Shown here one piece after another: positions 1 through 64,000 of a stretch of DNA of 64,000 nt. Source of the stretch: Chamaelirium japonicum (Eukaryota; Streptophyta; Magnoliopsida; Liliales; Melanthiaceae). The position numbers and the translations under genes were made by a program. Each line of letters begins with the position of its first letter. Positions within the stretch are counted from its first letter, which is position 1. The notes under the pieces are model-generated. The model was not told the origin of the DNA. It saw nothing but the letters and a program-made list of their open reading frames with translations, and did no database searches. The DNA lies in the NCBI GenBank assembly GCA_947650365.1, contig CANTAL010000133.1, forward strand, positions 744,001 to 808,000. Reading direction: 5' to 3'.

Positions 1-869
1 CATTCTAATTCTTTCGCACGAATGTATCCATTCTAATTCATTCGTACGATCCACCCTATTTCCTTCGTATGATCCATTCTAATTCATTCGCATGAATGGA
101 TATACATTCGTACGATCCATTCGAATTCATTCATACGATCCATTCTAATTCATTCATACTATCCATTCTAATTCATTCACAGGAATGTATCCATTCTAAT
201 TCATTCGTACGATCCATTCTAATTCATTCGCACGATCCAATCTAATTCATTTGCACGATCCATTCTAATTCATTCGTACGATCCATTCTAATTCATTCAT
301 ACGATCCATTCTAATACATTCGCACGAATGTATCCATTCTAATTCATTCTAATTCCTTCGTACGATCCATTCGTACGATCCCTTCTAATTCCTTCGCACG
401 AAAATATCCATTCAAATTCATTTGTACGATCCATTCTAATTCATTCATACGATACATTCTAATTCATTCATACGATCCATTCTAATTCATTCATACGATC
501 CATTCTAATTCCTTCGTACGATCCATTCTAATTCATTCGCACGAATGTATCCATTCTAATTCATTCGTATGATCCATTCGAATTCATTCATACGAACCAT
601 TATATTTCATTCGTATGATCCATTCTAATTCATTCACACGAATGTATCCATTCTAATTCATTCGTACGATCCATTCTAATTCATTCGCACGATCCAATCT
701 AATTCAGTCGCACGATCCATTCTAATTCATTCGTACGATCCATTCTCTTTCATTCGTACGATCCATTCTTACTCATTCGTACGAACCATTCTAATTGATT
801 CGCATGAATGTATCCATTCTAATTCATTCGTACGATCCATTCTAATTCATTCGCACGATCCATTCTAAT
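1..869 (+). repeat. Satellite F domain 1
   Basis: The window opens in mid-array, in F orientation. A CACCC-type unit at 52 pairs with the same unit at 15511, so this domain is the left copy of the 15.46 kb duplication. It ends where TAATGATC joins an R unit (ATGATCATGCG). Confidence 0.93.
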
Positions 870-1675
870 GATCATGCGAATGAATTAGAATGGATCGTAC
901 GAATGAATTAGAATGGATCATATGAATGAATCAGAATAGATCGTGCGAATGAATTAGAATGGATCGTACGAATGAATTAGAATGGATACATTCATGCGAA
1001 TGAATTAGAATAGATCGTATGAATGAATTAGATTGTATGAATTAGAATGGATCATACGAATGAGTAAGAATGGATCGTATGAATGAATTAGAATGAATCG
1101 TGCGAATGAATTAGAATAGATCATGCGAATGAATTAGAATGGATACATTCGTGCGAATGAATTAGAATGGATCGTACGAATGAATTAGAATGGATCGTAT
1201 GAATGAATTAGATTGGATCGTGCGATTGAATTAGAATGGATCTTATGAATGAATTAGAATGGATACATTCATGCGAATGAATTAGAATGGATCGTATGAA
1301 TGAATTAGATTGGATCATATGAATGAATTAGAATGGATCGTGCGAATGAATTAGAATGGATCGTACGAATGAATTAGAATGTATCGTACGAATGAATTAG
1401 AATGGATACATTCGTGCGAATGAATTAGAATGGATCATACGAAGGAATTAAGGTGGATTGTACGAATGAATTAGAATGGATACATTCGTGCGAAAGACTT
1501 AGAAGGGATTGTATGACTGAATTAGAATGGATCGTATGAATGAATAAGAATGGATCGTACGAATGAATTAGAATGGATCACATGAATGAATTAGAATGGA
1601 TCATGTGAATGAATTAGAATGGATCGTACGAATGAGTAAGAATGGATCGTACGAATGAAATAGAATGGATCGTAC
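870..1675 (-). repeat. Satellite R domain 1
   Basis: Reverse-orientation units run from the TAATGATC junction to CGTACGTACG, where F resumes. The 28-bp unit appears here as GATACATTCGTGCG. A GGAATTAAGGTGG unit near 1445 is the reverse form of the CACCC-type unit. The counterpart is 16337..17113. Confidence 0.93.
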
Positions 1676-2191
1676 GTACGATCCATTCTAATTCATTCAT
1701 ACGATCCATTCTAATTCATTCGCACGAATGTATTCATTCTAATTCATTCGTACGATCCATTCTAATTCATTCGCACAATCTATTCTAATTCATTCGTACG
1801 ATCCATTCTAATTCATTCGCAAGATCCATTCTAATTCATTTGTACGATCCATTCTAATTTATTCATACAATCCATTCTAATTCTTTTGCACGAATGTATC
1901 CATTCTAATTCATTCGTACGATCCATTCTAATTCCTTCGTACAATCTATTCTAATTTTTTCGTACGATCCATTCTTATTCATTCATACGATCCATTCTAA
2001 TTCATTCGTACGATCCATTCTAATTCATACGTACGATCCATTCGAATTCATTCATACGATCCATTCTAATTCATTCGCACGAATGTATCCATTCTAATTC
2101 ATTCGTACGATCCATTCTAATTCATTCGCATGATCCAAACTAATTCTTTCATATGATCCATTCTAATTCATTCGTATGATCCATTCTAATT
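1676..2191 (+). repeat. Satellite F domain 2
   Basis: F units begin at the self-complementary CGTACGTACG junction. The domain ends in an irregular join in which TTATGAATGAGTAAG runs into ATCCATTCGTGCG. The same join recurs at 17654, exactly 15,463 bp downstream, so it was inherited with the duplication. Confidence 0.9.
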
Positions 2192-3162
2192 TATGAATGA
2201 GTAAGATCCATTCGTGCGAATGATTAAAATGGATCACAAATGAATTAGAATGGATCGTGCTAATGAATTAGAATGGATTGCACAAAGGTATGAATTAGAA
2301 TGGATACATTCGTACAATCCATTATAATTCATTCGTACGATCCATTCTAACTCATTCGTACGATCCATTCTAATTTATTCATACGATCCATTCTAATTCA
2401 TATTCAATCGTACGATCCATTCTAATTCATTCGTCCGATCCATTTTAATTCATTCGTACGATCGATTCTAATTCATTCGTTCGATCCATTCTAAATCATT
2501 CGCAAGATCCATTCTAGAATGGATCGTACGAATGACTAAAAATGGATCGTCCGAATCAAATAGAATTGATCGTACGAATGAATTAGAATGCATCGTGCTA
2601 ATAAATTATAATGGATCGTACGAATTAATTAGAATAGATTGTACGTATGAATTAGAATGGATCGTACGAATGAATCAGAATGGATCGTGCGAATGAATTA
2701 GAATGGATCTTATGAATGAATTAGAATGGATCGTACGAATGAATTAGAATGGATCGTACGAATGAATTAGAATGGATCGTACGAATGAATATGAATTAGA
2801 ATGGATCGTATGAATGAATTAGAATGGATCGTACAAATGAATAGAATGGATCGTACGAATGAATTAGAATGGATTGTACGAATGTATCCATTCTAATTCA
2901 TTTCTTTGTGCGATCCATTCTAATTCATTCGTACGATCCATTCTAATTTATTCATACGATCCATTCTAATTCATTGGTACGATCCATTGTAATTCATTCG
3001 CATAATCTATTCTAATTCATTCGTACGATCTATTCTAATTCATTAGCACGATCCATTCTAATTGATTCGTACGATCCATTCTCTTTCATTCGTACGATCC
3101 ATTCTTATTCATTCGTACGATCGTATGAATGAATTAGAATGGATCGTATGAATTAGAATGGA
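2192..3162. repeat. Short-range inversion mosaic, left copy
   Basis: Five small domains alternate: R 2192..2310, F 2311..2514, R 2515..2885, F 2886..3118 and R 3119..3162. The F to R joins are CATTCTAGAATG (TCTAGA palindrome) near 2515 and TACGATCGTATG near 3119. The same succession of joins is found at 17656..18639, which shows the pattern is inherited as a block. Confidence 0.88.
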
Positions 3163-4789
3163 TTCATTCGTACAATCAATTCTAATTCATTCACACAATC
3201 TATTCTAATTCATTTATACGATCCATTCTAATTCATTAGCACGATCCATTCAAATTTATTCGTACGATCGATTCTAATTCATTCGTACGATCCATTCTAA
3301 TTCATTCCCATGAATGTATCCATTCTAATTCATACGTACGATCCATTCTAATTCATTCATACGATCCATTCTAACTCATTCGTACGATCCATTCTAATTC
3401 ATTCGCACCATCCATTCTAATTCATTCATACGATCCATTCTAATCCATTCGTACGATCCATTGTAATTCATTTGCACGATCCATTCTAATTCATTCATAC
3501 GATCTAATCTAATTCATTCATACGATCCATTCTAATTCATTCGCACGAATGTATCCATTCTAATTCATTCGTACGATCCATTCTAAGTCATTCGCACAAT
3601 CTATTCTAATTCATTCGTACGATCCATTCTAATTCATTCGCACGATCCATTCTATTTCATTTGCACGATCCATTCAAATTCATTCATATAATCCATTCTA
3701 ATCCTTTTGCATGAATGTATCCATTCTACTTCATTCGTACGATCCATTCAAATTCCTTCGTACGATCCATTCTAATTCCTTCGTACGATCTATTGTATTT
3801 CATTCGTATGATCCATTCTAATTCCTTCGTACGATCCATTCATTCGTACGATCCATTCTAATTCATTCGCACAATCTATTCTAATTGATTCGTACGATCC
3901 ATTCTAATTCATTCGTACGATCCATTCTAATTCATTCGCATGAATGTATCGATTCTAATTCATTCGTACGATCCATTCATTCATATGATCCATTCTAATT
4001 CTTTCGCACAATCTATTCTAATTCATTCGTACGATCCATTCTAATTCATTCATACAATCTATTCTAATTCATTAGCACGATCCATTCTAATTCATTCATA
4101 CGATCCATTCTAATTCATACGATCCATTCTAATTCATTCATACGATCCATTATATTTCATTCGTATGATCCATTCTGATTCATTCGTACGATCCATTCGA
4201 ATTCATTCATACGATCCATTCTAATTCATTCGCACAATCTATTCTAATTCATTCGTACGATCTATTCTAATTCATTAGCACGATTGATTCTAATTCATTC
4301 GTACGATCCATTCTATTTCATTCGTATGATCCATTCTTACTCATTCGTACGATCCATTCTAATTCATTCGCACGAATGTATCCATTATAATTCATTCGTA
4401 CGATCCATTCTAATTCATTCACACAATCTAATTCATTCGTACGATCCATTCTAATTCATTAGCACGATCTATTCTAATTCATTCATATGATCCATTCTAT
4501 TTCATTCGTACGATCCATTCTTACTCATTCGTACGATCCATTCTAATTCATTCGCACAATCTATTCTAATTCATTCGTACGATCCATTCTAATTCCTTCA
4601 TTCTTATTCATTTGTACGATCCATTCTAATTCATTCGCACAATCTATTCTAATTCATTCATACGATCCATTCTAATTCCTTCATTCTTATTCATTCGTAC
4701 GATCCATTCTAATTCATACGTACGATCCATTCTAATTCATTCATACGATCCAATCTAATTCATTCATACGATCAATTCTAATTCATTCG
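3163..4789 (+). repeat. Satellite F domain 3
   Basis: This domain has mixed 23- and 28-bp units, with a CTAAGTCATTCGCAC marker at 3583 that recurs at 19248 and again at 19866. It ends at CATTCGATCATACG, where F meets R through GATC. Counterpart: 18640..21062, which is longer because of a local duplication of about 618 bp. Confidence 0.9.
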
Positions 4790-5296
4790 ATCATACGAAT
4801 GAGTAAGAATGGATCGTAGGAATGAAATAGAATGGATCATACGAATGAGTAAGAATGGATCATACGAATGAAATAGAATGGATCGTATGAATGAATTAGA
4901 ATGGATACATTCGTGCAAATGAATTAGAATGGATCGTATGAATGAATTAGAATGGATCGTATGAATGAATTAGAATGGATCGTGCGAATGAATTAGAATG
5001 GATCGTACGAATGAATTAGAATGGATCATATGAATAAATTAGAATGGATCGTGCGAATGAATTAGAATGGATCGTACGAATGAATTATAATGGATACATT
5101 CGTGCGAATGAATTAGAATGGATCGTACGAATGAGTAAGAATGGATCGTAAGAATGAAATAGAATGGATCATACGAATGAATTAGAATGGATCGTGCCAA
5201 TGAATTAGATTGGATCGTACGAAGGAATTAGAATGGATACATTCGTGCGAATGAATTAGAATGGATCGTATAAATGAATTAGAATGGATTGTACGT
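4790..5296 (-). repeat. Satellite R domain 3
   Basis: It opens with paired GAGTAAG and GAAATAG units, the reverse forms of CTTACTC and CTATTTC, and closes at TTGTACGTACGATCC. Counterpart: 21063..21381, which is shorter. Confidence 0.9.
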
Positions 5297-5682
5297 ACGA
5301 TCCATTCTATTTCATTCGTACGATCCATTCTTACTCATTCGTATGATCCATTCTAATTCATTCGCACGATCCATTCTAATTCATTCATACGATTCATTCT
5401 ATTTCATTCGTATTATCCATTCTAATTCCTTCGTATGATTCATTCTAATTCATTCCCATGAATGCATTCATTCTAATTCATTCGTACGATCCATTCTAAT
5501 TCATTCGCACGAATGTATCCATTCTAATTCATTCGTACGATCCATTCTAATTCATTCGCACAATCTATTCTAATTCATTCGTACGATCCATTCTTATTCA
5601 TTAGCATGATCCATTCTAATTCATTCATACAATCCATTCTAATTCATTCGCACGATCCATTCTAATTCATTCGTACGATCCA
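5297..5682 (+). repeat. Satellite F domain 4
   Basis: A short F block contains a CATTCCCATGAATG (here CCCATGAATGC) unit. It ends at the irregular join TACGATCCAGTTGAATG. Counterpart: 21382..21783. Confidence 0.9.
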
Positions 5683-8063
5683 GTTGAATGAATTTGAATG
5701 GGTACATTCGTGCGAATGAATTAGAATGGATCGTACGAATGAGTAAAAATGGATCATATGAATGATATACAATGGATCGTACGAATGAATTAGAATAGAT
5801 CTTGCTAATGAATTAGAATGGATCGTATGAATGAATTAGAATGGATCGTGCGAATGAATTAGAATGGATCGTGCGAATGAATTAAAATGGATCGTACGAA
5901 TGAATTAGAATAGATACATTCGTGCGAATGAATTAGAATGGATCATACGAATGAGTAAGAAAAGATCGAACGAATGAAATAAAATGGATCGTATGAATGA
6001 ATTAGAATGGATCGTATGAATGAATTAGAATGGATCGTGCGAATGAATTAGAATGGATCGTACGAATAAATTAGAATGGATACATTCGTGCGAATGAATT
6101 AGAATGGATCGTACGAATGAGTAAGAATGGATCGTACGAATGAAATAGAATGGATCGTACGAATAAATTAGAATGGATCGTGCGAATGAATTAGATTGGA
6201 TCGTGCGAATGAATTAGAATGGATCGTACGAATCAATTAGAATGGATACATTCGTACGAATAAATTAGAATGGATCGTATGAATGAATTAGAATGGATCG
6301 TATTAATAAATTCGAATGAATCGTACATATGAATTATAATGGATCGTACTAATGAATTAGAATGGATCGTATGAATGAATTAGAATGGATCGTGCGAATG
6401 AATTAGAATGGATCGTACGAATGAATTTGAATGGATACATTCTTGTGAAAGTATTAGAATGGATTGTATGGATGAATTAGAATGGATCGTACGAATGAAT
6501 TAGAATGGATCGTATGAATGAATTAAAATGGATCGTGCGAATGAATTAGAATGAATCGTACGAATGAATTAGAATGGATCGTACGAATGAATATGAATGG
6601 ATTGTACGAATGAATTAGAATGGATTGTACGAATGAGTAAGAATGGATCAAATGAATGAAATAGAATGGATCGTACGAATGAATTAGAATGGATCGTACG
6701 AATGAATATGATTGGATCGTGCGAATAAATTAGATTGGATCATACGAATGTGTAAGAATGGATCGTACGAATGAAATAGAATGGATCGTATGAATGAATT
6801 AGAATGGATCATACGAATAAAATAGAATGGATCGTATGAATGAATTAGAATGGATCATATGAATTAGAATGGATCGTATGAATAAATTAGAATGGATCGT
6901 ACGAATTAATTAGAATGGATCGTATGAATGAATTAGAATGGATCGTACGAATGAATTAGAATGGATCATACGAATGAATTAGAATGGATTATACGAATGA
7001 GTACGAATGGATCGTATGAATGAAATAGAATGGATCGTACGAATAAATTAGAATGGATCGTACGAATGAATATTATTGGATCGTGCGAATAAATTAGATT
7101 GGATCATACGAATGTGTAAGAATGGATCGTACGAATGAAATAGAATGGATCGTATGAATGAATTAGAATGGATCATACGAATAAAATAGAATGGATCGTA
7201 TGAATGAATTAGAATAGATCGTATGAATTAGAATGGATCGTATGAATGAATTAGAATGGATCGTACGAATGAATTAGAATGGATCGTACGAATGAATTAG
7301 AATGGATCATACGAATGAATTAGAATGGATTGTACGAATGAGTAAGAATGGATCGTATGAATGAAATAGAATGGATCGTACGAATGAATTAGAATGGATC
7401 GTACGAATGAATATGATTGGATCGTGCGAATAAATTAGATTGGATCATACGAATGTGTAAGAATGGATCGTACGAATGAAATAGAATGGATCGTCTGAAT
7501 GAATTAGAATGGATCATACGAATAAAATAGAATGGATCGTATGAATAAATTAGAATGGATCGTATGAATTAGAATGGATCGTATGAATGAATTAGAATGG
7601 ATCGTACGAATGAATTAGAATGGATCGTACGAATGAATTAGAATGGATCGTATGAATGAATTAGAATGGATCGTGCGAATGAATTAGAAGGGATCGTACG
7701 AATAAATTAGAATGGGTACATTCGTGCGAATGAATTAGTATGGATCGTACGAATGAGTAAGAATGGATCGTATGAATGAAATAGAATAGATCGTACGAAT
7801 GAATTAGAATGGATTGTGCGAATAAATTAGATTGGATCGTGCGAATGAATTAGAATGGATCGTTCGAATGAATTAGAATGGATACATTCGTGCGAATGAA
7901 TTAGAATGGAAACATTCAAGCGAATGAATTAGAATGGATTGTGCAAATGAATTAGAATGGATCGTACGGATGAATTATAATGGATCGTATGAATGAATTA
8001 GAATAGATCGTACGAATGAATTTGAATGGATACATTCGTGCGAAAGAATTAGAATGGATCGTG
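5683..8063 (-). repeat. Satellite R domain 4 (2.4 kb)
   Basis: A continuous R block that contains the tandem triplication annotated at 6613..7655. R ends at GATCGTGCTAATTCATTC, where the strand flips without a full palindrome. The corresponding block at 21784..23004 is only about half as long and lacks the triplication, so the extra length here probably arose by local amplification. Confidence 0.92.
6613..7655 (-). repeat. Tandem triplication, 341/364-bp unit
   Basis: Three near-identical higher-order units follow each other. The rare variant TGTGTAAG marks them at 6751, 7115 and 7456, and the GAATGAGTA marker gives the same spacing (6631, 6995, 7336). The spacings are 364 and 341 bp. These equal 15 or 14 units of 23 bp plus one 19-bp unit (GATCGTATG joined directly to AATTAGAATG). 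The shared 19-bp unit and linked variants indicate recent tandem amplification by unequal exchange. Outer limits are approximate. Confidence 0.85.
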
Positions 8064-10986
8064 CTAATTCATTCATACGATCCATTCTAATTCATTCGTA
8101 CGACCTATTCTAATTCATTCGGACAATCTATTCTAATTCATTCATACGATCCATTCTAATTCATTCGCACAATCCATTCTAATTCATTTGCACGATCCAT
8201 TCTAATTCATTCATACAATCCATTCTAATTCTTTCGCACGAATGTTTCCATTCTAATTCATTCGTACGATCCACCCTAATTCCTTCGATGATCCATTCTA
8301 ATTCATTCGTATGATCCATTCTAATTCATTAGCACGATCCATTCTAATTCATTCGCACGAATGTATCCATTCTAATTCATCGTACGATCCATTCTAATTC
8401 ATTCGAACGAATGTATCCATTCTAATTCATTCGCTCGATCCATTCTAATTCATTCGCACGATCCATTCTAATTCATTCATACGATCCATTCAAATTCATT
8501 CGTACGATCCATTCTAATTCATTCGCCTGATCTATTCTAATTCATTCATACGATCCATTCTAATTCATTGATACAATCCTTTCTAATTCTTTCCCATGAA
8601 TGTATCCATTCTAATTCCTTCGAACAATCCATTCTAATTCATTGATACGATCTATTCTAATTCATTCATACAATCCATTATATTTCTTTCACACGAATGT
8701 ATCTATTCTAATTCATTTGTACGATCCACCCTAATTCCTTCGTATGATCCATTCTAATTCATTCGCACGAATATATCCATTCTAATTCATTCGTACGATC
8801 CATTCAAATTCATTAATACGATCCATTCTAATTCATTCGCACGATCCATTCTAATTCATTCGTATGATCCATTCTAATTCATTCGTACGATCCATTATAA
8901 TTCATTCGCACGATCCATTCTAATTCATTCGCACGATCCATTCTAATTTATTCGTACGATCCATTCTATTTCATTCATACGATCCATTCTATTTCATTCG
9001 TATGATCCATTCTTACTCATTCGTATGATCCATTCTAATTCATTCGCACGATCCATTCTAATTCATTCGCACGATCCATTCTAATTCATTCGCACGATCC
9101 ATTCTATTTCATTCGTACGATCCATTCTTACTCATTCGTACGATCCATTCTAATTCATTCGCATGAATGTATCCATTCTAATTCATTCGTACGATCCTTT
9201 CTAATTCATTCGCACGATCCATTCTATTTCATTCATACGATCCATTCTAATTCTTTCGTACGATCCATTCAAATTCATTCATACAATCCATTCTAATTCT
9301 TTCGCACGAATGTATCCATTCTAATTTATTCGTACGATCCATTCTAATTCATTCGCATGATTCATTCTAATTCATTCATACGATCCATTCTAATTCATTC
9401 ATACAATCCATTCTAATTCTTTCGCACGAATGTATCCATTCTAATTCATTCGTACGATCCATTGTAATTCATTCGCACGATCCAATCTAATTCATTCGAA
9501 CGATCCATTCTAATTCATTCGCACAAATGTATCCATTCTATTCTAATTCATTCGTACGATCCATTCTAATTCATTCGTATGATCCATTCTAATTCATTCG
9601 TACGAATGTATCCATTCTATTCTAATTCATTCGTACGATCTATTCTAATTCATTCGCACCATCCATTCTAATTCATTCATGCGATCCATTCTAATTAATT
9701 CGTACGATCCATTCTAATTCATTCGTATGATCCATTCGCACGATCCATTCTAATTCATTCATACAATCTATTCTAATTCATTCATACAATCCATGCTAAT
9801 TCTTTTGCACGAATGTATCCATTCTAATTCATTCGTACGATCCACCCTAATTCCTTCGTATGATCCATTTTAATTCATTCGCATGAATGTATCCATTCTA
9901 ATTCATTCGTACGATCCATTCGAATTTATTCATACGACCCATTCTAATTCATTCAGACGATCCATTCTAATTCATTCATACGATCCATTCTAATTCATTC
10001 GCACGAATGTATTCATTCGCCCAATCTATTCTAATTCATTCATACTATCCATTCTAATTCATTAGCACGATCCATTCTAATTCATTCGTACGGTCCGTTC
10101 TATTTCATTCGTACGATCCATTCTTACTCATTCCTACGATCCATTCTAATTCATTCGCACGAATGTATCCATTCTATTTCATTCATACGATCCTTTCTAA
10201 TTCATTCGCACGATCCATTCTAATTCATTCGTACGATCCATTCTAACTCATTCGCACAATCTATTCTAATTCATTCGTACGATCCATTCTAATTCATTAG
10301 CACGATCCATTCTAATTCATTCGTACGATCCATTCTATTTCATTCGTATGATCCATTCTTACTCATTCGTACGATCCATTCTAATTTATTCGCACGAATG
10401 TATCCATTCTAATTCATTCATACGATCCATTCTAATTCATTCGCATGATCCATTCTAATTCATTCATACGATCCATTCTTATTCATTCGTACGATCCATT
10501 GTAATTCATTCGCACAATCCATTCTAATTCATTCATACGATCCATTCTAATTCATTCATACAATCCATTCTAATTCTTTCACACGAATGTATCCATTCTA
10601 ATTCATTCGTACGATCCACCCTAATTTCTTTGTATGATCCATTCTGATTCATTCGCACAAAAGTATCCATTCTAATTCATTCGTACATCCATTCTAATTC
10701 ATTCATACGATCCATTCCAATTCATTTGCACGATCCATTCTAATTCATTCGTACGATCCATTCTAATTCATTCACACGATCCATTCTAATTAATTCGCAG
10801 GATCCATTCTAATTCATTCGCACGATCCATTCTAATTCCTTCGTCCGATCCATTCTATTTCATTCGTATGATCCATTCTAATTCCTTCGTACGATCTATT
10901 CTAATTCATTCCCATGAATGTATCCATTCTAATTCATGCAAACGATCCATTCTTACTTATTCGTACGATCCATTCTAATTCCTACG
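8064..10986 (+). repeat. Satellite F domain 5 (2.9 kb)
   Basis: An F block with several CACCC modules (near 8271, 8729, 9843 and 10618) and CTATTTC/CTTACTC pairs. Two 28-bp units at 10161 and 10396 are 235 bp apart (9 x 23 + 28). The block ends at CCTACGATCGTGCG, an F to R join on GATC. Confidence 0.92.
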
Positions 10987-12912
10987 ATCGTGCGAACGAA
11001 ATAGAATAGATCGTACGAATGAATTAGAATAGATTGTGCGAATGAATTAGTGTGGATACATTCATGGGAATGAATTAGAATGGATCGTACGAAGGAATTA
11101 GAATGGATCATACGAATGAAATAGAATGAATCGTACGAAGGAATTAGAATGGATCGTACGAAGGAATTAAAATGGATCGTACAAAGGAATTAGAATGGAT
11201 CATACGAATGAATTAGAATAGATTGTGCGAATGAATTAGAATGGATGGTACGAATGAATTAGAATGGATACTTTCGGGCGAAAGAATTAGAATGGATTGT
11301 ATGAATGAATTAGAATGGATACAATCGTGCGAAGGAATTAGAATGGATGGTACGAATGGATCATACGAAGGAATTAGAATGAAATAGAATAGATCGTACG
11401 AATGAATTAGAATGGATATTGCTAATGAATTAGAATGGATCGTACGAATGAATTAGAGTAGATTATGCGAATGAATTAGAATGGATCGTACAAATGAATT
11501 AGAATGGATACATTCGTGCGAATGAATTAGATTGGATCGTATGAATGAATTAGAATGGATCGTACGTAAGAATTAGAATGGATACATTCATGGGAATGAA
11601 TTAGAATGGATCGGACAAAGGAATTAGAATGGATCGTACGAATGAATTAGGGTGGATCGTGCGAATGAATTAGAATGGATACATTCGTGCGAATGAATTA
11701 GAATGGATCGTATGAATTAATTAGAATGGATTGTGCGAATGAATTAGAATGGATCGTACGAATGAATTAGAATGGATCATATGAATGAATTAGAATAGAT
11801 CGTGCGAATGAATTAGAATGGATCGTACGAATGAATTAGAATGTATACATTCGTGCGAATGAATTAGAATGGATCGTACGAATGAGTAAGAATGGATCGT
11901 ATGAATGAAATAGAAGGGATCGTACGAATAAATTAGAATGGATCGTGCTAATGAATTAGAATGGATCGTACGAATGAATTAGAATAGATTGTACGAATGA
12001 ATTAGAATGGATCGTATGAATGAATTAGAATGGATCGAACGAATGAATTAGAATCGATACATTCGTGCGAATGAATTAGATTGGATCGTACAAATGAGTA
12101 AGAATGGATCGTACAAATGAAATAGAATGAATCGTACGAATGAATTAGAATGGATCGTGCTAATGAATTAGAATGGATCGTACGAATGAATTAGAATAGA
12201 TTGTGCGAATGAATTAGAATGGATCGTATGAATAAATTAGAATGGATCGTATGAATGAATTTGAATGGATCGTACGAATGAATTTGAATGGATACATTCG
12301 TGCCAATGAATTAGAATGAATCGTAGGAATAAGTAAGAATGGATCGTACGAATGAAATAGAATGGATCGTGCTAATGAATTAGAATGGATCGTACGAATT
12401 AATTAGAATGGATCGTATGAATGAATTAGAATAGATCGTGCGAATGAATTAGAATGGATCGTACGAATGAATTAGAATGGATACATTCGTGCGAATGAAT
12501 TAGAATGCATTGTAGGAATGAATTAGAATGGATCGTATGAATGAATTAGAATGGATCATGCGAACAAATTAGAATTGATCATACGAATGAATTAGAATGG
12601 ATCGTATAAATGAATTAGAATGGATCGTGCGAATGAATTAGAATGGATCGTATGAAAGAATTAGAATGGATACATTCGTGCGAATGAATTAGAATAGATC
12701 GTACGAATGAGTAATAATGGATCATACGAATGAAATAGAATGGATCGTACGAATGAATTAGAATGGATCGTGCTAATGAATTAGAATGGATCGTACGAAT
12801 GGATTAGAATGGATCGTACGAATGAATTAGAATGGATCGTACGAATGAATTAGAATGGATCGAACGAATGAGTAAGAATGGATCATACGAATGCAATAGA
12901 ATGGATCGAATG
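10987..12912 (-). repeat. Satellite R domain 5 (1.9 kb)
   Basis: Reverse units with frequent GATACATTCGTGCG (28-bp form) and GATACATTCATGGG (reverse of the CATTCCCATG form, near 11585). It ends at GGATCGAATGTACGATCC, where F resumes. Confidence 0.92.
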
Positions 12913-15900
12913 TACGATCCATTCTAATTCATTCATACGATCTATTCTAATTCATTCATACGATCCATTCTAATTCATTCGCACAATCTTTTCTAATTCA
13001 TTCGTACGATCCAATCTAATTCATTCGCATGATCCATTCTAATTCATTTATACGATCCATTCTAATTCATTCATACAATCCATTCTAATTCTTTAGCATG
13101 AATTTATCCATTCTAATTCATTCGTACGATCCATTCTAATTCCTTCGTACTATCCATTCTAATTCCTTCGTACGATCCATTCTAATTCATTCGTACGATC
13201 CATTCTAATTCATACGTACGATCCATTCGAATTCATTCATATGATCTATTCTAATTCATTTATACGATCCATTCTAATTCATTCACATGAATGTATCCAT
13301 TCTAATTCATTCGTACGATCCATTCTAATTCATTCGCATGATCCAATCTAATTCTTTCGCACGATCCTTTCTAATTCATTCGTACGATCCATTCTATTTC
13401 ATTCGTACGATCCATTCTTACTCATTCGTACGATCCATTCTAATTCATTCGTACGATCCATTCTATTTCATTAGCACGATCCATTCTATTTCATTCGCAC
13501 GATCCATTCTAATTCATTCGTATGATCCATTCTAATTTATTCGTACGATCCATTCTAATTCATTTGTATGATCAATTCTAATTCATTCATACAATCTATT
13601 CTAGTTCTTTTGCACGAATGAATGCATTCTAATTCCTTCATACGATCCATTCTAATTCCTTCGTACGATCCATTCTAATTCATTCCCATGAATGTATCCA
13701 TTCTAATTCATACGTGCGATCCATTCTAATTCATTCATACGATCATTCATACGATCCATTCTAATTCATTCGTACGATCCATTCTAATTCATTCATAAAA
13801 TCCATTCTAATTCATTCGTACGATCCATTCTAATTCATTGGCATGAATGTATCCATTCTAATTCATTCTTACGATCCATTCTAATTCATTCACACGATCC
13901 ATTCTAATTCATTCATACGATCCATTCTAATTCATTCGTATGATCCAATCTATTCTAATTCATTCCCATGAATGTATCCATTCTAATTCATTCATACGAT
14001 CCATTCTAATTCATTCATACGATCCATTCTAATTCATTCATACGATCCATTCTAATTCATTCGTATGGATACATTCGTGCGAAGGAATTCATTCTAATTC
14101 ATTCGCACAATCTATTCCAATTCATTCATTCGCATGATCCATTCTAATTAGAATACATTCTAATCCATTCGTACGATCCATTCTAATTCATTCTTACGAT
14201 CCATCCTAATTCATTTGTATGATCCATTTTAATTCCTAATACATTTTAATTCATTCTAATTCATACATATGATCCAATCTAATTCGTTCGCACGATCCAT
14301 TCTAATTCATTCATCCGATCCATTCTAATTCATTCATACAATCCATTCTAATTCTTTCACACGAATATATCCATTCTAATTCATTCGTATGATCCATTCT
14401 AATTCATTCGCACGATCCATTCTAATTCATTCATATGATCCATTCTAATTCATTCGTACGATCCATTCTAATTCATTCGAACAATCCATTCTAATTCCTT
14501 CGTACGATCCATTCTAATTCCTTCGTACGATCCATTCTATTTGATTCGTATGATCCATTCTAATTCCTTCATAGGATCCATTCCAATTCATTCCCATGAA
14601 TGTATCCATTCTAATTCATACGTACGGTCCATTCTAATTCATTCATACGATCCACTCTAATTCATTCATACGATCCATTCTAATTCATTCGCACGAATGT
14701 ATCCATTCTAATTCATTCGTACGATCCATTCTAATTCATTCGCACAATCTATTCTAATTCATTCGTACGATCCATTCTAATTCATTAGCACGATCCATTC
14801 TAATTCATTCATACGATCCATTCTATTTCATTCGTACGATCCATTCTTACTCATTCGTACGATCCATTCTAATTCATTCACATGAATGTATCCATTCTAA
14901 TTCATTCGTACGATCCATTCTAATTCATTTGCACGAACCATTCTAATTCATTCATATGATCCAATCTAATTCATTCATACAATCTATTCTAATTCTTTCC
15001 CACGAATGTATCCATTCTAATTCTTACGTACGATCCACCCTAATTCCTTTGTATGATCCATTCTAATTCATTGGCACGAATGTATCCATTCTAATTGATT
15101 CGTACGATCCATTCAAATTCATTCATACGATCCATTCTATTTCATTCATATGATCCATTATAATTCATTCGTACGATCCATTCTAATTCATTCAGACGAA
15201 TGTATCCATTATAATTCATTCGCACGATCCATTCTAATTCATTCACACAATCTATTCTAATTGATTCGTACGATCCATTCTAATTCATTAGCACGATCCA
15301 TTCTAATTCATTCGTACGATCCATTCTATTTTATTCGTACGATCCATTCTTACTCATTAGCACAATCCATTCTAATTCATTTGCACGATCTATTCTAATT
15401 CATTCATACGATCCATTCTAATTCATTCATACGATCCATTCTAATTCATTCATACTATCCATTCTAATTCTTTCGCACGAATGTATCCATTCTAATTCAT
15501 TCGTACTATCCACCCTAATTCCTTCGTATGATCCATTCTAATTCTTTCGCATGAATGTATCCATTCTAATTCATTCGTACGATCCATTCGAATCCATTCA
15601 TACGATCCATTCTAATTCATTCATACGATCCATTGTAATTCATTCGCACAAATGTATCCATTCTAATTCATTCGTACGATCCATTCTAATTCATTCGCAC
15701 GATCCAATCTAATTCATTCGCACGATCCATTCTAATTCATTCGTACGATCCATTCTAATTCATTCATATGATCCTTTCTAATTCATTCGCACAAATATAT
15801 CCATTCTAATTCATTCTAATTCCTTCGTACGATCCATTCGTACGATCCATTCTAATTCCTTCGTACGAAAATATCCATTCTAATTCATTCGTACGATCCA

Positions 15901-16336
15901 TTCGAATTCATTCATATGATCCATTCTATTTCATTCGTACGATCCATTCTAATTCATTCATACGATCCATTCTAATTCTTTCGTATGATCCATTCTAATT
16001 CATTCGCACGAATGTAACCATTCTAATTCATTCGTACGATCCATTCGAATTCATTCATACGATCCATTCTATTTGATTCGTACGATCCATTCTAATTCAT
16101 TCGCACGAATGTATCCATTCTAATTCATTCGTACGATCCATTCTAATTCATTCGCACGATCCAATCTAATTCATTCGCACGATCCATTTTAATTCATTCG
16201 TACGATCCATTCTATTTCATTCGTACGATCCATTCCTACTCATTCGTACGAACCATTCTAATTCATTTGCACGAATGTATCCATTCTAATTCATTCGTAC
16301 GATCCATTCTAATTCATTCGCACGATCCATTCTAAT
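12913..16336 (+). repeat. Satellite F domain 6 (3.4 kb)
   Basis: Mostly F units. A tiny R patch of about 24 bp near 14065..14088 (GGATACATTCGTGCGAAGG) and the irregular CTAATTAGAATACATTC near 14155 mark a rearranged spot. An 8-unit 189-bp higher-order repeat lies at 14695..14884. CTTACTCATTAGCACAATCC at about 15350 matches 39741 and 43534, which links this block to the foldback-bearing segments. Its right part, from about 15460, is the second copy of window positions 1..869. Confidence 0.9.
14695..14884 (+). repeat. 189-bp 8-unit higher-order repeat (example)
   Basis: Seven 23-bp units and one 28-bp unit separate successive GAATGTATC marks by 189 bp (7 x 23 + 28). The order of variants is CGTACG, CGCACAATC, CGTACG, ATTAGCACG, CATACG or CGTACG, CTATTTC, CTTACTC, then the 28-bp unit. 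The same order and length recur at 33668..33857, 39279..39468 and 59570..59759. The copy at 39006..39182 is 176 bp because 13 bp are missing between CTATTTCATTC and TTACTC. Confidence 0.88.
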
Positions 16337-17113
16337 GATCGGGCGAATGAATTAGAATGGATCGTATGAATGAATTAGAATGGATCGTATGAATGAATCA
16401 GAATGGATCGTGCGAATGAATTAGAATTCATCATACGAATGAATTAGAATGGACACATTCGTACGAATGAATTAGAATGGATCGTATGAATGAACTAGAT
16501 TGAATGAATTAGAATGGATCGTACGAATGAGTAAGAATGGATCGTATGAATGAATTAGAATGGATCGTGCGAATGAATTAGAATAGATCATGAGAATGAA
16601 TTAGAATGGATCGTACGAATGAACTAGAATGGATCGTATGAATGAATTAGATTGGATCGTGCGAATGAATTAGAATGGATCGTATGAATGAATTAGAATG
16701 GATAAATTCATGCGAATGAATTAGAATGGATCGTATGAATGAATTAGATTGGATCATATGAATGAATTAGAATGGATCGTGCGAATGAATTAGAATGGAT
16801 CGTACAAATGAATTAGAATGGATCGTACGAATGAATTAAAATGGATACATTCGTGCGAATGAATTAGAATGGATCAAACGAAGGAATTAGGGTGGATTGT
16901 ACGAATGAATTAGAATAGATACATTCGTGCGAAAGAATTAGAAGGGATTGTATGAATGAATTACAATGGATCCTATGAATGAATTAGAATGGATCGTACG
17001 AATGAATTAGAATGGATCGTATGAATGAATTAGAATGGATCGTGTGAATGAATTAGACTGGATCGTACGAATGAGTAAGAATGGATCGTACGAATGAAAT
17101 AGAATGGATCGTA
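16337..17113 (-). repeat. Satellite R domain 6
   Basis: Second copy of 870..1675. It has the same entry join (TAATGATCGGGCG), a GGAATTAGGGTGG unit near 16887, and the same CGTACGTACG exit at 17113. The offset is 15.44 to 15.47 kb. Confidence 0.92.
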
Positions 17114-17655
17114 CGTACGATCCATTATAATTCATTCATACGATCCATTCTAATTCATTCGCATGAATGTATCCATTCTAATTCCTTCGTACGATCCATT
17201 CTAATTAATTCGCACAATCTATTCTAATTCATTCGTACGATCCATTCTAATTCATTCGCACGATCCATTCTAATTCGTTTGTACGATCCATTCTAATTCA
17301 TTCATACAATCCATTCTAATTCTTTTGCACGAATGTATCCATTCTAATTCATTCGTACGATCCATTCTAATTCCTTCGTACAATCCATTCTAATTCCTTC
17401 GTACGATCCATTCTAATTCATTTTCAACGATCCATTCTAATTCATTCGTACGATCCATTCTAATTCTTACGTACGATCCATTCGAATTCATTCATACGAT
17501 ATATTCTAAGTCATTCATACGATCCATTCTAATTCATTTGCATGAATGTAACGATTCTAATTCATTTGTATGATCCAATCTAATTCATTCGCACGATCCA
17601 AACTAATTCTTTCATATGATCCATTCTAATTCATTCGTACGATCCATTCTAATTT
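17114..17655 (+). repeat. Satellite F domain 7
   Basis: Second copy of 1676..2191, ending at the same TTATGAATGAGTAAG join (17654). Confidence 0.9.
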
Positions 17656-18639
17656 ATGAATGAGTAAGATCCATTCGTGCGAATGATTAGAATGGATCGT
17701 ACGAATGTATTAGAATGGATCGTGCAAATGAATTAGAATGGATCGCACAAAGGAATGAATTAGAATGGATACATTCGTACAATCCATTCTAATTCATTCG
17801 TACGGTCCATTCTAATTCATTCGTACGATCCAGTCTAATTTATTCATACGATCCATTCTAATTCATATTCATTCGTATGATCCATTCTAATTTATTCGTA
17901 CGATCCATTCTAATTCATTCGTACGATCTATTCTAATTCATTCGTACGATCCATTCTAAATCATTCGCACGATCCATTCTAGAATGGATCGTACGAATGA
18001 GTAATAATAGATCGTACGAATGAAATAGAATGGATCGTACGAATGAATTAGAATGGATCGTGCTAATGAATTAGAATGGATTGTACAAATGAATTAGAAT
18101 AGATTGTACGTATGAATTAGAATGGATCGTACGAATGAATTAGAATGGATCGTGCGAATGAATTAGAATGGATCTTACGAATGATTTAGAATGGATCGTA
18201 CGAATGAATTAGAATGGATCGTACGAATGAATTAGAATGGATCGTACGAATGAATATGAATTAGAATTGATCGTATGAATGAATTAGAATGGATCGTACG
18301 AATGAATTAGAATGGATCGTACGAATGAATTAGAATGGATTGTACAAATGTATCCATTCTAATTCATTTCTTTTTGCGGTACATTCTAATTCATTAGCAC
18401 AAACCATTCTAATTCATTAATACGATCCATTCTAATTCATTCGTACGATCCATTCTTGTTCATTCGCACAATCTATTCTAATTCATATATACGATCCATT
18501 CTAATTCATTAGCACGATCTTTTCTAATTCATTCGTACGATCCATTCTATTTCATTCGTACGATCCATTCTTATTCATTCGTACGATCGTATGAATGAAT
18601 TAGAATGAATTAGAATGGATCGTATGAATTAGAATGGAT
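17656..18639. repeat. Short-range inversion mosaic, right copy
   Basis: R 17656..17774, F 17775..17980, R 17981..18349, F 18350..18586 and R 18587..18639 repeat the pattern of 2192..3162. The match includes the TCTAGA join (17978..17983), the TTCTTT irregularity near 18370 (compare 2905) and the TACGATCGTATG join near 18587. Confidence 0.88.
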
Positions 18640-21062
18640 TCATTCATACGATCCAATCTAATTTATTAGCACGATCCATTCTAATTCATTCAAACGATCC
18701 ATTCTATTTCATTCGTACGATCCATTCTTACTCATTCATACGATCCAATCTAATTCATTCATACGATCCATTCTAATTCATTCGCACGAGTGTATCCATT
18801 CTAATTCATTCGTACGATCCATTCTAATTCATTCGCACAATCTATTCTAATTCATCTGTACGATCCATTCTAATTCATTAGAACGATCCATTCTAATTTA
18901 TTCGTACGATCTATTCTAATTCATTCGTACGATCCATTCTAATTCATTCCCATGAATGTATCCATTCTAATTCATACGTGCGATCCATTCTAATTCATTG
19001 ATACGATCAAATCTAATTCATTCATACGATCCATTCTAATTCGTTCGTACGATCCATTCTAATACATTCGCCTGATCCATTCTAATTCATTCATACGATC
19101 CATTCTAATCTATTCGTACGATCCATTCTAATTCATTCACACGATCCATTCTAATTCATTTATACGATCCAATCTAATTCATTCATACGATCCATTCTAA
19201 TTCATTCGCATGAACGTATCCATTCTAATTCATTCATACGATCCATTCTAAGTCATTCGCACAATCTATTCTAATTCATTCGTACGATCCATTCTAATTC
19301 ATTCGCACGATCTATTCTAATTTATTCCCATGAATGTATCCATTCTAATTTATTCGTACGATCCATTCTAATTCATTCGTACGATCCATTCTAATTCATT
19401 TGTACGATCCATTCTAATTCATTCGTACGATCCTTTCTAATTTATTCCCATGAATGTATCCATTCTAATTCATTCGTACGATCCATTCTAATTCATTCGT
19501 ACGATCCATTCTAATTTATTCCCATGAATGTATCCATTCTAATTCATACGTGCGATCCATTCTAATTCATTCATACGATCAAATCTAATTCATTCATACG
19601 ATCCATTCTAATTCATTCATACGATCTATTCTAATTCATTCGTACGATCCATTCTAATACATTCGCACGATCCATTCTAATTCATTCATACGAACCATTC
19701 TAATTTATTCGTACGATCCATTCTAATCTATTCGTACGATCCATTCTAATTCATTCACACGATCCATTCCAATTCATTCATACGATCCAATCTAATTCAT
19801 TCATACGATCCATTCTAATTCATTCGCATGAATGTATCAATTCTAATTCATTCGTACGATCCATTCTAAGTCATTCGCACAATCTATTCTAATTCATTCG
19901 TACGATCCATTCTAATTCATTCGCATGATCCATTTTAATTCATTTGCACGATCCATTCTAATTCATTCATACAATTCATTCTAATTCATTTGCACGAATG
20001 TATCCATTCTTATTCATTCGTACGATCCATTCTAATTCCTTCGTACGATCCATTCTAATTCCTTCGTACGATCCATTGTATTTCATTCGTATGATCCATT
20101 CTAATTCCTTCGTACGATCCATTCTAATTTATTAGCACAATCCATTCTAATTCATTCATACGATTCATTCTAATTCGTAGAATCCATTCTATTTCATTCG
20201 TACGTTCCATTTTTACTCATTCGCACGAATGTATCCATTCTAATTCATTCGCACGAATGTATCCATTCTAATTCATTTGTACGATCCATTCTAATTCTTT
20301 CGCACAATCTATTGTAATTTATTGCACAATCCATTCTAATTCATTCATACGATCTACTCTAATTCATTAGCATGATCTATTCTAATTCATTCATACGATC
20401 CATTCTAATTCATACAAACCATTCTAATTCATTCATACGATCCATTATATTTCATTTGTGTGATCCATTCTAATTCATTCGTACGATCCATTCGAATTCA
20501 TTCATACGATCCATTCTAATTCATTCGCACAATCTATTCTAATTCATTCGTACGATCCATTCTAATTCATTAGCACGATCCATTCTATTTCATTCGTATG
20601 ATCCATTCTTACTCATTCATACGATCCATTCTAATTCATTCGCACGAATGTATCCATTCTAATTCATTCGTACGATCCATTCTAATTCATTCGCACAATC
20701 TATTCTAATTCATTCGTACGATCCATTCTAATTCATTAGCATAATCTATTCTAATTAATTCATACGATCCATTCTATTTCATTCGTACGATCCATTCTTA
20801 CTCATTCGTACGATCCATTCTAATTCATTCGCACAATCTATTCTAATTCATTCGTACGATCCATTCTAATTCCTTCATTCTTATTCATTCGTACGATCCA
20901 TTCTAATTCATTCGCACAATCTATTCTAATTCATTCGTACAATACATTCTAATTCCTTCATTCTTATTCATTCGTACGATCCATTCTAATTCATACGTAC
21001 GATCCATTCTAATTCATTCATACAACCCAATCTAATTCATTCATACGATCCATTCGAATTCA
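18640..21062 (+). repeat. Satellite F domain 8 with internal 0.6 kb duplication
   Basis: Second copy of 3163..4789, expanded by about 0.8 kb. Markers CATACGTGCG, CTAATCTATTCG and CTAAGTCATTCG each occur twice; CTAAGTC is at 19248 and 19866, 618 bp apart. CATGAATG units at 19329, 19449 and 19523 are spaced 120 and 74 bp, which are 4 x 23 + 28 and 2 x 23 + 28. It ends at the same CATTCGATCATACG join as 4790. Confidence 0.88.
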
Positions 21063-21381
21063 TTCGATCATACGAATCAGTAAGAATGGATCGTACGAAT
21101 GAATTAGAATGGATCGTACGAATAAATTAGAATGGATCGTGCGAATGAATTAGAATGGATCGTATGAATAAATTAGAAAGGGTACATTCATGCGAATGAA
21201 TTAGAATGGATTGTACGAATGAGTATGAATGGATCGTACGAATGAAATAGAATGGATCATACGAATGAATTAGAATGGATCGTGCGAATAAATTAGATTG
21301 GATCGTACGAAGTAATTAGAATGGATACATTCGTGCGAATGAATTAGAATTGATCGTATGAATGAATTAGAATGGATTGTA
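21063..21381 (-). repeat. Satellite R domain 8
   Basis: Counterpart of 4790..5296, about 190 bp shorter. It ends at TTGTACGTATGATCC. Confidence 0.88.
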
Positions 21382-21783
21382 CGTATGATCCATTCTATTT
21401 CATTCGTACGATCCATTCTTACTCATTCGTATGATCCATTCTAATTCATTCGCACGATCCATTCTAATTCATTCATACGATCCATTCTATTTCATTCGTA
21501 TGATCCATTCTAATTCCTTCGTCTGAGCCATTCTAATTCATTCCCATTAATGTATCCATTCTAATTCATTCATATGAACCATTCTAATTCATTCGCACGA
21601 ATGTATCCATTCTAATTCATTCGTACGATCCATTCGTACGATCCATTCTAATTCATTCGCACAATCTATTCTAATTCATTCGTACGATCCATTCTAATTC
21701 ATTAGCACGATCCATTCTAATTCATTCATACGATCCATTCTAATTCATTCGCACGATCTTTTCTAATTCATTCGTACGATCCA
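21382..21783 (+). repeat. Satellite F domain 9
   Basis: Counterpart of 5297..5682. It includes a CATTCCCATTAATG unit near 21538 and ends in GATCCATACGAATG. Confidence 0.88.
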
Positions 21784-23004
21784 TACGAATGAATTAGAAT
21801 GGATACATTCGTGCGAATGAATTAGAATGGATCGTACGAATGAGTAAGAATGGATCGTACGAATGAAATACAATGGATCGTACGAATGAATTAGAATGGA
21901 TCATGCTAATGAATTAGAATGGATCGTACGAATGAATTAGAATGGATCGTATGAATAAATTCGTACTTACAAATGAATAATAATAGATTGTGCGAATGAA
22001 TTAGAATGGATCGTACGAATAAATTAGAATGGATACATTTGTGCGAAAGAATTAATTAGAATGGATCGTATGAATGAATTAGAATGGATCGTGCGAATGA
22101 ATTAGAATGGATCGTACGAATGAATTAGAATGGATCATGCTAATGAATTAGAATGGATCGTACGAATGAATTAGAATAGATTGTGCGAATGAATTAGAAT
22201 GGATCGTACGAATGAATTAGAATGGATTGTATGAACGAATTAGAATGGATTGTGCGAATGAATTAGAATGGATCGTATGAATGAATTAGAATGGATACAT
22301 TCGTGCGAATGAATTAGAATGGATCGTACGAATGAGTAAGAATGGATCGTACGAATGAAATAGAATGGATTGTACGAATGAATTAGAATGGATCGTGCTA
22401 ATGAATTAGAATGGATCGTACGAATGAATTAGAATAGATTGTGCGAATGAATTAGAATGGATCGTACGAATGAATTAGAATGGATACATTCGTGCGAATG
22501 AATTAGAATAGATCATATGAATGAATTAGAATGGATCGTATGAATGAATTAGAATGGATCGTGCGAATGAATTAGAATGGATCGTACGAATGAATTAGAA
22601 TGGATCATATGAAGGAATTAGAATGGATTGTATGAATGAATTAGAATGGATCGTGCGAATAAATTAGAATTGATCGTACGAAGGAATTAGAATGGATCGT
22701 ACGAAGGAATTAGAATGGATACATTCATGGGAATGAATTAGAATGGATCGTACAAAGGAATTAGAATGGAGCATATGAATGAAATAGAATGAATCTTATG
22801 AAGGAATTAGAATGGATCGTACGAATGAATTAGAATGGATCGCACGAATGAATTAGAATGGATCGTACCAATGAAATAGAATGGATCGTACGAATGAATT
22901 AGATTGGATCGTATGAATGAATTAGAATGGATCATACGATTGTATTAGAATGGATCGTGCGAATGAATTAGAATGGATGGTACTAATGAATTAGAATGGA
23001 TCGT
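21784..23004 (-). repeat. Satellite R domain 9
   Basis: R units. From about 22.6 kb they match 50.6 kb onward at an offset of about 28,020 bp, with shared CATTCATGGG / CATTCATTGG and CGCACGAATG units. It ends at GATCGTACGATCC, an R to F join on CGTACG that is also found at 51026. Confidence 0.9.
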
Positions 23005-23126
23005 ACGATCCATTCTATTTCATTCGTATGATCCATTCTAATTCCTTCGTACGATCCATTCTAAACCATTCTAATTCATTCGTACGATCTATTCTAATTC
23101 ATTCGCACAATCTAATTTATTCGTAC
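23005..23126 (+). repeat. Small F island
   Basis: About 120 bp of F units contain ACAATCTAATTTATTCG and end in TACGTATGAATTGGATCG. The same island is at 51026..51142 (offset 28,021 bp at the TCTAATTTAT mark). Confidence 0.9.
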
Positions 23127-24241
23127 GTATGAATTGGATCGTATGAATGAATTAGAATGGATCGTACGTATGAATTAGAATGGATGCATTCATGGGAATG
23201 AATTAGAATGGATCGTACGAAGGAATTCGAATGGATCGTACGAAGGAATTAGAATGGATCGTAAGAAGGAATTAGAATGGATCGTACGAATGAATTATAA
23301 TGGATACATTCGTGCAAAAGAATTAGAATGGATTGTATGAATGAATTAGAAAGGATCGTACAAATGAATTAGAATGGATCGTACGAATGAATTAGAATGG
23401 ATACATTCGTGTGAATAAATTATAATGGATCGTATGAATGAATTAGAATGGATCGTATGAATGAATTCGAATGGATCGTACGAATGAATTAGAATGGATA
23501 CACTCGTACGAAAGAATTAGAATGGATCGTACGAATGAATTAGAATGGATCGTATGAATGAATTCGAATGGATCGTATGAATGAATTAGAATGGATCGTG
23601 CGAATGAATTAGAATGGATCGTACGAATGAATTAGAATGGATACATTCGTGCGAATGAATTAGAATGGATCGTATGAATGAATTATAATGGATCATATGA
23701 ATGAATTCGAATGGATACATTCGTGCGAATGCATTAGAATGGATCGTATGAATGAATTAGAATGGATCGTACGAATGAATTCGAATGGATCGTATGAATG
23801 AATTAGAATGGATCGTACGAATGAATTAGAATGGATCATACAAAGGAATTAGGGTGGATCGTACGAATGAATTAGAATGGATACTTTTGTGTGAAAGAAT
23901 TAGAATGGATCGTGCGAATGAATTAGAATGGATTGTACGAACGAATTAGAATGGATTGTACAAAGGAATTAGATTGGATCGTACGAATGAATTAGAATGG
24001 ATACATTCGTGCGAAAGAATTAGAATGGATTGTATGAATGAATTAGAATGGATCGTCTGAATGAATTAGAATGGATCGTGCGAATGAATTAGAATTGATC
24101 ATACGAATGAATTAGAATGGATCGTATGAATGAGTTCGAATGGATCATACGAATGAATTAGAATGTATACATTCGTGTGAATGAATTAGAATGGTTCATA
24201 CGAAGGAATTAGAATGGATTGTACGAATGAATTAGAATGGA
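23127..24241 (-). repeat. Satellite R domain 10
   Basis: R units rich in the GAATTCGAATG variant (reverse of CATTCGAATTC) and in GATACATTCGTGCG. It ends in GAATGGATCCATTC, a perfect palindrome where R meets F. The matching join is at 52006. Confidence 0.92.
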
Positions 24242-24691
24242 TCCATTCTATTCTAATTCATTCGCACGATCCATTCTAATTCATTCATACGATCCATTCT
24301 AATTCATTCATACAATCCTTTCTAATTCTTTCGCACGAATGTATCCATTCTAATTCATTCATACGATCCACCCTAATTCCTTCGTATGATCCATTCTAAT
24401 TCATTCGCACGAATGTATCCATTCTAATTCACACGTACGATCCATTCTAATTCATTCATACGATCCAATCTAATTCATTCATACGATCCATTCTAATTCA
24501 TTCGCACGAATGTATCCATGGGAATGAATCCATTCTAATTCATTCGTACGATCCATTCTAATTCATTCATACGATCCACTCTAATTCATTTGCATGATTC
24601 ATTCATACGATTCTTTCTAATTCATTTGCACAATCCATTCTAATTCATTCGCACAATTCATTCGTATGAGCCATTCTAATTCATTCGCACG
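24242..24691 (+). repeat. F cassette with TCCATGGGAATG and GAATGGAATG marks
   Basis: It opens with CCATTCTATTCTAATTC, carries the irregular TATCCATGGGAATGAATCC near 24515, and ends in CACGAATGGAATGAATTAG at about 24692. This cassette occurs four times in the window: here, 41509..41886, 45271..45700 and 52006..52456. It is therefore a useful anchor for tracing segment duplication. Confidence 0.9.
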
Positions 24692-25018
24692 AATGGAATG
24701 AATTAGAATAGATACATTCGTGCGAATGAATTAGAATGGATCATATGAATGAATTAGATTGGATCGGAATGGATCGTACGAATAAATTAGAATGGATACA
24801 TTCGTGCGAATGAATTAGAATGGATCGTATGAATGAATTAGAATGGATCGTATGAAGGAATTAGAATGGATCGTACATATGAAGTAGAATGGATACATTC
24901 ATGCGAATGAATTAGAATGGATCGTATGAAGGAATTAGAATGGATCATACGAATGAAATAGAATGGGTCGTACGAAGGAAATAGAACGGATCGTGCGAAT
25001 AAATTAGAATAGAATGGA
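24692..25018 (-). repeat. Satellite R domain 11
   Basis: R units from the CGAATGGAATG join to GAATGGATCCATTC at 25019. Confidence 0.9.
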
Positions 25019-25981
25019 TCCATTCTAATTCATTCGTAGGATCCATTCTAATTCATTCGCACAATCTATTCTAATTCATTCGTACGATCCATTCTAATTC
25101 ATTTGTACGATCCATTCTAATTCCTTCGTATGATCCATTCTATTACATTCGTATGAATGAATTAGAATGAATTAGAATGGATCGTACAATCTATTCTAAT
25201 CTATTCATATGATCTATTCTAATTCATTTGCACGATCCATTCTAATTCCTTCATACGATCCATTCTAATTCATTCGTACGATCTAATTCATTCGCACGAT
25301 CCATTCTAATTAATTCATATGATCCATTCTATTTCATTCGTACGATCTATTCTTACTCATTCGTACGATCCATTCTAATTCATTTGCTCTAATTCCTTCG
25401 TATGATCCATTCTAATTCTTTCGTATGATCTATTCTAATACCTTCGTACGATCCATTCTGTTTCATTCGTATGATCCATTCTAATTCCTTCGTACGATCC
25501 ATTCTAATTCATTCCCATGAATGTATCCATTCTAATTCATACGTACGATCCATTGTAATTCATTCATACGATCCAATCTAATTCATTCATACGATCCATT
25601 ATAATTCATACGCACGAATGTATCCATTCTAATTCATTCGTACGATCTATTCTAATTCATTCGCATAATCTATTCTAATTCATTCGTATGATCCATTCTA
25701 ATTCATTAGCAAGATCCATTCTAATTCATTCGCACGATCCATTCTAATTCATTCGTACGATCCATTCTAATTCATTCATACGATCCATTCTAATTCCTTC
25801 ATACAATCTATTCTAATTCATTCTTATTCATTCGCACAATCTATTTTTATTCATTCGTTCAATCCATTTAATCTAATTCATTCGCACGATCCAATCTAAT
25901 TCATTCGCACGATCCATTCTAATTCATTCGTATGATCCATTCTATGTCATTCGTACGATCCATTCTTACTCATTCGTACGA
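25019..25981 (+). repeat. Satellite F domain 11, absent from the paired copy
   Basis: F units with a small R patch (about 25153..25188) made of AATTAGAATG half-units. In the second copy of this segment, R runs uninterrupted from 52457 to 53219, and the offset falls from 27,765 to 26,551 bp. About 1.2 kb including this domain was therefore gained here or lost there. It ends at TACGATCATACG. Confidence 0.88.
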
Positions 25982-26723
25982 TCATACGAAGGAATTAGAA
26001 TGGATCGTATGAATGAATTAGAATGGATCGTGCGAATGAATTAGAATGGATCATACGATTGAATTAGAATGGATCGTATAAATGAATTAGAATGGATCGT
26101 ACATTTGAATTAGAATGGATACATTCATAGGAATGAATTTGAATGGATTGTATGAATGAATTAGAATGGATCGTATGAATGAATTCGAATGGATCGTACG
26201 AATGAATTAGAATGGATACATTCGGATCGTACGAAGGAATTAGAATGGTTCGTACGAAGGAATTAGAATAGATTATGTGAATGAATTAGAATGGATCGTA
26301 CGAATGAATTAGAATGGATTGTGCTAATGAATTAGAAGGATCGTATGAATGAATTAGAATAGATTGTGCAAATGAATTAGAATGGATCGTACGAATGAAT
26401 TAGAATGGATCGTATGAATGAATTAGAATAGATACATTCATGGGAATGAATTAGAATGGATCATACGAAGGAATTAGAATGGATCATGTGAATGAATTAG
26501 AATGGATCGTACGAAGGAATTTAGAATGGATCGTATGAATGAATTAGATTGGATCGTATGAATGAATTAGAATGGATCGTATGAATGAATTAGAATGGAT
26601 CATGCAAACGAGTTAGAATGGATCGTATGAATGAATTAGATTGGATCGTATGAATGAATTAGAATGGATCGTATGAATGAGTTAGAATAGATCGTACAAA
26701 TGAATTAGAATGAATTAGAATGG
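25982..26723 (-). repeat. Satellite R domain 12
   Basis: It contains the irregular ATACATTCGGATCGTACG at 26216 (matching 52767) and GGAATTTAGAATGG at 26516 (matching 53067), both at offset 26,551 bp. It ends in AATGGATCCATTC. Confidence 0.9.
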
Positions 26724-27688
26724 ATCCATTCTAATTCCTTCGTACGATCCATTCTAATTCATTCAATTCCCATGAATGTATACATTCTAATTCATACTTA
26801 CGATACATTCTAATTCATTCATAATGTACGATCCATTCTAATTCCTTCGTACGATCCATTCTAATTCATTCGTACGACCCAATCTAATTCATACAATCCA
26901 ATCTAATTTATTCATATGATCTATTCTAATTCATTCTAATTCATTCGTACGATCCATTCTAATTTATTCATACGATCCATTCTAATTTATTCATACGATC
27001 CATTCTAATTCATTCACACTAATGTATCCATTCTAATTCATTCGTACGATCCATTCTAATTCTAATTCATTCTAATTCATTAAAATGGATCGTACGAATG
27101 AATTAGAATGGATACATTCGTGCGAATGAATTAGAATGGATTGTATGAATAAATTAGAATGGATTAGAATGGATGCATTCGTGCGAAAGAATTAGAATGG
27201 ATTAGAATGGATTAGAATGGATTAGAAAGAATTAGAATGGATCGAACGAATTAATTAGAATGGATCGTGCTAATGAATTAGAATGGATCGTACCAATGAA
27301 TTAGAATAGATTGTGCGAATGAATTAGAATGGATCGTGCGAATGAATTAGAATGGGTACATTCGTGCGAATGAATTAGAATGGATCGTACGAATGAATCC
27401 ATTCTAATTAGAATGGATCCATTCTAATTCATTCTTACCATCCATTTTAATTCATTCATACGATCCATTCTAATTCATTCATACGATCCATTTTAATACA
27501 TTCGCACAATCTATTCTAATTGATTCGTACGATCAATTCAAATTCATTCGCACGATCCATTATAATTCATTAACGAATGATGAGATCGTGTGAATAAATT
27601 AGAATAGATACATTCATGCGAATGAATTAGAATGGATCATACGAAGGAATTAGGGTGGATCATACGAATGAATAAGAATGGATCGTAT
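26724..27688. repeat. Inversion mosaic with half-unit slippage
   Basis: F 26724..27079, R 27080..27397, very short flips at 27398..27416 (CCATTCTAATTAGAATGG), F 27417..27572 and R 27573..27688. At 27191..27220 the 10-bp half ATTAGAATGG is repeated three times in a row, so the 10-bp half can amplify on its own. The F to R join near 27573 (AACGAATGATGAG) resembles 53390. About 0.7 kb of this mosaic has no counterpart in the 53 kb copy. Confidence 0.85.
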
Positions 27689-28043
27689 GATCCATTCTAA
27701 TTTATTTGTACGATCCATTCTAATTTATTTGCATGAATGTATCCATTCTAATTCATTCACACGATCCATTCTAATTCATTTATGCGATCCATTCTAATTA
27801 ATTCATACGATCCATTCTAATTCATTCGCACGAATGTATCCATTCTAATTTATTCGTAGATCCATTCTAATTCATTCATACGATCCATTCAAATTCATTC
27901 GTACGATCCATTCTAATTCATTCGCACGAATGTATCCATTCTAATTCATTCGTACGATCGATTCTAATTCATTCTAATTCATTCATACGATCCATTCTAA
28001 TTCATTCGTACGATCCATTCTAATTCATTCTAATTCATTCATA
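27689..28043 (+). repeat. Satellite F domain 12
   Basis: It carries ATTCGTAGATCC (loss of CG) near 27853 and doubled CATTCTAATT halves near 27966 and 28020. All of these recur in 53622..54002. It ends at CATACGATCGTACG, which aligns with 54001 (offset 25,958 bp). Confidence 0.9.
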
Positions 28044-28552
28044 CGATCGTACGAATGAATAAGAATGGATCATACGAATAAAATAGAATGGATCGTTGAA
28101 ATGAATTAGAATGGATCGTGCTAATGAATTAGAATGGATCGTACGAATGAATTAGAATAGATCGTGCGAATGAATTAGAATGGATCGTACGAATGAATTA
28201 GAATGGATCGTATGAATGAATTAAAATCGATCGTACGAATGAATTAGAATGGATCATACGAATGAATTAGAATGGATTGTACGAATGAATTATAATGGAT
28301 CGTGCGAATGAATTAGAATAGATTGTGCGAATGATGAATTAGAATGGATTAGAATGGATCATGCGAATGACTTAGAATAGATCGTACGAATGAATTAGAG
28401 TGGATACATTAGTCCGAATGAATTAGAATGGATCGTATGAATGAATTAGAATGGATCGTACGAAGGAATTAGAATGGATCGTGCGAATGAATTAGAATGG
28501 GTCGTACGAATGAATTAGCGTGGATACATTCGTGTGAATGAATTAGAATAGA
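28044..28552 (-). repeat. Satellite R domain 13
   Basis: R units with AATGATGAATTAG near 28330 (compare GACGAATTAG at 54292). It ends in GATCATTCTAATCC. Counterpart: 54003..54511. Confidence 0.9.
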
Positions 28553-29371
28553 TCATTCTAATCCATTCTAATTTATTCGTACGATCCATTCTAATTCATA
28601 CGTATGATCCATTCTAATTCATTCATACGATCCAATCTAGTTCATTCATACGATCCGTTCTAATTCATTCGCATGAAAGTATCCATTATAATTCATTCTA
28701 ATTCCTTTATTACGATCCATTCTAATTCCTTCGCACGAATGTATCCATGCACGAATGTATCCATTCTAATTCATTCGTACGATCCATTCTAATTCCTTCG
28801 TACAATATATTCTAATTCATTCGCAAGATCCATTCTAAATCATTCATATGATCCATTCTAATACATTCGTATGATCCATTCTAATTCATTCGCACAATCG
28901 ATTCTAATTTATTCGTACGATCCATTCTAATTCATTAGCACGAATGTATCTATTCTAATTCTAATCCATTCTAATTCATTCGTACAATCCACCCTAATTC
29001 CTTCGTACGATCCATTCGCATTCCTTCGTATGATCCATTCTAATTCCTTCGTACGATCAATTCTATTTCATTCGAATGATCCATTCTAATTCATTCGTAC
29101 GATCCATTCTAATTCATTGCGATGAATGTACCCATTCTAATTCATACGTACGATCCATTCTAATTCATTCATACGATCCAATCTAATTCATTCATACGAT
29201 CCATTCTAATTCATTCGTACGATCCATTCTAATTCATTCGCACAATCTATTCAAATTCATTCGTACGATCCATTCTAATTCATTAGCACGATCCATTCTA
29301 ATTCATTCGTATGATCCATTCTATTTCATTCGTACGATCCATTCTTACTCATTCATACAATCAAGTCTAAT
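28553..29371 (+). repeat. Satellite F domain 13
   Basis: F units including the CATTCGCATTCC variant near 29014. It ends at the irregular ACAATCAAGTCTAATTAG. The counterpart 54512..55324 ends at the same irregular join (offset 25,953 bp). Confidence 0.9.
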
Positions 29372-29828
29372 TAGAATGGATCGTACGTATGAATTAGAAT
29401 GGATCGTACGAAGGAATTAGAATGGATCATACGAATAAAATAGAATGAATCATATGAAGGAATTAGAATGGATCATACGACAAATGAATTAGAATGAATT
29501 AGAATGGATCGTGCGAATGTAATTAGAATGGATCGTATGAATGAATTAGAATAAATTAGAATGGATCGTATGAATGAATCAGAATGGATTAGAATGGATC
29601 GTATGAATGAATTAGAATTTATTAGAATGGATCGTACGAAGGAATTACAATGGATCGTACGAATGAATTAGAATGAATACATTCGTGTGAATGAATTAGA
29701 ATGGATCGTATGAATGAATTAGATTGGATCGTATGAATGAATTATAATGGATCATATGAATGAATTAGAATGGATAATACGAATGAATTAGAATGGATCG
29801 TACGAAGGAATTAGAATGGATACATTCG
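29372..29828 (-). repeat. Satellite R domain 14
   Basis: R units with CATACGACAAATG near 29473 and several doubled AATTAGAATG halves. It ends at ACATTCGTACGATCC. Counterpart: 55325..55786. Confidence 0.9.
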
Positions 29829-30626
29829 TACGATCCTTTCTAATTCATTCATACAATCCATTCCAATTCATTCGCACGAATGTATCCATTCAAATTCATT
29901 CGTATGATCCACCCTAATTCCTTCGTATGATCCATTCTAATTCTTTCGCGTGAATGTATCCATTCTAATTCATTCGTAAGATCCATTCTAATTCATTCGC
30001 ACGATCGTATGAATGAATTAGAATGGATCGTGCGAATGAGTTAGAATGGATCGTATAAATGAATTCGAATGGATCGTACGAATAGATTAGAATAGATACA
30101 TTCGTGCGTATGAATTAGAATGGATCATATGAAGGAATTAGGGTGGATCGTACGAATGAATTAGAATGGATACATTCGTGCGAAAGAATTAGAATGGATT
30201 GTATGAATGAATTAGAATAGATCGTACAAATGTATCCATTCTAATTCCTTCGCACGATCCATTCTAATTCATTCGTACGATCCATTCTAATCCATTCCCA
30301 TTCTAATTCATTCATACGATGCAATCTAATTCATTCATACGATCCATTCTAATTCATTCGCACGAATGTATCCATTCTAATTCATTCGCACGAATGTATC
30401 AATCTAAATAATTAGCACGAATTCATTAGAATGGATCATACGAATGAATTAGAATGGATTAGAATGGATCGTATGAATGAATTCGAATGGATTGTACGAA
30501 TGAATTATAACGGATCGTACGAATGAGTAAGAATGTTTCATACGAATGAATTAGAATGGATCGTACGAATGAATTAGAATAGATCGTACAAATGAATTAG
30601 AATGGATCGTACGAATGAATTAGAAT
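29829..30626. repeat. Inversion mosaic
   Basis: F 29829..30003, R 30004..30230, F 30231..30424 and R 30425..30626. Distinct joins are CACGATCGTATG (30003), ACAAATGTATCC (30230), TTAGCACGAATTCATTAG (30410..30427) and AATAATCC (30625). All four recur in order in 55787..56673. Confidence 0.88.
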
Positions 30627-31363
30627 AATCCATTCTAATTCATTCGTACAATCCATTCTAATTCATTCGTACGATCCATCCTAATTCCTTCGTATGACCC
30701 ATTCTAATTCATTCGCACGAATGTATCCATTCTAATTCATTCGTACGATCCATTCTAATTCATTCGCATGATCCATTCTAATTCATTCATACGATCTATT
30801 TTAATTCATTTATACGATCCATTCTAATTCATTCGCACGATCCAATCTATTTCATTCGTACGATCCATTCTTACTTATTCGTACGATCCATTCTAATTCA
30901 TTGGCACGAATGTATCCATTCTAATTCATTCGTACGATCCATTCTAATTCATTCGCACGATCCATTCTAATTCATTCATATGATCTATTCTAATTCATTC
31001 GTACGATCCATTCTAATTCATTCGCACAATCTATTCTAATTCATTCGTACGATCCTTTCTAATTCATTAGCACGATCCATTCTAATTCATTCGTATGATC
31101 CATTCTATTTCATTCGTACGATCCATTCTTACTCATTCGTACGATCCATTCTAATTCATTCGCACGAATGTATCCATTCTAATTCATTCGAACGATCCAT
31201 TCTAATTCCTTCGTACAATCCATTCTATTTCATTCATACGATCCATTCTAATTCATTCATACAATCCATTCTTATTCTTTCACACGAATCTATCCATTCT
31301 AATACATTCGTACGTATGATCCATTCTAATTCATTCATTTGTACGATCCATTCTAATTCCTTC
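30627..31363 (+). repeat. Satellite F domain 15 with a 258-bp higher-order repeat
   Basis: 28-bp units at 30908 and 31166 are 258 bp apart (10 x 23 + 28). The same pair is at 57028 and 57286. The domain ends at CCTTCGTGCGAATG. Confidence 0.9.
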
Positions 31364-32180
31364 GTGCGAATGAATTAGAATGGATCGTATGAATGAATTC
31401 GAATGGATCGTACGAAAGAATTAGAATGGATACATTCGTGCGAATGAATTAGAATGGATCATACGAAAAAATTAGGGTGGATCGTACGAATGAATTAGAA
31501 TGGATACATTTGTGCGAAAGAATTAGAATAGATTGTATGAATGAATTAGAATGGATCGTATGAATGAAATAGAATGGATCGTACGAAGAATTTAGAATGG
31601 ATCGTACGAATGAATTAGAATGGATACATTCGTGCGAATTAATTAGAATGGATCGTACGAATGAGTAAGAATGGATCGTATGAATGGATTAGAATGGATC
31701 GTGCAAATGAATTAGAATTGATCGTATGAATGAATTAGAATGGATCATATGAATGAATTAGAATGGATCGTACGTATGAATTAGAATGAATTGTGTGAAT
31801 GAATTAGAATGGATACATTCGTGCGAATGAATTAGAATGGATCGTATGAATGAGTAAGATTGGATCGTACGAATGAAATAGAATGGATCGTACGAATGAA
31901 TTAGAATGGATCGTGCTAATGAATTAGAATAGAGCATACGAATGATCTAGAATAGATTGTGCGAATGATGAATTAGAATGGATCGTGCGAATGAATTATA
32001 TTGGATCGTGCGAATGAATTAGAATGGATCGTAAGAGTTAATTAGAATGGATACATTCGTGCGAATGAATTAGAATGGATCGTATGAATGAATTAGAATG
32101 GATCGTATGAATGAATTCGAATGTATCGTACGAAGGAATTAGAATGGATCGTATGAATGGATCGTATGAAGGAATTAGAG
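31364..32180 (-). repeat. Satellite R domain 16
   Basis: R units with GGATCATACG...TTAGGGTGG near 31455 and the rare AGAGCATACG near 31933. It ends at AATTAGAGTACGATCCACC. Counterpart: 57484..58345, with an identical terminal join. Confidence 0.9.
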
Positions 32181-34397
32181 TACGATCCACCCTAATTCCA
32201 TCGTATGATCCATTCTAATTCATTCGCACGAAGTATCCATTCTAATTCATTCGTACGATCCATTCAAATTCATTCATGCGATCCATTCTAATTCATTCAT
32301 AAGATCCATTCTAATTTATTCGCATGAATGTATCCATTCTAATTCATTCGTACGATCCTTTCTAATTCATTCGCACAATCTATGCTAATTCATTCGTACG
32401 ATCCATTCTAATTCATTCACACGATCCATTCAAATTCATTTGCACGATCCATTCTAATTCAATTATACAATCTATTCTAATTCTTTTGCACGAATGTATC
32501 TATTCTAATTCATTCGTACGGTCCATTCTAATTCCTTCGTACGATCCATTCTAATTCCTTCGTACGATCCATTCTAATTCCTTCGTATGATCCATTCTAT
32601 TTCATTCATATGATCCATTCTAATTCCTTCATACGATCCATTCTAATTCATTCCCATGAATGTATCCATTCTAATTCATACGTACGATCCATTCTAATTC
32701 ATTCATACGATCCAATCTAATTCATTCATAAGATCCATTCTAATTCATTCGCACGAATGTATCTATTCTAATTCATTCGTACGATACATTCTAATTCATT
32801 CGCACAATCTATTCTAATTCATTCGTACGATCCATTCTAATTCATTAGCACGATCCCTTCTAATTCACTCGTACGATCCATTCTATTTCATTCGTACGAT
32901 CCATTCTTACTCATTCGTATGATCCATTCTATTTCATTCGTACGATCCATTCTGACTCATTCGTACGATCCATTCTAATTGATTCGCACGAATGTATCCA
33001 TTCTAATTCATTCGTATGATCCATTCTAATTCATTCGCACGATCCATTCTAATTCATTCATTTGATCCATTCTATTTCATTCGTATGATCCATTCTAATT
33101 CATTCGCACGATCCATTCTAATTCATTCATACGATCCATTCTAATTCATTCATACAATCCATTCTAATTCTTTCGCACGAATGTATCCAGTCTAATTCAT
33201 TCGTACGATCCACCCTATTTCTTTCATATGATCCTTTCTAAATCATTCGCACGACTGTATCCATTCTAACTAATTCGTACAATCCGTTCGAATTTATTCA
33301 TACGATCCATTCTAATTCATTCATACGATCCATTCTAATTCATTCTTACGATCCATTCTAATTTATTCATACGATCCATTCTATTTCATTCGTACGATTC
33401 ATTCTTACTCATTCGTACGATCCATTCTAATTCATTCGCTCTAATTCCTTCGTACGATCCATTCTAATTCTTTCGTACGATCCATTCTAATTCCTTCGTA
33501 CGATCCATTCTATTTCATTCGTATGATCCATTCTAATTCCTTCGTACGATCCATTCTAATTCATTCCCATGAATGTATCAATTCTAATTCATACGTACGA
33601 TCCATTCTAATTCATTCATACGATCCAATCTAATTCATTCATACAATCTATTCTAATTCATTCGCACGAATGTATCCATTCTAATTCATTCGTACGATCC
33701 ATTCTAATTCATTCGCACAATCCATTCTTATTCATTCGTACGATCCATTCTAATTCATTAGCACAATCCATTCTAGTTAATTCGTACGATCCATTCTATT
33801 TCATTCGTACGATCCATTCTTACTCATTCGTACAATCCATTCTAATTCATTCCCACGAATGTATCCATTCTAATTCATTCGCACGATCCATTCTAATTCA
33901 TTCATACGATCCATTCTAATTCATTCGTACGATCCATTCTAATTCATTCGCACGATCCATTCTAATTCATTTCTATGATCCATTCTAATTCATTCATACA
34001 ATCCATTCAAATTCTTTCGCATGAATGTATCCATTCTAAATCATTCGTACGATCCACCCTAATTCCTTCATATGATCCATTCTAATTTATTCGTACGATC
34101 CATTCTAATTCATTAGCATGATCTATTCTAATTTATTCGTACGATCCATTCTATTTCATTCGTACGATCCATTCTAATTCATTAGCATGATCCATTCAAA
34201 TTCATTCGTACGATCCACTCGAATTCATTCATACGATCCATTCTAATTCATTCGTACGATCTATTCTAATTCATCGCACGATCCATTCTAATTCATTCGC
34301 ACAATCCATTCTATTTCTTTCGCACGAATGTATCCATTCTAATTCATTCGTACGATCCACCCTAATTCCTTCGTATGATCCATTCTAATTCATTCGT
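32181..34397 (+). repeat. Satellite F domain 16 (2.2 kb)
   Basis: F units with two CATTCCCATG modules, a 189-bp higher-order repeat (33668..33857) and a 235-bp version at 32755..32990 in which the CTATTTC/CTTACTC pair is doubled. The irregular CATTCGCTCTAATTCC at 33433 recurs at 59334. It ends at CGTACAAAGGAATTAG. Confidence 0.92.
32519..32760 (+). repeat. CATTCCCATG higher-order module (example)
   Basis: Linked variants run in fixed order: three CCTTCG units, a CTATTTC unit, another CCTTC unit, a 28-bp unit reading CATTCCCATGAATG, a CATACGTACG unit, a CATACG unit, then CAATCTAATTC. The same series recurs in F domains near 10.9, 13.7, 14.6, 25.5, 29.1, 33.5, 35.9, 55.0, 58.8, 59.4 and 60.6 kb. 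In R domains it appears as CATTCATGGG (near 11.6, 34.98, 42.5, 46.4, 49.6 and 52.98 kb). Confidence 0.82.
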
Positions 34398-35221
34398 ACA
34401 AAGGAATTAGAATGGTTAGAATGGATCGTATAAATTAGAATGGATCGTATGAATGAGTAAGAATGGATCGTGCGAATGAATTAGAATGGATCATGCTAAT
34501 GAATTAGAATGGATCGTATGAATGAATTAAAATGGATTGTATGAATGAATTAGAATAGATCGTGTGAATGAATTAGAATGGATCGTACGAATGAATTAGA
34601 ATGGATACATTCGTGCGAATGAATTAGAATGGATCGCACGAATGAGTAAGAATGGATCGTACGAATGAATGGATCGTACGAATGAATTAGAATGGATACA
34701 TTCATACGAATGAATTAGAATGGATCGTACGAATGAGTAAGAATGGATCGTACGAATGAAATAGAATGGATCGTACGAATGAATTAGAATGGATCGTGCT
34801 AATGAATTAGAATGGATCGTACAAATGAATTAGAATAGATTGTGCGATTGAATTAGAATGGATCGTACGAATGAATTAGAATGGATACATTCGTGCGAAT
34901 GAATTAGAATGGATCGTATGAATGAATTAGATTGGATCGTATGAATGAATTAGAATGGATCGTACCTACGAATTAGAATGGATACATTCATGGGAATGAA
35001 TTAGAATGGATCGTACGACGGAATTAGAATGGATTATACGAATGAATTAGAATAGATACATTCGTGCAAAAGAATTAGAATGGATTGTATGAATGAATTA
35101 GAATGGATCGTGCAAATGAATTAGATTGGATCGTACAAAGAATTTAGAATGGATCGTACGAAGGAATTAGAATGGATCGTATGAAGGAATTAGAATGGAT
35201 CGTACGAATGAATTAGAATCG
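34398..35221 (-). repeat. Satellite R domain 17, absent from the paired copy
   Basis: R units between two CACCC modules (34358 and 35487). In the second copy a single CACCC module at 60192 stands here and the offset falls from 25,834 to 24,728 bp. About 1.1 kb with this R block was therefore removed or added by exchange between CACCC modules. It ends in AATCGATCCATTC, a decayed GGATCC join. Confidence 0.88.
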
Positions 35222-35412
35222 ATCCATTCTAATTTATACGTACGATCCATTCTAATTCATTCTAATATCCATTCTAATTCATTCGCATAATCTATTCTAA
35301 TTCATTCATACAATCCATTCTAATTCATTCGCACAAATATATCCATTCTAATTCATTCGTACGATCTATTCTAATTCATTCGCACGATCCATTCTATTTC
35401 ATTCATACAATC

Positions 35413-35585
35413 CATTCTAATTCATTCATACAATCCATTCTAATTCTTTCGCACGAATGTATCCATTCTAATTCATTCATACGATCCACCCTAATTCCTT
35501 CGTATGATCCATTCTAATTCATTCGCACGAATGTATCCATTCTAATTCATTCATACAATCCATTCGAATTGATTCATACGATCCA
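35413..35585 (+). repeat. CACCC higher-order module (example)
   Basis: Linked variants in order: CATACAATC, a 28-bp unit with CTTTCGCACGAATG, a CGTACG or CATACG unit, CACCCTAATTCCTTCG, a second 28-bp unit, then CATTCGAATT. The two 28-bp units are 74 bp apart (2 x 23 + 28). It recurs near 9.8, 10.6, 15.5, 24.35, 33.2, 37.4, 41.6, 43.2, 45.35, 52.1, 55.85 and 60.2 kb, and in reverse as TTAGGGTGG. Confidence 0.82.
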
Positions 35586-36764
35586 TTCTAATTCATTCGC
35601 ACGAATGTATCCATTCTAATTCATTCGTACGATCCATTCTAATTCATTCGCACAATCTATTCTAATTCATTCGTACGATCCATTCTAATTCATTCGCACG
35701 ATATATTATAATTCATTTCCACGATCCATTCTAATTCATTCATACAATCTATTCTAATTGTTTTGCAGGAATGTATCCTTTCTAATTCAGTCGTACGATC
35801 CATTCTAATTCCATCGAACGATCCATTCTAATTCCTTCAAATGATCCATTCTATTTCATTCGTATGATCCATTCTAATTCCTTCGTACGATCCATTCTAA
35901 TTAATTCCCATGAATCTATCCATTCTAACTCATACGTACGATCCATTCTAATTCATTCATACGATCCAATCTAATTCATTCATACAATCCATTCTAATTT
36001 ATTCGCACGAATGTATACATTCTAATTTATTCGTATGATCTATTCTAATTCATTCGCACTATCTATTCTAATTCATTCGTAGGATCGATTCTAATTCATT
36101 TGCACGATCCATTCTAATTCATTCATTCGATCCATTCTAATTCATTCGTACGATCCATTCTTACTCATTCGTACGATACATTCTAATTCATTCGCACGAA
36201 TGTATCCATTCTAATTCATTCGTACGATCCATTCTAATTCATTCGCACGATCCATTCTAATTCAATCGTACGATCCATTCTAATTCATTCGTACGATCCA
36301 TTCTAATTCATTCGCACGATCCATTCTAATTCATTCATACGATCCATTCTAATTCATTCATACAATCCATTCTAATTCTTTTGCATGAATGTATGCATTC
36401 TAATTCATTCGTACGATCCATTCTAATTCGTTCGCACAATCTATTCTAATTCACTCGTACGATCCATTCTAATTCATTAGCACGATCCATTCTAATTCAT
36501 TTGTATGATCCATTCTATTTTATTCATACGATCCATTCTTACTCATTCGTACGATCCATTCTAATTCATTCGCACAAATGTATCCATTCTAATTCATTTG
36601 TATGATCCATTCTAATTCATTTGCATGATCCATTCTAATTCATTCATACGATCCATTCTAATTCATTCGTACGATCCATTCTAATTCATTCGCACGATCC
36701 ATTCTAATTCATTCATACAATCCATTCTAATTCATTCATACAATCTATTCTAATTCATTCGCAC

Positions 36765-37290
36765 GAATGTATCCATTCTAATTCATTCGTATGATCCATT
36801 CTAATTCATTCGCACGATCCATTCTAATTCATTCATACGATCCATTCTAATTCATTCGTACGATCCATTCTAATTCATTCGCACAATCTATTCTAATTCA
36901 TTCGTACGATCCATTCTAATTTATTAGCACGATCCATTCTAATTCATTCGTATGATCCATTCTATTTCATTCGTACGATCCATTCTTACTCATTCGTACG
37001 ATCCATTCTAATTCATTCACATGAATGTATCCATTCTAATTCATTCGTACGATCCATTCTAATTCATTCGCACGATCCATTCCAATTCATTCATACGATC
37101 CATTCTAATTCATTCGTACGATCCATTCTAAATCATTCGCACAATCTATTCTAATTCATTCGTACGATCCATTCTAATTCATTAGCACGATCCATTCTAA
37201 TTCATTCGTACGATCCATTCTATTTTATTCGTATAATCTATTCTTACTCATTCGTACGATCTATTCTAATTCATTCGCATGAATGTATCC
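36765..37290 (+). repeat. Two tandem 258-bp 11-unit higher-order repeats
   Basis: 28-bp units at 36765, 37023 and 37281 are exactly 258 bp apart. Both copies have the same order of variants: CGTATG or CGTACG, CGCACG, CATACG, CGTACG, CGCACAATC, CGTACG, TTAGCACG, CGTATG or CGTACG, CTATTTC or CTATTTT, CTTACTC, then the 28-bp unit. Single copies of the same length are at 30908..31166 and 57028..57286. Confidence 0.9.
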
Positions 37291-40200
37291 ATTTTAATTC
37301 ATTCGTACGATCCATTCTAATTCATTCGCACGATCCATTCTAATTCATTCATACGATCCATTCTAATTTATTCATATAATCCATTCTAATTCTTTCGCAC
37401 AAATGTATCCATTCTAATTCATTCGTACAATCCACCCTAATTCCTTCGTATGATCCATTCTAATTCATTCGCACGAATGTATCCATTCTAATTCATTCGT
37501 ACGATCCATTCGAATTCATTCATACGATTCATTCTATTTCATTCGTACGATCCATTCTAATTCATTCGCACGAATGTATCCATTCTAATTCATTCAAACG
37601 ATCCATTCTAATTCATTCGCAAGACCCAATCTAGTTTATTCGCATTATCCATTCTAATTCATTCGTACGATCCATTCTATTTCATTCGTACGATCCATTC
37701 TTACTCATTCGTACGATCCATTCTAATTCATTCGCACAAATGTATCCATTCTAATTCATTCGTACGATCCATTCTAATTCATCCATACGATCCATTCTAA
37801 TTCATTCGTACGATCCATTCTAACTCATTCGTACGATCCATTCTAATTCATTAGCACGATCCATTCTAATTCATTCATACGATCCATTCTAATTCATACG
37901 ATCCATTCTAATTCATTCATACATTCCATTCTAATTCATTCGTATGATCCATTCTAATTAATTCATACGATCCATTCTATTTCATTCGTACGATCCATTC
38001 TTACTCATTCGTACGATCCATTCTAATTCATGCGCATTATACAATCTAATTCATTCGCACGATCCATTCTAATTCATTCGTACGATCTATTCTATTTCAT
38101 TCGTATGATCCATTCTTACTCATTCGTACGATCCATTCTAATTCATTTGCACGAAGGTATCCTTTCTATTTCATTCGTACGATCCATTCTAATTCATTCG
38201 CACGATCCATTCTAATTCATTCATACGATCAATTCTAATTCATTCGTACGATCCATTCTAATTCATTCAAACAATCCATTCTAATTCTTTCACACGAATG
38301 TATCCATTCTAATTCATTCGTACGATCCATTCTAATTCGTTCGCATGATCCATTCTAATTCATTCATACGATCCATTCTAATTCATACGTACGATCCATT
38401 CGAATTCATTCATACGATCCATTCTAATTCATTCATACGATCCATTCTAATTCATTCGCATCAATGTATCCATTCTAATTCATTCGTACGATCCATTCTA
38501 ATTCATTCGCACGATCCAATCTAATTTATTCGCACGATCCATTCAAATTCATTAGTACGATCCATTCTATTTCATTCATACGATCCATTCTTACTCATTC
38601 GTACGATCCATTCTAATTCATTCGCACGAATGTATCCATTCTAATTCATTCGTATGATCCATTCTAATTCATTCACACGATCCATTCTAATTCATTCATA
38701 CGATCCATTCTAATTCATTCATACGATCCATTCTAATTCATTCATACGATCCTTTCTAATTCATTCGCACAATCTATTCTAATTCATTCGTATGATCCAT
38801 TCTAATTCGTTAGCACGATCCATTCTAATTCATTCGCACGATCCATTCTAATTCATTCGTGCAAAAGAATTAGAATGGATTGCACGAATGTATCCATTCT
38901 AATTCATTCGTACGATCCATTCTAATTCCTGCGTACGATCCATTCTAATTCATTCATACGATCCAATCTAATTCATTCAAACGATCCATTCTAATTCATT
39001 CGCACGAATGTATCCATTCTAATTCATTCGTACGATCCATTCTAATTCATTCGCACAATCTATTCTAATTCATTCGTACGATCCATTCTAATTTATTAGC
39101 ACGATCCATTCTAATTCATTCGTACGATCCATTCTATTTCATTCTTACTCATTCGTACGATCCATTCTAATTCATTTGCACGAATGTATCCATTCTAATT
39201 CATTCGTACGATCCATTCTAATTCATTCACACGATCCATTCTAATTCATTCATACGATCCATTCTAATTCATTCGCACGAATGTATCCATTCTAATTCAT
39301 TCGTACGATCCATTCTAATTCATTCGCACAATCTATTCTAATTCATTCGTACGATCCATTCTAATTCATTAGCACGATCCATTATAATTCATTCGTACAA
39401 TCCATTCTTTTTCATTCGTACAATTCATTCTTACTCATTCGTACGATCCATTCTAATTCATTCGAACGAATGTATCCATTCTAATTCATTCGTACGATCC
39501 ATTCTAATTCATTCGCACAATCCATTCTAATTCATTCATACGATCCATTCTAATTCATTCGTACGATCCATTCTAATTTATTTGCACGATCCATTCTAAT
39601 TCATTCATACAATCCATTCTAATTTATTCGCACAATCTATTCTAATTCATTCGTACGATCCATTCTAATTCATTAGCACGATCCATTCTAATTCATTCGT
39701 ACGATCCATTCTATTTCATTCGTACGATCCATTCTTACTCATTAGCACAATCCATTCTAATTCATTCGCACGATCCATTCTAATTCATTCATACGATCCA
39801 TTCTAATTCTTTCGCACGAATGTATCCATTCTAATTCATTCGTACGATCCACCGTAATTCCTTCGTATGATCCATTCTAATTCATTCGTACGATCCATTC
39901 GAATTCATTCATACGATCCATTCTAATTCATTCATACGATCCATTCTAATTCAGTCGCACGAATCTATCCATTATAATTCTTTCGTACGATCCATTCTAA
40001 TTCATTCGCACGATCTATTCTAATTCATTCGTACGATCCATTCTAATTCATTAGCACGATCCATTCTAATTCATTTGTACGATCCATTCTATTTCATTCG
40101 TACAATCCATTCTTACTCATTCGTACGATCCATTATAATTCATTCGCACGAATGTATGCATTCTAATTCATTCGTACGATCCATTCTAATTCATTCGCAC

Positions 40201-40310
40201 GATCCATTCTAATTCATTCGTACGATCCATTCTAATTCATTCGCACGATCCATTCTAATTCATTCACACAATCTATTCTAATTCATTTGTAATTCATTTG
40301 CACGATCATT

Positions 40311-40478
40311 CAGGTGTTTAGGTTGCGGCCCCAGACTTTGTATTTGGTTGAATACAAAGGTGCACCTTTGAACGTTAGTTGATCGTGGGGAGACCCTGTG
40401 TGATCCATTCTAATTCATTCAAAGGTGCACCTTTGTATTTAACAAATACAAAGTCTGAGGCCGCAACGTAAACTCCTG
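40311..40478. mobile_element. Foldback (MITE-like) element, copy A, 168 bp
   Basis: This is non-satellite DNA. The left arm is 40311..40370 and the right arm 40420..40478, ending CAGG...CCTG. The arms carry GTTGCGGCC, CAGACTTTGTATTTG and, at their inner ends, the perfect 16-bp palindrome CAAAGGTGCACCTTTG (40355..40370 and 40420..40435). Each arm also holds its own hairpin, CTTTGTATT with AATACAAAG (40336..40359 on the left). The 49-bp loop (40371..40419) has 31 bp of foreign sequence with GGGGAGACCC, then 18 bp of F satellite. There is no room for a protein, so it is non-autonomous if mobile. CAGG/CCTG ends recall some DNA-transposon ends, but I cannot assign a superfamily. GATC (decayed on the right to AATC) flanks ATTCAGG and its mirror; this could be a 4-bp target duplication or just the palindromic flank. 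Confidence 0.8.
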
Positions 40479-41508
40479 CATAATCGTGCGAACGAATTAC
40501 GAATGAATTAGAATGGATCGTGCAAATGAATTAGAATGGATCGTACGAATGAATTAGAATGGATCGTATGAATGAATTAGAATGGATCGTGCGAATGAAT
40601 TAGAATGGATCGTACGAATGAATTAGAATGGATCGTACGAATGAATTAGAATGGATACATTCGTGCGAATAAATTAGAATGGATCGTCCGAATAAGTAAG
40701 AATGGATCGTACGAATGAAATAGAATGGATCATACGAATGAATTAGAATGGATCGTGCGAATGAATTAGATTGGATCATGCGAATGAATTAGAATGGATT
40801 GTACGAATGAGTAAGAATGGATCGTACGAAAGAAAAAGAATGGATCGTATGAAATGATTTAGAAATGGATCATGCGAATAAGGATACATTCGTGCGAATG
40901 AATTAGAATGGATCGTACGAATGAGTAAGAATGGATCGTACGAATGAAATAAAATGGATCGTACGAATGAGTAAGAATGGATTGTACGAATGAAATAGAA
41001 TGGATTGTATGAATGAATTAGAATGGATCGTGCGAATGAATTAGATTGGATCGTGCGAATGAATTAGATTGGATCATATGAATGAATTAGAATGGATACC
41101 TTCGTGCGAATGAATTAGAATGGATCATATGAATGAATTAGAATGGATCGTATGAATGAATTCGAATGGATCGTACGAATGAATTTGAATTGATACATTC
41201 GTGCGAATGAATTAGAATGGATCATACGAAGGAATTAGGGTGCATCGTACGAATTAATTAGAATGGATGCATTCGTGCGAAAGAATTAGAATGGATTGTA
41301 TGAATGAATTAGAATGGATCATATGAATGAATTAGAATGGATCGTGCGAATGAATTAGAATGGATCGTACGATGAATTAGAATGGATCGTATGAATGAAT
41401 TCGAATGGATCGTACGAATGAATAAGAATGGATACATTCGTGCGAATGAATTAGAATGGATCATATGAAGGAATTAGAATAGATAGTACGAATGAATTAG
41501 AATGGATC
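40479..41508 (-). repeat. Satellite R domain right of foldback A
   Basis: The first bases (AATCGTGCGAACGAATTACG) mirror the F flank left of the element. A marker GAAATGATTTAGAAATGG at 40851 recurs at 44662. It ends in GAATGGATCCATTC. Confidence 0.9.
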
Positions 41509-41886
41509 CATTCTATTCTAATTCATTCACACGATCCATTCTAATTCATTCATACGATCTATTCTAATTCATTTATACAATCCATTCTAATTCTTTTGCA
41601 CGAATGTATCCATTCTAATTCATTCGTATGATCCACCCTAATTCATTCGTATGATCCATTCTAATTTATTCGCACGAATGTATCCATTCTAATTCATACG
41701 TACGATCCATTCTAATTCATTCATACGATCCAATCTAATTCATTCATGCGATCCATTCTAATTCATTCGCACGAATGTATCCAGGGGAATGATTCCATTC
41801 TAATTCACTCGTACGATCCATTCTAATTCATTCGTACGATCCAGTCTAATTCATTCGTATGATCCATTCTAATCCATTCGCACGAA
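41509..41886 (+). repeat. F cassette, second occurrence
   Basis: Same cassette as 24242..24691: opening CCATTCTATTC, an internal TCCAGGGGAATGATTCC near 41771, and ending CGAATGGAATG. Confidence 0.9.
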
Positions 41887-42699
41887 TGGAATGAATTAGA
41901 ATGGATCGTACGAATGAATTAGAATGGATACATTCGTTCGAATGAATTAGAATGGATCGTATGAATGAGTTAGAATGATTCGTATGAAGGAATTAGAATG
42001 GATCGTACGTATGAATTAGAAAGGATACATTCATGGGAATGAACAAGAATGGATCGTATGAAGGAATTAGAATGAGTCATACGAATGAAATAGAATGGAT
42101 CGTGCGAATGAATTAGAATGGATCGTACGAATGAATTAGAATGGATCGTACGAATGAATTAGAATGGATCGTGCGAATGAATTAGAATGGATCGTAAGAT
42201 TGAATTAGAATGGATACATTCGTGCGAATGAATTTGAATGGATCGTATGAATGAGTAAGAATGGATCGTACGAATGAAATAGAATGGATCGTACGAATGA
42301 ATTAGAATGGATCGTGCTAATGAATTAGTGTGGCTCATACGAATGAATTAGAATAGATTGTCCGAATGAATTAGAATGGTTCTTACAAATGAATTAGAAT
42401 GGATACATTCGTGCGAATGAATTAGAATGGATCGTATGAATGAATTAGATTGGATCGTATGAATGAATTAGAATGGATCGTACGTATGAATTAGAATGGA
42501 TACATTCATGGGAATGATCTAGAATGGATCGTACGAAGGAATTAGAATGGATCATACGAACAATATAGAATGGATCGTACGAAGGAATTAGACTGGATTG
42601 TACGTTATGAATGAATTAGAATGGATCATACATATGAATTAGAATTGATACATTCATGGGAATGAATTAGAATGGATCGTACGAAGGAAATAGAAGGGA
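41887..42699 (-). repeat. Satellite R domain 19
   Basis: R units with GATACATTCATGGG near 42020, 42500 and 42645 and a shortened join TACGTTATGAATG near 42603 that recurs near 46512. It ends in AGGGATCCATTC. Confidence 0.9.
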
Positions 42700-44103
42700 T
42701 CCATTCTAATTCATTCATACGATCCATTCTAATTCATTCATACGGTCCATTCTAATTCATTCATACGATCCAATCTAATTCATTCATATGATCCATTCTA
42801 ATTCATTCCCATGCTAATTCATTCGTACAATCGATTCTAATTCATTCGCATGATCCAATCTAATTCATTCGCACGATCCATTCTAATTCATCATTCGCAC
42901 AATCCATTCTAATTCATTCGTATGATCCATTCTAATTCATTAGCACGATCCATTATAATTCATTCGTACAATCCATTCTTTTTCATTCGTACGATCCATT
43001 CTTACTCATTCGTACGATCCGTTCTAATTCATTCGCACGAATGTATCCATTCTAATTCATTCGTATGATCCATTCTAATTCATTCGCACGATCCATTCTA
43101 ATTCATTCATATGATCCATTCTAATTCATTTGTACGATCCATTCTAATTTATTCACACGATCCATTCTAATTCATTCATACGATCCATTCTAATTCATTC
43201 GCACTAATGTATCCATTCTAATTCATTCGTACGATCCACCCTAATTCCTTCGTATGATCCATTCTAATTCATTCGCACGAATGTATCCATTCTAATTTAT
43301 TCGTACGATCCCTTCGAATTCATTCATACGATCCATTCTAATTCATTCATACGAACCATTCTAATTCATTCGCACGAATGTATCCATTCTAATTTATTCG
43401 CACGATCCATTCTAATTCATTCACACAATCTATTCTAATTCATTCGTACGATCCATTCTAATTCATTACCACGATCCATTCTAATTCATTCGTACGATCC
43501 ATTCTATTTCATTCGTACGATCCATTCTTACTCATTAGCACAATCCATTCTAATTCATTCGCACGATCCATTCTAATTTATTCATACGATCCATTCTAAT
43601 TCATTCATACAATCCATTCTAATTCTTTTGCACAAATGTATCCATTCTAATTCACTCGTACGATCCACCCTAATTCCTTTGTATGATCCATTCTAATTCA
43701 TTCGTACGATCCATTCGAATTCATTCATACGATCCATTCTAATTCATTCATACGATCCATTCTAATTCATTCGCACGAATGTATCCATTCTAATTCATTC
43801 GTACGATCCATTCTAATTCATTCACACGATCTATTCTAATTCATTCGTACGATCTATTCTAATTCATTAGCACGATCCATTCTAATTCATTCGAACGATC
43901 CATTCTATTTCATTCGTGCGATCCATTCTTACTCATTCGTACGATCCATTATAATTCATTCGCACGAATGTATCCATTCTTATTCATTCGTACGATCCAT
44001 TCTAATTCATTCGCACGATCCATTCTAATTCATTCGTACGATCCATTCTAATTCATTCGCACAATCTATTCTAATTCATTCGTAATTCATTCGCACGATC
44101 ATT
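42700..44103 (+). repeat. Satellite F domain left of foldback B
   Basis: Copy of the flank left of foldback A. CATTCTTTTTC at 42974 matches 39403, and CTCATTAGCACAATCC at 43531 matches 39738 (offset 3,793 bp). 28-bp units at 43205, 43279 and 43376 are spaced 74 and 97 bp. It runs straight into the second foldback. Confidence 0.9.
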
Positions 44104-44272
44104 CAGGTGTTTAAGTTGCGGCCTCAGACTTTGTATTTGGTTGAATACAAAGGTGCACCTTTGAACGTTAGTTGATCGTGGGGAGACCCTGTGTTATCCA
44201 TTCTAATTCATTCAAAGGTGCACCTTTGTATTTAACCAAATACAAAGTCTGAGGCCGCAACGTAAACTCCTG
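44104..44272. mobile_element. Foldback (MITE-like) element, copy B, 169 bp
   Basis: The left arm is 44104..44163, the loop 44164..44212 and the right arm 44213..44272. The 60-bp arms pair at 57 of 60 positions, with differences at arm positions 5, 11 and 40. Compared with copy A there are three substitutions and one 1-bp indel, under 3% difference. The flanks are GATC then ATTCAGG on the left and CCTGAAT then GATC on the right. The satellite flanks mirror each other for at least 33 bp with one mismatch, including a shared shortened unit (CGTAATTC). The copy arose with the surrounding segment of about 3.8 kb rather than by a separate insertion, because the flanking satellite matches copy A in detail. 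Confidence 0.82.
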
Positions 44273-45270
44273 AATGATCGTGCGAACGAATTACGAATGA
44301 ATTAGAATGGATCGTGCGAATGAATTAGAATGGATCGTACGAATGAATTAGAATGGATCGTATGAATGAATTAGAATAGATCGTGCGAATGAATTAGAAT
44401 GGATCATACGAATGAATAAGAATTGATCGTACGAATGAATGGATCGTACGAATGAATTAGAATAGATACATTCGTGCGAATGAATTAGAATGGATCGTAC
44501 AAATGAGTAAGAATGGATTATACGAATGAAATAGAATGGATCATACGAATGAATTAGAATGGATCGTGCGAATAAATTAGATTGGATCATGCGAATGAAT
44601 TAGAATGGATTGTACGAATGAGTAAGAATGGATCGTACGAAAGAAATAGAATGGATCGTATGAAATGATTTAGAAATGGATCGTGCGAATAAGGATACAT
44701 TCGTGCGAATGAATTAGAATGGATCGTACGAATGAGTAAGAATGGATCGTACGAATAAAATAGAATGGATCGTACGAATGAATTAGAATGGATTATGCGA
44801 ATGAATTAGATTGGATCATGCGAATGAATTAGATTGGATCGTACGAATAAATTAGAATGGATACATTCATGCGAATGAATTAGAATGGATCGTATGAATG
44901 AGTTACAATGGATCGTATGAATAAATTCGAATGGATCGTACGCATGAATTTGAATGGATACATTCGTGCGAATGAATTAGAATGGATCATACGAAGGAAT
45001 TAGGGTAGATCGTACGAATGAATTAGAATGGATACAATCGTGTAAAAGAATTAGAATGGATTGTATGAATGAATTAGAATGGATCGTATGAATGAATTAG
45101 AATGGATCGTGCTAATGAATTAGAATAGATCGTATGATGAATTAGAATGGATCGTATGAATGAATTCGAATGGATCGTACGAATGAATTAGAATGTATAC
45201 ATTCGTGCGAATGAATTAGAATGGATCATACGAAGGAATTAGAATGGATAGTACGAATGAAACAGAATGG
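44273..45270 (-). repeat. Satellite R domain right of foldback B
   Basis: Copy of 40479..41508, including the GAAATGATTTAGAAATGG mark (44662) and the TTAGGGTAG unit near 45001. It ends in CAGAATGGATCCATTC. Confidence 0.9.
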
Positions 45271-45700
45271 ATCCATTCTATTCTAATTCATTCATACGAT
45301 CTATTCTAATTCATTCATACAATCCATTCTAATTCTTTTGCACGAATGTATCCATTCTAATTCATTCGTACGATCCACCCTAATTCCTTCGTATTATCCA
45401 TTCTAATTCATTCGCACGAATGTATCCATTCTAATTCATACGTACGATCCATTCTAATTCATTCATACGATCCAATCTAATTCATTCATACGATCCATTC
45501 TAATTCATTTGCACGAATGTATCCATCGGAATGAATCTATTCTAATTCATTCGTACGATCCATTCTAATTCATTCGTACGATCCATTCTAATTCATTTGC
45601 ACGATTTATTCATACGATTCATTCTAATTCATTCGCACAATCCATTCTAATTCATTCGCACGATTCATTCGTATGATCCATTCTAATTCATTCGAACGAA
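45271..45700 (+). repeat. F cassette, third occurrence
   Basis: Opening CCATTCTATTC, internal TCCATCGGAATGAATC near 45521, ending CGAATGGAATG. It is closer in layout to 24242..24691 and 52006..52456 than 41509..41886 is, because it retains the CACGATTTATTC / CACGATTCATTC units. Confidence 0.9.
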
Positions 45701-46609
45701 TGGAATGAATTATAATGGATACATTCGTGCGAATGAATTAGAATGGATCGTATGAATGAATTAGATTGGATCGGAATGGATCGTACGAATGAATTAGAAT
45801 GGATACATTCGTGCGAATGAATTAGAATGGATCGTATGAATGAAATAGAATGGATCGTATGATGGAATTAGAATGGATCATACGTATGAATTAGAATAGA
45901 TACATTCATGGGAATGAGCTAGAATGGATCGTATGAAGGAATTAGAATGGGTCATACGAATGAAATAGAATGGATCGTGCGAATGAATTTGAATGAATCG
46001 TGCGAATGAATTAGAATGGATGGTTCTAATTTTTGTATGAATGAATTAGAATGGATCGTACGAATGAATTAGAATGGATCGTGCGAATGAATTAGAAGGG
46101 ATCGTAAGAATGAATTAGAATGGATACATTCGTGCGAATGAATTAGAATGGATCGTATGAATGAGTAAGAATGGATCGTACGAATGAAATAGAATGGATC
46201 GGACGAATGAATTAGACTGGATCGTGCAAATAAATTAGAGAGGCTCATATGAATGAATTAGAATAGATTGTGCGAATAAATTAGAATGGATCTTACAAAT
46301 GAATTAGAATGGATACATTCGTGCGAATGAATTAAAATGGATCGTATGAATGAATTAGATTGGATCGTACGAATGAATTAGAATGGATCGTACGTATGAA
46401 TTAGAATGGATACATTCATGGGAATGATCTCGAATGGATCGTACGAAGGAATTAGAATGGATCATACGAACAAAATAGAATGGATCGTATGAAGGAATTA
46501 GAATGGATCGTACGTTATGAATGAATTAGAATGAATCGTACGTATGAATTAGAATGGATACATTCATGGGAATGAATTAGAATGGATCGTACGAAGGAAT
46601 TAAAAGGGA
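45701..46609 (-). repeat. Satellite R domain 20
   Basis: Copy of 41887..42699, with the CATTCATGGG modules and the TACGTTATGAATG join. An unusual TGGTTCTAATTTTTGTATG at 46021 breaks the unit pattern. It ends in AAGGGATCCATTC, like 42700. Confidence 0.9.
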
Positions 46610-47078
46610 TCCATTCTAATTCATTTTAATTCATTCGTACGATCCATTCTAATTCATTCATATGATCCATTCTAATTCATTCATACGATCCAATCTAACT
46701 CATTCATACGATCCATTCTAATTCATTCGCACGAATGTATCCATTCTAATTCATTCGTACAATCGAGTCTAATTTATTCGCATGATCCAATCCAATTCAT
46801 TCGCACGATCTATTCTAATTCATCATTCGCACAATCCATTCTAATTCATTCGCACGATCCATTCTAATTCATTAGCACGATCCATTCTAATTCATTCGTA
46901 TAATCCATTCTATTTCTTTCGTACGATCCATTCTTACTCATTCGTACGATCCATTCTAATCCATTCGCACGAATGTATCCATTCTAATTCATTCGTACGA
47001 TCCATTCTAATTCATTCGCACGATCCATTAGAATCCATTCATACTATCTATTCTAATCCATTCGTACGATCCATTCTT
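46610..47078 (+). repeat. Satellite F domain 20
   Basis: Begins as a copy of 42700 onward (shared CAATCTAATTC and CATCATTCGCAC marks) and then breaks off at CCATTCTTTAGAATGG near 47075. This is the right limit of the tandem 3.8 kb segments. Confidence 0.88.
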
Positions 47079-50000
47079 TAGAATGGATATATTCATGTGA
47101 ATGAATTAGAATCGATCGTGCGAAGGAATTAGAATGGATCATACGAATGAATTAGAATGGATCGTATGAATGAATTCGTATGGATCGTACGAATGAATTA
47201 GAATAGATTGTTCGAATGAATTAGAATGGATCGTACGAATGAATTAGAATGGATACATTCGTGCGAAAGAATTAGAATGGATTGTATGAATGAATTAGAA
47301 TGGATCATGCAAATGAATTAGAATGGATCGTGTGAATGAATTAGAATGGATCGTACGAATGACTTAGAATAGATTGTGCGAATGAATTAGAATGGATCGT
47401 ACGAATGAATTAGAATGGATACATTCGTGCGAATGAATTAGAATGGATCGTATGAATGAATTAGAATGGATCATATGAATGAATTCGAATGGATCGTGCG
47501 AATGAATTAGAATGGATACATTCATGCGAATGAATTAGAATGGATCATACGAAGGAATTAGGGTGGATCGTACAAATGAATTAGAATAGATACATTCGTG
47601 TGAAAGAATTAGAATGGATTGTATGAATTAATTTGAATGGATCGTATGAATGAATTAGAATGGATCGTGCGAATGAATTAGAATGGATCGTACGAATGAA
47701 TTAGAAAGGATCGTATGAATGAATTAGAATGGATCGTGTGAATGAATTAGAATGGATCGTACGAATGAATTAGAATGGATACATTCGTGCGAATTAATTA
47801 GAATGGATCGTACGAATGAGTAAGAATGGATCGTACGAATGAAATAGAATAGATCGTACGAATGAATTAGAATGGATCGTGCAAATGAATTAGAATGGAT
47901 CGTACGAATGAATTAGAATAGATTGTGCGAATGAATTAGAAAGGATCGTACGAATGAATTAGAATGGATCGTATGAATGAATTAGAATGGATCGTGCGAA
48001 TGAATTAGAATGGATCGAACGAATGAATTAGAATGCATACATTCGTGCGAATGAATTAGAATGGATCGTATGAATAAGTAAGAATGGATCGTTCGAATGA
48101 AATAGAATGGATCGTACGAATGAATTGGAATGGATCGTGCTAATGAATTAGAATGGATCGTATGAATGAATTAGAATAGATTGTGTGAATGAATACATTC
48201 GTGCGAATGAATACATTCGTGCGAATGAATTAGAATGGTTCGTATGAATGAATTAGAATGGATCGTATGAATGAATTCGAATGGATCGTACGAATGAATT
48301 AGAATGGATATATTCGTGCGAATGAATTAGAATGGATCGTACGAATGAAATAGAATGTATCCATTCTAATTCTTATTCGTTCATAGAATGGTTCGTACGA
48401 AGAAATTAGAATGGACCGTATGAATGAATTAGAATGGATCATACGAATGAATTAGAATGGATCATGTGAATTAATTAGATTGGATCGTGAGAATGAATTA
48501 GAATGGATCGTACGAATAAATTAGAATGGATACATTCGTGCGAATGAATTAGAATGGATCGTATGAATGAATTAGAATGGATCGTATGAATGAATTCGAA
48601 TGGATCGTACGAATGAATTAGAATGGATCGTGCGAATGAATTAGAATGGATCGTACAAATGAATTAGAATGGATCGTATGAATGAATTCGAATGGATCGT
48701 ACGAATGAATTAGAATGGATCGTCGGAATGAATTAGAATGGATCGTATGAATGAATTCGAATGGATCGTACGAATGAATTAGAATGTATACATTTGTGCG
48801 AATGAATTAGAATGGATCATACGAAGGAATTAGGGTGGTTCTTACGAATGAATTAGAATGGATACATTCGTGCGAAAGAATTAGAATGGATTGTATGAAT
48901 GAATTAGAATGGATCGTATGAATGAATTAGAATGGATCGTGCGAATGAATTAGAATGGATCCTACGAATGAATTAGAATGGATCATATGAATTAATTAGA
49001 ATGGATCGTGCGAATGAATTAGAATGGATCGTACGAAAGAATTAGAATGGATACATTCGTGCGAATGAATTTGAATGGATCGTACGAATGAGTAATAATG
49101 GATCGTACGAATGAAATAGAATGGATCGTACGAATGAATTAGAATGGATCGTGCTAATGAATTATAATGGATCGTACGAATGAATTAGAATAGATTATGC
49201 GAATGAATTAGAATGGATCATACGAATGAATTAGAATGGATACATTCGTGCGAATGAATTGGAATGGATCGTATGAATGAATTGGAATGGATCGTTCGAA
49301 TGACTTAGAATGGATTATACGAATGAATTAGAATGCATACATTCGTGCGAATGAATTAGAATGGATCGTTTGAATGAGTAAGAATGGATCGTACGAATGA
49401 AATAGAATCGATCGTACGAAAGAATTAAAATGGATCGTGCTAATAAATTAGAATGGATCGTACGAATGAATTAGAATAGATTATGCGAATGAATTAAAAT
49501 AGATCATACGAATGAATTAGAATAGATACATTAGTGTGAATGAATTAGAATGGATCGTATCAATGAATTAGATTGGATCGTATGAATGAATTAGAATGGA
49601 TCATACGTATGAATTAGAATGGATACATTCATGGGAATGAATTAGAATAGATCGTACGAAGGAATTAGAATGGATCATACGAATGAAATAGAATGGATCG
49701 TACGAGGGAATTAGAATGGATCGTATGAAGGAATTAGAATGGATCGTACGAAGGAATTAGAAAGGATACATTCGTGCAAAAGAATTAGAATGGATTGTAT
49801 GAATGAATTAGAATGGATCGTGCAAATGAATTAGAATGGATCGAACGAAGGAATTAGAATGGATCGAACGAAGGAATTAGAATGAATTAGAATAGATCGT
49901 ACGAATGAATTAGAATGGATACATTCGTGTGAATCAATTAGAATGGATCGTATGAATGAATTAGAATGGATCGTATGAATGAATTCGAATGGATCGTTTG

Positions 50001-51025
50001 AATGAATTAGAATGGATCGTACGAATGTATTAGAATGGCTCGTGTGAATGAATTAGAATGGATCGTGCGAATGAATTAGGCTGGATCGTATGAATGAAAT
50101 AGAATGGATCGTATGAAATAGAATGGATCGTACGAAGGAATTAAAATGGATCATACGAATGAAATAGAATGGATCGTACGAAGGAATTAGAATGGATCAT
50201 ACGAAGGAAATAGAATGGATACATTCGTGCAAAAGAATTAGAATGGATTGTATGAATGAATTAGAATGGATCGTGCGAATGAATTAGAATGGATCGAACG
50301 AAGGAATTAGAATGGATCGAACGAAGGAATTAGAATGGATCGTATGAATGAATTAGAATGGATACATTCGTGCAAAAGAATTAGAATGGATTATATGAAT
50401 GAATTAGAATGGATCGTGCAAATGAATTAGAATGGATCGTGCGAATGAATTAGAATGGATCGTACAAATGAATTAGAATAGATTGTGCAAATGAATTAGA
50501 ATGGATCGTACGAATTAATTAGAATGGATACATTCGTGCGAATGAATTAGAATGGATCGTATGAATAAATTAGAATGGATTGTATGAATGAATTAGAATG
50601 GATCGTACGAATGAATTAGAATGGATCGTATGAAGGAATTAGAATGGATTGTATGAATGAATTAGAATGGATCATGCGAATGAATTAGAATGGATCGTAC
50701 GAAGGAAGTAGAATGGATCGTACGAAGGAATTAGAATGGATACATTCATTGGAATGAATTAGAATGGATCGTACAAAGGAATTAGAATGAATCATACGAA
50801 TGAAATAGAATGGATCTTACGAAGGAATTAGAATGGATCGTACGAATGAATTAGAATGGATCGCACGAATGAATTAGAATGGATCGCACCAATGAAATAG
50901 AATGGATCGTACGAATGAATTAGATTGGATCGTATGAATAAATTAGAATGGATCATACGATTGAATTAGAATGGATCGTGCGAATGAATTAGAATGGATT
51001 GTACGAATGAATTAGAATGGATCGT
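47079..51025 (-). repeat. Satellite R domain 21 (3.9 kb), longest R block
   Basis: Continuous R units except for a 25-bp F patch at about 48359..48383 (CCATTCTAATTC). It has many GAATTCGAATG units and repeated GAGTAAG/GAAATAG pairs. Its last 0.4 kb matches 22.6 to 23.0 kb and opens the 26 to 28 kb duplication. It ends at GATCGTACGATCC. Confidence 0.92.
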
Positions 51026-51142
51026 ACGATCCATTCTACTTCATTCGTATGATCCATTCTAATTCCTTCGTACGACCCATACTAATCCATTCTAATTCAT
51101 TCGTACAATCCATTCGAATTTATTCGGACAATCTAATTTATT
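51026..51142 (+). repeat. Small F island, second copy
   Basis: Counterpart of 23005..23126, with the same ACAATCTAATTTATTCG and TATGAATTGGATCG joins. Confidence 0.9.
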
Positions 51143-52005
51143 CGTACGTATGAATTGGATCGTATGAATGAATTAGAATGGATCGTACGTATGAATTAGA
51201 ATGGATACATTCATGGGAATGAATTAGAATGGATTGTACAAAGGAATTCGAATGGATCGTACGAAGGAATTAGAAAGGATTGTACGAAGGAATTAGAATG
51301 GATCATACAAAGGAATTAGAATGGATACATTCGTGCAAAAGAATTAGAATGGATTGTATGAATGAATTAGAATGGATCGTACAAATGAATTAGAATGGAT
51401 CGTACGAATGAATTAGAATAGATACATTCGTGCGAATAAATTAGAATGGATCGTATGAATGAATTAGAATGGATCGCATGAATGAATTCGAATGGATCGT
51501 ACAAATGAATTAGAATGGATACATTCGTGCGAATCAATTAGAATGGATCGTACGAATAAATTAGAATGGATACATTCGTACGAAAGAATTAGAATAGATC
51601 GTACGAATAAATTAGAATGGATCGTATGATTGAATTCAAATGGATCGTATGAATGAATTAGAATGGATCGTGCGAATGAATTAGAATGGATCGTACGAAT
51701 GAATTAGAATAGATTGTGCGAATGAATTAGAATGAATCATACGAATGAATTAGAATGGATACATTCGTGCGAATGAATTAGAATGGATCGTATGAATGAA
51801 TTAGAATGGATCGTATGAATGAATTCGAATGGATACATTCGTGCGAATGAATTAGAATGGATCGTATGAAATGAATTAGAATGGATCGTACGAATGAATT
51901 AGGGTGGATCGTACGAATGAATTAAAATGGATATATTCGTGCGAAAGAATTAGAATGGATCGTGCGAATGAATTAGAATGGATCGTACGAATGAATTAGA
52001 GTGGA
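51143..52005 (-). repeat. Satellite R domain 22
   Basis: Counterpart of 23127..24241, about 250 bp shorter. It ends in AGTGGATCCATTC. Confidence 0.9.
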
Positions 52006-52456
52006 TCCATTCTATTCTAATTCATTCACATGATCCATTCTAATTCATTTATACGATCCATTCTAATTCATTCATACAATCCATTCTAATTCTTTCGCAC
52101 GAATGTATCCATTCTAATTCATTCATACGATCCACCCTAATTCCTTCGTATGATCCATTCTAATTCATTTGCACGAATGTATCCATTATAATTCATACGT
52201 ACGATCCATTCTAATTCATTCATACGATCCAATCTAATTCATTCATACGATCCATTCTAATTCATTCGCACGAATGTATCCATGGGAATGAATCCATTCT
52301 AATTCAATCATACGATCCATTCTAATTCATTCGTACGATCCACTCTAATTCATTTGCATGATTCATTCATACGATCCATTCTAATCCATTCGCACAATCC
52401 ATTCTAATTCATTCGTACAATTCATTCGTATCATCCATTCTAATTCATTCGCACGA
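52006..52456 (+). repeat. F cassette, fourth occurrence
   Basis: Counterpart of 24242..24691 at a constant offset of 27,765 bp at both ends, with TATCCATGGGAATG near 52279 and CGAATGGAATG at the right join. Confidence 0.92.
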
Positions 52457-53219
52457 ATGGAATGAATTAGAATAGATCCATTTGTGCGAATTTATTAGAA
52501 TGGATCGTATGAATGAATTAAAATGGATCGTATGAAGGAATTAGAATGGATCGTACATATGAATTAGAATGGATACATTCATGCAAATGAATTAGAATGG
52601 ATCGAACGAAGGAATTAGAATAGATCGTACGAACAAATTAGAATGGATCGTACGTTTGAATTAGAATGGATACATTCATGGGAATGTATTAGAATGGATT
52701 GTATGAATGAATTTGAATGGATCGTATGAATGAATTCGAATGGATCGTACGAATGAATTAGAATGGATACATTCGGATCGTACGAAGGAATTAGAATAGT
52801 TCGTACGAAGGAATTAGAATAGATTGTGCGAATGAATTAGAATGAATCGTACGAATGAATTAGAATGGATCGTGCTAATGAATTAGAAGGATCGTACGAA
52901 TGAATTATAATAGATTGTGCAAATGAATTAGAATGGATCGTACGAATGAATTAGAATGGATCGTATGAATGAATTAGAATGGATACATTCATGGGAATGA
53001 ATTAGAATGGATCGTACGAAGGAATTAGAATGGATCGTGCGAATGAATTAGAATGGATCGTACGAAGGAATTTAGAATGGATCGTATGAATGAATTAGAT
53101 TGGATCGTATGAAAGAATTAGAATGGATCGTATGAATGAATTAGAATGGATCGTGCGAACGAATTAGAATGGATCGCATGAATGAATTAGATATGATCGT
53201 ATGAATGAATTACAATGGA
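52457..53219 (-). repeat. Satellite R domain 23
   Basis: Joins the counterparts of 24692..25018 and 25982..26723 without the intervening F block. It carries ACATTCGGATCG (52769) and GGAATTTAG (53067). Confidence 0.9.
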
Positions 53220-54002
53220 TCTAATTCCTTCGTACCATCCATTCTAATTCATTCGTACGATCCAATCTAATTCATACAATCCAATCTAATTCATTCATAT
53301 GATCCATTCTAATTCATTCGCACAATCTATTCTAATTCATTCGAACGATCCATTCTAATTCATTCGCACGATCCATTCTAATTCATTAGCGAATGATGAA
53401 TCGTACGAATGAATTAGAATGGATCGTACGAAGGAATTAGGGTGGATCATACGAATGAATTAGAATGGATACATTCGTGCGAAAGAATTAGAATGGATTG
53501 TATGAATGAATTAGAATGGATCGTGCGAATGAATTAGAATAGATACATTCGTGCGAATGAATTAGAATGGATCATACGAAGGAATTAGGGTGGATCGTAC
53601 GAATGAATAAGAATGGATCGTATAATCCATTCTAATTCATTTGTACGATCCATTCTAATTCATTCGCATGAATGTATCCATTCTAATTCATTCGCACGAT
53701 CCATTCTAATTCATTCATGCGATCCATTCTAATTAATTCATACGATCCATTATAATTCATTCGCACGAATGTATCCATTCTAATTCATTCGTAGATCCAT
53801 TCTAATTCATTCATACGATCCATTCAAATTCATTCGTACGATCCATTCTAATTCATTCGCACGAATGTATCCATTCTAATTCATTCGTACGATCGATTCT
53901 AATTCATTCTAATTCATTCACACGATCCATTCTAATTCATTCATACGATCCATTTAAATTCATTCGTACGATCCATTCTAATTCATTCTAATTAATTCAT
54001 AC
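53220..54002. repeat. Inversion mosaic, second copy
   Basis: F 53220..53392, R 53393..53621 and F 53622..54002. It corresponds to 26724..28043 but is shorter. The TAGCGAATGATGAATCG join near 53388 and the doubled CATTCTAATT halves near 53894 and 53984 are shared. Confidence 0.87.
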
Positions 54003-54511
54003 GATCGTACGAATGAATAAGAATGGATCTTATGAATTAAATAGAATGGATCATACAAATGAATTAGAATTGATCGTGCTAATGAATTAGAATGGATCGT
54101 ACGAATGAATTTGAATTGATCGTGCGAATGAATTAGAATAGATCGTATGAATGAATTAGAATGGATCGTATGAATGAATTAGAATCGATCGTGCGAATGA
54201 ATTAGAATGGATCGTACGAATGAATTAGAATGGATCGTACGAATGAATTAAAATCGATCGTGCGAATGAATTAGAATAGATTGTGCGAATGACGAATTAG
54301 AATGGATTAGAATGGATCGTGCGAATGTATTAGAATGGATCGTACGAATGAATTAGAGTGGATACATTTGTCCGAATGAATTACAATGGATCATATGAAT
54401 GAATTAGAATGGATCGTACGAAGGAATTAGAATGGATCGTGCGAATGAATTAGAATGGATCATACGAATGAATTAGAATGGACACATTCGTGTGAATGAA
54501 TTAGAATGGAT
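54003..54511 (-). repeat. Satellite R domain 25
   Basis: Counterpart of 28044..28552, beginning at CATACGATCGTACG and ending in GATCATTCTAATCC. Confidence 0.9.
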
Positions 54512-55324
54512 CATTCTAATCCATTCTAATTCATTCGTACGATCCATTCTAATTCATACGTACGATCCATTCTAATTCATTCATACGATCCAATCTAGTT
54601 CATTCATACGATCCATTCTAATTCATTCGCACGAATGTATCCATTCTAATTCATTCTAATTCCTTCGTACGACCCATTCGTACGATCTATTCTAATTCCT
54701 TCGCACGAATGTATCCATTCTAATTCATTCGTACAATCCATTCTAATTCCTTCGTACAATACATTCTAATTAATTCGCAAGATCCATTCTAATTCATTCA
54801 TACGATCCATTCAAATACATTCGTATGATCCATTCTAATTCATTTGCACAATCTATTCTAATTCATTCGTACAATCCATTCTAATTCATTAGCACGAATG
54901 TATCCATTCTAATTCTCATCCATTCTAATTCATTCGTACGATCCACCCTAATTCCTTCGTACGATCCATTCGCATTCCTTCGTATGATCCATTCTAATTC
55001 CTTCGTACGATCAATTCTATTTCATTCGAATGATCCATTCTAATTCCTTCGTACGATCCATTCTAATTCATTCACATGAATGTATCCATTCTAAATCATA
55101 CGTATGATCCATTCTAATTCATTCATACGATCGAATCTAATTCATTCATACGATCCATTCTAATTCATTCGTACGATCCATTCTAATTCATTCGCACGAT
55201 CCATTCAAATTCATTCGTACGATCCATTCTAATTCATTAGCACGATCCATTCTAATTCATTCGTACGATCCATTCTATTTCATTCGTACGATCCATTCTT
55301 ACTCATTCATACAATCAAGTCTTA
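54512..55324 (+). repeat. Satellite F domain 26
   Basis: Counterpart of 28553..29371, with the same CATTCGCATTCC unit and the ACAATCAAGTCTTATTAG exit. Confidence 0.9.
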
Positions 55325-55786
55325 TTAGAATGGATCGTACGTATGAATTAGAATAGATCGTACGAAGGAATTAGAATGGATCATACGAATGAAATAGAAT
55401 GGATCGTACGAAGGAATTAGAATGGATCATACGACAAATGAATTAGAATGAATTAGAATGGATCGTGCGAATGTAATTAGAATGGATCGTATGAATGAAT
55501 TAGAATAAATTAGAATGGATCGTATAAATGAATTAGAATGGATTAGAATGGATCGTATGAATGAATTAGAATGGATTAGAATGGATCATACGAAGGAATT
55601 AGAATGGATCGTACGAATGAATTAGAATGAATAGATTCGTGCGAATAAATTAGAATGGATCGTATGAATGAATTAGATTGGATCGTATGAATGAATTATA
55701 ATGGATTGTATGAATGAATTAGAATAGATAGTACGAATGAATTAGAATGGATCGTACGAAGGAATTAGAATGGATACATTCGTACG
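55325..55786 (-). repeat. Satellite R domain 26
   Basis: Counterpart of 29372..29828, including CATACGACAAATG and ending at ACATTCGTACGATCC. Confidence 0.9.
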
Positions 55787-56673
55787 ATCCTTTCTAATTC
55801 ATTCATACAATCCATTCTAATTCTTTCGCACGAATGTATCCATTCTAATTCATTCATACGATCCACCCTAATTCCTTCGTATGATCCATTCTAATTCTTT
55901 CGCACGAATGTATCCATTCTAATTCATTCGTACGATCCATTCTAATTTATTCGCAAGATCGTATGAATGAAATATAATGGATCGTATGAATGAATTAGAA
56001 TGGATTGTGCGAATAAATTATGATGGATCGTATGAATGAATTCGAATGGATCATACGAATGGATTAGAATGGATACATTCGTGCGTATGAATTAGAATGG
56101 ATCATACGAAGGAATTAGGGTGGATCGTACGAATGAATTAGAATGGATACATTCGTGTGAAAGAATTAGAATGGATTGTATGAATGAATTAGAATAGATC
56201 GTACAAATGTATCCATTCTAATTCCTTCGTACGATCCATTCTAATTCATTCGTACGATCCAATCTAATTCATTCCCTTTTTAATTCATTCATACGATGCA
56301 ATTTAATTCATTCATACGATCCATTCTAATTCATTCGCACGAATATATCCATTCTAATTCATTCGTACGATCCATTCTAATTTATTCGTACGACCTATTC
56401 TAATTCATTCATACGATCCATTCTAATTCATTCGCACGAATGTATCAATCTAATTTATTAGCACGAATTCATTAGAATGGATCGTACGAATGAATTAGAA
56501 TGGATTAGAATGGATCGCCTGAATGAATTCGAATGGATCGTACGAATGAATTAGAATGGATCGTACGAATGAGTAAGAATGGTTCGTACGAATGATTTAG
56601 AATGGATTGTATGAATAAATTAGAATGGATCGTACAAATAAATTAGAATGGATCGTACGAATGAATTAGAATA
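55787..56673. repeat. Inversion mosaic, second copy
   Basis: F 55787..55959, R 55960..56208, F 56209..56468 and R 56469..56673. The joins match 29829..30626 one for one, including TTAGCACGAATTCATTAG near 56458. Confidence 0.88.
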
Positions 56674-57483
56674 ATCCATTCTAATTCATTCGTACTATCC
56701 ATTCTAATTCATTCATACGATCCATTCTAATTCATTCATACAATCCATTCTAATTCTTTTGCAAAAATGTATCCATTCTAATTCATTCGTACGATCCATC
56801 CTAATTCCTTCGTATGATCCATACTAATTCATTCGCACGAATGTATCCATTCTAATTCATTCGTACGATCCATTCCAATTCATTTGCACGATCCATTCTA
56901 ATTCATTCATACGATCCATTCTAATTCATTCATACGATCCATTCTAATTCATTCGCACGATCCATTCTATTTCATTTGTACGATCCATTCTTACTCATTC
57001 GTACGATCCATTCTAATTCATTGGCACGAATGTATCCATTCTAATTCATTCGTGCGATCCATTCTAATTCATTCGCACGATCCATTCTAATACATTCATA
57101 CGATCCATTCTAATTCATTCGTACAATCCATTCTAATTCATTCGCACAATCTATTCTAATTCATTCGTACGATCCTTTTTAATTCATTAGCACGATCCAT
57201 TCTAATTCATTCGTATGATCCATTCTATTTTATTCGTGCGATCCATTCTTACTCATTCGTACGATGCATTCTAATTCATTCGCACGAATGTATCCATTCT
57301 AATTCATTCGTACGATCCATTCTAATTCCTTCGTACAATCCATTCTATTTCATTCATACGATCCATTCTAATTCATTCATACAATCCATTCTAATTCTTT
57401 CACACGAATCTATCCATTCTAATACATTCGTATGTATGATCCATTCTAATTCATTCATTCATACGATCTATTCTAATTCCTTC
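56674..57483 (+). repeat. Satellite F domain 28
   Basis: Counterpart of 30627..31363, with the 258-bp higher-order repeat at 57028..57286. Confidence 0.9.
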
Positions 57484-58345
57484 GTGCGAATGAATTAGAA
57501 TGGATCGTATGAATGAATTCGAATGGATCATATGAATGAATTAGAATGGATACATTCGTGCGAATGAATTAGAATGGATCATACAAAGGAATTAGGGTAG
57601 ATCGTACGAATGAATTAGAAAGATACATTCGTACGAAAGAATTAGAATAGATTGTATGAATGAATTAGAATGGATCGTATGAATGAAATAGAATAGATCG
57701 TACAAAGGAATTAGAATGGATCGTACGAATGAATTAGAATGGATACATTCATGCGAATGAATTAGAATGGATCGTACGAATGAGTAAGAATGGATCGTAC
57801 GAATGGATTAGAATGGATCGTGCGAATGAATTAGAATTGATCGTATGAATGAATTAGAATAGATCATATGAATGAATTAGAATGGATCGTACGTATGAAT
57901 TAGAATGAATTGTGTGAATGAATTAGAATGGATCGTGCGAATGAATTAGAATGGATCGTACGAATGAATTAGAATGAATACATCCGTGCGAATGAATTAG
58001 AATGGATCGTACAAATGAGTAAGAATGGATCGTACGAATGAAATAGAAATGATCGTACGAATGAATTAGAATGGATCGTGCTAATGAATTAGAATAGAGC
58101 ATACGAATGAATTAGAATAGATTGTGCGAATGATGAATTAGAATGGAACGTGCGAATGAATTAGATTGGATCGTGCGAATAAATTAGAATAGATCGTACG
58201 AATGAATTAGAATGGATACATTCGTGCGAATGAATTAGAATGGATCGTATGAATGAATTAGAATGGATCGTATGAATGAATTCGAATGGATCGTACGAAG
58301 GAATTAGAATGGATCGTACGAATGGATCTTATGAAGGAATTAGAG
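57484..58345 (-). repeat. Satellite R domain 28
   Basis: Counterpart of 31364..32180, with AGAGCATACG near 58097 and the same AATTAGAGTACGATCCACC exit. Confidence 0.9.
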
Positions 58346-61300
58346 TACGATCCACCCTAATTCCTTCGTATGATCCATTCTAATTCATTCGCACAAAGTA
58401 TCCATTCTAATTCATTAGTACGATCCATTCGAATTCATTCATACGATCCATTCTAATTCATTCATACGATCCATTCTAATTTATTCGCACGAATGTATCC
58501 ATTCTAATTCATTCGTACGATCCTTTCTAATTCATTCGCACAATCTATTCTAATTCATTCGTATGATCCATTCTAATTCATTCACACGATCCATTCTAAT
58601 TCATTTGCACGATCCATCCTAATTCATTTATGCAATCTATTCTAATTCTTTTGCACGAATGTATTTATTCTAATTCATTCGTACGGTCCATTCTAATTCC
58701 TTCGTACGATCCATTCTCATTCCTTCGTACGATCTATTCTAATTCCTTCGTATGATCCATTCTATTTCATTCATATGATCCATTCTAATTCCTTCGTACG
58801 ATCCATTCTAATTCATTCCCATGAATGTATCCATTCAAATTCATACGTACGATCTATTCTAACTCATTCATACGATCCAATCTAACTCATTCATATGATC
58901 CATTCTAATTCATTCGCACGAATGTATCGATTCTAATTCATTGGTACGATCCATTCTAATTCATTCGCACAATCTATTCTAATTCATTCATACGATCCAT
59001 TCTAATTCATTAGCACGATCCATTCTAATTCATTCGTACGATCCATTCTATTTCATTCGTACGATCCATTCTTACTTATTCGTATGATCCATTCTTTTTC
59101 ATTCGTACGATCCATTCTTACTCATTCGTACGATCCATTCTAATTTATTCGCACGAATGTATCCATTCTAATTCATTCGTACGATCCATTCTAATTCATT
59201 CACACGATCCATTCTAATTCATTCATACGATCCATTCTAATTCATTCATACGATCTATTCTAATTCATTCATACGATCCATTCTATTTCATTCGTATGAT
59301 CCATTCTTACTCATTCGTACGATCCATTCTAATTCATTCGCTCTAATTCCTTCGTACGATCCATTCTAATTCTTTCGTACGATCTATTCTAATTCCTTCG
59401 TACGATCCATTCTATTTCATTCGTATGATCCATTCAAATTCCTTCGTACGATCCATTCTAATTCATTCCCATGAATTTATCCATTCTAATTCATACGTAC
59501 GATCCATTCTAATTCATTCATACGATCCAATCTAATTCATTCATACAATCTACCCTAATTCATTCGCACGAATGTATCCATTCTAATTCATTCGTACGAT
59601 CCATTCTAATTCATTCGCATAATCTATTCTTATTCATTCGTACGATCCATTCTAATTCATTAGCACGATCCATTCTAATTAATTCGTACGATCCATTCTA
59701 TTTCATTCGTACGATCCATTCTTACTCACTCGTACGATCCATTCTAATTCATTCGCACGAATGTATCCATTCTAATTCATTCCCACGATCCATTCTAATT
59801 CATTCATACGATCCATTCTAATTCATTCGTAAGATCCATTCTAATTCATTCGCACGATCCATTCTAATTAATTTGTATAATCCATTCTAATTCATTCATA
59901 AAATCCATTCTAATTCTTTCGCACGAATGTATCCATTCTAAATCATTCGTACGATCCACCCTAATTCCATCATATGATCCATTCTAATTTATTCGTACGA
60001 TCCATTCTAATTCATTAGCACGATCCATTCTAATTTATTCGTACGATCCATTCTATTTCATTCGTACAATCCATTCTAATTCATTAGCACGATCCATTCT
60101 AATTCATTCGTACGATCCATTCTAATTCATTCATACAATACATTCTAATTCTTTCGCATGAATGTATCCATTCTAATTGATTCGTACGATCCACCCTAAT
60201 TCCTTCGTATGATCCATTCTAATTCATTCGCACGAATGTATCCATTCTAATTCATTCGTACGATCCATTCGAATTCATTCATACGATCCATTATAATTCA
60301 TTCATACGTTCCATTCTAATTCATTCGCACGAATGTATCCATTCTAATTCATTCGTACGATCCATTCTAATTCTTTCGCACAATCTATTCTAATTCATTC
60401 GTACGATCCATTCTAATTCATTTGCATGATCCATTCTAATTCATTTGCACGATCCATTCTAATTCATTCATACAATCCATTCTAATTCTCTTGCACGATT
60501 GTATCCTTTCTAATTCAGTCCTACGATCCATTCTAATTCCTACGAAAGATCCATTCTAATTCCTTCAAACGATCCATTCTATTTCATTCGTATGATCCAT
60601 CCTAATTCCTTCGAACGATCCATTCTAATTCATTCCCATGAATGTATCCATTCTAATTCATATGTACGATCCATTCTAATTCATTCATATGATCCAATCT
60701 AATTCATTCATACGATCCATTCTTATTCATTCGCACGAATGTATACATTCTAATTCATTCGTATGATCCATTCTAATTCATTCGCACTATCAATTCTAAT
60801 TCATTCGTACGATCCATTCTAATTCATTTGTACGATCCATTCTATTTCATTCATTCGATCCATTCTAATTCATTCGTACGATCCATTCTAATTCATTCGC
60901 ATGAATGTATCCATTCTAATTCATTCGTACGATCCATTCTAATTTATTCGCACGATCCATTCTAATTCAATCGTACGATCCATTCTAATTAATTCGTACG
61001 ATCCATTCTAATTCATTCGCACGATCCATTCTAATTCATTCATACGATCCATTCTAATTCATTCATACAATCCATTCTAATTCTTTCGCATGAATGTGTC
61101 CATTCTAATTCATTCGTACGATCCATTCTAATTCATTCGCACAATCTATTCTAATTCATTCGTACGATCCATTCTAATTCATTAGCACGATCCATTCAAA
61201 TTCATTTGTACGATCCATTCTATTTCGTTCATACGATCCATTCTTACTCATTCGTACGATCCATTCTAATTCATTCGTACGATCCATTCTAATTCATTCG

Positions 61301-64000
61301 TACGATCCATTCTAATTCATTCGCACGATCCATTCTAATTCATTCATACGATCCATTCTAATTCATTCATACAATCTATTCTAATTTATTTGCACGAATG
61401 TATCCATTCTAATTCATTCTTATGATCCATTCTAATTCATTCGCACGATCCATTCTAATTCATTCATATGATCCATTCTAATTCATTCGTACGATCCATT
61501 CTAATTCATTCGCACAATCTATTCTAATTCATTCGTACGATCCATTCTAATTCATTAGCACGATCCATTCTAATTCATTCATATGATCCATTCTTACTAA
61601 TTCGTACGATCCATTCTAATTCATTCACACGAATGTATCCATTCTTATTCATTCGTACGATCTATTCTAATTCATTAGCACGATCCATTCTAATTCATTC
61701 GTATAATCCATTCTATTTCATTCATACAATCCATTCTTACTCATTCGTACGATCCATTCCAATTTATTCGCATGAATTTATCCATTTTAATTCATTCGTA
61801 CGATCCATTCTAATTCATTCGCACGATCCAATCTAATTCATTCATATGATCCATTCTAATTCATTCGTACGATCCATTCTAATTCATTCGCATGATCCAT
61901 TCTAATTCATTCATACGAACCATTCTAATTTACTCATATAATCCATTCTAATTCTTTCGCACGAATGTATCCATTCTAAATCATTCGTACGATCCACCCT
62001 AATTCCTTCTTATGATCCATTGTAATTCATTCGCACAAATGTATCCATTCTAATTCATTCATACGATCCATTCGAATTCATTTATACGATCCATTCTATT
62101 TCATTCGTAAGATCTATTCTAATTCATTCGCACGAATGTATCCATTCTAATTCATTCGTATGATCCATTCTAATTCATTCGCATGATCCAATCTAGTTTA
62201 TTCGCATGATCCATTCAAATTCATTCGTACGATCCATTCAATTTCATTCGTACGATCCATTCTTACTAATTCGTACGATCCATTCTAATTCATTCGCACG
62301 AATGTATCCATTCTAATTCATTCGTACGATCCATTCTAATTCATTCGCACGATCCATTCTAATTCATTCATACGATCCATTCTAATTCATTCGTACGATC
62401 CATTCTAATTCATTAGCACGATCTATTCTAATTCATTCATACGATCCATTCTAATTCATACGATCCATTCTAATTTATTCATACGATCCATTCTATTTCA
62501 TTCATATGATTCATTCTAATTAATTCATACGATCCATTCTATTTCATTCGTACGATCCATTCTTACTCATTCGTACGATCCATTCTAATTCATTCGCACG
62601 ATCCAATCTAATTCATTCGCACGATCCATTCTAATTCATTCGTACGATCCATTCTATTTCATTTGTACGATCCATTCTTACTCATTCGTACGATCCATTC
62701 TAATTCATTCGCATGAAGGTATCCATTCTAATTCATACGTACGATCCAGTCTAATTCATTCGCATGATCCATTCTAATTCATTCATACGATCCATTCTAA
62801 TTCATTCGTACGATCCATTCTAATTCATTAGCACGATCTATTCTAATTCATTCATACGATCCATTCTAATTCATACGATCCATTCTAATTCATTCATACG
62901 ATCCATTCTGTTTCATTCGTATGATTCATTCTAATTAATTCATACGATCCATTCTATTTCATTCGTACGATCCATTCTTACTCATTCATACGATCCATTC
63001 TAATTCATTCGCACGATCCAATATAATTCATTCGCACGATCCATTCTAATTCATTCGTACGATCCATTCTATTTCATTCGTACGATCCATTCTTACTCAT
63101 TCGTACGATCCATTCTAATTCATTCGCACGAAGGTATCTATTCTAATTCATTCATACGATCCATTCTAATTCATTTGTACGATCCATTCTAATTCATTCG
63201 CACGATCCATTCTAATTCATTCATACGAACCATTCAAATTTATTCATATAATCCATTCTAATTCTTTCGCACGAATGTATCCATTCTAATTCCTTCGTAC
63301 GATCCACCTAATTCCTTCTTATGATCCATTCTAATTCATTCGCACGAATGTATCTATTCTAATTCATTCGTACGATCCATTCTAATTCATTCATAAGATC
63401 CATTGTATTTCATTCGTAAGATCCATTCTAATTCATTCACATGAATGTATCCATTCTAATTCATTCGTACGATCCATTCTAATTCATTCGCATGATCCAA
63501 TCTAGTTTATTCGCATGATCTATTCTAATTCATTCGTACGATCCATTCTATTTCATTCGTAGATCCATTTTTACTAATTCGTACGATCCATTCTAATTCA
63601 TTCGCACGAATGTATCCATTCTAATTCATTCGTACGATCCATTCTAATTCATTCGCACGATCCATTCTAATTCATTAGCACGATCTATTCTAATTCATTC
63701 ATACGATCCATTCTAATTCATACGATCCATTCTAATTCATTCATACGATCCATTCTATTTCATTCGTATGATTCATTCTAATTAATTCATACGGTCCATT
63801 CTATTTCATTCGTACGATCTATTCTTACTCATTCGTACGATCCATTCTAATTCATTCGCACGATCCAATCTAATTCATTCGCACGATACATTCTAATTCA
63901 TTCGTACGTTACATTCTATTTCATTCGTACGATCCATTCTTACTCATTCGTACGATCCATTCTAATTCATTCGCACGAAGGTATCCATTCTAATTCATTC
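58346..64000 (+). repeat. Satellite F domain 29 (5.7 kb, runs off the window)
   Basis: The longest one-direction block. It follows 32181..34357 and 35487..38.2 kb in order (CATTCGCTCTAATTCC at 59334, CTAATTCAG at 60511, CATTCATTCGATCC at 60848, CTAGTTTATT at 62193). It then enters the local tandem repeat of 62168..64000. A 189-bp unit lies at 59570..59759. Confidence 0.92.
62168..64000 (+). repeat. Nested tandem amplification, 415 and 847 bp steps
   Basis: The shortened unit AATTCATACGATCC occurs at 62453, 62868 and 63715, and GAAGGTATC occurs at 62715, 63130 and 63977. Both markers give steps of 415 and 847 bp. CTAGTTTATTCGC marks at 62193 and about 63502 are 1,309 bp apart; the difference from 1,262 corresponds to about two 23-bp units lost in the later copy. 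The single-copy ancestor arrangement is at 37.6 to 38.2 kb. The window ends inside the amplification. Confidence 0.85.

Follow-up and report, generated by a model that had tools for sequence, protein, structure and literature searches.

A recurrent arm-loop-arm unit in a 23-bp satellite array of Chamaelirium japonicum is probably an amplified fold-back junction

A 64,000-bp stretch of Chamaelirium japonicum DNA (hereafter the window; C145:744001-808000 of the 1.52 Gb genome that was searched) contains two copies of an arm-loop-arm unit, each placed where forward satellite gives way to reverse satellite. The unit is likely to be an amplified fold-back inverted-duplication junction that goes back to one old event in a satellite array. 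Its anatomy, the satellite flank that its copies have in common, the satellite monomer mirrored on its two sides and the resemblance of its arms to a dispersed repeat are described below, together with the alternatives that were weighed.

Anatomy of the unit and its satellite flanks

The window is made up of a 23-bp satellite (unit GATCCATTCTAATTCATTCGTAC) whose orientation alternates frequently. In a three-state scan, 504 of the 64,000 bp were labelled as non-satellite; 320 bp of these belong to the two units, and the other 184 bp are spread over seven patches of 17 to 37 bp that appear by eye to be diverged satellite. In the window, clear non-satellite DNA is confined to the arm-loop-arm units, as had been proposed in a sequence-only reading of the same stretch, which described an inverted-arm element of 168/169 bp in two copies. 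The units measure 168 bp (40311-40478) and 169 bp (44104-44272, forward strand), and both have forward satellite on the left and reverse satellite on the right. In the first, the left arm (40311-40372, forward strand) is followed by a single-copy loop of 45 nt (40373-40417, forward strand) and then by the right arm (40418-40478, reverse strand), which is the left arm in inverted copy. The last 16 bases of the loop are forward satellite again, and with 3 bases common to the right-arm boundary they make up 19 bp of perfect forward satellite (40402-40420, forward strand; GATCCATTCTAATTCATTC). The right arm is shorter than the left arm plus loop and abuts this forward satellite directly. In the consensus of 39 two-arm copies from the genome the centre is likewise unpaired, and 57 of 60 positions pair in the arms and 57 of 60 in the adjacent flanks, i.e., mismatch counts are equal for arm and adjoining flank (3/60 each). 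At the spacer boundary the inverted homology is GAA/TTC, 3 bp long (4 matching positions out of 5 if a mismatch is allowed), which is close to chance. No Rfam match at the gathering threshold was found in 40000-44600.

The palindrome runs on into the satellite. The left flank of the first unit (40286-40310, forward strand) carries a truncated monomer, TT.GTAATTC, and the right flank (40479-40503, reverse strand) carries the same monomer mirrored, with GAATTACGAA at 40494; the adjoining satellite runs in the scan are forward on the left (38885-40306) and reverse on the right (40483-41502). For the second unit, the mirrored flanks lie at 44079-44103 (forward strand) and 44273-44297 (reverse strand). 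Within the 64-kb window, over which its rarity was measured, the truncated monomer occurs four times, once per side of each unit, versus 2592 monomer cores. Among the 39 genome copies, GTAATTC and GAATTAC stand on the two sides in 34, and the mirrored monomer is missing on at least one side in five; it is also missing on the left at one further locus (L104). Over wider distances, similarity between a copy's own left and own right flank was 0.90, 0.90, 0.91, 0.81, and 0.83 in bins ending at 40, 120, 250, 400, and 550 bp, compared with 0.79, 0.88, 0.85, 0.82, and 0.81 in the mirror-symmetry controls, and controls equalled or exceeded the own mirror value in 142, 162, 125, 282, and 236 of 468 comparisons, respectively. 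Mirror symmetry of the whole flanks is weak, lying slightly above control to about 250 bp. The earlier description of the unit as the exact centre of a satellite palindrome holds locally, where the monomer within about 40 bp is mirrored, but fails at the scale of the array, where similarity does not rise above control beyond about 250 bp.

One site, amplified with the array

In a genome search with the unit, 40 of 458 candidates were scored, all at 97-100% identity; 39 of these were aligned (L001-L039), and the fortieth is the second window copy. All 39 lie at forward-to-reverse switches. Patterns for the outer arm and for the arm together with its satellite flank each gave 538 matches at no more than 3 mismatches (236 + 302 and 235 + 303 on the two strands), and reversed-pattern controls gave none. 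The strand counts, differing by one, show that the sets do not coincide fully; nevertheless, the arm is as frequent with the flank as without it, and the copies therefore trace to one ancestral site that was amplified. Dispersed copies at differing flanks, which the sequence-only reading had named as evidence against its own proposal, did not appear as a class anywhere in the genome at up to 3 mismatches, a threshold that more diverged copies would escape. The satellite flank is still present in all of 11 further places, several of which were picked for an inexact flank or arm. The left edge reads ATT/CAGG in 39 of 39 copies and the right edge CCTG/AATGAT is unchanged in 32, with point changes in the other seven; two of the 39 have an 11-bp gap in one flank. 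In 60 random pairs of copies, the left and the right flanks score 0.88-0.97 in similarity for each 50-bp step up to a distance of about 850 bp, as compared to 0.79-0.88 for random satellite in a control run against right flanks. A loop pattern had 697 genome matches, the internal junction of the two-arm unit 172, and the main single-arm junction (see below) 101; among the 424 loop matches left over there must be further single-arm forms as well as units of the dispersed repeat.

Comparison of the blocks around the two window units suggests how they came to lie together. Following the units, the first reverse runs are 89% alike, the next forward runs 76%, and the next reverse runs 85%, and the 1.4 kb preceding them are 86% alike. 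Unrelated reverse stretches, used as the control (20 pairs), average 79% and reach at most 84%. The two window units are therefore probably the product of one tandem duplication and not of two events, the second unit probably lying within a duplicate of the block that holds the first.

Most switches in the window are of other kinds. The run list of the scan, with non-satellite runs dropped and a few runs shorter than 20 bp included, gives 43 forward-to-reverse and 43 reverse-to-forward switches, and the unit is present at 2 of the former and none of the latter (2/86 overall). Blocks 1670-2878 and 17109-18339 have the same switch pattern and are 93% alike, and the same is true of 28045-30002 and 54003-55956 (94%); the stretches next to the latter pair, 30003-31361 and 55957-57481, are 85% alike, which is close to the control maximum. 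Additionally, six plain forward-to-reverse switches (3111, 18577, 28037, 29995, 53995, and 55949) have a GATC dyad in common and form a second recurrent switch type, without foreign DNA. Orientation switches are, at least in part, inherited by segmental duplication. Because only two switches carry the unit and other switch blocks are duplicated, the mosaic has other sources and is at least partly inherited, and the proposal that the element drives the inversion mosaic of the satellite is not upheld. The related proposal that it caused the neighbouring inversion survives in a narrower form: fold-back replication fits the origin of this one junction well, but is not a general cause of the mosaic.

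Source of the arms and origin of the junction

Eight places were retrieved with the loop pattern: six single-arm, one two-arm, and one in non-satellite DNA (L070, at C4:20073 kb). The last is a member of a dispersed repeat, for which scoring of 40 out of 558 candidates gave 124 matches and which contains several tandem arrays, with periods of about 67, 70, 72, 95, and 186 bp. Inner arm plus loop resemble a 185-bp tandem unit of this repeat, with 30 of 30 positions identical in L070 and, over 48 bp, 87.5% identity in L082 and 91.7% in L087; the latter is among five near relatives that a 46-base pattern picked up at 3 mismatches. Similarly, the outer arm matches a 70-bp tandem unit in L085 with 84% identity across 31 columns, and none of 100 dinucleotide shuffles reached the score of the inner or the outer arm. 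In 14 pieces of the dispersed repeat there are 243 local matches, none of them covering the two arm parts together; hence, either the captured fragment was rearranged or its source copy lay outside the pieces seen. At C4:20073-20083 kb (L070, L085, and L086), several different tandem arrays stand in a row, near a gag frame on the opposite strand; the frame, the one Retrotrans_gag match (L086:6010-6624), points away from the arrays. A Ty3/gypsy element of Tat/Retand type, in which tandem repeats lie between pol and the 3' LTR, may be a candidate source: tandem arrays are present, but the gag frame faces away from them, and pol and LTRs were not identified.

The following course of events, with its break and its priming, is inferred. 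About 95 bp of the tandem-repeat-rich dispersed repeat would have entered a forward satellite array. A strand that had broken or stalled, with forward satellite at its end (...CTAATTCATTC), would then have folded back so that its terminal TTC paired with the GAA within the fragment's TTTGAACG and primed synthesis; copying back through the fragment and the satellite on its left would yield, in a single step, the arm, the 45-nt loop, the inverted arm, and reverse satellite. Segmental duplication would have multiplied the junction together with the satellite around it, and deletion at short homologies may later have removed the right arm from some copies. The single ancestral site, the constant edges, the similar flanks, the resumption of forward satellite in the loop, the mirrored monomer, the equal mismatch counts of arm and flank, and the likeness of the arms to the dispersed repeat are counted in favor of this origin, whereas the 3-bp priming homology, the weak wider mirror symmetry, the copies that lack the mirrored monomer, the want of a dispersed-repeat match across both arm parts, and the missing parent are counted against it. 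The parent would be the un-inverted arrangement, in which the fragment is followed by forward satellite GTAC. The first pattern for it drew mostly satellite, with 172,888 matches and no exact one among the matches listed; a second gave 77 matches, all at 3 mismatches and none below, none of which is the parent and all of which read AAAG or AAAC, as in the two-arm copies.

The same arm-loop-arm junction could also result if two captured fragments in opposed orientation were joined by deletion or end joining, without fold-back synthesis, and the truncation of the right arm relative to left arm plus loop, with its direct joining to forward satellite, agrees with such an event. It is unlikely, however, as it requires two copies of the fragment, each with the same truncated monomer outside, and in 35 of 39 copies an ungapped count finds just 2-6 differences between the arms over 60 positions (the other four score 19 differences, as expected if a 1-bp indel shifts the register); none of the 77 matches to a fragment followed by forward satellite GTAC represents it either. 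Foldback and MITE DNA transposons have inverted terminal arms around a short core, and the sequence-only reading had considered insertion of such an element at a pre-existing inversion centre. The unit has similar arms around a short core, with CAGG ends, six plain forward-to-reverse junctions with a GATC dyad exist in the window, the kind of site at which such an element would have inserted before being amplified, and the GATC to the left and right of the unit could be taken for a target duplication, although the palindromic flank in itself makes GATC formally a direct repeat there. Nevertheless, insertion of a transposon is very improbable: the unit occupies one genomic site, with equal arm counts with and without the flank and no dispersal to different flanking sequences at up to 3 mismatches; its arms resemble two other repeat units; and an exact empty-site pattern had no match, a result of low power in that just 14 of the 39 real flank pairs fit the pattern. 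Finally, palindromes are a known source of chimeric reads, and the unit could in principle be an artefact of the assembly or library made from fold-back reads. This can be given hardly any credence, as the 172 internal-junction matches are distributed over many contigs and the 39 aligned copies differ by 2.2% on average, with 26 of 741 pairs identical.

Compared with known systems, the amplified fold-back junction finds its closest likeness in work on human and yeast DNA. According to PMC3907307, human fold-back inverted duplications are marked by a single-copy spacer that is bordered by short inverted sequences, and the unit likewise has inverted copies around a short single-copy spacer, the 45-nt loop; GAA/TTC, close to chance at 3 bp, is the candidate for the boundary sequence. 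The inverted copy of the unit continues into the parental flank (the monomer mirrored in 34 of 39 copies). The hairpin-mediated inversion described for yeast in PMC7467729 matches the proposed mechanism. Unlike the human and yeast cases, the present junction lies inside a satellite array, is amplified, and has 60-bp non-satellite arms in addition to satellite. Retrotransposon-internal tandem repeats give rise to satellites according to PMC7004042 and PMC11963269; here too, sequence is shared between a satellite region and a dispersed repeat in which short tandem arrays abound, but only a fragment was captured. Four satellite core strings did not occur in the literature searched, searches on satellite inversion with template switching and on orientation switches found no precedent, and other papers on related topics offered general precedents.

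Single-arm forms and the fate of the junction

Besides the two-arm form, four other kinds of right-hand junction occur, which look like later loss of the right arm. In a junction census, 92 of 114 loci were read, places too near a locus end being dropped, and scripted reading found the left-type inner arm at 70 distinct places, 52 of them two-arm and 18 single-arm. In the most frequent single-arm class (11 places) GTGTGATTC is joined to TACGAATG; in the others, GTTGA is joined to ATTAGAATG (four places), TTTGAA to TGAATTTG (two places), and TGATC to GTGCGAACG (one place, L113). The right arm is missing from all 18 and no place with a right arm only turned up, in a sample biased to left arms, as many places were picked by a left-arm or loop pattern; the outer left arm is kept in 17, the exception being L071. 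L113 retains the right-flank variant GTGCGAACG, and its sequence agrees with loss of the stretch between two TGATC repeats in the two-arm unit. The most frequent class retains TTCTA, which satellite in the loop could supply, and the TTTGAA copies are ambiguous in that their inner edge also resembles the inner edge of the right arm. Wide flanks were compared with 60 control stretches (of 62 available), and in 8 of 10 single-arm loci both flank scores were no higher than the best control stretch; L063 (left) and L071 (both sides) lie just above it. Mutual flank scores of two-arm copies are far higher, with one low left flank. Wide flanks thus give no evidence that the single-arm classes derive from the two-arm unit.

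It is conceivable, if quite doubtful, that the palindrome is an active seed of rearrangement, its copies continuing to lose the right arm and carrying a ready-made switch to new places. One fold-back accident would then keep feeding inverted blocks into the array, and the bias toward loss of the right arm would stem from replication or repair that passes through the palindrome in a fixed direction. Where satellite lies on both sides of a switch, little is left to tell how it arose. Here, a foreign fragment marks one switch, so that copies can be compared for how it formed, spread, and decayed, and the unit offers a traceable example of how a single fold-back event, as it probably was, may have been turned into a recurrent feature of a satellite.
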